This document shows positions 1 to 64,000 of a stretch of DNA of 64,000 bases, in pieces (the stretch's first letter is position 1; every line of letters begins with the position of its first letter). Source of the stretch: Gongronella butleri (taxonomy: Eukaryota; Mucoromycota; Mucoromycetes; Mucorales; Cunninghamellaceae); contig JAIWZP010000001.1 of the NCBI GenBank assembly GCA_025201375.1, positions 496,001 to 560,000 of the forward strand, given 5' to 3'. The notes beneath the pieces were generated by a model. That model made no database searches and had not been told where the DNA came from. It saw only the letters and a program-made list of their open reading frames with translations. Made by a program: the position numbers and the translations under genes.

Positions 1-232
1 TTAAGAAGCCAATTTCGCGTCCTTCTCAGAATGATGTCATTTGCACCTTTCAAAGGGAGATGGCCACGATCCAGAGTGATTTTTCAGCAGTGGATGAAAC
101 CTGAACAAACCATTAAAGGATGGCCATTTTTAATTAACAGATCTAAAACGTGAACTAGGTGTTGTTTTATTTGAAAAAGGGGCAAAAAATGAAAAAAGGG
201 AGGAAGAGGGGGAGCGCCGAGGTACGAGCGAC

Positions 233-1733
233 CTAAGAGGAGCCTGGCCACGCCGGGGCGCAGGGATTGAGTGGTCTGTTGTTGTTTTTTGGATAGTGGT
301 GCTTCCGCCTGGGAGCCGGCGATGGGCCATTTTGAGCCTGGTGTTGATGGCTTGGGTCGATGGGCAGCTTGATTTGGCACCGCACGGGGCGATCTTGGTA
401 GCGCGTGAGGAATTCGACGTAACCTTGTTGCTGATTCACCTTGATGGGTGGCGACGATGACGCGTTTTGTCGGGTACGGGTGTTTGGCGCGAAACTGGTG
501 ATGGCTGCACCTGGCGAGTTGCTGTTGATGGTATTTGGTGGTGACGGCGGGAGCGCGGTGGTGGTGGTAGGCGACGCTGCGCGGTGGTGGAGGTGGTGTT
601 GATGATGGTGATGGTGCAAATTCGCGGTGGATGGTGATTTTGACTGATTTGTGACTGGCGAGGTATCCGGGGTAGGCAATGGCTGTTGTTGTTGTTGATG
701 GTGGTGGTGTGGGTGTTGGTGGTGCATCGACAAGGCGCGCTTGCTGATGTTATTATTATTATTGGGCCCGGCGGATGGTATCAATTCCTTTTTTTTCTTG
801 CTTATTGGGTGTGGCCCATGCATTGGATGCTGCTGGTGTTGGTTTTGGTGCTGCTGATTTTGCTGCTGCTGAAGGAAATGCAGTTCGCGTGCCTGCTGCT
901 CGTGTAATTGTTGCAACTGCTTATATTTTTCGGTTTGGTCATTGTGTTGAGTCATGAGTGAGAGGTAGCGCGCGTGCAACTCGTCGTATTTTTCGTCATT
1001 GTTGTTGACGCGCATCTGTTGCTGCTGCTGCTGTTGCTGCTGCGCCTGCTCCATCGTCGCAACACGTGCCTCGAGCGCGGCCATGCCACTCTGATACGCG
1101 TCGAGTGCCTTTTGCATGTCCTTGTACAATTGAGAGTGCTGCTGCTGCTGCTGCTGCTGCTGCGCCGTTGTTGTGTGCGCTGCTGTTGATGCTGTTGATG
1201 CTGCACGTTGCGGTGAGAGCCACTCTTTATCATGAGGATGAGAATGAGGATGCTGAGCTGGTGTTGGTGCTGCGGAGTCCATATTGTTGGCGGCCGTGAG
1301 CATGCTGTTACTGGTGCTGGTGCTGCACGGCACATCCAAATTGCAGCTGGGGCTGGTTGACATGGTGTCACCATAATCATGTGAGCTGATGCAGTTGATG
1401 GATTCGTCGTGGAGGTATTTTTTCAGCTCCTTGTCAATTGTCCGCGTAATGATGTCAAGCAGTCGGTTTTCCAAGGATGTCCATGTATCCTGGCCCTTGA
1501 GCAGGCCGTCCTCGGGATCCTTTTAAAAGAAAAATAGGGGGAAAATCAATTCATTGCATTTCGTCATGCGTGCGTCGCATGGCAAAAAGAGGCATCCGCA
1601 AGGCATGGAAGTCAGCCATGGAAGGGGGCGAGGCACTGGCGGCTTTGAGGCGAGCGGATGTCACCCCCCGTGGCACCACCCCCCGTTCTCGTTTTTTTTT
1701 TTTTTTGTGCTCATTTGTGGGCAAATTTGGGGC

Positions 1734-1768
<35 letters not shown>

Positions 1769-2153
1769 TTGCTGTCCATGTCCTTTTCGTCGTCGTCTTT
1801 GCGTGGTGGCGGGTCGGATTTGGACGAGCGCGGGACCACGAGGGTGTGATGAAGATGTGGCGGCAGACACGTGCTAGCGGCATAATAACAGTGGGCGGTG
1901 TCCAATTGCTCACTCCGAAGATGCTTGGGCGCCTTTTGAAGCAAGAGCGACGTGGCGGACGTCGACTGCGCACGGTTGAACGGGGAAAGCTCATTTACAC
2001 TACCATTGTCATCGTCATTATCGTCGTCGTCGTCGTCCCCTGAACCAAGGCTATTTTTGGAAATTAGAATGGATGGCGTGAGGGGCTGGCGCGGCGTTGT
2101 CTTGCTGCTGCTGCTGCCACCTGCAGGGAGGAGCCCATCACCCTGAAGGCACC

Positions 2154-2187
<34 letters not shown>

Positions 2188-2697
2188 AAAAATAGAAGAA
2201 ATCGTTTATCAACAATTGCTTTTTTTAATCATCCAATGCGAATCTACGAAAAATGCGAATCCTTTTTTTTTTTTTTTACCTGTCCCGGTGCGTCTGGCGC
2301 CAGCAAGATGGACAACTAATAGGGAGAGAGAGGGTGTAAGAAAAAAAAAACGAAGAAGAAATAAAGAGCATCAATATTAATGCAGATCGCATGCCATGGG
2401 CATTGCTGCACGCGGGTGACGGTCGCCTCTCACACGCACGCTGACATCTCAGCCATCCATCCGCATCAGATGCCCGTCCCTTTTTTCTCCTTGTTTTATT
2501 TGGGATCTCAATTGTGCATTTTTCTTTTCATCCTTACCTTGGGAGACGAGGAGGCGGCGCCGCGCGTGGTCTAACAAACGACAAAGAAAAAAAATTGGGC
2601 GGTCAATGATGGCCATGGGCAGTCCGATGCGCGTGTGTGTGCGCGTCATTAGTCGCTGCGCTCTTACCAATGGATGATCGTTGGGCGGCTTGGACAT
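233..2697 (-). CDS. Q-rich coiled-coil protein of unknown function (5 exons, 586 aa)
   Basis: Not recognised as a named family. Exons joined in frame are 2697-2668, 2570-2538, 2315-2280, 2142-1768 and 1519-233, all with GT-AG introns; the first ATG (2697) begins MSKPPNDHPL and each junction keeps the frame. Three exons are tiny (30, 33 and 36 nt). The N-terminal half is Ser/Asp-rich and disordered (a DDDDDDNDDDN stretch near residue 65). Residues about 174-195 (ENRLLDIITRTIDKELKKYL) form an amphipathic helix. Poly-Q runs and a long coiled coil follow (about 275-380), then His/Pro/Asn-rich sequence. A compact segment near residues 528-550 (GYVEFLTRYQDRPVRCQIKL) is the best candidate for a conserved domain. 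It is divergent from the FHIP gene with 570 bp between starts, so they may share a promoter. Exon structure fairly sure; function unknown. Confidence 0.7.
2157..2184. repeat. (GA)14 microsatellite inside an intron
   Basis: Perfect GA dinucleotide run of 28 bp. On the coding (minus) strand it reads (TC)14 and lies about 15 nt before the acceptor of exon 4 of the Q-rich gene, so it supplies the polypyrimidine tract. Confidence 0.9.
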
Positions 2698-3267
2698 TGG
2701 AAGAAAAAAAAAAAAAGGCGAGAGCCAATGGGGGCAAAAAGAGGTGACGAGGGACAACAACAATAAAAAAGAAGAAAAGAAAAAAAAAAGGAGAGGAGGG
2801 ACACCAGATGTTTCCTTTTTTATGGGCACTTTGCTTGAATTGCGATGATGAGCAAGGCGCGCATGCCAATTGGCCAGCTCGTTCATGCTTCTTTTCCTCC
2901 AGGGGAGACACCAATCGCATTTGGATGCAGCCCTCCACGTCTCTCTGGCTCTTTAATGAACGGGGGGTTTGGGGGAGGGGGGCGCTTTTTTGACGATGCA
3001 ATTGCGTATTGGACTGCGTGGACGTGCGTGTTGCTTTTTTTTTTCTCATTTTTTTTTTTTTTTTTTTTTTTGCAAATAACGATGATTTGAGCTTGTCATT
3101 TCGCAACGCCAACCGTAACAGGGGCGGGGTTTGAAATGTGGCCGTGTCTCTCACTCAAAAAAAGGGGGGGCGCCGACTCGATATTGCGGGTTTCTTTGTC
3201 TTTTTCTCCTTTTTTTCGTGTATTTCTAGCCGTCTTTGTGCCCTCTTTTGTATTTCATAGCTTTTCC
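2698..3267. promoter_or_regulatory. Divergent intergenic promoter region
   Basis: Spacer of 570 bp between two divergent start codons (Q-rich gene at 2697, FHIP at 3268). It contains several poly-A and poly-T runs of 10 to 20 bases and no convincing TATA box. A TAG at 3258-3260 before the FHIP ATG could be an acceptor of a 5' UTR intron, but no donor was pinned down. Confidence 0.4.
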
Positions 3268-6200
3268 ATGTCCATGTTTATATCCAAGCTTCTCTCTCGG
3301 AATAGTTCCAAGACGAAGCAGGAACTGCTGATACAATATTGGTCCAGCATTCAGCGTTATTACGAAACAGCCGAAGGTAAGATGAGCCCTGTTGCCATGC
3401 GGACCACCTTTGTTTCTCCTTGTGCTTTGCCCCCCTCTCTTTGTGTGTGTGTGTGTGCGTGTCTCGCTCAATTGCCTTTTTTTTTATTCTTTTGCGCGGG
3501 CAATTGAATGAAATATTTGGATTTTAGATGCTCTAAAAGACGCCGTGGACCTTACACCGATTCCTGGCGCGCTGCAAAACATTATCAAGCTTATCCAGGC
3601 TGAGGAGCTCGAGTATCAGCGCATGTACGACACGCTCGAGACGGGTCCTTGCCTTGAATATCTGCTGCAAAGCCGCGTTCTCGAGGAACTAGCGGAATTT
3701 GCCAAAGTGGATGTACGTGACGCGATTGAAAAAAAAAGCCCCCTCTCAATTTTTTTGTCCTCTTTATTTCAAATAGACGCCCTTTGGCATGCGGATCCAC
3801 TGCTTGCGGTTCTTTTGCTCGCTGGTGAGCAATGTGCACGCGCAATTGCTGCCTGACCGCGCCGTGCATGAGCCGCTCAACAAGCTTGTCGCACACAGCC
3901 ACCGGCTAGTGATGGTGCATTATGAGCAGATGGAGGTTGATCCCGACGTGTGCACGGAAGAGCGCCACGCGGCCATTGCAGAGCTGTCGTTGGAATTGGT
4001 GCGCCTGATGCACGGCGTCTTTTCACACTTTAAAGGCTCCAATGCGGCGCTCATGGATCTGTTTTTTGAGCGCGGTTGGTGCCGCGGCCGCGGTGAGCGT
4101 GTGTGGCGGATATCCAAGGACGGCAAAACATCTCACAAGCTGCAGGAGAGCATGGACGAGAAAATCCAGTGGAATGTCTTTTTAATGGTAAGTGATTTGA
4201 AAGCAAACCTTCCTTTTTTTATCCCCCCTTTTTTTCTTTTTTTTTTTTTACTAGCCTCGCTTTGACATGTTTAGCTTTTTGATCGATTTTATGAATATTC
4301 CTGGCGAAACCGGCGAAATTGCGCGCGAGGCCATCCTCTTTGCTCTGAGGTTGCTGGAAGGGGATCCTGAATACGTCTGTTACGTTGTCGAGTACTCGTC
4401 CCTGTGCGAAGTGATTGTAAGAATTGCGAGGCCATAAAAAAAAAATGAAAAAAATGCAGATATTCCTTCTAATTTCCCCCCCCCTTTTTTTTCGACACAC
4501 CTTTTTTCGTCTTGAATTAGGCCGAGCGGCTTGCGATTCTGTTTGCGATGCTGCCCAAGAACATGGGGTCATTTACGATTTCTAGCAACAATCGTGTAGT
4601 GCCTGTGCGTCCTCCGCGGCGGCGCATCCAATTCTCGATCCCTGCGGTGATCACGAACAACAGCCTGATGATTGCCGTGAATGCGCACCACAGCATCCGG
4701 CGCAAGCGGCGCAAGAAGAGCGCATTTGACACGAATTTCATCCGCACCTTGGAAACAACATGCGACGACGACAACGTCGACCACTTTTACAGCTTTTGGG
4801 AGTATTTGAACGACGTTGCGCGCGTGGCGGACAAGCGGCTGATGACGGCGCTCATGGCACAGCTCACAACCAGCCTGTGGCACCCCGTGGTGTGCACGGC
4901 GCTTAGCTCGCCGGCCGTCGACGCGGCCACGGCGGCCACCGGGTACGCCACCGAGATGATCCGCAGCCTGACGGACCAGGTGCTCTTGCACGCGTTCCTT
5001 GTGGTGCTCATGGGCGAGGAGGGCGGCATTGGCAAGGATTTGGAGCCCGAGAAACGGCCCGCGCCATCGACCTCCACGTCGTCGACATCGCGACGCACCA
5101 ACGACGATGAAAACGACGACAACAACGACAATGCCAGCGAAAAGAGCGCGAAAAGGGACGACGCGTCGGAAAAGGACGACGACAATGACAGCAGGCCAAG
5201 CACAAGCACGGAAAAGGCCGCATCCATTATTACCACCCATTCATCGACGCTCCTGGAAGATGACGACACCACGCTGCGTCTGCTTCTACTCCAACGGCTA
5301 CAGGCCGACGATCCCGACCTGTCCCTGGCTACCCTGCGCCTCTTTGACACCTTCCTCGAGACATACAATCAGTTTATCATGTACAATCTCTTTTTGCGCA
5401 ATTACATCGACATCAATCCCGATGGAAAGTACGCCGCCTCATCTCTCCACTCGCCCACCATTGACGATGACAAGAAACCTGTCAAGGTCCGCTGGATCGT
5501 CGAGAGGTAACAAAAAAAAAGGGGGAAAATTGGAAAATTGAACGAAAAACTCGAGAAAAAAAACGACGCGCCACTTTTTTTTTTTACGCGTCTGTTGCTC
5601 ACCTCTCTTTCTCTCCTTCTCTCTCTCTCTCAAAAAGGATTCTGTCGCTCCTGCCACTAGAGGACGAATTGGAGCGGATGAATGCACCATTGTCGGTGAT
5701 GATGACGCGCGACGGGTCGAATGGCAAGAGCACGAGCAGCCACAGCAGCCACAGCAGCAGCAGCCATCACGGCATGCACCCAGGACACTCGATCTCGGCC
5801 AATTCGTACGACGACTATTTCCACGAGGCACGCGAACGATTCCAATTCGGCATCCTGGCGCACAATTTCTGGCATCTGCCGTACCCTCCACCCAAGAGCA
5901 AACAGGACGCGCAGCGCGACAAGGAGGACCGTGCAGGTCGGCCGAAACGGCCAAAGAGCATGGTCGTGGGCCGCGAGGCCGCAAGACTGATGATGCAATC
6001 GACAAACGACGCGTCAAAACTGCCGTTTTCGGCGTCGTCGTCGAATCTTTTTACGAAATCCGACGGCGGCGGCGTGCAAGACGACGACCCCGACGCAATG
6101 CTCAAACGTTGCGAGGCGTACGAGGGCCTGTTTTTGCAACAGATCTTTGGTTTGTTCAGCAAAATGCTCGAAGCGCCCGTCGAGCAGAATTTGCTGGTCA

Positions 6201-7381
6201 CCAGCATCTTGCAAAAGATTGCCGGTGTGGTTGATCGGCGCGTGGATGGCGTGATTTGTGATTGGCGCGCGATTCGCATTGGCGAGGATGGCTCCTTTTT
6301 TGGCGGTGTGTGGACATTGCCGACAACGACAACACGCACGCGCCAATCGCTGTACGCACTGCTTGAAAAAGTCACGTTCGAGGCACTCAAACGCGCACAA
6401 TTAGTCCCCAACTTTGAAACGCGCATCTCACTGGCGAAAAAGCGCGGGATCCCGCTGTTTGCCGACGCCAATCAAGCGAATAACGCCTCGTTTTCGTCGT
6501 TTTCACGCGATGGTACTGGTCATCCTAGTTTGCAACAACATCATCATCAACACCCGTTGCATCAGGTGCTAAGATCGACGGCGTCGGCACTGCATTTGAC
6601 GCCATCGCAATCGACCCCGCGCGAATCCACGTTTGATTCCTCTTCTTCTTCTTCTTCTTCGACGCAACAGCAACAACAACCAAGACTGGCCAAGCAGGCG
6701 AGTCTGTCGCAGCTCTTCCACTCTAGTGCAAAGCACCATGCGCCACTGCCGAGCCCGCCATCGCCGTCGCCGTCCAAATCCGTCAATTTGGCCACTCAAA
6801 AACCCAAATTGAACCCGCTCGATGTGTCGCCGGCCACGCTGCACCATCCGCAACAACAACATGCCAATCTGCAACACTCGGGCGAGCTCGTGCCCGCGGC
6901 AGCATCGCCATCGGGCCTGTTTTTCCAACAAAAAACCAATGCCACGCCCATCACCATGACCAATCCCTATGCCAAGCTGTCCAATTTCGTGCACGCGTAC
7001 ATTGTGCTGCAAGAGTTTTGCAAGGAATTGGCCGCCGTCGTGCTCGTGCGCCATTCGTCTGCGTACCCCGACGATAGTGCCATTGGTCCTGCGAAAAACG
7101 CGCGACAAACACGCATGGTCGCATGGCAACAAGACGCGCATCATGGCCCACATAGCCGCCATGGCGCTACGGTCACGTCGCCCAATGGGTTTGTCCTGTC
7201 GCCATCACCATTGGGTCCCGCCGGCCTGAATGGGCCCATGTCCGCCGGCCCCACGCCTCACGACAATGAAAAACGATGGCGCCAGCGCATGTCCGTGGCC
7301 ACCATGACCACGCACGACTGGAAACAGAGTTTCTTGGACCCCATTGACGAAAAAAGGACAACGGTCACGTCATTGGGATGA
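3268..7381 (+). CDS. FHIP: FHF complex subunit FHIP / RAI16-like protein (6 exons, 1198 aa)
   Basis: FHIP proteins bind FTS and Hook and link early endosomes to dynein. Exons 3268-3376, 3528-3712, 3777-4187, 4255-4416, 4521-5506 and 5638-7381 join in frame with GT-AG introns. The RAI16-like core runs from about residue 40 to 640: an N-terminal helical part (TPIPGALQNIIKLI), then RIHCLRFFCSLVSN, IPGETGEIAREAILFALRLL, and SFWEYLNDVARVADKRLM through VLLHAFLVVLM, all typical of the family. An acidic Ser/Asp insert (about 463-530) interrupts the core. The family's C-terminal helical block resumes at YDDYFHEARERFQFGILA and YEGLFLQQIFGLFSKMLEAP. A Q/S/P-rich region (about 890-1010) follows. The protein is longer than many fungal homologues because of these low-complexity insertions. 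ATG 3274 is an alternative start two codons later. Family assignment is confident from motif order; endosome transport is inferred from known homologues. Confidence 0.88.
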
Positions 7382-8283
7382 AAATAAAAAAAAATAAAAA
7401 TGGGCCTATTTCTTGTTTTCTTCCCCCCCCCCCAGTTTGCGGGTTTCGCGGTGACAAAAAAAGTGAACGATGTTTTGATCCTTCCGCAGATGGCAATGGG
7501 GTACCAAAGAAAAAAAAAACGAGTTGTCTTTGTGCAAATTACACGGCGTGTGCGACACCTTGCTGGCAAATGTCGTACAAATTTTTGCTTTCCACGGGTG
7601 ACAAACGGTGTTTGAGGTCGCCTGTTATGGAAGGCAAAGAGAGGGGGGGAGGCAAGTGGTGTGCGGCGCGAACGTGGGGGTATCGCAAAAGGGGGAAAAT
7701 AACAAAAAAAAAGGGGGGGGAGTGAAAATGAGGGGAAAATGCATCTTGCACAACCTTTTTTGTGTCTTTTTTGCCCAATGCGCTCCATAAAAAAAAAAAA
7801 GTGCGCGCATTTCATCCTTTGCTTCCAAACATTCAATAGATTTAATGCAATGCAGCACGGGATCAAAATGAAAAAAAAAGAGGCGGGGAAGCGCCAGATT
7901 TAATAAATAATCATGCCAATGGAGCACCTTTTTTTTTTTTTTGCTGCAACGGCAAAACAAGATGCGGAAAAGTGGTATCTTTGCGAAAGAAGAAGAAATA
8001 AAGTACAAATTACAGTTTGGGGGGAGAGAGAAAAAAAGGAGGGCGATCACCAAAAGACGGGTGGGAAGCCAAAGCAACGGGCAAAGGAGAAAAAAAAATA
8101 TAAAAAAGGGGGGGAGGGAGGAGGGGTATGCAAAGAAACAACATTGAGCAAAAGAAAAAAGAAGCAGGGGGGCGCGCCAACGCAGGGGCAAGGTGGGGAG
8201 AGGGGGGAGGGACGAAGCCAGGCTGTCATGATCACATCAGCAAAAAGAAAAAAAAAAAAAAAAAGAACAAGAAAAAAAGGTGT
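7382..8283. other. Convergent intergenic region
   Basis: Lies between the 3' ends of FHIP (+) and the Q/P-rich gene (-). It is filled with A-rich and G-rich homopolymer runs. The open frames here are lysine- or phenylalanine-rich artefacts of these runs. No gene, RNA or repeat was recognised. Confidence 0.6.
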
Positions 8284-10353
8284 CTAGTCTTGGCCAATGT
8301 CTTGATCCATGTCGCTAGCATGGCTAGCATGGCGATCGGAGGGTGTGGTTGGCACAGCGGGCATGGAATGGGCGACAGCTTGATCCAGGGCATTGAGATC
8401 ATTGAGGATGGCGATGATGCGTTGCATGTCGAGCTGTGAAATGTCCAATTGCAAGGCGGCGTACATGTGGACGAGGTCCGCGCCGATTTCTTTGAGCACG
8501 GCGGTATCCTGCTGATACTTTAGCTGGCAGTGCAACATGACATCGGCATAAAAGCGCTGGCTTGTGTGGACAAAATGCTGGCCCAATTGCGACATGGACA
8601 CGCTCGCAAACGCCGCGTCTTGCAAAAGGGGGGTCATGGCGTGCTGCGAAGGCATGGGCGTTGTGGGTGTGGGGTTTTCAGGTGCATTGGTGGCCATTGA
8701 GGGGTCATCATGAGGGGTGGTGGCGCTGACGGTAGAGCCCATGGCGATGAACGGGGAATTAGTCGATGGAAAAAAGAGAAAGCGCAGTCTGGCAAGAAAG
8801 CCGGCATCATTGGTGGTGCGTCTTGTCATGTTTCGTCTTCCATTGCGTCGTTTGCGTCGAATGAGGCCAAATAACAAAGGTTTGTAAGGTTGACGCGTCT
8901 TTAGCAAATCAGGCCACTGCCATGGTGCCGGAATAAACGATGGCATGGGCATTTGAAGGATGGTCATGCTACTTGTGTCGACGAATGGCGTCGGGCGCAA
9001 TGCCATGGCATGCAATGGTGGATGGATGGGCGGATGGAGAGTGGCAGGAGGGCGTGAACCGGTGTCTGCTGTGGTCGCTTGCATCAATGAGGGCACCGGC
9101 GGTATGGGAGATGGTGGCGACGGCGGTGGCGGATGTAATTCGGTTGGTTGTGTGCCTGAAAGACGCGCGGCCGTTGTATCAATGGGTGCAGGCACATTGG
9201 CACGCATTGCTGCTGCTGGTGGAGGTGGTGGGACCTCTTGTTGCTGCTGCTGTTGCTGCTGTTGCTGCTGGTCCATGTGCCATCTCTCCAATCGCTCCTG
9301 CTGCACCTGCTCAAGCGATGGAAACGCGTGTGTTGGCGTTGTGGGCACATCGCGCGCGGCAAACAATCGCGACACGGGATTTGGTCGCGAAGAAGAGGCT
9401 GCCGCGTCGGGTCGTGTCGGGTGCAATGCCGGTGGTGGACACGCCAACTGGTCGAATGGCTGATGTGGTTGCTGCGGCGGCGCGTCATGGGACGACGAAT
9501 GGCTACTTGTCGAATCGGAGGAGGACGATGTGTACGTGGTGGCAAACAATTGCTGATAAAGGTGCTGGCACCGTTGTTGAAGGCTGGTCGGTTGACCTCG
9601 TCGCAATTGCGTGTCAATCTGCTGCAAGTTGTGTCGCGCATTCTCACGGAAAATCGACGAAAACCGCTCGCATAGATCCGACACAATGGCCATTTGCTGC
9701 TGTCGCGTCAACACACCATTTTCAAACACCAATTGCCGTGACCCAATGGCATTACGCTTCAACCCCAATTGCGCGTAATTGTGTCGGTCAATGGCTACCA
9801 CATGGCTACCTGGCGGCGCGTCAAAGGTCGCAAGCAATGAATGGATGATCTTCATCACTTGTTGATGTGGATGTTGCCACGCCTTTTGCAATTGCTTGAG
9901 ATTGTCGAGCAATTGCACCCATTTCGCCTGTTCTAGGGCTTTGTTGTCGAATTTCTGACTCAATGTATGCCAGTCGTGATGCATGTATGCCTGCGCCTGC
10001 CCCGCAGGCAAAAACGTGATCTGCCGCTGGTGCGCAATCGCTTGGTACGAGTCCAACATCTCCAGTGACACACGGATCAGCATCTGTCGCAGATGTCGGT
10101 GCATTGCGCGCGAAGCCTCGTCAGACACACCCATCGACACCCACCCGCCCTGGTTCTTGATCATCTGTCGCACTTGCTGCACCGTCTGCTTGATCCGCAA
10201 AAGCTGCTGCTGCGTCGCAATGTGCTGGTCCACACAGAATTGCTGTTGTACATCGCTGCAAAAGCTGTCCAGCAGCTGCTCGAGCTCCTCCGTCAACTCG
10301 TCGGCCACTGGATGTGACGAAAGCGTCGACACCGTGGTCGGAACCGACACCAT
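8284..10353 (-). CDS. Q/P-rich protein of unknown function (single exon, 689 aa)
   Basis: Uninterrupted frame starting at ATG 10353. Residues 1-250 are helical and look folded (ADELTEELEQLLDSFCSDVQ; LRQMLIRVSLEMLDSYQAIA; a segment around GSRQLVFENGVLTRQQQMAI). A long disordered centre is rich in Ser, Pro, His and Gln, with a pure Q run near residues 362-372 followed by poly-P. A basic cluster (RRKRRNGRRNMTRR, about 497-511) could be a nuclear localisation signal. The C-terminal 130 residues are helical again (QRFYADVMLHCQLKYQQDTA; LDMQRIIAILNDLNALDQAV). The absence of introns in over 2 kb is unusual here. Function is not known; the helix-linker-helix plan suggests a scaffold or regulatory protein, which is only inference. 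Confidence 0.75.
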   Translation of the reverse strand: MVSVPTTVSTLSSHPVADELTEELEQLLDSFCSDVQQQFCVDQHIATQQQLLRIKQTVQQVRQMIKNQGGWVSMGVSDEASRAMHRHLRQMLIRVSLEMLDSYQAIAHQRQITFLPAGQAQAYMHHDWHTLSQKFDNKALEQAKWVQLLDNLKQLQKAWQHPHQQVMKIIHSLLATFDAPPGSHVVAIDRHNYAQLGLKRNAIGSRQLVFENGVLTRQQQMAIVSDLCERFSSIFRENARHNLQQIDTQLRRGQPTSLQQRCQHLYQQLFATTYTSSSSDSTSSHSSSHDAPPQQPHQPFDQLACPPPALHPTRPDAAASSSRPNPVSRLFAARDVPTTPTHAFPSLEQVQQERLERWHMDQQQQQQQQQQQEVPPPPPAAAMRANVPAPIDTTAARLSGTQPTELHPPPPSPPSPIPPVPSLMQATTADTGSRPPATLHPPIHPPLHAMALRPTPFVDTSSMTILQMPMPSFIPAPWQWPDLLKTRQPYKPLLFGLIRRKRRNGRRNMTRRTTNDAGFLARLRFLFFPSTNSPFIAMGSTVSATTPHDDPSMATNAPENPTPTTPMPSQHAMTPLLQDAAFASVSMSQLGQHFVHTSQRFYADVMLHCQLKYQQDTAVLKEIGADLVHMYAALQLDISQLDMQRIIAILNDLNALDQAVAHSMPAVPTTPSDRHASHASDMDQDIGQD

Positions 10354-13300
10354 TGCTTGTTAATTTGTGGAGGATTACGTGAAAAAAAGAGAGAGGGGAA
10401 AAAAACAGAGAGACAAGAAAAAAAAAGGAAAAAGGAAAGGAAAGGGGCCGCCCACCACAAAAAAAAAAAAGGGACAAAAAAAAAAAAGAGGAGAGCGTGG
10501 ATGACAAAGAAAGGGATGGGGTCGACACTCGTACAATCACAAATCGCGATAAAAAAGAGAGAGAAAAAAATGTGAGGGCTGGGTGGAAAAGCTGAGTCGA
10601 GTGCGATGCGAAGAAAAAGGGGTACAAAAGAGTTGAAAAGAGAGAGAGAGAGCAAAGCAAAAAAAAAAAAAAAAAAAAGAGGGGAACACAACTCCAGCTG
10701 CGCGAGGGAGGTTTCCCCAATGCCCTTTTTATACTCGACGCAGTGTCGCACAAGCCCTTTTCGTTTGACAAACATCACCTCAAAAATGGGGGGTGTGCCG
10801 CTTGATTCGGAACCACCGATGAAAAAAAACATGGCAACAAGCCCTTTCCAATCGACCCATCGCGCATAACTTTTCCGAAACTTTGTCTCTCTCTCACACA
10901 CAGCGTCTTGTTTTGATCCTTTTGGCGCCGTGCCCTGCATCTTTTCGACACTACTAAATAAATAAATAAAAGCACCACGCGCCGTTGTCTCGGAGGCGCG
11001 CGTAGGCAATGAAGCAATGCAGAATTGGGCAAAAGTAGACGCGTCTGTTTTTCGATGGTTGGCGCTTTCTCTCGGGTTTTTGAAGCTCATTCGTTTTCGA
11101 TTGGGTACGTGTCAGATCACAAAAGAAACATCACATCATGCTAAAATAAAAATAGATTTGAAAAGCGGAGGGCATGCAATGGGCTCCATTGTGCACCGCG
11201 CACAAAAAGCGCGTGTCGTAGTCCAATATTTTATTAAAAAAGCGCTACACGAAAATGATGAAGAGGACGCGTCACGCCACGACAGAACCCAATGGCTTCT
11301 TTGGCGTGCCCACAAGGGGGGTCCAATGGTCGCAGAAGCTTTGTAAAATAAAAAAGGGGATGACGCGTCACAGGATGATGTCTCGGGATCGACGCCGCCC
11401 CGCCCGCCCTCGCCATCAAGCAAGTGGCCAAAAAAAAAAAAGAAAAGAAAAAGGACGCCGACGCTCGTCCTCTTCCCTTCCTCCCGTCCCTCCCCCCAAA
11501 TCCAGACTTTTACATGCCGTCGTACCAGGTGCTTGAACAAAAAAAAAAAAAAGAAAAAAGCGAGACGACGCTATCGTGAACTTTAAAAAAAAAGGGGGGA
11601 CGCGATCAAGGGAGCTTTTTTTACGTAAAAGGGAGAACCATGGCCAACTTTTTTCAACTCACGTCCTTGTCAAAAAACAGAGTGTCGGCCTGCCCTAGTC
11701 CGCCTTTTAGTATCGGCACCGTACCACAGACATCTCTTGCAAAAAATGATGAGGCGCCCCAGGTGACTGGCGTCCAAACGAATCCCGCGTCGGGTTCCCG
11801 CAATAGGCAATCTTCCCTGCCAGTCGATCGCCAAAGGCAGTGGTCCCCATCACCATTGAATAAAGACGCGACAATGGCGCACTGGATTCTTTTTTGTCAA
11901 CAAAAAAATACATTTGATAGGAAAATTCGCGCGCCATGGTACCAATCCCCGTATTTAATTGGATTGTGCAACAGGTCCTTCACTACTAGAGGACTGGAAA
12001 AATACAAGCGAGACAAGGAACGAGGGGGGCGACGAGAGCGCGGGGGAGGTCGAGATCATGGGGACAAAAAATGAAAAGAGACAAAAAAAATACACTGAGC
12101 GTCTTTGAGTCTGATCTCCCCCCCCCTAAGTGTGTGTGTGTGTGCCAGCAGCCAGCATCGATAGCTGGCTGGATCCCATACGCACGCAAAAAGGAAAGAA
12201 GCGAGAAAAGAGAGGGGGGACCGCATTTTCGTGTCAATTGACAGCCGCTCCTCGCTCTCTCCCCCTATTTTTTTGATCATCTGCACCGGACCACCCAAAA
12301 AAAAAAGAGACAGAGAGCGCGCTGTCAGACGGGCCCCAGGGCAACATTGGGCCTTTTTGCAAGGTTGCGCAGAACGATGACTTGCCCCTCCCCCCCCCCT
12401 TTACACAGTATTTTGAGACACGGATCGCTGCAAACTGTATTTCAAAAAAGCATGAAATCGTTGTCGTTTGCTTTTTCAAGAATGGTCTACGGTTGCCTCC
12501 ACGGTCATCCATGACGTGATTTTCGACGTCTTGGCAATCCAATGCCAATACACGACTTGGATTATTTCGTGCCAATGCGGACCACTCGACATGACCAGAT
12601 TCCAGTCATTTTGATAAAAATAAACGGCTGAACTCTAAAAAAAGGGGGAGCGCAACTAAGCGGGGAACACGGAAACACAGGCGATGGCGCGTCGCACAAA
12701 ATCAGTGAGCAGTTGGGTGAGAGAAAAGGAGGGGGGAGGGGAAAGGGGAGGCAAAAAAAGGCACGGTTGTCCTGAAACAGGCCACCCATCTGCAATGAAA
12801 AATGGTAAATGCGGCAATTGGACGCGCGGGCTAGCCAATTTCTTGGTCGCGGGCCGGTTTTTTTTACATCCATTCAACTTTTTATGTTTCGCTTCGAGAA
12901 GCGTGGCGTATCATCGCCAACACCATCGCCCGCCTCCCACCCACCCACCCACCCCCCACTTTTTTTAAGCTTTGGCAACATCCCAAAGGCTTGTGCGACG
13001 GTCCCACTCGTCGTACGTGATGCCAATTGTCATCTCTGGGTCACCAAAAGGCAGGCCGGGCATACAAGGAGGCGCGCAGGGGAGGGGGACGAGGAGAGAG
13101 AGGCACGACTCCATGAACAATGACTTTTTATGGGTGGAGGTCTGAAAGATGACTGGCTCCGTCCTCACTTTTAGGTTTTGTGTTGTCTACGCGGCTGAAT
13201 CATTGCCTTTTCGAGGCCCATCGCGCCAAAGCTGGGTCCACCTTTGGATGGGTCGGTTTGAGACCTTTCTTTTTTTTTTTTTGTCTCGCAATGCAACGGG

Positions 13301-14732
13301 TAATATGATTTTCCTCCCAGAAGACGCAGGTTTTATGGAATTATGGAATGAAACAACATATGATGCAAGTAATGGGATTGTGGTGCATTCGCTTGGCACT
13401 GGCGTGCGTGCAGAAATGAGGAGTTGCTTTGTTGTTGTTTTTCTGCGCGGGCCTTCATTCCTCCTTGATCCCCCGTCACCGCCCTTTTTTTTTTCACTGG
13501 CAGCCCAATTGGTCAAAAAAGGCGATCCTCACGAAACCTGATTCCCGGAACCGCCCAAATCAAGCTGAAAAGCAAAAAGGAAGCTGGTCGTGGATAGAAA
13601 GAAAGATGGCGGGCTCGGCGGCGGCCGTGCCTTTGCGGTCATGGATGAATATACAACCCAATCGATTGCCCTACACACATGCAGCACATTGGACATAAAA
13701 AAGTGAGACACAATCAATTGAATCACGAATGAGCCCTGGTCGCACGACTTGTGCTTGTGTGTAAGACGTGTCGCCAAACAAGGTTCGAAACCTGTGCCCA
13801 TCTCTCTTTTGACACTGTCTTTTGGAACAAAGAACCCCAAAGGAGGGCCATGGCCACTGATAGAAAGCAAAAAGAGCAAGTATATTGGGCCACTTTGGCT
13901 GGCCGCCTCCCCAGCTGGGCCCACCCAAGCTACAAAAAAGAAATCGTTTTGTTTGTTTGGCCCCGCTCAAAATTTGTATTTGGGCAATCGGTTTCATTTC
14001 AATCTAGCACGGATGCTCTCATTGGTCACATGGGGAAAAGGTTTGCCGATGGAACAGCTTGCAGGCGCCAAAAGAAAAGAAAAAGAATGGATGGGCTTCA
14101 TTGCTGACGACACAGGGTTTTACCTTGCGTTGCACTTTGGTAAAATGGTTTCACACCAGGGTTGCCAAGACCAAAAAAAAAAAAAAAAAAAAATGGAAAC
14201 AGAAAAAGGTGGCGCGGCAGGGACGGGGTGCGCCATCGACATAATGCTCGCAACGCACACAAACATACACATACACACACTAGCACACTCAGGCCAACTT
14301 GTCAATGCAAGCCGATAATTTGTGATAAAATCAACAAAAAAGCGGCGGGGCCAACCAGCGTCCATAGATTAAGAGCTAGAGCCTTTCCAAGGGTTCCTCG
14401 TTCCTGGATTACTTTTTTTTTTTAGCAACACCGGCAAGGGCCTTTCCGCTCGGAGCGCGAACAAAAGTGAGACCTTGCGCAATTATTGGATACAAGACAA
14501 GAGCGGGATCGACCCTCCTTAAAATCCATGATGCGTTTCGCATTTGATCTCTTTTTCTCATCTTTTTTCATCTTTTTTTCTTTCTCTCTTTATCCCCTCT
14601 CTTGCCTCTCGCACTCTTGCCAGTCCTTTCCTTTCCCTTCCTTTCATTTCCCATTCTTTTTAATTCCTCGTGTGTTTTTCTCTCTCTCTCTTTTCCTCCT
14701 TATTTTACTTTCCTTACAAACGTCGCCATCCA
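10354..14732. other. Gene-poor intergenic region
   Basis: About 4.4 kb without a secure gene. It holds A-rich tracts next to the upstream gene, a (CCAC)-type run near 12,935-12,955, a short T-arm-like sequence near 13,790, and several open frames lacking recognisable domains (for example 11,640-12,074 +). Only the small frame at 12,965-13,114 has codon-like composition and is listed separately at low confidence. Confidence 0.5.
12965..13114 (-). CDS. Possible small ORF or terminal exon (49 aa)
   Basis: Open frame from ATG 13114 to TAA 12965. The last 30 residues (ending GITYDEWDRRTSLWDVAKA) look like natural protein sequence, unlike the homopolymer-derived frames around it. The N-terminal part is hydrophobic (SCLSLLVPLP). 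An internal AG just before the final ATG (13,040) could be a splice acceptor, so this may be the last exon of a minus-strand gene whose other exons I could not find. No family recognised. Confidence 0.25.
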   Translation of the reverse strand: MESCLSLLVPLPCAPPCMPGLPFGDPEMTIGITYDEWDRRTSLWDVAKA

Positions 14733-16224
14733 ATGCATCGCTTGCCTTTTGATATTTTGCAACAGATCCTCGCGCTCATCCCCTTTCCGACCCGCTGGGA
14801 AGCCGCTCGGTAAGTCCAAACTCGGCCCATGCCGCGCACCCCGCGGACCCCCCTCTTTACCCGCCACTTCATTGGATCTCGCCCCCCTCGCCCCTTCCCT
14901 CTCCCCCCAATTCGAGGCTAATTCATCTCAAATCGCTCATACGCTCAACTTTTTTTATTTGTTCTTATTTATACACAGAGTGAGCCGCCTCTGGTACCAA
15001 GTGTGCAATGACCACCTGCTGTACACGCACATTCACCTGGAAAACATGGAATTGGAGCAATTGGTGCACGTGCTGGGCTGGATCCAGCGGCTCAAGCCCA
15101 ACATCCGTTCGCTGACCATCCGCCAGTGCCACTCGGTCATGCTGCAGCAGCGATTACCCGTCCAGAGCAGCAGTACTATGCCTACATCGTCACATCCGGC
15201 CATGTACACGCAGCTGCGCTCGCTCAATGTGGACCGGCGCCGCGCTTTTTACATGCAACAAGAATGCCAATGGTACCAGCACTTGAATGCGAGCCTCGCC
15301 ACCCTTTTACGAGGGTCCACGCGCCTGACCAACATCACCCTGGAAAACAACGACATTGATTGGGCCATTATCGGCATCGCCGACGAGTTTTGTTCACGAA
15401 GAGTGGGGGCGACTCTGCAGGCGTGGACATTCCAGCACAATTTCGGCAACGTGATCGAGACTCCGGCTCAATTGCTCGCCTTCATGGCAGCAACGCCGCA
15501 TCTGCGCCACTTTTTGGGCCATCATCCGCACGCCATCAACGATGCCGTGCTAATCGGAGCCATTGACCGTTGGCCACTGTTGAAATCGGCCATGATCGCG
15601 TGTGCCATCAACCTGGGCGGCGACGATGACGATGACAATAGCGACGACCACCGACTGGTTCTGGTCAAGGGCGGCGCCGACGTCGACGCTCAGGCAACCG
15701 CCGACGCGGCTCGGTCCGCGGTGTCGGCATCCGCATTTTACAAATGGCTCTTGGCGTGCGCGCATCATCTCGAATCGCTGCACCTGATCGATCTGCACTG
15801 TGTGTCCGATAAACAGCTCGCGTACCTTGCACCCAACTGGCTCGCAATGCACCACACGCACCAACTCAGCCATGGCGCCACAAAGCGTCCAAAGGCGCCG
15901 GCCCTGCGCCACCTGCGCATCGCAAAATACGTCACCGACCCCGTCACCCACATCGCCATTGACGCGCTCGCAACCATGTTCCCCCTCTTGCAATCCGTCG
16001 CCTACGACACAAACGCCACGTGCTTCCGCCTCACACGCAACATGCCGCAAGACCATGTCGTCCACCTCTGGCACGCAATGCATTACCATCACCACCACGC
16101 CACAAACCACGCGCATCTCCAGCTCAATTGGACCATGCCGGACACCATGGACCAGCACTTGCTCGCCTGCCAGCAGCTCATGGCCAGCCAACATGCAGCC
16201 ACGCCTCTTCCTCTTACGTTGTAA
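14733..16224 (+). CDS. F-box domain protein (2 exons, 440 aa)
   Basis: Exon 1 (14733-14809) and exon 2 (14979-16224) join in phase 2 across a 169-nt intron with GTAAGT donor and CACAG acceptor. The N-terminus spans an F-box: LPFDILQQILALIPFPTRWE in exon 1 continues as AARVSRLWYQVCNDHLLYTH in exon 2, matching the LP-x-E/D-IL...S(R)xW(Y) pattern. F-box proteins recruit substrates to SCF ubiquitin ligases through Skp1. The rest (about 60-440) has scattered leucine-rich segments (RSLTIRQCHSV; LHLIDLHCV; LRHLRIAKYV) consistent with a divergent leucine-rich repeat fold, as in other fungal F-box/LRR proteins. A poly-A signal AATAAA lies at 16278-16283. A continuous frame reading through the intron exists but breaks the F-box, so the spliced model is preferred. 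The substrate is unknown. Confidence 0.75.
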
Positions 16225-17029
16225 ATTATTTTAAAAATTGTAATCATCATAATGCACAAAATTATACCCCGTAAATGAATAAAAACACACGCCTCGACGG
16301 CGCGCAGGTTTCCTAAAGACAGACAGGATCATGGATTGATGGCCCCAATGCTCGGACATTGGCGCTTTCCCAAAACAGGGCCGCCTTTATCGAGCGGCGC
16401 TGAGATTTGTCGCGTTTCCGATTTCTTGGGTCTTTTGTTCGCCAAAAGGCAACACAAAGCGCGGTGCACTGGCGTGACAAAAGATGCGCAAATTGATTGC
16501 TCTGTCGTATCAAGGAAGCTTCAGCGCGGTGGGAGCCATACGCGCAGAAAAACGGCCGATTTTCAAGAGTAGCTTTCATAGCATATTGCTCGACACCGAT
16601 AAAGGGCACCCCCGATTTTTATTCCAAATTTACTAGCAAACATAGCGTCCTATGCACCCAATCGCGTTAATTTAAAGACAATTGCTGAACCTCAGTTTTG
16701 CCCGCTAAACCCTGTGGTGGCACGGGCGCGATGCTCAAACCAAAATCCAAAAAATGAGTCTTCAGAAAAAGGGCAAAGTGATCCACAAAGAAAGGCCGCA
16801 TGGAGAATCCACGAGATGGCGAAAAAAAACATCAGGATCGATATGTTCAATGACGCTCTTTTTGCAAATTTAGAAAAAAAACTTTCCATGCATGTTGCTC
16901 GGTGGAAACCCGCAATGGTGCTGCGCAAATGCAGCCACCATCAAATCACGCTCTTGGCGCGTGAGTTTGATGCGGCTCAGGAGTGTGCACCATGGTGAGA
17001 TCGCGAAACATCGCGTTTCCAAAAGGGGT

Positions 17030-17560
17030 CAAAACGTGGCCCATTTTCGACCTTGAGCCCAAGTCGGTCAAAACACGCGCTTTTCGATTGATCACCGACA
17101 TCCACGGGCGCGTCCGGCCGTGATCTGTCCAGAAATGCGCAAAACAGCGCGCTGTGACCAATACTCGTCGACTTGACCTTGAGCCGAAATCACGTCCTAA
17201 ATTTCAGCAAGTTGTCTTTTTCTCCAAAAACCAGTCCATGGGCCCTTGTTTTTTAGACCATTTCCATCGGCAAAGCAGCGCAGTGTACCATGTGGTTGAA
17301 TGGCACGGCAATCCGAGAACCCAAGTTTTTCATTTTCAAAATCGTCGACTGCACCCCTTGGAAAATCGCTGAAAAATCGTGAATTTTCAAATCGACATGG
17401 CGCGCCATCCTGTGACTGCAGCTCCATGAAACTTTTTCCAGGTAGGTATTTCGGCACTCCTACTTCTCGAAAATGAATTAAAATCCGTGTGTCCATCGGG
17501 CCGTTGGCGAGAAAATCGACATTTTCCATAAAGTTTATATTTTTGACCAATACGCGTTAA
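17030..17560 (+). repeat. Dispersed repeat family, copy 1
   Basis: Shares blocks with copies near 41 kb and 56 kb. GTACCATGTGGTTGAATGGC at 17285-17304 is identical to 56522-56541. The nearby GTCGACTG-CCTTGGAAAAT motif recurs near 41,245 and 56,581, each followed by a TTTTGAAAAT-like stretch and a GCGCCATC/GCGCCGTC motif. Confidence 0.7.
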
Positions 17561-18800
17561 GTTATGATTCGATCGCGCTCAAAGTTGCATGAATGGAAAG
17601 TGACGCGCTCCGGGGCCATTTCGTCCCAGCCTGGCAAAGTCAATGAGCGATCTTTATACACTGCCGACGTCCAATCCAAGTTTTCAACCTCACTTTGCTC
17701 GGCAACGAACAGAACAAGCCGCGGCGTGATGCTGCGATAAAGGACATGAAATGCAATCCTCTGTCGGATGATCCCAGTTTCACAGGCGCGCGACCAAAAC
17801 TGGTCGAGAAAGTCAAGTTTCTAAAATTACCCTTTGTTCGCCATTTACTCGACAACCGTCAAGTCAACCCCCGATTTTTATTTCACTTTTGGCGTGTAAC
17901 AGGAGGACAATGCATCGAATGGCACCACTCTCAGGGCGCCAGCGTGTAGGCTGCCAAACGGTTTTTGCTTTCCGGGTTTGAAAATCCCTCCAAGCGGGAT
18001 GACTCTCCAGGTGCATTTTGACCTCCTGAACCTCCTGTTTTTTTCAAGTTTGAAAAAAATCATTTCGCCACCAAGGACGCATTGCAACGCCACGAAACTT
18101 TGCCACATGGGAGATTTGGCCTCACTCTTTCCAGAAAAAAATAAAAAACCCAAGGTCGATCAGGCGGTTTGTCCAGGGTCTTGACATTGGCCCAAAATTT
18201 GGCTGTAGCAAGGTTTTGAGAAATTCATTTCGTGCCAACCCCGCTGTTGGATTGCCGTCAAACTTTACCATTTGATTGTTTCAAAGCCTCTCTTTGCAGG
18301 AAAAAATAAAAACGACAGGTCGATCGGGCCCTTGTCGGGAAATGCACCAATTTGACGAATTTGCACAAATCCGATGCTGAGCACTGCAAATCATGATTGG
18401 ATCGCCTCTAAATCTTTGCATTGAGTCATTTCGGCGCGTCTTTTTCAACTAGACATTGAAAGCCAGAGGTCGACTGGACTGTTTTTCATAACTGTACTGC
18501 ATGACTCCAAATTTTCGACATTTTTTCAATTCTACAGTAGCCTTGAGCACATCAAAGTATGGCTGGATCGTCACAAAAACTTACAGTAATTGCATGAGTA
18601 AGCTTTTCGACGCATCTCTTCTTAACAAAGTATTGAAGCCAGGGATTGTTTAGGATATTGCGCAGGTGAATCCAAAATGTTGCCATTTTCACAAATCCAG
18701 CACTGGTTTGTCAAATTACTGTATTCTTCGATCGGGATGAAACTGGCACCATTCGAAAGAGACACGTTCGGATGTCATTTCATTTCTGGAGTGTTTGTTT
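17030..18800 (+). repeat. Degenerate array of about 165-bp units
   Basis: A landmark related to AGGTCGATCGGGCC recurs near 17,500, 18,155, 18,320 and 18,470, and a GGATCG landmark near 17,566, 18,393, 18,562 and 18,727. Spacings cluster at 150-170 bp. Each landmark is preceded by AAAAATAAAAA-like sequence and followed by a variable TTTTC-rich part. Units are strongly diverged; alignment was by eye. Confidence 0.5.
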
Positions 18801-21779
18801 GGCCGATGCGTGACCTTGTACGCTTGTGAAAGCCGTTCAAACATTGCAAAAATTTTCAACTTCGAAGTTCTCCTCGGCAACGGATTGAACAACACACGGC
18901 GCTTTTAACGTATCGAAGGCACCTCTTATATTTCTATCGAATGAGACCAGTTTCATCGACGGATGGCTAAAACTCGCAGAGAAAATTCACTTTTTCATCA
19001 TATTCTTTGATCGTGATTTGCTCGACAAGGGTCTAATAAACGTGTAATTTTTGTTCCAGTTTTACTAACAAACAAGGGGCAACAAGTCATATACTGTAAT
19101 GGGATGACTTGCAGTGCGCTAGCTTGGGTTTTAACTTTTTACATCGGTCATTTACCCAGGCTGCAGCCCACCATTCAGTGCACAAAAATGTGCAACAAAA
19201 AAAATTCCATGCAATAATCCACGCCGCACCTTAATAATTTGGAAGTGTCAAACCTTAAATTTTTGCAAAAAAATCTTGACCAAAGTAGGCACTTTTTGTC
19301 AGTCGATCGTCGTTCATGCATCACTCTTTGGGTATTTTTCTTAAGCTGAGGCGATCTGCCATGTTTTCTACCAATAACAAATGGTCGGAGCTACCTGTTT
19401 GGGATGCATTGATCATTCGGAGTTCGAGATTTCCCAAATTTGGCATTTTCTGAGATTGAAATGTGTGATCCCTGAGTGACCCCTGAATTTTCAAAAAGTG
19501 GTCGTAGCGCTTTGGGGTTTTAAGCTTTTTTCTTGCAAATTTTGCGCAGAACCCGATGCAGCAGTTTTTGAGCGGGGTCGACCAAGCAGATGGCGAGATG
19601 AATGCGAAATAGAACAAATAGAAGGCGTTTGGCATTTTCGGGTCCGAAAAAATCGGTCGGGTTCGTCTTGAGCACTGGCCTGTAGTTTACGCCGTGGTGA
19701 CGTAGTATTTTTCATTGGCGGGCGAGCAGGCTGTAAAAAATTTTCTGGAGGCACAGAAGGCCGGTACAGTAAAGCCTGAAAAACACGCTTTTTGTGTTTA
19801 AGAGCTAATGTTTGTGTAAGTTTTCATGCAGTGTGTCGCGATTTTTTTTGATTCGTCTTACAGTAAAGAGTAAAAAAGTAGCGAATTTTGTGCTCCCTCT
19901 TGGCTCTTGGGGAATGTTTCAAGCTGATCAGGCAACAAAATGTCGAAAACAAGTGAATTTACCAAGAATGCTAGAAATCACAATATCATATACCGCGAAA
20001 ACTCGCCCGCCAGGGTATGCCTTGAGATAAAAACTGAACGGGTGAGTGCCGCCCAGTGAAGGATTACGTACAGTACATGCGTGGGCATGCCAAAAAACAT
20101 CACTACTTTCCTAGATTTCCGGCCAAGAAGGCCATTCTCAAAGGGAATTTCTTAAACGCGTGATTTGATGGATCTTTGAGCATGAATTATAAATGTACGG
20201 GTGAACATTCAACCTGCTCGATTCATGTGCTTCAAATTTATTCCCATTCGCAAAAAATTACTGTACACAGGGTCGATGGCAAGTAAACGCGAAAAAAACG
20301 CAAATTTAGACTCTTGTGCATTTGCTTATCACTTGGTAGTACGTGAATTTGGATGGAGCGCAACCAATGTGATTCATGTCGTGCTTGTGACTCCATGCCA
20401 CCAAAGTTTAGCACGAACATGTAACGCAGCAGTGCGCACAAGACACAACAATCGTTGATTTTGGTGGCTCAAGCCAACTGTTTCACGAGGTAGCCCAAGC
20501 CAAAGGACAAAATTCGACGACCAGAAGGTTAAGCGATTTGAGACGATCACGTCGGCACCGAGTTTGTTGGGTGTTGGTTGCGAATTTGTCGAAAAATGGC
20601 ACTCTGTCTTTTTTTTTTTTTTTTTTTTTTTGTGCGCTGACCTTGGCTTGGCTGCAATAAACATGACTCACGTACTGCCATATGCTTGAATCCGGCCCCG
20701 GAGGCGCTAAAATTGCATTGCTTTTGTCCGCAGCGGTCTCAATTTTACCGATTGTTTTTTTTTTTGGCACCCACACTTGGTGATGGCCCACATGGTGTTT
20801 TTTTTTTTTTTTTGCGGGGATGGGGTGGTGTTTCCATGGAAGCAGCGGTCGTATGATATTCCCCCCCCAAGGTGATGGGTCGCGTAGAAACATCGATAAC
20901 GGGCATCTTGTCTTTTTCCATTGATCAAACAAGATTGTCACGCCACAAAGCGTGCGCCATTGTGCTGCTGTGGCCTTGTTGTACGCGACATTCACGTGCT
21001 GTACACGTCAGGGATAGGTGGCAAAATGAGCCTGTCCCAAGATGCTCAGCATTCACAGAGCTTGCGAGGAAAAAAAAAAAAGGCGCCAAAGATGACGGCC
21101 CCCCTCTCATCCATTGTCCTCCTTCTCCACCTGCATCTTGCCTCATCAGGCAAGATGCCGGCGTTGACTTTTTTGGCACTCTTTCACATGTGCATCCCTT
21201 GCGGCTTTCATGCATTGTCGGAGTTCAGGGGCCCAGGGCGCGCAATCCTATTCGTTCCCGCGCAATTTGCAACCGTGACATCAATATTGGCTGACATCCT
21301 CCTTTTAAACAATGGCCACGTTCCCCCAATTGACCGTGCAGGGTCATGGCCACAGCAATTTATTTCAACCCATTTGCCACGTTGCAACACGTTTTCCTCT
21401 CTTTTTCTTTTTTCTTTTTCATCGTTTCTTACATTTGTAGCCCTCCCCCATCCCATTCCTTCATCCTTTTTGTCATCTGTCCTTTGACCCAGGTCAACAT
21501 TCGCCCATTTTCCGCCGCACGAAAGCCTATATCCTCCCTTTTTTTCGTCCAGCATCCCTTCCCCATCGCCTCCCTCCTATAGACTCTCCACCAACCCCCC
21601 ACACACTCCTTTATAGATCCACCCCACCCCAAAATTTCTTTTTTTTTTTCTCTCTTGATCACATCGACAGGCGCTTTGTGATCTCTCTTTTTATCGATAT
21701 CCTTCTTTCTCATCATCCCTAATCAGCATTTTATAATCCCCTTTGATTCCCACTTTCAAAAACAAAAATCAACGACGTC

Positions 21780-23783
21780 ATGACCACTTTCAACTCTGCA
21801 CCCATTCTGCTTCGAGATCCGTCGACATTCCTGCTTAGCGAGGAAAAGGTAAGGTGGCAATCTCATTTTTGGTGTAACATGTCTTTGTTCCATGGCGGAA
21901 AAGGGGGGGGGCGGAGGGAGGATAAAAATAGAAAAAGGGGGGGGGCGGACAAGCTCGTGCAAAAAGCGCGGGCCCATCGCTGACTTTTTTTTTTTTTTAA
22001 CAAATCTAGACATTGGAGGAACCCGCCGCCACGACGTACACAGATGATGTGCCCCAGCACCTTGCACCAGAACAGCACCAGTACGAATTCCCTCCACGAT
22101 CGCATTTGCAAGCGCTTTCTGCGCAGCTGGACCATGGTGACGAAGATGTGCAATCGTATTTTGACGAATCGTCGTTCACGTCGTCGTTTGTGTCCGAGTG
22201 CATCTCGACCGACTTTAACACTCAAGAAGAGGAGTCGTTTGACCATTTCTTGTTCACCCTTGAGCAAGAGCAGCACGAGCATCATCACCAGCAGCAGCAA
22301 TTCTGCCTGTCGCCGCCCATCCTGGTGCATGACCGCCAATTGTCACCATTGCAGCTGCCCGTGCAATTGCCCACCACGCGTCAACATCATCGCTACGCGT
22401 CCGAGGATGCCGCGGCCGCCAACAATGACCAATTCACGTGTGGCCGCATCCGTGAAGAATCATATGATTCCGTGTCCACCATCACGCAGCCCGCCGCCGC
22501 CGCGCCTTGCTCGTTCTTGTCGTCCACCTTCAATAACAACAACAACAACAACCGTGCCGCCCTCCCGGACCGCATCGAGTGGCACAATTCGTTCGATTCG
22601 GCCTCGGCACAGCAACACCAGCAGCCAATGTGGCAAGGTACAATAATTAAAAAAAAAAAGTGAGCATCCATCTTACCTTTTTTTTTTTTTTTATTCATTA
22701 GATGATCTGTTCTTTGACAGTGTTCACCCTTACCAACGCGGCTCGCACGCGCATGCACTGCCTGTGATCCACCAAGAAACCGAGCCCATGCTGTCGGACA
22801 ACAATTCGACGGATGATGACTCGAGCTCGTGCTCGAGCGGGTCCAAGGTGGTGCTGATCAAGCTGAACAAGAAGACAAAGCACAAAAAGATCGCCATGTC
22901 GCCACGCGTCGCGTACCAACAGGCCGATTTCGGCTTTGACGACGACGATCTGGCGCTTGAAGAGGAGGCACCCATCGAGTCGGCGTCCGTGTTCCTGCCT
23001 GTGCACGGCCAGAGGCAGGAAACGCGACGCGACACGTACGAGCTTCTCCTCGGGGGCGCCAATGATGAGCCTGAAGCGCGTGCACCGGCCCCCGCGATGC
23101 CTGATTATCATCAATGGCAGGCGCGCGTGGAGCAATTGGAGCGCGAGGTGCAAGAAGAAAAGGCCATGCGCAAAGGGTTTGAAAAGGCCATGGAGGAAAT
23201 GGTGCTTTTGATGGACCAGCAGCAGAAATTGCTGTACGATCGACTTGACCAGGAGATTGCCATGCGCAAAATGTACGAATCGCGTATGCACCACGCCCTG
23301 GAACAGTTGCAGCCTCTCGAGACAAAGATCCAAAAGGAAACCAGCGCTCGATGCGAATTGGAATCCATGATGTCTCACGTCCTCAACCAAGTCCAAGATC
23401 TAAAGGCCAGCCACCACGCCATGGAGCGCCAACTCCTCAAGCAACAACAAGCCTCGTCCGCCTCGACAAAGACCACCATGTTGAAAAAGAAGCCTGCTGT
23501 TGCCAACAAGACCACGCTCCATGCGCCCAGCAACCGATCCACCACTACCACCACCACCATGTCCTCCACCTTGTCCGTCAAGGCCACCACCTTGTCTGTC
23601 AAGCCCGCCACCGCCAAGCCCGCCAACCCCATCATCGCCATGGCTGATGCCAACAAGCGCGAAACCACCACCTCTCTTACAAAAGCCCCTGTGCCCTCGC
23701 GCTCGCAACAGCAGCGCACACGCCGTCCGCAAGTGATCCGCATGAAGACAAGCCGCCTCAACGCCTCGGCAAACAAGCGCTAA
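21780..23783 (+). CDS. Coiled-coil protein of unknown function (3 exons, 592 aa)
   Basis: Exons 21780-21848, 22010-22637 and 22702-23783 join in frame (phases 0 and 1, GT-AG). Residues 1-235 are acidic and Gln/His/Ser-rich. A KKTKHKK basic patch follows near residue 290. Residues about 345-465 form a strong coiled coil (ARVEQLEREVQEEKAMRKGF; ETKIQKETSARCELESMMSH; LKASHHAMERQLLKQQQ). The C-terminal 120 residues are basic and Thr/Ser/Lys/Pro-rich, resembling microtubule- or nucleic-acid-binding tails. No named family was recognised. The order acidic N-terminus, parallel coiled coil, basic tail suggests a structural or cytoskeletal adaptor, which is only inference. It is followed head-to-tail by the membrane-protein gene at 24.66 kb. 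Confidence 0.75.
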
Positions 23784-24660
23784 ATCTTGCCTTTCATATG
23801 CCAATTGCCTCTTATGACAACGCTCTTTTTTTTTTTCGTTTTCTTCGTTTTTTTCTTGTAACACTACCGCGTTTCTTTTTCTTTTTCCATCATCCATCCC
23901 CCTCCTCCCCTTTTTAAGCATCCTCTATCTATCTCTACCTTTTGTACCCTTTAATTTATATTGATTCACTACGAAACATTGCATCTTTTTTACCTCCCCC
24001 TCTTTCTTTCTACCCCCCCCCCATTTCACCCCCTTTTCCCCTTTTCCCCGCTTTCTGTACCACCTTTTCCCCTCTCCCTCCTCACGTACATGGAATAAAA
24101 TCAACGTACTTTTTTTTTTTTCTTTCTCACATGTCGCGTCCATTGATCTGTTTTTGTCTGTTTCAAGAGCAAAAAGAGCTGGATTAGAAATGGAAGATAC
24201 ATCGTCAGTTGTCAAGGCCTGCAAAAGAGTTTGTGTATCGACAGTCGCGGAAATTTCTCAATCTGGGGAAAAAGCAAGCAAACAAATGGCTTGCAATAAG
24301 CTTCTCAATGCCCCTTTTTCAAATGTCAGATCCATCACAATGGGAAACAACAAATAAAAAAAGGGGGGCGTTTAAACCTGCCTGGCAGTGGCGCGACTCC
24401 AAAAAAAAAAAGGGCTCGGGGCAAATTGCGACCCTTTTCAAACTATTTTTTACGCGTTCTGAGCACGCGCGGGCTTTTTCATGCACGGAAAAGCGCAATT
24501 GACACGGCGTGCCACTAGGTGGGCTTCGTTGCATCGTTTTTTCCCTTGCCTTCATCGCATCCATTTGCCTTTTGCCGCTTTTTTTTTGTAAGTTTCTCTC
24601 TTTTTCTCCCTTTTTTTTATTTTTTTTATTTTTCAGTGTTCTGTGGATGCTCTTGACGCC
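23784..24660. other. Intergenic region with a probable 5' UTR intron
   Basis: Pyrimidine-rich 3' flank of the coiled-coil gene (to about 24.15 kb), then the leader of the next gene. GTAAGT at 24588 and TTTTCAG ending at 24636 define a probable 49-nt 5' UTR intron placed 24 nt before the ATG at 24661. Confidence 0.5.
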
Positions 24661-25783
24661 ATGCCTGAGCAACCACAGCAGCCACAGCAGCAGCAGCAGG
24701 TGCACGACGATGGCCGGCCGGCACCACGGCACCACAGCACAGACGACGTGTCATCAGTTTCGTACCACACGGCCAAACCGGCAGTGAAGCCCATTGCGCG
24801 CATTCCGGGCAACTTTAACGAGCCATGGGAGATTTACTTCGACCCCAATTACACGTTTTTCGGCGGCACGTTGCTAGATCACCAAAAGAAAAAGCACCAG
24901 ATGGACATGTTGCACGCCATGTCCATACATGGCAAGTATCTGCATTCGCATGCGCCACCCAGCAGCAACGCTATCCAATCCACGACAACGACAAATGCAG
25001 CCTCGTCGTCGACCTCTGCCCCGGGTGGCCCACCGTCCATGGAGCCGACACTGCCTGTGCAACTCATGCAGCAGGTGCACCAGCAGTATTGCCGCGATTC
25101 GCTGGAAAAAATGCACGAAACGGACGTTGAGGAGTGGCACACGCCCTCGACAGCGAGCCCCATGCACAAGGTACCTGCGCAATCGACGGCGCAGGACGCA
25201 CTGGACGCCATTGAAGGCGACCTCGAGCGGAAAACGTCAAAAGACGCGTCGTCGCAAGATTCCGAATTGATGCCCGCGCCGCAAAAGACCATGACCGCAC
25301 GTGAACGGCATGTCCGCCTCAAGCTGCTCAAGCTGATCCGCACAAGCGCACTCGAGGATAATCTGTCGTCGCCTTTTGCCCTGTCGGAGCTCGATACCAC
25401 AAGCATGGCAAGCAGCGCAGGCGGCAATCGCAGCGCAACCACGCCAAATTCGGCGCGCAGTGGCTCGGGCCAAAAGAGGGCACTCACATTGAGCTTCTCC
25501 CCTCTGCGTAGTCTGTCCATGCGCAGAAAGAGCAATCACAACGACACAAACAACGCAAAAAACGCAAAATCTCACACCCTCGCCACGCTCGCCAACAATA
25601 ACAACCACCACCATCGCTGGCACGAAAAGGCAGAGGCACTCAAGCGGCATTGCCAGGTGTCCACCTCGGAGGTCGATCTGTTCTCCCAAGTATACGACGA
25701 AGAAAAGAATTCCAGCTATTTTACAGAGGAAATTCCTCAAGGTGCATTGCTCGACGGGCAACGTGTTTCCAGTGCCAATGGCC

Positions 25784-25816
<33 letters not shown>

Positions 25817-26781
25817 ACGATCATGTCTGCGCCAGCGCAGGGTCCGCGTCACTTGAGGCAAAATCGTCAACAAATGGAAAGGGCCCCGCAAGAAAGCGAT
25901 CGCTCACCAAATGTCGCCTGTCGTTTTTGTACTTTGTGTGCGGCTTTTTGTTCCCGCCATTGTGGATCATCGGCGCCATGTACACACCGCCCGACAAGCG
26001 TCGCCAATCGCCCTCGGGCAGGCGCATCGATCGCATGTGGAAACGATGCTCACGCATGGCCCTCGTCTCCTTTTCTCTCGGCATGGTCATCATTCTCATT
26101 GCCGTCCTCGCCTTCAAACCAGAGGCACTCGGATGGCGAAAATCATGGAATGATCAGAATTCTGCCGAATTGTACGTCCCTTTGCACCCAACGCGTGGCC
26201 ATGGTGGCAGACACGCACCACCTCCTTCACATGGCGCGCAACCATCACCACCACAGCGACATCCATCCCAAGGTCCACCATCATCGCCACCACCACCACA
26301 AGGAAAAGATGGAAAAGACGCGCCACCACCACCGCCCAATGCAGCACCAACGCCCGCACCTCCTCCAAAGGATCAACCAGCGCCGCAAAAGGGCCAGCCG
26401 CCCCCTGAAAAGGAGAAACCAAGAGGTCAAAAGCCAAAAGAACCGCCAAAACCACCAAAAGATGAGCCAAAACCGCCAAAGGACCAGCCTGCACCGCCTC
26501 CACCACCACCTCCGCCACCTCAAGCACCAAAGAATGAGCCGCCGCTCGCCGCAAAACCATCCAAAGATGAGCCGCAAAAGCCGGCGCCGCAGCAACCACC
26601 CCCTGCGACCAATAATCCCCCGCCAAAACAAGAACCAAAGCCAAAAGTAGACACACCGCCGCCAGGCACGCAAGCGCAAGAGAAGCCGGCTGCAGCAGTC
26701 CCGCCTGAAAAGCCAAAGCAGGCAGATGCAATGCCAAAAATCCCACCTGCCGCCGTGACCGCAGCAGTCAAACCCCCCTGA
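24661..26781 (+). CDS. Two-span membrane protein with proline-rich C-terminal tail (706 aa)
   Basis: Single coding exon from ATG 24661, 24 nt after a likely 5' UTR intron acceptor. The N-terminal 415 residues are mostly Ser/Gln/His-rich, with one conserved-looking stretch (IPGNFNEPWEIYFDPNYTFF, about 49-68). Two hydrophobic segments follow: about 420-441 (LSFLYFVCGFLFPPLWIIGA) and about 466-485 (MALVSFSLGMVIILIAVLAF), separated by a short basic loop. The first has the GFLFPPLWIIGA motif found in fungal membrane proteins of unknown role. Residues about 505-706 are a low-complexity tail of PP(K/P)D and poly-proline repeats that could bind SH3, WW or profilin partners. Both termini would lie on the same side. 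Function unknown; the poly-proline tail suggests signalling or cell-wall/cytoskeleton coupling, as inference. Confidence 0.75.
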
Positions 26782-29700
26782 AGCACAGCTTAAATGTACA
26801 AACAATAAAAAATGGTTCATTTTTTTTTTCTTTTCGTGCAATGCATTTTTTCTTTTTTTGTCGCGCAAAAAGCACGGAAATACGATTTTGAGCGTAGAAT
26901 CGCCTTTTGCATGACCAATTCCGCGAGATCGCTGTAGCTATCATCTCCGAGGCGAGCAATTGTGCCGCCTTGAACGTTTTGCCCTTGTCATGACCCATTG
27001 GTGTTACGACAATGCTGACGCCAAATCACCATTTGAAGTTTTACGCTTGTTTTTAGGTAGAATTTTGATGTTGAACCCGCCACTGAAGTCTTGACACGTC
27101 TTTTGTTGGCACTACAATGCTCTGACACGTCTTTGGCGTCGGTGACAATCCTCGTGAGTGCAATGCTCGAGCGTCGCACGCGTGTTCAAGCTTGAAAACG
27201 AGAAAATATCAGTCATTGGCGTCGTGTAACGAAAGCCAGCCAATCACCACCCGCTTTTAAACTTTCCAAGTGTATTATTGGCTCGGATATTCGGTGGCCG
27301 AATTGCCGAAAACAGACGATTTGTGGAACCAAACACTAAAATTGTCATGTTACGGCCATACGACTATGAAAGCGCCAGATCCCGTCCGATCTCTGCAGCG
27401 ATCCATAGTACGGCCTGGTTAGTACTGCAGTGAGAGATCATGCGGGAATACCAGGTGCTGTAATGTTTTGTTTCATTAATTTTTTTTTAATTTTTTTTTA
27501 TTGGAACGTTAGTTTTCTTGAAAACAATAAAGACAAGGAAGCTTTGATGCAGATGTTGTGATGAGAGAACTGAGTGTGTGGGAGTGTGTGGTTTAAAGAG
27601 GGTAATTGGGAGGGATGGCGTTAATGAATACGGCAATCGGGGCGATGGTTCGTCAAAAAAGTATGGTGGTGCAATTTAGACGTTAGGATGTGGATAGGGT
27701 GGGTTGGACTGAGTGGAGGGGAGGAGTTTGGGGAGGAAGGTTAATGGGATGTGAGTGCTGGTAGATCATATGCACAAGACATAATTGTAAATGTTTTTTT
27801 TTTTTTAGGTGTTGTAATTTTTTTTTTTTTTTTTACTATTTTTTATCTTTGTGTGCAGCGCTTGGTCCCGATGTGTACAGCGTGGAATGAATTGGTCTTG
27901 CTACTTGCTTTGCTCCCTGGCTGGTCTGTTTTTTTTTTGATGGGCGACGTGTGGCAAAAGAATAGATGAAAAAAAAAATAAATAAATTAAAGTAAAAAAC
28001 GATTCTTTTTTTCCTTTAATCATTGGCGCGCTGCTTTTCCTCTTTCGTTTGTGGCATTTACCTCTTGCATCGTCGTTTATATCGCGCTGGCGCACACACG
28101 CCTCCTCTCCATCTCTCCCACCCGCCTCTATGTTTTAACCTCTCCCACAGCTTCTTATTTTTTCCTAATGTTGCTTGTTGCTGCAGTGTTAGTCCACTAT
28201 TGTTTTGTCGATAATTGTGACCATGCACGTGGCTGCCCACGATCAAGCTCTAACTAGTGTTTTAGAGGTCGTTGAGGGTGTAGAAACTCGTGGCCATGTT
28301 CAAAATTGCATGTCCAGTTGCTGGATTTTGAGTATTTGACGATTTGGCTCAAAATTTGCAATTTGTTCTAATGGATGAGCTTTAAAAACTGCTTGAATCT
28401 CCATTTTGTTCCGCTTGCCGATGCAAATTTAATATAGAATCGTGTAAAGTACTCACGTGATGTCTCCAATCTTATCACGCGTCTTCACCGGCACATCATT
28501 GAGCACGAGGAAACCCACGAGACAGAGTTATGTGCCTCGCTTGTCGTGGATGTTCAATGACCCGGAATAACGTGTTTTTTTCAGATGGGCGAGTGACGGC
28601 ACGCTGGAGGCAAAAAGAGACGCAACGATTTCGCAGCGCCGAGCCGCCGAGCTGCTGACCCGACATGACGATGACATGAGCCGCTGACGTGTTGCGGGCG
28701 ACGACCCATGGAGCCATGGTTATGCAGAAGCAAAATCCTTTGGACAGCGCCACGACAGCTATCCTGTCTGCATGGATCCCCACCGCCTCCCCAAATTCTG
28801 CAAAAAACGCAATGATGGACGCCCAAAAGATGAAGGCAATCCGGGGTTTGCAGATCATTGGTACAAATGTCGTGCTTTACGTCTTACTACAGCCAGTGCG
28901 TGGAACTAACATTTTCTGGAAGCTAACGGAAATCGTCTTCCCACGGTGCATTGACCATTTGATGAACTTTGTTCAGCATCATCCTACACTTGCTGAATGT
29001 CCTCCATGTCTTCCACCATCTTTGTCTCCCTCTTGGCGGCGGCTATTTACCGACACCAATGACGCCCACGATCACCTCGCCCATCTCCAAGGCAATCTAT
29101 TCAAACTCGCGCGACCGAAAGCGCGAATGCGACACCATCAATCGGCACCACTATTCCCCGCTCCCCTATAAATTATATCCCCAATATCTTCTATCTTGTC
29201 TCTCCCTCCATATTTCCCCTAACCCATAGCAAAACAAAATTGCCATCGTTTAATGCCTGCTTTGGAACCTCCATTTGCCTCCCTTTTACCATTCTTGTTC
29301 TTTTTACTGCCTTTCTTTTTTTTTTTTTTTTTGTTTTTTGGCTAATTTGTCGACAAATGTTCAACAAAACAAATATTGATATTTTCAAGTGATTATTCCA
29401 CGCTTTCTCGTTCAAATGAGCCCACTGTTTGCTGCATTGTGAGCACAGGATGGCATGCAATAACGATTTTCCAAGGCGTACAGTCGACAATACGAACATT
29501 GCGCCAGGTCCTAAAATCGCCATGCTATCCAACCTCATGGCAATTACACCTCATGCACAGACAGAAATGCTCTAAAAACCATAAGTTCATTGGCTAGTTT
29601 CGGTATAAATTTGACGTCGTATTTTCGGCTCAAGGTCATCTCCATGAAAAATCCCAGTATCTCCGAGAAACACACACCATCAGAAAGATCATGGCTCATT

Positions 29701-30365
29701 GCACACGAAAACAATGGTGATCAATGTAAAAGGTGCTGTTTTGACATATTTTGATGCTGGTCAAACATAATAATGGTTTCGTCGCCTGAAAAACCGCGTC
29801 GAACGTCGTGTAACACGCGCCTATTCCTTACCAATTTCATGCACATTGAGCCTCACTTGCTACTGAGCGCGTCGGCGGGGTTTTATCGACGCGTTTTTGC
29901 GGTGAAAGTCGCGTTTCAAGTTTAATATTAAATTGGCGACTGCTCGTCGACGAGTGTCTGGAGTGCACACTTTTTTCACGACTTTGGTGGTTTCTCGCCA
30001 TGATTCATAAACGTGGGCAAGTTTGACGTAAGCCTGATGACCAATTTTTTCCCGTTCTTTGTCCGTCGTCGATTTTTGCTTTTTTGTTCCATTGGCTTTT
30101 GACGGCAGTAAATTGAGCCCCACTCTGGATATCGACATTGCCATTGCGTGCTGCGATGCGTTTCGCCGCGCTTTGCAACGGCCGATTAGGCAAGTTTGAT
30201 CGGGATCGGGCCATTGTAACGCCAGAAAATGTCAAATTTAAGCATTTTGACATTTTAACGATAAAGACACGCAGAGCGACACATTATTTTTGAAGAAAAC
30301 CAGCAGATAGCCTTTATGAATGGATATAAGGATGTGAAAAAGTAAGATGGGGAGGGGGAATGGGA
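26782..30365. other. 3.6-kb intergenic region
   Basis: Contains diverged sequence near 26.9-27.4 kb that may be repeat-related, a G/T-rich stretch at 27.5-27.75 kb, a weak microgene candidate at 27,836-28,070 (see findings), pyrimidine-rich sequence with a TATAAAT-like motif near 29,165, and an inverted repeat-family copy at 29.6-30.25 kb. No secure gene. Confidence 0.5.
29600..30250 (-). repeat. Dispersed repeat family, inverted copy
   Basis: The reverse complement aligns with the 40.7-41.0 kb copy over several blocks in the same order: an AAACTTGC...GAGAAACC block, GTCG(A)CGAGCA, a TTTAATATTAAA/TTTAAGATTTAA block, AAAAACGCGTC, CCGACGCG, and GCGCGTGT followed by a CGACGT...GCGGTTT block. 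Aligned by eye. Confidence 0.65.
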
Positions 30366-32988
30366 CTACAGATAATGCGATGTGGGGCTTGGGCTGATGC
30401 TCATGGCCATCATGCCTGCTGACATATTTTCCTCGTCCTCTTCATCTTCGTCTTCATCGTCGGACTCGTCTTCGTCATCGTCGTCGTCGGCGATCCATTC
30501 AAAGTAGATGCCATCAATGTACTTTCGGCTGCTTTCCAGCTTGTATGGGTCAAAGGGGAAAAATGTCTGCACAGTGTGGAGCAGGTTCTTAACACCGAGG
30601 TCATTCATGGCGTCAAGATTGACACCGGCAATCAGCATGTCCTTGTTCTTCTCCATGATCGAGTAAATGTACATGAAACTTGTTTCGTGGCTGATTTTGG
30701 CAAATTGGCGCACGACGGGCACAGAGCACACTTTAAGCGGGTACAGGCGATTCATGACCAGGCGCGGCATGTTGCGCAAACCGTGGCACCATTTCTTGTC
30801 GCCAGAGCCGAATTGTAGAGTCGAATAGTCCATTTCGTCCGAGGTGTCCGCGATTTTGCCATCGGATACGGTCGACGCGGTGCCATTGGAGGACGTGGCG
30901 TTCATGGGCTGGTCATTGTCGTCGATGAGGGCGTCCAGGCTGTCGTCCTGCACCGTGAGGTCACGCCACCTAAAGCAAAAGATGTACATAACCGCTTGCA
31001 GTGTCGCATAAAAGATCTCGTAGCGCTCGGCATTGACGGTTTGCGACACGTCGTCGATACCATACTTGACCTCGTAGTGGTCAAGCAGCTGCTCACAATA
31101 AGAACAGAGCACGGCAACCGTCTTTTGGATGGCGGCAGGCTCCATAAACTTGGCGCGCGCAACATAGGACGAAACGTACGCGGCAGCAGCAATACGATTG
31201 ACGCTGGGCCGCATGGGATCGGTGATCAGCTGCAGCAGGTGCTCGAGAAAGTGGTCGGAAAAGTGCGTGTCCATCGAGCACATGTAAAAGATCAAAAATT
31301 GCGTATAACGTGATTTTAGCGTCTTGATCACCGTGCGGTCAAAGGATTCGAGCAACACATTGTACATGTCGTGGCGCTCGTCGGATCCTTGCTTTTTGGC
31401 AACATGTGACAGCACCAGACTCATCATCGAGTCCAATTTGCGCACCATGGATCGCACTTTGCGTTGTTGCTTGGTTGTCATTTCCTTGGGCCGCTCTTCA
31501 TCTTGTTCTTCGTCGTCGTCATCGTCACGCCCATAGTCGCTGTCGACGTCGGAATCGTCGCCATTCATGTCGCCGTCCTCCCCAGATTCGCCAGACTCGC
31601 CGCCGAGATCTTCCATGTCACTGTCCACTTCGCTTTGATAGTCATCGTCAAAATTCATATTGTACGTGTCGAATTCTACGTCGTCATCCAGCTCGTCCAT
31701 CTCAATCTGGATCAGTGACTATCAAAAAAAAGAGAAAAAAAGGGCAAGTCAGCATCCAAAATCGACAAAAATGAGCCCATTGGATCTTACATCGACGCGG
31801 ACAAGGTGCTCGACAAGTAAGGTCATGATCTGCTTCTGAAGTACAGGCACATAGTTCATGATTTGCACGAGATTATGAACGTATGCGGCGTGGTCGGCGG
31901 TGCCACGCTTCTTGTAGGGCAAATGGCGCTGGATGCACACATACAGCGAGTTGTACGAGGTCGGAATCAGTTTTAGCACATCCTGGATGGCTTCGTGGTG
32001 GCGATCATACGCGACCGTGCGCGTCACGACGGCATAACTCGGCATCTTGGCGCCTAAAAAAGCAAAAAAAAAGGAAAAAAACAAGTCAAAACGAGTCCAA
32101 AGGCCAAAAAAAAAGGGGGAGCATACGATATCGGAAGCCCTCGACGAGCTTGTTGAGCACGGGGACAACGTAAAAGGCGTGTGCAGACACGAGGTTTTCA
32201 ATAAGGACAATAAAGGCATTGACGAAAATGCGGGGCCGCACGGCCCAGTCGATTTGGAGGACGACATTGACGAGATCGAGGCAATCCTTGTTGAGCTGAG
32301 ACACGCATTGCGACAGGCTGATGAGCCAAACATACAGCCGTGCAGACGAGGGCGTGTCTGCCGTGGTATACTTTTTGGAAAGCTCCGTGATCAGCTCATT
32401 GTACCTTAGCTTGCGTCCCTATCGTTCCAATGAATGCCTGAGTGAGCCCATTCCGTACAACATTGCACCTCCTTGCCGCAGCTCTCAGATGCCTCTCCTT
32501 GACTTTGCCACCATATACACACACACACCAAAAAAAAAAAAGAAAAAAAAATCGCCTCCCACGGCCATTCCACCCACACAATGCCCCACGGCCCGCCTTT
32601 TAAAAGTGACCAGCAAGGCCCCACGACCATCCAATGCCAGGCTTGCCGCAGGTTGTCTCGTTGTAAAATAGAGATCCAACGGATCTAGCGACAAAAAGGC
32701 AAAAAGTTGACCGAGGGGTCGCCTTGGGTGCGTTGCCAAATTTCGCAGAGTCTCTCTAGAGTGCTAGTGAGCGTGCTTTACCTGTGCATATTCTCGTAGG
32801 GCGCCTTGGATATACGATTTCATCATAAGCTTCAGGTGGTTCAGCTTTTCGCGGGAAAGGGCTTCCAAAGGCTCGTCTTCATGGTGTAGCAGCGACTTGT
32901 TTTTGCTGCCATCGAGGGAATCGCCTGCGACCATGCTGTTGTCGGTCAGGGGATTCATGAGAGGTGCTGCAGCTGACGGGACGGGCAT
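30366..32988 (-). CDS. RRN3: RNA polymerase I initiation factor Rrn3 / TIF-IA (4 exons, 704 aa)
   Basis: Rrn3 binds Pol I and recruits it to rDNA promoters in the nucleolus. Exons 32988-32782, 32418-32127, 32053-31791 and 31718-30366 join in frame. The acceptor of exon 2 could instead lie 9 nt downstream (same frame). Family motifs appear in order: AVRPRIFVNAFIVLIENLVS-type HEAT helices, YVHNLVQIMNYVPVLQKQIM then LVRVDSLIQIEMDELDD, a long acidic serine/aspartate loop (about 262-335), IAAAAYVSSYVARAKFMEP, RYEIFYATLQAVMYIFCFRW, MNRLYPLKVCSVPVVRQFA, and TFFPFDPYKLESSRKYIDGI near residue 637. A second acidic tail (about 655-685) closes the protein. The length is somewhat above the usual 620-650, explained by the acidic loop and tail. 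The gene is divergent from the Crz1-like gene 2.8 kb away. Confidence 0.92.
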
Positions 32989-35753
32989 ATTGGTGGAGTG
33001 AAAACAGCCTTGCGTATGAAAATCAAGAAGAAAAAGGGAACAAAAAAGTTACAAGAACAAAAAAAATTTTCTAGGCGTGGCCGTGCAAGCGGGATTTCAA
33101 ATCCCCGTGCATGGAAAATGCCGCCAGCCAGTGACGAGCCCCTTTTGCATTGACCTTGCCACTTTTTGCCAGTAAAAAGGGGTCCAAGGGGTCCGCCGCA
33201 GCCTGCATGGCTAAATTTTTGAAAAAGTCATGGTGGCCACACGTCATGAATTCTTTGAAAAAGACACAAAACGTGTACTAAAGGAAAAATTGCTGCGCGC
33301 GCTCAAAATGCGATGAACACATAAAAAAATGTAAACGAATAAGCGGCAGCCCATTGAATGTCGACGGACTTGGAGACATTCAAGAGGCACGGGAGCCTCT
33401 CCACGATGTTGCTTTCAAAAAACAAATTGGATCAACAGGCACCGAGCATTGACAAGATTTGTCAGCATTTTCTGTCAAAAAGCTGATTTCTCCCCCAATG
33501 GGACTCTCAGCATCGGAATCAGACGCGCAACAAACACTTGGCATGATTTTTTTTATATTACGAGAACCGTCAAGAAGGGGGCTGTCCACGTTTTTTGCTA
33601 TAATGACTCAAAAATCCGCAAAGCTCATCAAGACGCGCGGCGATTCGCGCACATCACGCGTTTTTTTTTTCGATCACGAGCACCTACAGTTGTGCACCAT
33701 CGCGCACTTGGGAATGACGCGCTTTGCAGCGAAATCCGCTCGTTCGTCATCGAGCTGTCTGGGGAATGAGTCAAAAATGGACGGCTTTTCACTTTCAGAT
33801 GCGCTTTTCTCGGCAACAAGCGAATGGATCACCGGTCGGATGGCGGTGCAATGGAAGTTTCCATTCGCTTCCCATTGTGAATACCAGGTAGTGCGGCATT
33901 CAATTCTCTCTTTTCTTTGAAAGGTCGGATTTTGCCACATTTTGATAAAAAAGCGGCATTGCTGATGAACAGTGCGACGCTTAGACGCGCCTCGATGGGC
34001 TCAAAAAGAAGAACAAGCTGCACGTTCTACCATTGTGGCATGGCGCTGGAGGTGGTAAGATCACAAAAAGTGAGGTGCATGGACCCCCCATGGAAATTTT
34101 TGCGTAGAATTGTGTTTAATGCTTTGCTACCAAGCAACAGTGCGCCATGGCTGATAAACCATTGAGGCGTTTTGATTATGCGATCCAACATGACCAAGAA
34201 GTGTTGCAAGCTTGTGTCGGGGCTCCAATGTTTGCTATTCTTTTCCCCATTTAATTCTCCGCTTTCGCCACACTTTGCAATTGTATGCCTATCCTTGCAT
34301 AATGCTCAGGCCAGTGACGGGCGCACTGGCACACGGAATCGAGATGAGGCCGCGTGGCAGAGTCTGGTTTTGGGAAAACGACTTTTTGACAGAATGTTCC
34401 GTTGTTGTGCACCATATAACGCGTCATCTTTTTCTGGACAAGCCAGACGCGTCACTGCTTTGCCTCTCCTTTTTTGTCCTGTCCTTTAGCCACAATGGGC
34501 GTTCCGCCCCCCTCTCCACATGGGCCCAAACACTCGTGTGAGTAAGCAAAGCCAATTGGTGGGGCCACGGCGTTTCAGACTCAGACGCGTTGCCCCACAA
34601 TCTTTTTTGATTTTTAATTTCTTTTTTTTTTACCAAAGCCCATCCGACGGGTTATCTTGTTTCCATCGGCCGAGCCCGTCATCATTTTATGTGTCGCTTT
34701 CCATGCCTGGCGTGTCGCTCCACACAGACTACATTGGAAAAACTCCTCCCCATGCTTTCCAAAAGCTACAATGACAATCGTGTCAGACGGTTGCACAATG
34801 GTCGTACGGCCAAGGGCTTGTACAAATAGGTCCGCTTGCTCTCTTCTTCTGGCACTTTTTGTAAATCGGGTGTCAACTCTATTTGCGCACGCCATCTCGG
34901 TCACGGCACCACCGGATTGGCTCGCACGGTGGACCGAGTCCTGCCGTCTTCCGCGACGAACAATAAGGCGCTTATTTTTTTTGAGCAGATCACTGTACAA
35001 CAATCAACAAACCCAAAAAATCAAGAAAAAGAGAAAAAGATCAAACGACCCCCGTCGTCTCATTCCCAGAAATGGAGGGAGCCGCCTCCCTGGGATTCCG
35101 CGGCCGTGGTGCAAAAGAGAAAAAAAGAAGATATGTCGTGAATTGCGCCACCCGCAATGGGAGTGCAAGGATCAAAGCAGCCCGTTCATCGTTCCGCCCC
35201 CTCCCCCCGGAGGAAACTAGCATGCGTCATACCAAAAAGTCAAAATAGGGGGATGAGGCGGGGCCCGACAGGGTGTTCCTTGGAAATTGCAGGGTTGGGG
35301 GAGCAACTAGAATCGGAGAGACCAAGAACCTCATGTCAAAAAAGGAAGATGCACTTTGTCCTGGCTACATTTGGTCATCGTCCTTCGCTTCCACCTTTCC
35401 GAGCCAATTCAGACCCATTGTCTGGCTGCTTTGTGCAACAATGACCTGGTTTCCCTGGACCACATTGAAAAATGCCCATTGGCAGCACTCCTCGTGATTG
35501 GCCCTGCCTCGTCCAAAACACGTTTGTCGACCAGATAGCAACAAAAAGACACCTCAAATGGGGGGTGCAAAATAGTCAGCATCGAGTCAGATCATCCATG
35601 GACCATATAAATATCGGGTTGCTTCTTGCTTCATCTCCTTTTTTTTTTTTTTGATCATCGTTTTTTTTATTTTTTATTTTTTTACTCTTTCTCTTCGTCT
35701 GTCGCGTGTCCTGCGAACTACCTCCTTGAATTTTAAAGCGTTTACAACTTGCG
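32989..35753. other. Divergent intergenic region between RRN3 and the zinc-finger gene
   Basis: About 2.8 kb. The part from 33.2 to 34.2 kb looks like a very diverged copy of the dispersed repeat family (a GGATCACCGGTCGGATGGCG block near 33,825). A small candidate exon pair lies at 34,520-34,829 (see findings). A TATA-like box sits at 35,606-35,613. No other gene recognised. Confidence 0.45.
35606..35613 (+). promoter_or_regulatory. TATA box of the Crz1-like gene
   Basis: TATAAATA, 141 bp before the first-exon ATG at 35754 and followed by a pyrimidine-rich leader. Confidence 0.5.
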
Positions 35754-37667
35754 ATGATCGGTAAAAAAAAAATATGAAAGCAACATGTAAAAAGGATCAA
35801 AACTTAACATTTTGCTTATTTTTTTATTTTTGCAGAAATCTTGCCCATTGCCATGGAGAATATGAACAACACAAACAGTGCGACCCCTTACGGTTACCTT
35901 TTGAACGGTAGTGAATCTGCTACTCATGTAAGGATTGTGGAAATCTCGGGCCGTGCCATGGTTACACTAACGACAACCTTTTTTTTTTCGTCTTGCTTCA
36001 GACGAAAGCTGAGCACAGTGCGCCACTTGCTGCTCAAGGCAACTTTCAGCGCCTTTGCCACCCTTACCAGCCTCAATCCAAGCCAAACGCGCTACAGATG
36101 TCCTCATCCAATGCGTCTCACGATCACAATTGGTAAGCAAAAGGGCTTGGGACCAGAAAAAAAGAAACAATGGTACCATGGGGGCTGCATAAAAATAGCA
36201 AAAAGGGGGGAGGAACAAGGAGCGGAGCGCGATGCCAATGGCGTCCCCACTCTCCACTTTCTTTTTAATCCCTCTTTTTTATTTTTTTCTCTCTTTCTTT
36301 CTTGTTTGCTCACTTTTTTTTCCTTTTGCTTTTCTGATTGCAGTGGCCTAAACACGCCTTTCATGCATCAACACAACCCCGAATCGTCATCGTCGCCGTC
36401 GCCGTCGCCCACGCCTTTGCAAACTTATGCTGGAGCGTCGTCGAGCCAGCCCGACCTGTCGGATCCCGTGTATTACACGCCGCACTTGGTGCCAAGCCAG
36501 CATCCTCAGGTGTCCACGTCGGCGCCGTCCATGTTTATGATGAACACGTATCAAGGTTATCCTGTAATTCCTGCGGGCTCTGCTGTTTCGTCGCATTCTA
36601 TGCCATACGCCGATCAATTTGAGTTTGCCACGTCGCTTCCACCGGCCACGTCCGTGGCTGCTCCTGCTGCAACCCATTCTTACTTGTCTGCGCCTGCACC
36701 CACGGAATTCGATCAATGGCTCACTGCGACCACGGCAGCCACCACATCATCGCTTACGGTGGATGCCTCGTATCTTTTCTTTTCAAATGCGCCCAGCCAG
36801 TCGTCGGCGCCAATGTCCATAATGTCATCGACTTCCATCTCATCCACATCGTCGTTGCCGCCTCCTCCATCGTCGCCACTGCCCACTGGCTTGCTTGCTA
36901 ATCCTATGGACGTCCAAAATCGTGCAAACTCCACATCGCCTTCTTTTAACCACATTTCCCCATCGTACGTCGATCCCTCCGTCGGCTCCATCATCACGTC
37001 TGCCCCGTCGTCGTCGGCAATTGCCACCAATTCGTTGCAAAATGACGATGGCGCGTTTTTCCAGCCTCCGGCGCCTATCAATGCGATTACAGCTGAGTCC
37101 TCGCACCACCAGCACCACCACCATCACCACCATCATCAGCAACAGCAACGCTCGTCATCGCCCACGTCGACATCGTCGGCACCGGCAAAGACGTACGCGT
37201 GTGATTTCTGCGACAAGGTGTTCCACCGCGCGTACAACCTCAAATCGCATCTTTTGAGCCACAGCAAGGCGCGTCCTTATGTTTGCCGCTATGAGGGCTG
37301 TCCCTGGCGATTCTCGCGTCCGCACGACCTGCGGCGACACGAGGCCTTGCACTCGGGCCATCGCCCATTCGCCTGTAGCACCTGCGGCAAGCGATTTGCA
37401 CGCGAAGAGGCTTTGCGGCGCCACGCAGAGGGCGATTCCATCTGCCTGCGCGTCGCTTCCATGCTCGCCCATGCCGCCGCCATCTCGGATGACATCACAC
37501 TCACCACCCCGCCGCCTGCGCCAAGACCAAACGCCACCATGGCAAACTTTACCGGCGCCACCACCGACACTAGCCATTCCTCCACCACACACACGCCCTC
37601 GTCGCAATCCAGTGCATCCCCTTCATCTTCATCGTCGCATGAAACTGCGCGTCCATTGTATTTTTAG
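35754..37667 (+). CDS. Crz1-like C2H2 zinc-finger transcription factor (4 exons, 517 aa)
   Basis: Exons 35754-35760 (only 7 nt: ATG ATC G), 35836-35927, 36002-36132 and 36344-37667 join in frame. The N-terminal 350 residues are Ser/Thr/Pro/Gln-rich with a His run near 340-350, a likely activation region. Three fingers follow: CDFCDKVFHRAYNLKSHLLS (from residue 363), a TFIIIA-type finger with a longer Cys-Cys spacing (CRYEGCPWRFSRPHDLRRHE), and CSTCGKRFAREEALRRHAEG, in which the last ligand is Cys rather than His (DSIC). The AYNLKSH, RPHDLRRHEALHSG and KRFAREEALRRH signatures and the C2HC third finger resemble Crz1/PRZ1-type factors that act downstream of calcineurin. No clear calcineurin-docking PxIxIT motif was identified, so calcium control is unproven. 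AATAAA lies at 37847-37852. Confidence 0.8.
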
Positions 37668-39279
37668 CTCTTGAATTGTTTCGTTTTTTCTCGTTTCCCT
37701 CCCCCTTTTTTTTCTTTTTGCTTTCATTTTTTCCGATTCCCCCCTGTCGCGTCCTGTCCCATTGTATCCCCCTCGCCGACGCGGACCCCATATGACTTGT
37801 AACATACCAAATTTATGCCCATTATGTACATTGTTCCTTTGTATGCAATAAACTAAGATCAAATTTTCGTCTTGCTCCCCCCGCCCTCCCCCCACCATGC
37901 ACCCCACAAAGCGCCCGTCTCAGCCCGCTTCCCAATTAGGCACATTGTGGCGTCCCAAAGCACAAACAGCAGTGCGGCTTGCCATGGTAAAAAAAAAAAG
38001 GAAGATCAAAAAAATTGATTTTTTCTCGAAAGAGACGAAATCAGATGTGTTTGTGAAATTGGCAAACAGATTTGCATTGTGTCCCGTGTCCCGTGTCCTT
38101 TGTCTTTTTCAATTGGCAAGGTGAAACGTGTCCGGGCCATGCGGCTCAAGCTCCCGTTCATTCTAAATTTGGTAGGCATCTTTGAACCTGGGGGGGTTTG
38201 CTGTTGCCGGCGGATCTTCAGGGGCGGGTGCCAATGACATTGGTTCGCCATCATGGCATGAACCTTATTTCCATCATGCGAGTGTGCGCCTTTTTCAAGC
38301 AATTGATGCAACATGTGAAGCAAAAAAAGTTGCTGGAGATGAAATTAAAAGATGTGTGCGTGTGTGAGAGAGAGCCGCGAGACTGTCTTTTTCACTAATA
38401 TCTCGTTGACTCGAGCTTGCACATGAAAACCAACAACGTTGCTGGACGTCATCCTGCAAAATTCGAGGCGCATTTTGTTTCCCACATTCAATCCACCATC
38501 CATGCCCGCGCCAATGAGCCCCATGGCACGCTGCTTTGCTCCCTCTTCCCATTTTTGGGATTGCAATTCTTGAATTTCTTGATTTGTACTCTTGCTCTGC
38601 ATTCTTTTACCCGTTGGGTCGTGAGTTCGTGTGTCGCCCCGTTCCAAAAGGATGGGTTCTGACAATTTGCGCAGCAACAGAATCATGGAAAAAAGAGCGC
38701 GCACCGACGCGCCCAATGGGACCAAGGGATGCGCGTGTGTGATCTGCGCAGTCGAGTGTGAATACAACCCGCTCGCCATTGTTTCCACGGCGAGCAAAAG
38801 CTTATTACAGAGTTTTTGAGATGATATAATCAGCGCTCCCTGTTTTTTTTAAAAAAAATCTAAAGGGTCCTTTTCTTGGCCTTTTTTCCCCCCAATGGAT
38901 GCGACACTTGTGTAACAGAGTCCATGGAAAGGCGCCAACACCCATAAAGTTGGCCCTTTTTTCCACACAGTGCAGGCTTATCCCTTTTTTTTTTGGCGTC
39001 CGCACGGTAGAACGGCCCAAGGGATCGGCTCGTGCCGATGGCACGTGTTTTATGTGGTAGCCATGTCCATCCACCAGTCGGACGCTCCATGTTGTTGTTG
39101 TTGGGGGAGTGGAATGGGTGGGACACTTACTGAAAGCACTTAGCAGCCTAGCCAAGCCCAATAAATGCCGCAGGCAGACGTGCTTGGACATTGTGTGGCA
39201 AAAAAAAAAGGAAAATAACAAACCCCGCTCCCAACACTCGGGTTCTGCATCTTTTTTGTCTATTTTGCTCTATTTGAGT
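37668..39279. other. Intergenic region
   Basis: About 1.6 kb between two plus-strand genes. It contains the 3' flank of the zinc-finger gene, a short tRNA-like relic near 38,590-38,650 (see findings), and poly-T/A stretches. No gene recognised. Confidence 0.5.
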
Positions 39280-40136
39280 ATGGTTGTGGCTGACACGAGC
39301 AACACAATCCCTGGAGACAACGGTACACACGGAAACACGCTATGAGTCAAAGTCCATAGTGGGTGGGCAGCTCGGAACAACGGCAAAAGGCGTTTGCTCA
39401 CGCCATTTTTTGACGTTTTTGGCTTAGAACCCGCGGATATCGACCCTGCGTTTGACGTTGTCGAAGACTTTGCACGACAGCTGGATGAGCGTAAGGTTTA
39501 GCAAGCTCATCGCGCGGTTGCTTGCTCACACAAACCCTCTTTTTTTTTGGGGTGGCGACAAGTGTGCGCAACGACGGCGCAGCTTGACACATACAGCGAC
39601 GACGACGCGGATGACGACGCCCAGGTGCCTTTTGGCTACGAGCAGCTGCCGCAGGACGGTGACGACGGCACCTCGAGCGACGACAATGACGACAATGACG
39701 ACCAGGAGTCGCAAGAAAATACCAACATGATGGAAAGTCCACTCAACGCGTCCAATGCTGAGCCACTGGAGCTGCGCGTCGATCCCAATGACAACATCCC
39801 ACAACGTAAGCCCATCGAGACCCGTGGCAATCACTTGCCATCTTGACAGAATGTCCCATTTCACGTGTGGCTCACCCTTTTCTGTTTTTTATTCGCATGC
39901 CGCAGCCACGTCTGATCTGATCTTGGGAATCATGAAGAACATCACATTGCCAGATCACGCCATACCAGGTACGGCAGAAAGCGAGGGAGTTGAGCAAGAA
40001 AAAAAGGGACCAGGGGCTGATTAGTGCTTTTTTTTTTTTTTTTTTTTGCGCAGATTGGGCGAAGTCTATACCTGAATCAAGCTGGATGCCTGTTCTGAAG
40101 CCAAAAAACGACGACAATGTGAATGGCAAAGAGTAG
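39280..40136 (+). CDS. MEA1: MEA1-like (male-enhanced antigen 1 family) protein (5 exons, 164 aa)
   Basis: Hand-built from exons 39280-39322, 39428-39490, 39563-39805, 39906-39968 and 40054-40136; all phases agree and end in TAG. The protein starts MVVADTSNTIPGDN, continues DIDPAFDVVEDFARQLDE, then an acidic Ser/Asp region containing FGYEQLPQD, and ends with DLILGIMKNITLPDHAIPDW and AKSIPESSWMPVLK. This matches the MEA1 layout: a (S)Y-x-PL-Q-D motif after an acidic stretch, and a C-terminal block of V-x-x-I/MxxxxLPxxxxPxWAxxIxxxxW. Human MEA1 is of similar length. The biochemical role of the family is unknown. The first exon and its donor (GTACAC) are the least certain part. AATAAA lies at 40173-40178. 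Very short introns (72-105 nt) with a 22-base T run in the last one. Confidence 0.7.
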
Positions 40137-40671
40137 ACTGTGAATCTTGTATATACATGTGTGGGTGCGTTTAATAAAAATTTGGATGTTTACAAAAAAA
40201 GCCTGGGAACACACAAAATGCGCAGTATGCGCAGCACCCGCGGCACTCGCAGCACAGAACCAGGCTTCTGAGAGAGAGGTTTGGGCGCTCGTACCACCAG
40301 TCTGCCGGCCCGCAGCGCAGCAGCTTGCTTCTCGGTGATGCAAAACGCAACTGGAAGCGTTTATCGCTTTTTTTTTTTTTGCTCAGTGATCCGATCACCT
40401 TCAGACCTTCGAAGAATCAAGGCTTTGGGTCCACCATCCACTAGTTTAAATTTGGGACTATTGGGATAAGTTTGTCAAAAAAAGTATTACAAGTCCTTGA
40501 TTTTAACGATAAATCAACATGGGTTCGCTACGTTGGACCTTTTGAAACCCACACAAACGTGTAATAGCGGACAACAAATTGCCCACGACGCAATTTGCAG
40601 CTGTTCCAAAAGTCATTAGTGCGTCAAAACGCAAATCAAATTTTAGCCACGACCAGCTCCCAAAATAAAAA

Positions 40672-41325
40672 ATGAAAATCTGGGTTCCTAGAATTGAGCC
40701 AAACTTGCACAAAGGATATATCACACGGAGAAACCCACAAAACAATGAAAAAGAGTCCGATCCATCTGGCCGTTGTCGAGCAATGGGCGATTTAAGATTT
40801 AATTTCAAGCGCGAAATGTATGGGAAAAACGCGTCCAAAGAGCCGCGCCGACGCGTTCATTTGCAAGAGAGATGCCAAGTGCATGGATTTGAAAAGGAAC
40901 AGACGCGTGTCACTCGACGTCTGATGCGGTTTATCACGCATGAAAAATCATTATGAATTTAAAAGCGCGTCAAAAATGCCAAAAACATTACTTTTTCACT
41001 GATCACCAATGCCCACACACGCAGCAAGCCGTTCCCTTTCTGATAGTGCAAGTTTCTCCGGGATACAAGCACTTTTCGTGAGATTGGCCTTGTGTCGAAA
41101 AAAAAGCCCCAAACGTAATTTACGCGCGAGCCCGCCAATGCACCTCCGTTTTTTATTGCATTTTTGCCGGTAAATGTGGTGCCTTGACATGATTGTGCAA
41201 ATGGCGTGGTGATCTGACGATCTAAATTTCACAATGTTCCCGAGGTCGACTGTGCCCCTTGGAAAATCCGTGGTTTTTGAAAATCGTCATTGTGCGCCAT
41301 CCAGCAGACGCAGCAGCCTAAGGGT
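40672..41325 (+). repeat. Dispersed repeat family, copy 2
   Basis: Aligned with 56.0-56.68 kb over its whole length. A 44-bp block at 40896-40939 matches 56232-56275 with two differences; the GTCGACTGTGCCCCTTGGAA block near 41,245 matches 56,581 and 17,344. Confidence 0.75.
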
Positions 41326-41967
41326 GGGTTCATTTGAACGAGACACTTGGAGGTGCTAATTCAAATATAAAATTGTTTTTTGTAGGATGCGTTTTTATCG
41401 GCAAACGACTAATAAAAGAGTCAATAAAGCTAAAAGATGATTTCTCGGCAACTGCTTACATGATCTCCAATTTTTTTATGAAATGCGCTCGGTGTTGCGA
41501 GATTCAAAACATCCAATAGGCTTCGTGTCATTGGAATAACTTGTCGCGGAGAAAAGCCCAAATTCACATTTTTACTGTCGTTTTTGTCTTTACCAGCTGG
41601 CGAAGCAACTTTGGACGCGTTCACCGCAAACCTGGTGACCTTGAGCAGCGACACTCCACATTGTTCTTGGAAGAGCCACACGTGCGCCAAATGAAACCCA
41701 ATGCCTGCCGAAGCGCGTCATTTTGGATCCCGCTCTTTTGTATTTTGTTGTCAATTATGTGCTTAGGGAATGGAAAGTGCAAAGGCGCAAAGATGATTTC
41801 AAGGTGTTTTCTGCCCATAAATATCTGAAAGTTACTCATGTACATGTCATTTGGCCGCTTGAAACTAAAAGTAAAAGGAAAGAGACGCCTTTTCATGCGA
41901 CACGGGCGGGTCATGACGCGCGTGGCCATTCGGGGCCAATATGCCTTTTTAAAATGAAGGCTAAATT

Positions 41968-42240
41968 CAGCGCATTCAGGCGTATTCAGGCGTACCCAGC
42001 GCATATTCAGGCGCATTGAGGCTTATACAATGCCTTATTCAACGTGTATTCAGCCCGTATTCAGGCGTGTTCGGGTGTATTAAGTGCGTATTCAGGTCGT
42101 GTTCGGGCGTGTTCGGGCGTTTTCAACGTGTATGTAGGCCATATACAGGCGTCTTCGGACGTATTCAACGCGTATTCAGGCCATGTTCAGGCGTATTCTG
42201 CCCGTATTCTGGCGTGTTTGGACGTATTCAGGCGTGTTCG
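41968..42240 (+). repeat. Minisatellite with alternating 10- and 11-bp units
   Basis: About 26 tandem variants of GCGTATTCAG (GCGTGTTCGG, ACGTATTCAA, GCCATGTTCAG and similar). Units of 10 and 11 bp alternate over much of the array, giving a 21-bp higher-order period. A small outlier cluster is seen at about 42,330-42,385. Confidence 0.85.
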
Positions 42241-42459
42241 TAAAAAATCGAATGAACGTTTTGATGAATTTGCAAACGTTTGTAAAAAAATCAAACGAAC
42301 GTTGTGAAGACTTTGCGAAAGGCTGTGTTCAAGCGTGTTCAGCCCGTGGTCAGGCAAAATCAACGCGTATTCAGGCGTATTCAGGTGTGAGCCATTGCAC
42401 CTCAATTCCCCAACTCGCCCAGATCTCAACTGGATGTCTTCAAAAAAAATCACAAGCGA

Positions 42460-43740
42460 TTTCACCGTCTTTGATCACAGATTCATTTGAGGTGACTCGC
42501 GCGTCGATACGGCGGGCCGTTGTCACATACGCTACCAAAATGGAATAGACCTTACGTCTTTACCCCTTTTTTGCAAAGCGCGTCCTCCAGATCTTGCTCA
42601 TCAGGTCCTATATTTGAGCTAGAGGATGCTGAACAGAAAAAGCCGGCGATGTCAATTTTTTTCGGAGATCGGATCACTCAGTCCTACGAATATGCATTTT
42701 TCATAAAATTAGGGCCAAATCAGGGACAAAACGATTCCTGAAGGCTAATTCGCTGAGAACTCGACGCGATGTCACCAAACAACAAGCGCTTTGACCGCGT
42801 TTGCCCCCTGATTCATTTGACGTGTCTCATATGTCGGGGCGCTCAGCCGTTGCCGCTGTACGAGATCAAATGCTGATGATCGTACCCCATTTACGCCTAT
42901 GAAACTGGCGTTTTCTCAGAAACTCGCTAATCTGGTCTCAAATTTGGACCTATTGATGGTGAACCCAATTCTTCAGTGGTGTTAAGTTTTTTCGCGAATC
43001 GGATCACTCAGTCGCGAGAGAGATCGAGATTCGTGTTTGCTAGTGAAAACCCAGCGCAAAACAATATTTTACGCGTTTATCCCGATGAGGCTGATCATCT
43101 GGCTCCAAATTCGGGCCAGTGGATACTCGACTCGAAAATCTAACGATGTCAAGTTTTTTCGCAAATCGGATCGCTCAGTCTTGAGAACATTCATTTTTAA
43201 TAAAATCAGGGCCAAACCGGAATCAAAACGACTTCTCAAGGCTAACTCACCGAAAACTTGAAGCGATATCCCCAAACCGCAAGCGCTTTTACTGCGTTTG
43301 ACCACTGGTTCATTTGAGGCGAGTCACGTGTCGGGGCGCTCAACCGTTGCCGCAGTACGAGACAAAATGCTGCTGATCGTACCCCCTTTACGCCTATGAA
43401 ACTGGTGCTTTCTCAGAAACGTGCTCATCTGATCCCAAATTTGGACCAGTTGAGGGCAGACCCAATTCTTTGCCGGTGTTAATTTTTTTTTGCGTATCGG
43501 ATCTCTCAGTCTTGAGAACATTCATCTTTCATAAAATCGGGGCCAAACCGGAATCAAAACGACTTCTCAAGGCTAACTCACCGAAAACTTGAAGGATATC
43601 CCCAAACCACAAGCGCTTTTACCGCGTTTGGCCGCCAATTCATTTGTGTCTCACCAGTCAGGGCACTCAGCCGTTGCCGCGGTACGAGACAAAATGGTGC
43701 TGATCGAACCCATTTACGCGTCCTGATCTGTGGTTTTCGA
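42460..43740 (+). repeat. Tandem array with 330-bp period
   Basis: The landmark CGGATCACTCAGTC (with variants) occurs near 42671, 43001, 43168 and 43499, spacings of 330, 167 and 331 bp, so units are about 330 bp with a half-unit of about 165 bp. Other repeated blocks are GGGGCGCTCAGCCGTTGCCG, TTTACGCCTATGAAACTGG and GGGCCAAACCGGAATCAAAA. Confidence 0.85.
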
Positions 43741-43823
43741 TGGATATCAATAATTTCTGAAGTGTGGTGTCCTTTGTTCATTGTCTATGGTGTAAGATGT
43801 GTCATATTTTTAATTTTTGTTAT

Positions 43824-45718
43824 TTAAACAGCGGATGAGGGCTTGGACCGGTCGACGGCCGTGCGCCTCATTTCGCCTTTGAGCCAGAGAACCGGAATCA
43901 TGCACACAGCAGCTACGACAGCGACGGCAATCATGGAATGATTCATGTTGTAGGGTGGATTGGCATCTGGGCCGGCGCGCAGCGCGTCAATCATCACCGA
44001 AAATATAAGCATAAACGCGGTCACCCACGTCCAAATGAAACACGACGTGACCGACTCGCTCACCGGGTACAAGACTAGAGTAGAAATACAGAATCAATGA
44101 GGCACACAACAAAATCGCGCAAAAAGCTCAGAAACTCACTTTCACAGCCATATTCAATCATCACAGGCATGATTCCGAAGACTGTATATCCATTGACGAT
44201 GCACGCAATGAGAATGGCACCAAAGGCATTGGGAAGGACTACATTAAAAGCAAAAGAGAGAACATTAGCGCGCAGAATTTCGCGTCTTGTCACTTATTCG
44301 ACGACGCACTGAGAAACGGAAACGTGACATAAGAAAAGAGAATAAGAGGTGCAAACACTTTGATCAGCATCAAGTGCTGCGCGTTCTTTCCCGCAAAGTA
44401 GCTGCTGGCAACTGCAAAAAAATCCATGAAATGAGAAGATGCTCTCTTTTTTTTTCAAAATCGTACAGCCCCCAGCAAATCCTGCTGCAACAAGGATGGC
44501 GGAGCACAGACCAGCCTGGTCATCCGTATAACCTAGGGGAAGAATTGCCTGCGGAATCAAAACGCTGATCGCCCCGCCCATGCCCTGATTGACGGACGCG
44601 ATCAGCGCGAGACACATAAATTGGCGGTGTCGGATCAGCACTTTCAGGCTCTGCAGAACGGAGATCCGCACTTCCATTGAGCTCTTGGTCGGTGGTCGTG
44701 CTGGCCACGCCGGGATAAAGGGAGTCGGCAGGCATGACACCGTGGACATGCCAGCAATAATGAGGAGCATGCGCGGGATGTCGTCCGGCGAATCCACAAT
44801 GCGCGGCAAAATCAATGGCGACAGCACCATGCCGAGCGGAATCGCTGTAAAATGGTTTGAATTGATCTATCATATTCCATTGCCCGATGGCACTCTTTTT
44901 TTTTTTTTTTTTCTTACTGAGCAACATGTTGGCTAGCGGCCTGTCCTTGGATCCAAACCATATGGACGCCATCTGCATACATAAAGCTGCTCAGGCACAA
45001 CGCTTTCTTTTTATACGTCCAAATTTGCTTACTCTTGCGCCGATGCTTTTTTCAATGGTTCATTTCAATACAAAAGTCGAATTTAATCGTCCATTGGTAT
45101 ATCATCATCAACCAAGCCAACGCGTCCTTACTTGTAAATCAATGGTGCACCAATGCTAGAAAGGACCTGGCCAGCCATCATGGGCGCGTAGCGTGATTTT
45201 TCAGGAACGATGATGGCTAAGCACCGAATCCAGCACCCTGCAGCATTTAATACAGCCGACAAGATGATCTATAGACAAATTGGCCATCAAGTAACCCTGT
45301 TTCCTTTTCTTTTTTCCCTCTTTTTTTTTTTTTTTTTGTAAAACATGCGCGTCTGTCTAGATGATAATACCGATTTTTTGAGCCCGAGGTGCTCATAGCA
45401 CCACGCGGCAGGCAGGGACACCACGGAGTTGAGAATCGCAGACGTGTTGGACAACCAATTGAGTGCGGTGAGATCGATGCCAAAGTAAACGCTTGAGTCA
45501 ATAGGTGTGCAACTGGCCGTCATCCATGCAAAGGCGCACGAAGTGTTGATCATAGTGCCTATGGCCACAATCATCCATGCCACCCAGCTCGTGTGCTCCT
45601 CATCCGTGGCATCGTCCGACGACGGTGACTCTTTATAGACGACCGTCTGCAATTGCTTCTCTACTTGGCATTCTGTCAATTGCGAGCTGTCCGAGTGATT
45701 TATCGCGTCCATGGACAT
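43824..45718 (-). CDS. MFS transporter, SLC49/FLVCR-like, copy A (8 exons, 460 aa)
   Basis: Exons 45718-45371, 45268-45132, 45045-45033 (a 13-nt microexon), 44972-44918, 44844-44467, 44411-44310, 44238-44140 and 44074-43824 join in frame and give twelve hydrophobic segments after an acidic cytosolic N-terminus. SLC49-type features: INTSCAFAWMTASCTPI in helix 1, FGIDLTALNWLSNTSAILNS leading into helix 2, YEHLGLKKS after helix 2, ASIWFGSKDRPLANMLL after helix 4 (compare the SxWFGxKE motif of the family), and LGYTDDQAGLCSAIL in the second half. SLC49 members export or import haem, choline or related cations; the substrate here is unknown. The microexon restores YNIGARMASIWFG; without it the frame breaks. 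It is a tandem paralogue of the gene at 45.95-47.87 kb, same strand, 235 bp downstream. Confidence 0.85.
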
Positions 45719-45953
45719 CTTGTGGGGCAAAAAAAGGGGAAAAAGAGATGACGGGAGCTGGGAAAACAAGGCATTCAATCATGCAAACTCTCCCTGAAAT
45801 GAAGCCGAACGGATAGGGAGCGTTCAGCCGCCTTTCTTTTGCATCATGTTTGTGTAACGTCCATGCATGACAGATCGAAAGGGTCAAAGGGCCCCCCTCC
45901 ATGAAAGCAACAACAAGGATGCGTGCATTTTCTTTATTTTTTTTTTTTTTATT

Positions 45954-47870
45954 TTAAACGGACAAAGATGACTTGGATTTGTCTACAGCTGTTCGTTTCA
46001 TGGACCCTTTTAGCCAGAGGACAGGTGCAACTCCGACAGCTGTCACCACAATCATGGCAATCATGGAATTGTTCATATTATTAGGCGGGTTGGCATCTGG
46101 GCCAGCGCGTAGCCCGTCAATCATCACTGAGAAGACGAGCATGAATACCGTGACCCACGTCCAGATGAAACACGACGAAATGGACTCTGGCACAGGGTAC
46201 ATCACTTGTACATCATGAAAAAAAACAAAAAGTGAGCGAGATTTTCAAGCATACACCACATTTTCACTCACTTTCACTGGCGTATTCAAGCATGACGGGG
46301 AAGATGCCATAGGACGTGAAGCCATTCATGAAGCAGGCAAGGATGATGGCACCATAGGCATTGGGAATCACTATGGAAAACGAGAAAAAAGATGAGCCAT
46401 GACGACAAACACGCACACTTGAGCAATGCATACAAAGAAAAGGGAATGTAACGTATGAAAAGAGAACCATGGGCGTGAACAGCTTAATTAACATCAAGTG
46501 CTGTGCCGTCTTGCCCGCCCAGTAGCCGAACATCACTACCAATTAAGAAAAAAATCAATCAGCACGTCATCCATTGAGTTTCTTTTGTCTTTTTTTTTTC
46601 TCTTTTTATTCGTACGTCCGCCGGCAAAGCCAGCAATGACAATGACGGAAGAGCACAGGCCCGCCTGGTCGTCGGTGTAACCCAATGGGATGATCACTTG
46701 CATGATCAGCACCGCGGACGAATAGCCCATGCCCTGGACGACAGAGCCCACAAGCGTGAGCCACCAGAATTGGTGGTGTTTGACCAGCTCTCTGAGCCCC
46801 TGACGGATAGACATGCGTTGCTCCATGGCGCTCTTGGTCGGGGGCTGTACTGGTTTGGCTGGAATGAAGATCGCAGGCAGCCCGGACGCCGTGGCCACGC
46901 CAGCGACAATTAACAGCTGCCCCCCAAAAAAAATGAGAAGTTGGCTCTTTTTTTTATATTTTGAGCAGGTGTTGCTCGACATGAGCGCCTTACCATGCGT
47001 GGGACATCCTCAGGGGTCGAGACAATCCGCGGCAGGACCAATGGGGCAAGCACCATGCCCAGTTGGATCGCTAATTCGCATTTTAATCAATCTGCTGTCA
47101 ATGGGGGCTTCTCGTTTCACTTACAAATAAGCATATTTGCAATGGGTCTGTCCTTTGTGCAAAACCACACCGCCGCTAACTTTTTAAAAAATATGAAAAA
47201 AGAGTGTGATTCAGAATGCCGTGCCGTCTCCCCTGGCTCGCATTCGCCCCATATTCCCCCCTTTTTTTTTTTTTTTACCTTTGTCGCAATGTTGTACACG
47301 ATTGGACCTCCCACACCTGCGACAATTTGGCCAAACATCATCATGGCAAAGCGCGAGTGCTCAGGCACGACGATGGACAGGCACCGTAGCCAGCACCCAA
47401 TGGCATTGAGACCTGCAGCAAGGATGAGCTAGAGCAAAAAAAAAGAAAGAGAGAATGAATCATGATGAGACGAATGGATGGCAATTGGCTCGTTTCTGCT
47501 GCAGGAGTGCGCAACGTACAGACATTTTGAGCCCTAAACGCTCATAGCACCACGCTGCTGGGATGGACATGAGCGAATTGAGGATGGCGGCCGCGTTGGA
47601 CAACCAATTGAGCGCCGTCAGATCGACACCAAAGTAAATCGAGCCAGCCGTCGGGATGGAGCTACCCGTCATCCACATGAGCGCGCATGACGAGTTTACA
47701 GAGATGGTCACAAGCAACACAATCCATGCCGTTCGGCTCGTATGCTCACCATTGCCGTCGGAAACCTCGTGCGCGTGGTCATGGTACGACACCATCGCTC
47801 CAGGGTGCAGCTTCTCCTCTGAGCCGTCCAATGGCGGGTGCGACAAATCCGAACTATCGGCTGTTTCCAT
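45954..47870 (-). CDS. MFS transporter, SLC49/FLVCR-like, copy B (8 exons, 461 aa)
   Basis: Exons 47870-47520, 47428-47279, 47179-47125, 47070-46994, 46916-46616, 46535-46434, 46370-46272 and 46204-45954 join in frame. The twelve hydrophobic segments and motifs parallel copy A: FGVDLTALNWLSNAAAILNS, YERLGLKMS, YNIATKLAAVWFCTKDRPIA, LGYTDDQAGLCSSVIVIAGF, and the C-terminal RAGPDANPPNNMNNSM. The extra-cytosolic or cytosolic loop around PAKPVQPPTKSAMEQR lies between the two six-helix halves. Four of its exons have exactly the same lengths as in copy A (55, 102, 99 and 251 nt). Differences: its 150-nt exon is split 137+13 in copy A, and its 77- and 301-nt exons are fused to 378 nt in copy A. Start at ATG 47868-47870, just after a TCAAAA leader. 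The substrate is not predictable from sequence alone. Confidence 0.85.
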
Positions 47871-48131
47871 CAAAAATGGTCGATGTGTGGGGCGCGGGGA
47901 AGAAAAAGGGCCAAATCGACGACAAGAAGAAAAAAAAAGGATGAAAAAAAGAAATGAAGAGAAATGAATAAGGGCGCCCGCTCCCGCCCTGATTCATGCA
48001 AGAGCTCCCTGAAAATGTAGTCGAGTGGGAGGAAAAAAAAAGCAGACTCGAAATGGAAACGTGCTTAAAAAGAGTAGCGCCGCATTATGATCACAGCCCT
48101 GAATGACCTTTTTTTTATTTATTTATTGATC

Positions 48132-48441
48132 CTATTGATTCTGCACGGCGTATGTGCCCAGCACAGAATAGAAAGGTAGACATTGACGCCGAGGCACATC
48201 TTTGAACGCGCGTGCCTGTCGCACAAAGCATCCATTTTGTAGCCAATTGGGAGCCTCGGAGCTCGAAACCCGGGCGCGCCATGATGGCGACATAACAAAT
48301 AGGTCGTGGTCGGGTTCAAAACGAGCGTGATTGACCTGTTTTACTTGTTTTTGCGTAAAAAAGCAAAGAAAAAACCCCCATTTGTGTGGAGGATGACAAG
48401 CCCTCAATGGATGTCGAGGGCGGGCTGCTTGAGGATCTCAT
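48132..48441 (-). CDS. Small protein of unknown function (2 exons, 89 aa)
   Basis: Exon 1 48441-48376 (MRSSSSPPSTSIEGLSSSTQ...) and exon 2 48335-48132, joined in phase 0 across a 40-nt intron. Exon 2 reads as natural protein: HARFEPDHDLFVMSPSWRA, then SEAPNWLQNGCFVRQARAF and ending PFYSVLGTYAVQNQ. The intron donor (GTTTTT) is poor, so exon 1 is uncertain; translation could begin at the internal MSPSWRARV (53 aa) or an unspliced frame could read through from further upstream. The start is only 68 bp from the start of the plus-strand membrane-protein gene, suggesting a shared bidirectional promoter. No family recognised. Confidence 0.45.
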
Positions 48442-48509
48442 GGCCTAGCCACCTCCCTCTCTCTTAATTTTTTTTTTTCGCGCTTGCTGCCGTGTAACGC
48501 ACCGGATTC

Positions 48510-48839
48510 ATGCATCCTCAGGCTGCGTACCACCCCAATGAATTCCCTGCGCCTGCAAAACTAAAAAAAGGAAGCCGCGTCGAGGCAGAGCGCATGATAT
48601 TCCAAATGATGAATGATCTGCAGCGCGTATCCATCGAGCAATGTAAAGAAAAATTTAGAATTGAATGCATTTGCCTCTCTCACCGGCCTGTTTCTTGATC
48701 TATTAGCCTCAGAGAAACCCGAGGACCTCGTCGCGCTCGATCCCAATGCCGCACACAATCACACACAGGACAGCGTCACTTTATGGCGCTTCCGCATTGT
48801 CCTCATTGCCTTTTTGATCATCACCGCTGTAACAAGTAA

Positions 48840-48874
<35 letters not shown>

Positions 48875-48954
48875 CATTTTTGCTCCATCTCACATTTTTC
48901 ACTGCTTCTTTCTTCATCTCAGTTACAATCGTCATCAATGAGTACATGAAATAA
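48510..48954 (+). CDS. Single-span C-terminally anchored small protein (3 exons, 97 aa)
   Basis: Exons 48510-48642, 48707-48835 and 48923-48954 join in phase 1 both times. Without splicing, two overlapping frames look like a frameshift; removing the 64-nt intron (GTAAAG donor, CTATTAG acceptor) resolves it. The protein has a soluble N-terminus with an amphipathic helix (RVEAERMIFQMMNDLQRVSI, about 23-42) and one hydrophobic span near the C-terminus (FRIVLIAFLIITAVTITIVI, about 71-90) followed by NEYMK, a tail-anchor layout. No named family recognised. Intron 2 carries a 30-base T run. It converges on the metallothionein gene with 106 bp between stop codons. Confidence 0.65.
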
Positions 48955-49060
48955 AAATGTCTCGTTCGGTGTATTTCTCATAAAGCAAACAAAAGATAGA
49001 TGATTTGTGTTTATTTTTATTTTTATTTTATTTTATTTTGCCCGTTGGAGGCATCTACAT

Positions 49061-49378
49061 CTACAGCTTGGTGGTGCAACACTTGCAGCCGTCCTTTTCA
49101 CAGGTGCACCCCTTGCCGGTGCCTACAATGCGCCAACGTAGGAAGGCGGGTAAGCCTCTTTAATTTCTCTTCATCTCCATTTTTCTTTACCTTGACAAGT
49201 GCACTCATTGGCGCGCTTGGCCTTGCAATGCGAACAATTGCATGTTTTATCGCACTTGCAAGGTCCGCCGCCCTCCTGACATCTATGATGCGCAGCGCAT
49301 TAGTCCAAAGCTAGCCCCTTTAGCAACCTTTGATGATACTTACAAGCACTGGTTGTTATCTTTGCATGGACATCCCAT
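49061..49378 (-). CDS. Metallothionein (3 exons, 62 aa, 16 Cys)
   Basis: Missed by simple ORF calling because it is split into exons of 35, 92 and 62 nt: 49378-49344, 49282-49191, 49122-49061. Donors are GTAAGT and GTAAAG, acceptors CATAG and TGTAG, and all phases agree. The product begins MGCPCKDNNQ, has CKCDKTCNCSHCK in the middle and ends CKCCTTKL. Cysteines fall at 3, 5, 11, 13, 20, 22, 26, 28, 31, 39, 41, 48, 50, 55, 57 and 58, mainly as C-x-C pairs; there are no aromatic residues and one His (30). This is the signature of a cytosolic metallothionein that binds Cu(I), Zn(II) or Cd(II) in thiolate clusters. The C-x-C-rich pattern would suit copper, but the metal cannot be fixed from sequence. 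A TATA box lies about 65 bp upstream and a GC-rich palindrome about 195 bp upstream. Confidence 0.88.
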
Positions 49379-49440
49379 TTTGAAGTTGTGCGGATTGATG
49401 ATCAAATCTTTGACGTTTTCTCAATTGCGGGGGGCATATG

Positions 49441-49446
49441 TTTATA
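49441..49446 (-). promoter_or_regulatory. TATA box of the metallothionein gene
   Basis: On the minus strand the sequence reads GCATATAAACATATG, with TATAAA 63-68 bp before the metallothionein ATG, the expected distance for an inducible fungal promoter. Confidence 0.55.
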
Positions 49447-49572
49447 TGCTTTTGCGAGGTTTCAGGCTCTTTCATGCGAAACAATGCTACGGCGCCAAAT
49501 CGAACTAGCCAATTTATTTCAGACGGAGATTTTTCAATGGCTCAGAGGTTCTGTGTTGCGCGTGCTGTGCGG

Positions 49573-49590
49573 GTGCGTCGCACGACGCAC
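49573..49590. promoter_or_regulatory. GC-rich palindrome upstream of metallothionein
   Basis: GTGCGTCG-CA-CGACGCAC, two perfect 8-bp arms with a 2-bp spacer, about 195-212 bp upstream of the metallothionein ATG. Candidate binding site for a dimeric regulator; not a known site I can name. Confidence 0.4.
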
Positions 49591-50610
49591 TCGTGGCCAC
49601 CCACAAAGCCAATTGGCTCGCTGATCAGCCGCCTCTGTCTAGTTTTTTTTTTGCGGTCTCTTGTTTCATCAAGCGTGAGATTCATCGAGAAGGTTCCCCT
49701 CAGCGTGATGCGTTGTGTGTCGGACGAGAGAATTGACGGGGCAATGGGGACCTCAAACGAGCCGTTTTGCATAAATGGTGAAAAAATCGAGCATGGAGCG
49801 GGTTCTGGGGAGCCATGATGGGACAAATACACTGAGAGTCAGCCTCAAAGAGATTGTTTCCGAGGTGGATTTGCCCAAAATGGGGTGGGGGCGATCAATG
49901 ACCAAGGAGACACGCAAATACAACAAAATAGAAGAAATACAACAAAAAAAAAGATGTTTTTTTAAGTCATGGTGGCACCTGTCGCCCTTGATGGGCAAGT
50001 CATCCAAAAGGACCTTTGCCAATGACAAGAGTGTCAGAGTGTGCGGGAAAGCGAGGACCCCGACGAGCATCAAGACAACCAGGCACCCGGGGGCGTCAGA
50101 AAAAGGAAATATGAAAAAAAAAAACGGATGACCGACTCCTTGCTTTTCCCATGGGCGACGCGCGTTGATGCGGGGGCCCCTCATTACATGCGACAGAGGA
50201 GCGGGCGAGGGTGGAAATCAATTGGCACGTCACCAGTGCAAGATGCGCAAATGCCATAAATCACGACGCACATTGCATGGATGGCATGAAATGGAGGGCA
50301 CTAAAGACGTTTTTATTACATAATTTACTTTTGGGCAACTTTTTTTTTGGAGGGAGGCAAGGGGGGGTAACAAGTGTGTGTCGAAAAATTTTGGGGGAGA
50401 AAAAGGGGAATATCGAATATTTACAAGGTGGGGCAAAGATATAAGGATAGTACATGATAAGAATACAGTGTGAATGGGCGCGTGTGCGTGACCGAGAGAG
50501 GTAGAGAGAAAATAATTGGGAAATGGGGTGAGCGAGGCAAGCAGCACAACGCGTCCAAAACGCAAAAAAAAAGAAAAAAAAAGCGCGTCGCGTCTTTTTT
50601 TTTTTTTTCT

Positions 50611-50989
50611 TTAAAAGATGGGCGAGAGGCACGTGAGCCGAGGCGAGGAGACGGGCGTCAAGTCTGGCGTGGGGGAGAAAAAGTTGGACCCAAAGGCAGC
50701 AAGCGTGTGGTTGAGGGCGGCGACATGGCTATGCTCAATGTGGTATTTGAGGCCATTGAGGTTTTTGTACCGCTTGCCACAGTCGCCAATGGTGCACTGA
50801 TAAGGTTTGGCTGCCACGTTTTCATTCTCGTCGTCAATAAGGTTGCAGTGGCCATGTTGGTTGTGGTACTTTAGGCCATTTGGGTTCTTGTACGCCTTAT
50901 CACAACCTTGGACAGGGCATTTGTATGGCTTATCAGCATTGAGGTCTGCAAAAAAAAAAAAGAACCCATCAGCATGCATGTCACACCAA

Positions 50990-51022
<33 letters not shown>

Positions 51023-52043
51023 GTCATGGAACCACACAAATGGCTTGTGATGGCTTGGACAAAGGAAAAAAAAAAGAGGGGCCCCTCGTTTTTTTTTTTT
51101 TACCCTCCCATTTCTCATGCAGAGAGAGAGGAGGGCCCGACACCATCCCATTTTGCCATTTTCATAAAGAAGAGAGACTTACTCGAATGTGCACAAGCCA
51201 AAAACGCCTCTGCTTGGGCCAAGAATTCCTCGTCCGAGAGGTAGGAAGGCTGGATATTTGTGGCGAGCGCGAGTTTCTTGACGGCGGATTGTGTGATGAT
51301 TTCCACGGCATTGGACTGGTAATACGTGCGCTTCTTGCCGACCTTTGGCTTGTCGTCATCGGCCACGTCGGCCTCGGAAGGCGACTCGCTGGTGACAGAG
51401 GACGCCGAAGAGCAGGTGGGCGACTCGACAGGCGATGGCAACGGCTGGATGAGGCTCATGGGTGGATCCTGGCAGAGGTCAGACAGATACGCGGCAGCTT
51501 TCTTCTTCATGAGCGCCAAATCGTCATCCAATGGCGAAGGAGGCAGCTGGATCACCTGTGTCAGCGGATCCTCGACAACACTGGCCACCGGCGACGCTGC
51601 AAAAAAGTCGTCGTCGTCGTCCACACTGCCATCGTCCTCTTCTTCTATCCGCACATGGCATTCTTCATAGTGTTGCAAAAGATCGTGCAAATCATCCAAA
51701 ATCAGCCCACAGCACTCAAAGTCGCGACAATAGCGCTTCTCCAATTCGCGCGAGTCGTCCGTCAGCTCCGATGTCGGCTGGCTAGACTCAAAGTCAAAGG
51801 GACTATGGAAGGAAAAAAAAAAGGGGGGGGGGAGAAATCAGCTCTTGCGCGCTTCATTGCTGGGCCGCGTGGGTCGCATGCGCGTCAGTCGGCCCTGAAA
51901 TTCTTAAAACCCAGGTTTCTTTTTTCTTTTTTTTTGTATTTTTTGACGACAATGACTTACTCAAAGCTAATGTCATTGCAAATGCTGCTTGTGCTCAAGC
52001 GCGTGGCTGGCGTAAAAAGTGTCTGTTCTATGGGAACTGGCAT
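50611..52043 (-). CDS. SFP1: Sfp1-like split zinc-finger transcription factor (3 exons, 345 aa)
   Basis: Sfp1 controls ribosomal-protein and ribosome-biogenesis genes and cell size. Exons 52043-51961, 51802-51183 and 50945-50611 join in frame (phases 2 and 1). After MPVPIEQTLFTPATRLS the protein has a degenerate N-terminal finger (CRDFECCGLILDDLHDLLQH, then YEECH, about residues 54-78), typical of Sfp1. An acidic, Ser/Pro-rich region and a basic KKRTYYQSNAVEIITQSAVK segment follow. Two C2H2 fingers close the protein: CPVQGCDKAYKNPNGLKYHN from residue 244 and CTIGDCGKRYKNLNGLKYHI from residue 285, both with the YKN(x)NGLKYH signature shared by Sfp1 and JAZF1. Target regulation is inferred from the family. 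The 165-nt intron 1 and 237-nt intron 2 contain long A/T runs. Confidence 0.87.
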
Positions 52044-53263
52044 TGGTATAAGGAGGGATCGTCGTCGTCGTCGTTCCAATGATGATACACGTAAAAAAAA
52101 AAAAAAAAAAAAAAGACGGAGCCCGGCGCCTGCACAAGTAGAGCAAAAGACAAGAAAAAAAGAGAAGAGAAGGTCTTGAATGAAGAAAAAAAAAAAGCGA
52201 CAAACGGATTAAAAAAAAAGAAAAAGAAATAAGGAGGCAGAGGGGGGCAAGGGTTTAAATACATTTTTTTCTTTTTGGGATTGATGTGCTTTTGCTTTTT
52301 GTATGGTTCTTGTGTGTAACCCTTGCGGATTGTGAAAATCAAGTCGGTATGGTGCTTCCATTCTTATTTAGCATGGCTATTTGCATAAAATACACACACA
52401 CACATCCATCCACTCCCCCCCTTGTTTACTAACCCCCCCCTCTTGCTTTTTCTCTCCACACACATCCCAACACGGATTTGTTTTTATTTTCCTTTGCAAA
52501 AATAACAAACAGCTGCGAATTGGAGGGCGTGGGTGGCTCGTAAGGATGCTTGGCGCAAAAAAAAAAAAAAGAGAAGCGCGTGCCTGACATGTTGTTGATC
52601 TGCGCGTCGCTTTTTTTTTTTCGTTTTAAATTTGCAAGTTTTGGCGGCGCCAATGGGTCGCCGCCATGTCGCTTTTGCGCGCAAATGACGTTGAATTTTG
52701 CTTTTTTTCCCCAACTCGGGCAAACGGAGGGCCAAATGGCTTCTTTCTGAGTAACGTGGCACACGCAGACCCAAGCGAAGAGAAGGGCGGGCAGTCAATC
52801 CAAATAAGGTTTGTTTGACCTGAATCATTTGAAGCCTCATTATTATTATTTCCACTTGGGTCACTATTGCCTCTTTTTCTTTTTCTGCGTGGAAGTGTGT
52901 TGTGTGTCAACAGGGTTGTGAACAAGGTTGGTTGTGTGTTTTTGTGCGTGGATAGCTCAAGGAGGGAACTTTATTTCTGACAAGAGCAAAAGGTCATTGT
53001 TATTTTTGTAAGGATAGCATGGGGTCTTGGTTGCAAAAAAAGATGTTTCATCAGCAATTGTGTTTATGGCTTTATGCCAATTATGTTCTAAATTAGTGCT
53101 CCGCAAGCATGGGGGATGCAAGGAGAGGCGCCTGCGAGTGACATGGGATGACGTTCATCCTTTTATTTTTCCAGGCTTGAATGGGACACGCGTGTTCGGC
53201 TGATGAACGCGATGTCGCGCCGCCCTTTTTTTTTTTGACTCCGCCTGGATCTGCGCGCGCGCC

Positions 53264-53291
<28 letters not shown>
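53264..53291. repeat. (CA)14 microsatellite
   Basis: Perfect CA dinucleotide run of 28 bp preceded by a short GCGCGCGC tract, a purine/pyrimidine alternation that could adopt Z-DNA. Confidence 0.9.
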
Positions 53292-53295
<4 letters not shown>

Positions 53296-53657
53296 CAAGG
53301 ATCAAGCAGAGCGCGTGTGACCTTGCGCGCGCCTCCCAACCAACAAAGCGGGGGCTCCAATGAGTCTCTTTTTCTCAAAAAAAAATAAAAAAACGAAAAA
53401 GAGCGCCTTTTCACCCCCTTGTGGCGGAAAAAGACAAGGGTAAATGGTTGCGTGGGCAACGAGACGATGGATGCATGCGAAACAGGGCATCTCCAAAAAG
53501 GGGAAAAGCGATGCGAAAAAGCAATGGTCCTGTCTGACACTGAGCAACGACGAGGTCAAACTCTATCCGCAAGGCCTTGTCATCGTTTTTTTTTCCACCG
53601 GGCCCGCCACGACAAACTCAATGACGAGGCAACGCGACCTCATCGATTGCACCAAAC

Positions 53658-53688
<31 letters not shown>

Positions 53689-54070
53689 GGCGCGGGGGGC
53701 GGGAAAAAAAAAGAGACGATGTGACACCCGCATGCTTGTGTGTGTATGATCGGTTTACGCCCAATGCTTTTTATTATGATCACAGATGCACAAAAGCGGC
53801 GCGAGGGTGGGCTATTTTCGAGGGGTGGGGCGTTGCTTTAGGATCAGGTTTCCATGCAATCCCAGATTGACATGTTTGAATTTGAACCGCATGACATGGA
53901 CAATGCACGCTGTCTCTAGGTGCAAAAAGGGAGGTTTTGCATGAATGGTCATTCCCATGCTCCTTGCGAACAAGAACGATGCAGTGCCTTTTTTTTTTTT
54001 TTAATTTAAGCTGTGTTCTTGATGGCACCATCCATTGCAATGGATTGCCGGTCGCCCCAGGCAAAAAAAG

Positions 54071-54637
54071 TCAAAACAGAGGTGACCGCGCAAAAAAAAA
54101 GAATCGAGTCTTTCCTTTGCTTGGCCCCCCTTTTTTTGCAGGTCCCATTGCTTCCACGCATTTATTTGTGCATCCAATGCGTAACCATGCTTTTCCAACC
54201 AAAAGGGCAAACCGCTTTCCGGGCGTCGCCTCGCCTCCCTGTTCCCCTAAAACATAAACATCTTGCGTAAACAAGCCATTCCCATTTTTCATGCCCTGTG
54301 CCGATGGCAGATCTTGGCCGTCATTGTTCCCTGTTTCATCTGCCCCCTCTCCCGTTCATGCACCGTCAGGGGAAAAATAAAAAAAAAAGTACGTAAGAAA
54401 TAAAAAAACAAGGGCGCAGGCGTAAAAAAATGAAAGAAAGATGATTTGCGGTTTCACGCGCGCACGCCCCAGGTTTTCATTGTCCTCATCCACCACACCG
54501 TGATGCACCCGGCGCAACCACGCGTGTGCCTGGGCGCTTTCCACACGCAACAGGACCAGGAAAACGACGCCCAATGCACGAAGCATTCTTGCTGGCAAAA
54601 GATCTTGAGACTTCACATGCGCCAGGCTTGGATCCAT
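54071..54637 (-). CDS. Possible small secreted protein (2 exons, about 143 aa)
   Basis: Exon 1 54637-54466 contains a signal-peptide-like segment (MLRALGVVFLVLLRVESAQA, starting at residue 18 or at an alternative ATG 54586) followed by HAWLRRVHHGVVDEDNENLG. Exon 2 54330-54071 continues NNDGQDLPSAQG and QDVYVLGEQGGEATPGKRF. The join uses a weak GTGCGC donor and an ACAG acceptor across a 135-nt intron. The last 30 residues include a phenylalanine run from a T tract, so the true 3' end may differ. No family recognised; the evidence is composition and a credible signal sequence only. Confidence 0.28.
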
Positions 54638-55994
54638 TAGCAAAAGGGCGCTAGGGAGGCAAAAGCGAGAGCGAGGCCCATGACAGGGCCAATTTACATG
54701 TCCCAAAGAGGCAGAAAAAGTAAACAGACAAGGTTCGCTTTGTGCGACAATGTGAGATGGGGCCAACATCAAGATTTGGCGGATCCATTACCAAAAACAA
54801 AGACGAGCCCATCTTTTTCATCGATTTCCCATGGCCGCAGTAGGGTCCTTTGACAAGGAAAAAAAATGTGAATGACGTGTGGATCTGATGACAATGGCAA
54901 AACAAGAGGAAAAAAACGAGAGTGCACTTTCTCCTTTTTTTTTTTCGACGCGCCAAGCAACGCGGATCCCCGACGCCAATGCATTGTTTTCGTTTTTGGC
55001 GCCAGCAAACTCAATTTCCGCAACCAAAGATGGCAAAGCCGAGCTGTACGTAAAAAAAGGGAGTGTTTTTGCCATCACAGCCCAACAACCTATCTGCCAA
55101 CCCCATGGGCTTCTTATTCTGTGGAGATCAGTTTCATGGTCCGCCACCAGATGCTCACAAGACACATGAAAAAGGACGGATCAACAATAAAAAACGCGTT
55201 GCACACAAAAGCCAAAATACTCTCCAATCGCGATTTGTCGACAATGGGCGCAATCAATTTTTTGTTTTACTTGGCATCATTGTTGGGGCAGAAGGAAAAT
55301 CCACTGTAAGTTTGAAGCGCGTCAGCCAGATCAATCATCGGGAGCCAATGCGTCCAATGGCCACAAAAACACTAGTTTGCAAATGCTGGCGTTGCCGTGA
55401 TCCGATCTGTAGCAAATCCTGCATACCTCAACGAAAAAAAGAGTGAAGGAGAGCATGACATGTTTTTTGAGATGACGATGTTGTGATCCCCGCACGCAAT
55501 CTACCAAAAATCGATTTTTGCGACAATTTTACGCCTTGTACCAAGAATGCATTAGCAAGATTACGGGGGAAACTTGTACCAAGGCAAAGTCGCGCGCTAC
55601 GGCAGCAATTCTCATCCGCCAAGCTCTTCCAGATACACGGATTTTATGCTGTCACGGACGCGAGAAAGATTTCAAAGTCAGTTTGCTCGGCCAACGGACA
55701 ATGCATACTGCGGCAACCTGCTAATAAAAATGAAGAAAAAATCGATTCCTTGTCGAATGAAACTATCTTCATCGTCCAATGTGCGATCAAAAGTTCAAAA
55801 CTAATCGAGAAATGCCTTTTTCTAAAACCAGACGTTTTTCGTGATATCCTTGACAACGAGGAGCATGGTGACCCGGAAACGCGTGTCAACGTGAAGCGGC
55901 AAACAAAAAAACCTGAGGGGGATCATTGGTCGCCGCTGTCCCGGATCATGAAAGCGTGGCTGCAAACAAATTTTAAAATGGGCGGATTTGAGCA

Positions 55995-56680
55995 CCCGGG
56001 ACGAAATTGAAAAAATGGGTTCGCAGAATACCACCAAACTTGCACACAAGATGCACCGCATGGAGAAACCACGGAAAATGGCAAAAATGAGCGCGGTCGA
56101 TCTGCTCGTTGGCCAGCAATGGACAAAATGAGATGAAATTTCAACAGCGAATTGCACGGGAAAAACGTGCCCATCCAGCCGCGCTCGCGCGCCCATCAGC
56201 AAGAGCTGCTCCGGATGCATGAAAATGAATTGGAACAGACGCGTGTAACTCGACGTCTGACGCGGTTTATCACGCGTCCAAGATTATATATGAGTTTGGA
56301 ACCGTGTTAAATATACCAAAAAACCAATATTTTCATAGATCATCCCTACCCACGTACGGAGCGAGACATGCTCTTTCTATTGATGAGAGTTTCATCGAGA
56401 TACAGGCATTTTTCATCGAGTTGTACTTGGGGCGAAAAATCGAGGCTTTTCTTGAATTACGCGAGAACCAGACAATGGATGCCCGTTCTTTGTTGCATTT
56501 TTGTTGATTATGAAGGCCCGCGTACCATGTGGTTGAATGGCGTGGCGATCTGAGGATTTAAATTGCATGATTTTCCGCGGGTCGACTGTACCTCTTGGAA
56601 AATTACTGATTTTTGAAAATCGCCCTCGCGCGCCGTCTAGTGGTCGCAATGACGCCAGGGTGGGCTCATTCGAATGAGAA
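55995..56680 (+). repeat. Dispersed repeat family, copy 3
   Basis: Aligns with copy 2 (40.67-41.33 kb) throughout and with copy 1 in its second half, including the identical 20-mer at 56522-56541 and the GTCGACTGTACCTCTTGGAA block at 56581. Confidence 0.75.
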
Positions 56681-57551
56681 GCGTTGTTAAAATAGGTTCA
56701 ATACGTGTGTTTCCCTGTAGCTTGCACACTCATGGACAACCAACCAAAATACAACAAAAGCGCTTTAATGGCGATTTAATCGACTCTCCACTTGATTGAC
56801 ATCCATTTTTATTGTACGTCTGTGACCAACGTGGCGTACCAAGCATTTTCAAAAGTAATGTTGAAGCATTTTCCAGCTGCAAAAAGGACCGAGTCCTAGG
56901 GGGGGGGCAAATGAAACGCGTCTATTAACGCGCAATTCTCGGTGATCATCCTCGTGTGCGCGCAATCAAGATGCGCATAGCTATTGAGGCTTCAGGACGC
57001 AGAAATGTGACCCTGCGCGTGATGAAGTCACGATAGGCTTTGTGCTTAGTGTCCCATTTTCTGGCGCAAACCTTCATTCACATCGGAGATTGCCAATAGT
57101 AAAACTGGACGAGTACAGGCGCGAGCCAACAAATTGACGATATCGAGATCTTATTTTTCGGTTTTTGAATTTTGGCCAGGGTCTGACCAGGGAGAGGTTT
57201 CCAAAAAGGTCATTTTGGGTTGCTGTTCACCCGTTCACGCGGTATACATGGACGCTCCCCGCAACTCAAACGGAACGTCGACAACCCTCTTTGACAGACT
57301 TTCGCACATGAAACATTTGGATCATGGTTGCGGGCGCTCATTTTTTTTCTTTATTTTTTTTTGCGCTTTGTCGATTTTGACACTTTTTGACAAGCATTGC
57401 CCCTTTTGGTCGCGCCCAATTCTTGTTTGTGGGCGGCGGGTGGCTCGGTCGTCCGGCCATATTAATAGGGGAAGGCTGGGAAAGGCGCAGGCGGAGGCGC
57501 GTCACTTTTTTTTTTTTTTCTTCCATACAAAACACACATCTTTTGGGGCAA

Positions 57552-57812
57552 ATGGACGCCAACACCCCGGCGAGCATACAAGCACGGCAAGCCTACCTGT
57601 CCTTTTGGCTGCACATGAACGAGCTCAAGCCCAAGGTGACGGTGCACATGGCGGAGACGACGACGGTGCAAGGTGTTTACAGTGGCACGGACAGTGAGCA
57701 GCATCGATTCCGAATTGACGCTCTTTCCGTGCCGATGGGTGTGATTGAGCATGCCGTCGTGCGAGGTGGCGACACGGACATGCTGGAATTTCATTTGCAG
57801 GATGCAAAATAA
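57552..57812 (+). CDS. GEMIN7: Gemin7-like SMN-complex protein (single exon, 86 aa)
   Basis: Gemin7 is an Sm-fold protein that pairs with Gemin6 in the SMN complex, which loads Sm rings onto spliceosomal snRNAs. The protein (start MDANTPASIQARQAYLSFWL, ATG 57552) has the family core: R-x-x-Y-L-x-F helix, KVTVHMAETTTVQGVYSGTD (strand pair resembling VSFTLHEGVRVAAHFGATD in Gemin7), then FRIDALSVPMGVIEHAVVRG and DMLEFHLQ as the closing strands. It is shorter than the human protein because the disordered N-terminus is missing. Identification rests on a short domain and motif spacing, so it is probable rather than certain. Intron density and retained SMN components are consistent with each other. 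Confidence 0.65.
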   Translation: MDANTPASIQARQAYLSFWLHMNELKPKVTVHMAETTTVQGVYSGTDSEQHRFRIDALSVPMGVIEHAVVRGGDTDMLEFHLQDAK

Positions 57813-58602
57813 AGACCCGCTAGCGCGATTTTTTTTGATTTTTTGATGATGTTGATGATTTTGCAAAAGCATTGGGTGGATTTGATTTGACAAGATAGGC
57901 GGGAAAGAGTGGCTTGAAGGCTGTTTGGTTCAATGCGTGATCTCAGGTGGCGGGTGTAGGGCAGATCTGTGACTCACTGAGGTGGCGGGATGGGGGGGAA
58001 AAAGCGTGATGGCGGTCTCTTTTGAAGCCGACACGGGACGAATGACAGTGGACCTCAAGGGTGTCGGGTGTGGTCATTGGTCAATGATGACAAGCGGGCC
58101 ATGTAAAAAATTTTTTTAGTTTGAAATGCCGCCAGGATGTATAAATACCGAGGGCGGGGCTGCCAACTCTTGTTTTGTTCTTCTTCAGCTCCTTGGCTGA
58201 AGAAACCATACCCTATACAATAAAGACCAGCCTTCTTTTGTTCTTTTTGATTTTTCTTTTATCTCTTGTGATCACTGCCACCTTCACTGCCTGAAAGAAA
58301 AAGTAAGTTTTTGATGAAAAACAACTTTTTTTTTTGTGTGTGTGCGTGTTTGTGGGCGTGTTTTGTGTTGTGTGCGGGGCTTTGGGCCCGTGGGTCGAGG
58401 GCACGGACGCTTGTGCTCTTTTTCTTTCATTTCTTTACGCCTTTTGCTGACCTGCTCTGCTTTTTAGGCCAAATCAGCTCAAAAACTCCCACCTTTTCCT
58501 CTGCATCCTTTTCTCCTGTATCATACATCCCCCCCTTGTTGCTTTAGCACCTCCTCTGCATTTTCTATAGATCCTTTTTCCCTCTTTCATTTTCTCTGAA
58601 CC
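57813..58602 (+). promoter_or_regulatory. URA2 promoter and leader with 5' UTR intron
   Basis: Contains TATAAATA at 58140-58147 and a probable 5' UTR intron from GTAAGT at 58303 to TTTTTAG ending at 58467 (165 nt). A pyrimidine-rich leader runs from there to the ATG at 58603, as is common for strongly expressed fungal genes. Confidence 0.55.
58140..58147 (+). promoter_or_regulatory. TATA box of URA2
   Basis: TATAAATA in a GC-rich setting, about 155 bp before the 5' UTR intron. Confidence 0.55.
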
Positions 58603-61600
58603 ATGTCTGTTCCTGTTGCCCCCACCCTTGGTGCGCGTTTGCCTGCTCCCGCGGCCAATGCCACCCCTTTGACCCTCACTCCCCGTTCCCCCTCTGCTCC
58701 CCATCGCCCCGTCACGGCTGTTGAGGACCCCAAGGATGTCACCATGGCCACTTTGGTCTTGAAGGATGGCTCCAACTTCCAAGGTATCTCTTTCGGTGCC
58801 GAAACTGGCAGCATTGCTGGTGAATGCGTCTTCCAAACCGGTAAGAAAGCTTTTTTTTTTCCTGAAAAAAAAAGACACGCCCTTTGCAAGGGTCAAAAAG
58901 TGGCTTGCTTTTTTTTTCTTTTTTTTTTTTTGCATTTCTGCTTTTTTTTTTTTTTTTTGATCGGATCAATGCAAAATGACTCACGCGAACTTGTTGGTTT
59001 TTCCTAATTAGGCATGGTCGGTTACCCGGAGTCGCTGACGGATCCGTCGTACCGTGGCCAAATCTTGGTGGTGACTTTCCCTCTTGTTGGCAATTATGGC
59101 GTGCCCGATCGCAACGAGATGGATGAGCTCCTCAAGGACATTCCCAAGTACTTTGAATCGAGCGAAATCCACGTGGCTGGTCTGATTGTCGGCAGCTACA
59201 ACCAGGACTATTCGCATTACCTTGCGTCGTCGTCGCTTGGCGCGTGGCTCAAGGAAAACAATGTTCCTGCGCTTTATGGCATTGACACGCGTGCCTTGAC
59301 CAAGAAGATCCGTTCCGGTGGTGTGCTTCTTGGCAAGATTCTGTTCCCCAAGTCTGTTGTGTCGTCGGTGCTCGATTCCGCTGCGTCTGCGCTTGGTTTC
59401 TCGCAAGATGCGGGTGCCGCGGCGCCTGGTGTGGATGATCGCTGGCTCAAGGACTACCAAGATGTTGCGTGGCACGATCCCAATGAGCGCAATCTTGTTG
59501 CCGAGGTGTCGCTCAAGGAGGCCAAGCTGTACTTGCCTGATCCGGCCAAGGCGATCAAGACGGCGTCGGGCCGCACGCTTCGCATCATTGCCGTGGATGT
59601 GGGTATGAAGTACAACCAGATCCGCTGCTTTGTGCACCGTGGCGTCGAGCTCAAGGTGGTTCCCTGGGACTATGACTTTGTTGCCGAGCCCGAGGACTCG
59701 TTTGATGGTCTTTTCTTGTCCAATGGCCCCGGTGACCCTACGATGATCCCCACCACGTTCAATCGCTTGCGCACCTTCCTCCAGCAAGGCAAAAAGCCCA
59801 TCTTTGGTATCTGTTTGGGCCACCAATTGCTTGCTCTCGCTGCTGGCGCCAAGACGATGAAGATGAAGTATGGTAACCGTGGCCACAACATCCCCTGTAC
59901 CAACCTGTTGAGCGGCCGCTGCTACATCACGTCGCAAAACCACGGTTATGCCGTCGATGCCGCGTCGTTGCCTGCCGATTTCCAAGAACTCTTTGTCAAT
60001 GCCAATGATGGCTCCAACGAGGGTATCATCCACAAGTCGCTGCCCATCTTCTCGGTCCAATTCCATCCCGAATCCACCCCTGGTCCCCGCGACACGGAAT
60101 TCCTCTTTGATGTCTTCATCAGCACCGTGAAGAAGTGCGTCGACGAGGGCAAGCTCTTGCCCGTCGAGATGCCCGGCGGCACCATTGAGGAAAACCGCAA
60201 GAAGCATCCTCGTGCCAATGTCAGCAAGGTGCTCGTCCTTGGCTCCGGTGGTCTTTCCATTGGCCAAGCCGGTGAATTCGATTATTCCGGCTCGCAGGCC
60301 ATCAAGGCCCTCAAGGAGGAAGGCATCTACACCATCCTCATCAATCCCAACATTGCCACCATCCAAACCTCCAAGGGTCTGGCCGACAAGGTGTACTTTT
60401 TGCCCGTCACCCCCGAGTTTGTGCGCAAGGTCATCAAGTTTGAGAAGCCCGATGGTATCTACGTGACCTTTGGTGGCCAGACCGCCCTCAATGTTGGTGT
60501 CAAGCTCAAGGATGAATTCGAGTCGCTTGGTGTCAAGGTCCTTGGTACCCAGATCGACACCATCATCACCACCGAGGATCGTGATCTCTTCAACGAGGCT
60601 CTTTTCCAGAGTAAGTTTTGAAAAAAAAAAAAAACGAAAAAAAAAGCAAATTGGCTGATCCTTTTTTTTTTCTTTTCACTTTTTTTGCAATCTAGTCAAT
60701 GAAAAGTGCGCTCAATCGGCGTCTGCGGTGACGCACGCCGAGGCCATTGCGGCGGCCAATGAGATTGGCTACCCTGTGATTTGTCGCGCGGCGTTTGCGC
60801 TCGGCGGTCTTGGCTCTGGCTTTGCCGACAATGAGGCGGAATTGGTCGAGCTTTGCAACAAGGCGTTTGCCACGTCGCCCCAGGTGTTGATTGAAAAGTC
60901 GATGAAGGGCTGGAAGGAGATCGAGTACGAAGTTGTGCGCGATTGCATGGACAACTGTATCACGGTGTGTAACATGGAAAACTTTGATCCTCTTGGCATC
61001 CACACGGGTGATTCCATTGTCGTTGCGCCCTCGCAGACGCTCTCTGACGAGGATTACAACATGCTGCGCACGACCGCCGTCAATGTGATTCGCCATTTGG
61101 GCGTCGTTGGCGAGTGTAACATCCAATACGCGCTCAATCCCTTCTCCAAGGAGTACTGCATCATTGAGGTGAATGCGCGCTTGTCCCGCTCGTCTGCCCT
61201 GGCCTCCAAGGCCACCGGCTACCCTCTGGCCTTTGTCGCTGCCAAGCTGGGTCTCGGCATCCCGCTCAATGAGGTGAAGAACTCGGTCACCAAGGTGACG
61301 TGCGCCTGTTTCGAACCCTCGCTCGATTACTGCGTGGTCAAGATCCCCCGCTGGGATCTCAAGAAGTTCAACCGCGTGTCCACCTCGCTCAGCTCGTCCA
61401 TGAAGTCCGTTGGTGAGGTCATGGCCGTCGGTCGTACCTTTGAAGAAACCATGCAAAAGGCCATCCGCGCCATTGACTACAACTTTGATGGCTACAGCAA
61501 GGTAAAAAGCCAAAAAGACTGGAAAAGAAAATGCAAAAAAAAAAAAAAATTGCAGAAATTGGACAAAATTGGCTAAAAAAAATATTTTTCTTTTCTTGTG

Positions 61601-64000
61601 CCTAGAACGATGTTGTTGGCAACACCAACTTGGACTCTGAGCTCGAGAACCCCTCGGACACGCGTCTGTTTGCCATTGCCAACGCGATGCACAGCGGTTA
61701 CACGGTGGATCGCATCTGGGAGCTGACCAAGATTGACAAGTGGTTCCTCAACCGCCTGATGCGCGTCGTCAATTTGGACAAGCGTCTCACGGGCTTCAAC
61801 AAGGCCAACATTCCGGGCAATCTCGTGCGCTCTGCCAAGCAATTGGGCTTCTCTGATCGCCAAATCGCCAATTGCCTCAATAGCAACGAGCTTGCTGTGC
61901 GCCGCCTGCGCCAGGAATTCGGCATCACGCCCTTTGTCAAGCAAATTGACACTGGTAAGCAGCACTTTTTCAAAAAAAAAGAATGATCCGCGCATTTTGC
62001 TCCATTTTTTTTTCATTTTGACTCAATTTTTTTTTCATTTTTTCTCTTTTTTTTTTGTAGTTGCCGCCGAGTTCCCTGCTTACACCAACTACCTGTACAT
62101 GACGTACAATGCCGTGGAGCACGACATTGAGTTTGAAGACAAGGGTATCATGGTGCTTGGCTCTGGTGTGTATCGCATTGGTTCGTCGGTCGAGTTTGAC
62201 TGGTGTGCCGTGCGCGCCATTCGCACGCTGCGTCAAAAGGGCATCAAGACGGTCATGGTCAACTACAATCCCGAGACGGTGTCGACCGATTATGATGAAG
62301 CGGACCGCCTTTACTTTGAAAACATCAATTTGGAGCGCGTTTTGGACATTTACGAGATTGAACAGTCGAGCGGTGTCGTCATGTCCATGGGTGGCCAGAC
62401 GCCAAACAACATTGCGTTGCCATTGTACCGCCAAAACGTCAAGGTCCTTGGCACCTCGCCTGAAATGATCGACAATGCCGAAAATCGTTACAAGTTCTCG
62501 CGCATGTGCGATCGCATTGGTGTGGATCAGCCTCTCTGGAAGGAATTGACGTCGTACGATGAGGCCGAGGAGTTCTGTACCAAGGTCGGCTACCCCGTGC
62601 TCGTGCGCCCCTCGTACGTGTTGTCTGGTGCGGCCATGAACGTCGTGTCGTCCAAGGATGATCTCGCGTCTTACCTCAAGGAGGCTGCCGCCGTCTCGCG
62701 CGAACACCCTGTCGTCATCTCCAAGTACATTGAGGAGGCAAAGGAAATCGAAATGGACGCTGTCGCTCTCGATGGCAAGATGGTCATGCACGTCATCTCT
62801 GAGCACGTTGAAAACGCTGGTGTTCACTCTGGCGATGCCACCCTCGTGCTTCCCCCTCAGGTACAAAAAAAAGAAAAAGAAAAAAGAAAAAAGAAAAAAG
62901 AAAAAAGAAAAAAGAAAAAAGAAAGACGCACGATTAAAAAATGACGCAACTTGCTCAATTTCTTTTTTTCCAATTCATTTCTCACGACATAGGATCTCGA
63001 TCCCGAGACGATCCGCAAGATTGAGGATGCCACTGCCAAGATTGGCCGCGCTTTGAACGTGACGGGCCCTTACAACATTCAATTCATTGCCAAGAACAAC
63101 GAGATCAAGGTCATTGAGTGCAATGTGCGCGCCGCGCGTTCGTTCCCGTTCGTGTCCAAGGTGTTGGGCGTGGATCTTGTGGAGATGGCGACCAATGCCA
63201 TGCTGGGTCTCCCTGTCGAGGCTTATCCCAAGGTGGACATTCCCAAGGACTATGTGGGTGTCAAGGTGCCTCAATTCTCGTTCAGCCGTCTTTCGGGTGC
63301 TGATCCCGTCCTGGGTGTTGAAATGGCGTCCACGGGTGAAGTGGCGTGCTTTGGCAAGGACAAGTACTCTGCGTACCTCAAGGCCTTGCTTGCCACGGGC
63401 TTCACGCTGCCCAAGAAGAACATTTTGCTGTCCATTGGCTCGTACAAGGAGAAGCAAGAGTTCTTGCCTTCGGTTAAGAAGCTCCATGATCTTGGCTACA
63501 ACATCTTTGCCACCACGGGCACGGCCGACTTTATCCAAGAGCACGGCATTCCCGTCAAGCACCTCGAGGCCCTTGATGGCGATGTCAATGACAAGCTCAA
63601 GGCCGAGTACTCGCTTCAGCAGCATTTGTCCAACAATCTGATTGACATGTACATCAATTTGCCCTCGCGCAATCGTTACCGCCGCCCCGCGTCTTACATG
63701 TCCAAGGGTTACCGCTCGCGCCGTATGGCCGTCGACTACTCGGTGCCCTTGTTGACCAATGTCAAGTGTGCCAAGGTCTTTGTCGAGGCATTGGCCCGCA
63801 TGAAGGAATTCGAGGTGTCTGGTGTCGATTACAAGACCAGCAACACCACCGCCGTGCTTCCCGGTCTCTTCAATGTCAATGCCTATCTTTCCCAGGCTAC
63901 TGACTTTGCCGAAGTGACCAAGGCTTCGGTGTGTGCCGGTTACACGACGGTTTCCGCCATTGCCGAAGATGTCAACAATGCCGACGCCCTCGACACGGTC
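58603..64000 (+). CDS. URA2: URA2/CAD: glutamine-dependent carbamoyl-phosphate synthetase, multifunctional (partial at window end)
   Basis: Catalyses the first steps of pyrimidine synthesis. Exons 58603-58840, 59012-60610, 60696-61501, 61606-61954, 62061-62860 and 62993 to the window edge join in frame, giving 1600 residues so far. Order: small-subunit domain; class I amidotransferase with nucleophile Cys347 in [13 protein letters not shown] and His/Glu in [11 protein letters not shown]; CPSase large subunit beginning [23 protein letters not shown]-grasp repeats ([40 protein letters not shown]; second half from [20 protein letters not shown] and [17 protein letters not shown]); allosteric MGS-like domain around [20 protein letters not shown]; then [20 protein letters not shown] leading to the dihydroorotase-like region ([20 protein letters not shown]), which is inactive in fungal Ura2. 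The aspartate transcarbamylase domain should lie beyond the window. Introns carry very long A/T runs. Confidence 0.95.
62865..62925 (+). repeat. (AAAAAAG)n array in a URA2 intron
   Basis: About eight tandem copies of a 7-bp AAAAAAG unit directly after the GTAC donor of the fifth coding intron. Purely intronic; slippage-prone. Confidence 0.9.

Follow-up and report, generated by a model that had tools for sequence, protein, structure and literature searches.

A probable three-exon gene for a cysteine-rich protein

A window of 64,000 nucleotides of DNA from Gongronella butleri (Mucoromycota, Mucorales, Cunninghamellaceae) was analysed, and on the minus strand of positions 49061 to 49378 three exons were found to join at GT-AG sites into an open reading frame of 189 nt, which runs from ATG to TAG and encodes a product of 62 residues. 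The exon lengths of 35, 92 and 62 nt, the splice sites, the open frame and the total of 16 cysteines, which had been proposed earlier from the letters of the sequence, were an exact match to the coordinates on this strand. The parts of the gene and the elements flanking it are listed below.

49573..49590, no strand assigned: perfect inverted repeat GTGCGTCG-TG-CGACGCAC with 8-bp arms, ∼200 nt upstream of the ATG
49441..49446, minus strand: putative TATA box (TATAAA) at -68 from the ATG; one TATAWA in 350 nt, against 0.14 expected on both strands
49344..49378, minus strand: exon 1, 35 nt; ATG and following codons for MGCPCKDNNQC, then two bases of a split Leu codon; donor GTAAGT
49283..49343, minus strand: intron 1, 61 nt, phase 2, GTAAGT...TAG, with a branch-site-like motif
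49191..49282, minus strand: exon 2, 92 nt; one base completing the Leu codon, codons for CQEGGGPCKCDKTCNCSHCKAKRANECTCQ and the opening base of a Gly codon interrupted by intron 2
49123..49190, minus strand: intron 2, 68 nt, phase 1, GTAAAG...TAG, with a branch-site-like motif
49061..49122, minus strand: exon 3, 62 nt; GTGKGCTCEKDGCKCCTTKL (its first Gly codon shared between exons 2 and 3), then the stop codon TAG
49010..49037, minus strand: putative polyadenylation signal, judged from AATAAA-type repeats that start 24 nt past the stop codon

Translation of the joined exons gives the full product MGCPCKDNNQCLCQEGGGPCKCDKTCNCSHCKAKRANECTCQGTGKGCTCEKDGCKCCTTKL, in which cysteines occupy positions 3, 5, 11, 13, 20, 22, 26, 28, 31, 39, 41, 48, 50, 55, 57 and 58 (16 of 62 residues, 26%). 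Fourteen of these cysteines fall into seven C-x-C pairs, there is one CC, and the pattern at the C-terminus reads CxC-x4-CxCC; the product otherwise contains nine Lys, one Arg and one His and is devoid of F, W and Y. In the unspliced frames, retention of intron 1 would stop translation after 12 residues, and retention of intron 2 would give a shorter Cys-rich product ending soon after exon 2. Exon 2 sits within an open frame of 42 codons, as seen in a protein search of the organism's own genome.

The arms of the upstream inverted repeat, separated by two bases (GTGCGTCG-NN-CGACGCAC), occur once in the 33 Mb genome, and the repeat is a possible site for a regulator. Scans of 48950-49800 for sigma-70-type promoters and terminators, with models not made for fungi, found none, an Rfam scan of 48900-49800 gave no match and a tRNA scan with bacterial settings returned zero.

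Metallothionein make-up and predicted function

Metallothioneins are small proteins in which cysteine makes up roughly 15-35% of the residues and is arranged in C-x-C and C-C motifs, aromatics being rare or absent; they bind d10 metal ions via thiolate clusters and their expression is usually inducible by metals. The 62-residue product has this make-up, being small, with 26% cysteine, seven C-x-C pairs, one CC, a single His and no F/W/Y. Its nine Lys, the three short exons, the TATAAA at -68 and the gene-like codons (see below) add to the support for the metallothionein reading of the earlier note, and we consider it highly likely that the locus is a real metallothionein gene of G. butleri.

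Transcription and splicing would yield an mRNA for the 62-residue peptide, which would presumably be cytosolic and whose 16 thiols may wrap metal ions in metal-thiolate clusters. Two clusters are predicted, one of nine cysteines (C3-C31) and one of seven (C39-C58), with the Cys-free linker KAKRANE between them. As far as can be judged from its sequence, the product of this small split gene of a soil mould would in all probability bind and retain metals, copper or others. Its most likely job would be the buffering and detoxification of Cu(I), Zn and Cd being the alternatives, and copper is put first on the ground that copper-thioneins are described as the majority of characterised fungal metallothioneins (PMC13107397).

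Upstream of the gene, 1 kb was searched for regulatory sites. MRE, Cuf1, Mac1 and Yap-type sites were all absent; an Ace1/Amt1-like site occurred once, at -331, against 0.69 expected, and TTTKCKG twice, at -278 and -725, against 0.95 expected. Metal induction is thus without clear support from the upstream sequence. A metallothionein serving mainly for Zn storage or for redox and oxidative-stress buffering, and not for copper detoxification, would still be a metallothionein as proposed above; such a role is conceivable but rather unlikely. It would be in keeping with the fact that no copper-regulator site stands out upstream, and S. pombe Zym1 is described as a zinc metallothionein (PMC5812535), but the predominance of copper-thioneins among characterised fungal metallothioneins (PMC13107397) speaks against it.

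Chance assembly and codon choice

The earlier note had regarded a chance assembly of 16 in-frame cysteines as very unlikely. Gene models were enumerated on both strands, with none to two introns of 45-120 nt (GT...YAG) and at most 75 residues. Cysteine count by itself was not decisive, another two-intron model of the window (6569-6951, minus strand) reaching 17 Cys, and the top counts in seven other 10-kb stretches of the genome were 19 (L005), 14 (L006), 11 (L007), 8 (L008), 12 (L009), 20 (L010) and 14 (L011). The spurious 17-Cys model runs antisense to a long frame with many Ser/Gln runs and is a warning against gene finding by Cys count in the G. butleri genome. The highest number of C-x-C pairs outside the locus was seven, in a model from a TG repeat in L010, followed by five in both the window with the locus masked and L006, and the best values in 100 shuffles were six C-x-C pairs and 14 Cys.

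Composition separated the locus from these models. At 14 Cys or more, the masked window and L005-L011 together supplied 76 control models; a CCC run is present in 72, and F/W/Y/I/L/V exceed 10% in the other four, all from L006. The filter for a metallothionein-like make-up was defined with the target already in view and required a minimum of 12 Cys and 20% Cys, no CCC run and at most 10% F/W/Y/I/L/V. Six of the 44,610 window models passed, all of them splice variants at the metallothionein locus, and no model passed among 44,464 from the window with the locus masked, 53,478 from L005-L011 or 6,808,296 from 150 dinucleotide shuffles, the genomic controls comprising one window and 70 kb. A branch-site-like motif is found in each intron of all six passing variants, and only the 62-residue variant has strong donors in both as well. 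When the limits on make-up were dropped and the Cys and splice criteria kept, one control model passed in L010 and one in L011, both of which are intronless polyCys frames. The claim of improbability therefore fails for the count alone, for which controls reach 17-20, and holds for the combined make-up filter, which no control passed.

Synonymous codon choice was nearer to that of known genes in the window than were background recodings of the same protein (P = 0.0128, 5,000 recodings), the training set being RRN3 together with two carbamoyl-phosphate synthase frames, 1,306 codons in all. GC3 was 0.65 in the metallothionein gene versus 0.69 in RRN3, and the codon score per codon was -0.04, which is below the 0.14 of RRN3 (itself in the training set) and the 0.22 of a further carbamoyl-phosphate synthase frame. 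Both introns are similar to that of RRN3 (72 nt, GTAAGA...TAG), the only independently known intron measured in the window.

RRN3, the RNA polymerase I initiation factor, is encoded by two exons at 30366-32045 on the minus strand and is identical to a 535-residue NCBI protein of G. butleri, the window segment showing 100% identity over 444 residues. The frame at 59014-60621 on the plus strand encodes the small-chain, GATase and large-chain pre-ATP-grasp domains of carbamoyl-phosphate synthase, and the frames after 60621 up to 62944 on the same strand have the appearance of further large-chain exons.

A chance origin of the Cys-rich spliced frame, from non-coding or antisense sequence and comparable to the polyCys readings at other places in the genome, is in our judgement very unlikely. 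Cysteine counts are exceeded in the window, in L005 and in L010, seven C-x-C pairs also occur in one of the seven stretches and no homologue was found for the spliced protein, all of which would suit such an origin, but once CCC runs and an excess of F/W/Y/I/L/V are excluded no control model matches the product, whose gene has gene-like codon choice and strong donors in both introns.

Relatives and comparison with known metallothionein classes

A protein database search with the spliced 62-residue protein, covering proteins of ∼34-108 residues and dependent on shared five-residue words, detected no relative, and an alignment search to which two artificial bait variants were added gave seven candidates, none at E ≤ 10. 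The protein had no match in Pfam at E ≤ 10 and none in NCBIfam. The Pfam result is a weak negative, because the Neurospora crassa metallothionein, used as a control, also matched nothing; yeast CUP1, the other control, matched PF11403 at 2.9e-25. A PDB match to a fibronectin segment (E 0.27) was taken as chance, and two stretches of viral contigs that matched a pattern were not confirmed. Within the organism's own genome, a coarse first pass with the protein query, exon by exon, recovered only the three exons of the gene itself, queries with the N. crassa metallothionein (run without a positive control) and PF12809 returned nothing, and an intron-like pattern gave no matches. The gene is apparently single-copy as far as this coarse search extends. 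With no relative by sequence and no family model there is no evidence of conservation. The protein is absent from the database that contains the RRN3 of this species, and the gene is therefore probably unannotated in G. butleri; a longer alternative gene model would escape the search.

A real small Cys-rich protein without a metal-storage role, such as a fragment of a zinc-dependent DNA-binding CXC (tesmin/TSO1-like) protein or a disulphide-rich secreted peptide, is highly improbable: CXC domains are likewise rich in C-x-C and the Pfam negative is weak, but no family was matched there, the CXC core pattern and F/W/Y are absent, and the N-terminus MGCPCKDNNQ lacks, by eye, the hydrophobic run of a signal peptide.

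The metallothionein reading was compared with the named classes by cysteine spacing. The fungi-I (family 8) core was absent, both in the form C-G-C-S-x4-C-x-C-x3,4-C-x-C-S-x-C and in the relaxed form CxC-x5-CxC-x3,4-CxC-x2-C. Residues 11-31 read CxC-x6-CxC-x3-CxC-x2-C, which is the 7-Cys core of the N. crassa and Agaricus bisporus fungi-I type with one residue added in the first spacer. Small size, Cys richness, C-x-C pairs and the lack of aromatics are also common to this type, as represented by N. crassa, whereas N. crassa metallothionein is a 26-residue protein with 7 Cys and the product here has 62 residues and 16 Cys. The likeness to the N. crassa protein arises from Cys spacing (alignment P = 0.016 on permuting the spacers and 0.025 on full shuffling; 180 of 2,520 in a simpler permutation test), and the non-Cys residues add none (P = 0.46 with Cys fixed and the others shuffled). 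Homology to the Neurospora core was rejected as unproven, because the likeness in spacing is modest and was chosen post hoc and the other residues do not support it.

The heptaCys motif C-x4-C-x-C-x2,3-C-x-C-x4-C-x-C had no match in the 62-residue protein. This motif is described as the hallmark of agaricomycete metallothioneins (the AcMT, HcMT, LbMT and PiMT group), with AcMT1 departing from it by one residue (PMC12508003). Residues 48-57, which read CxC-x4-CxC, are identical in spacing to the last part of the motif in the long and short agaricomycete metallothioneins. The mushroom metallothionein gene AcMT2 is reported to have three exons and introns of ∼50 bp (PMC12508003), and three exons with short introns are thus common to AcMT2 and the G. 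butleri gene.

No Pfam match was obtained to the yeast Cup1 type (PF11403), and the central CCC motif described for fungi-IV (Yarrowia type) metallothioneins (PMC13107397) is absent. Neither the vertebrate beta pattern CxC-x5-CxC-x3-CxC-x2-CxC-x2-C nor CC-x-CC is present. A CxC-x3-CxC-x2-C block is found in the product, and vertebrate metallothioneins are similar to it in length, three exons, a Lys-containing linker and the two clusters predicted here.

The earlier statement that no named class shares this spacing withstood comparison with the full patterns tested, but it has to be qualified by the internal stretch that equals the Neurospora-type core plus one residue. From these comparisons the protein looks like a metallothionein by make-up that belongs to none of the named families compared; closer kin may exist among the Glomeromycotina, whose GmarMT1 and GintMT1 are described as metallothioneins of other early-diverging fungi (PMC8908265). 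GmarMT1 is reported to be upregulated on metal exposure (PMC8908265). The suggestion of a new fungal type, resting on a single sequence without relatives, is plausible.

Among the matches listed from mostly open-access literature on Mucoromycota, Mucorales and Gongronella, in the portions of text that were available, no metallothionein sequence from Mucorales was found described. Metallothioneins in this fungal group are hardly described, and the G. butleri gene adds another instance of a well-known protein kind and is not new biology. It could tentatively be viewed, at somewhat less than an even chance, as the first seen member of a Mucorales metallothionein type, with 16 Cys in two clusters (9 + 7) and a spacing outside the named fungal families, which would have been overlooked since it is split into three short exons. 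A mucoralean metallothionein with its own spacing would suggest that the apparent absence may in part be a gap in detection, to which the shortness of the exons, rapid sequence change and a Pfam library blind even to N. crassa metallothionein would contribute. Tolerance of G. butleri to 800 µg/mL Cu and 2,000 µg/mL Ni, as upper values, is reported in a review that credits it to chitosan and not to a metallothionein (PMC13421430). If the reading is true, such a metallothionein may add to the copper and nickel tolerance, and the gene offers a testable second explanation for metal tolerance in Gongronella. Its sequence may also serve as a seed for relatives in other Mucorales.

A second small split gene candidate lies at 48510-48954 on the plus strand, convergent with the metallothionein gene, with exons at 48510-48642, 48707-48835 and 48923-48954. 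The predicted protein of 97 residues has a hydrophobic stretch at its end and a weak, below-cutoff match to GET2 (E 0.034). The first intron of this candidate has the donor hexamer GTAAAG, as has intron 2 of the metallothionein gene.
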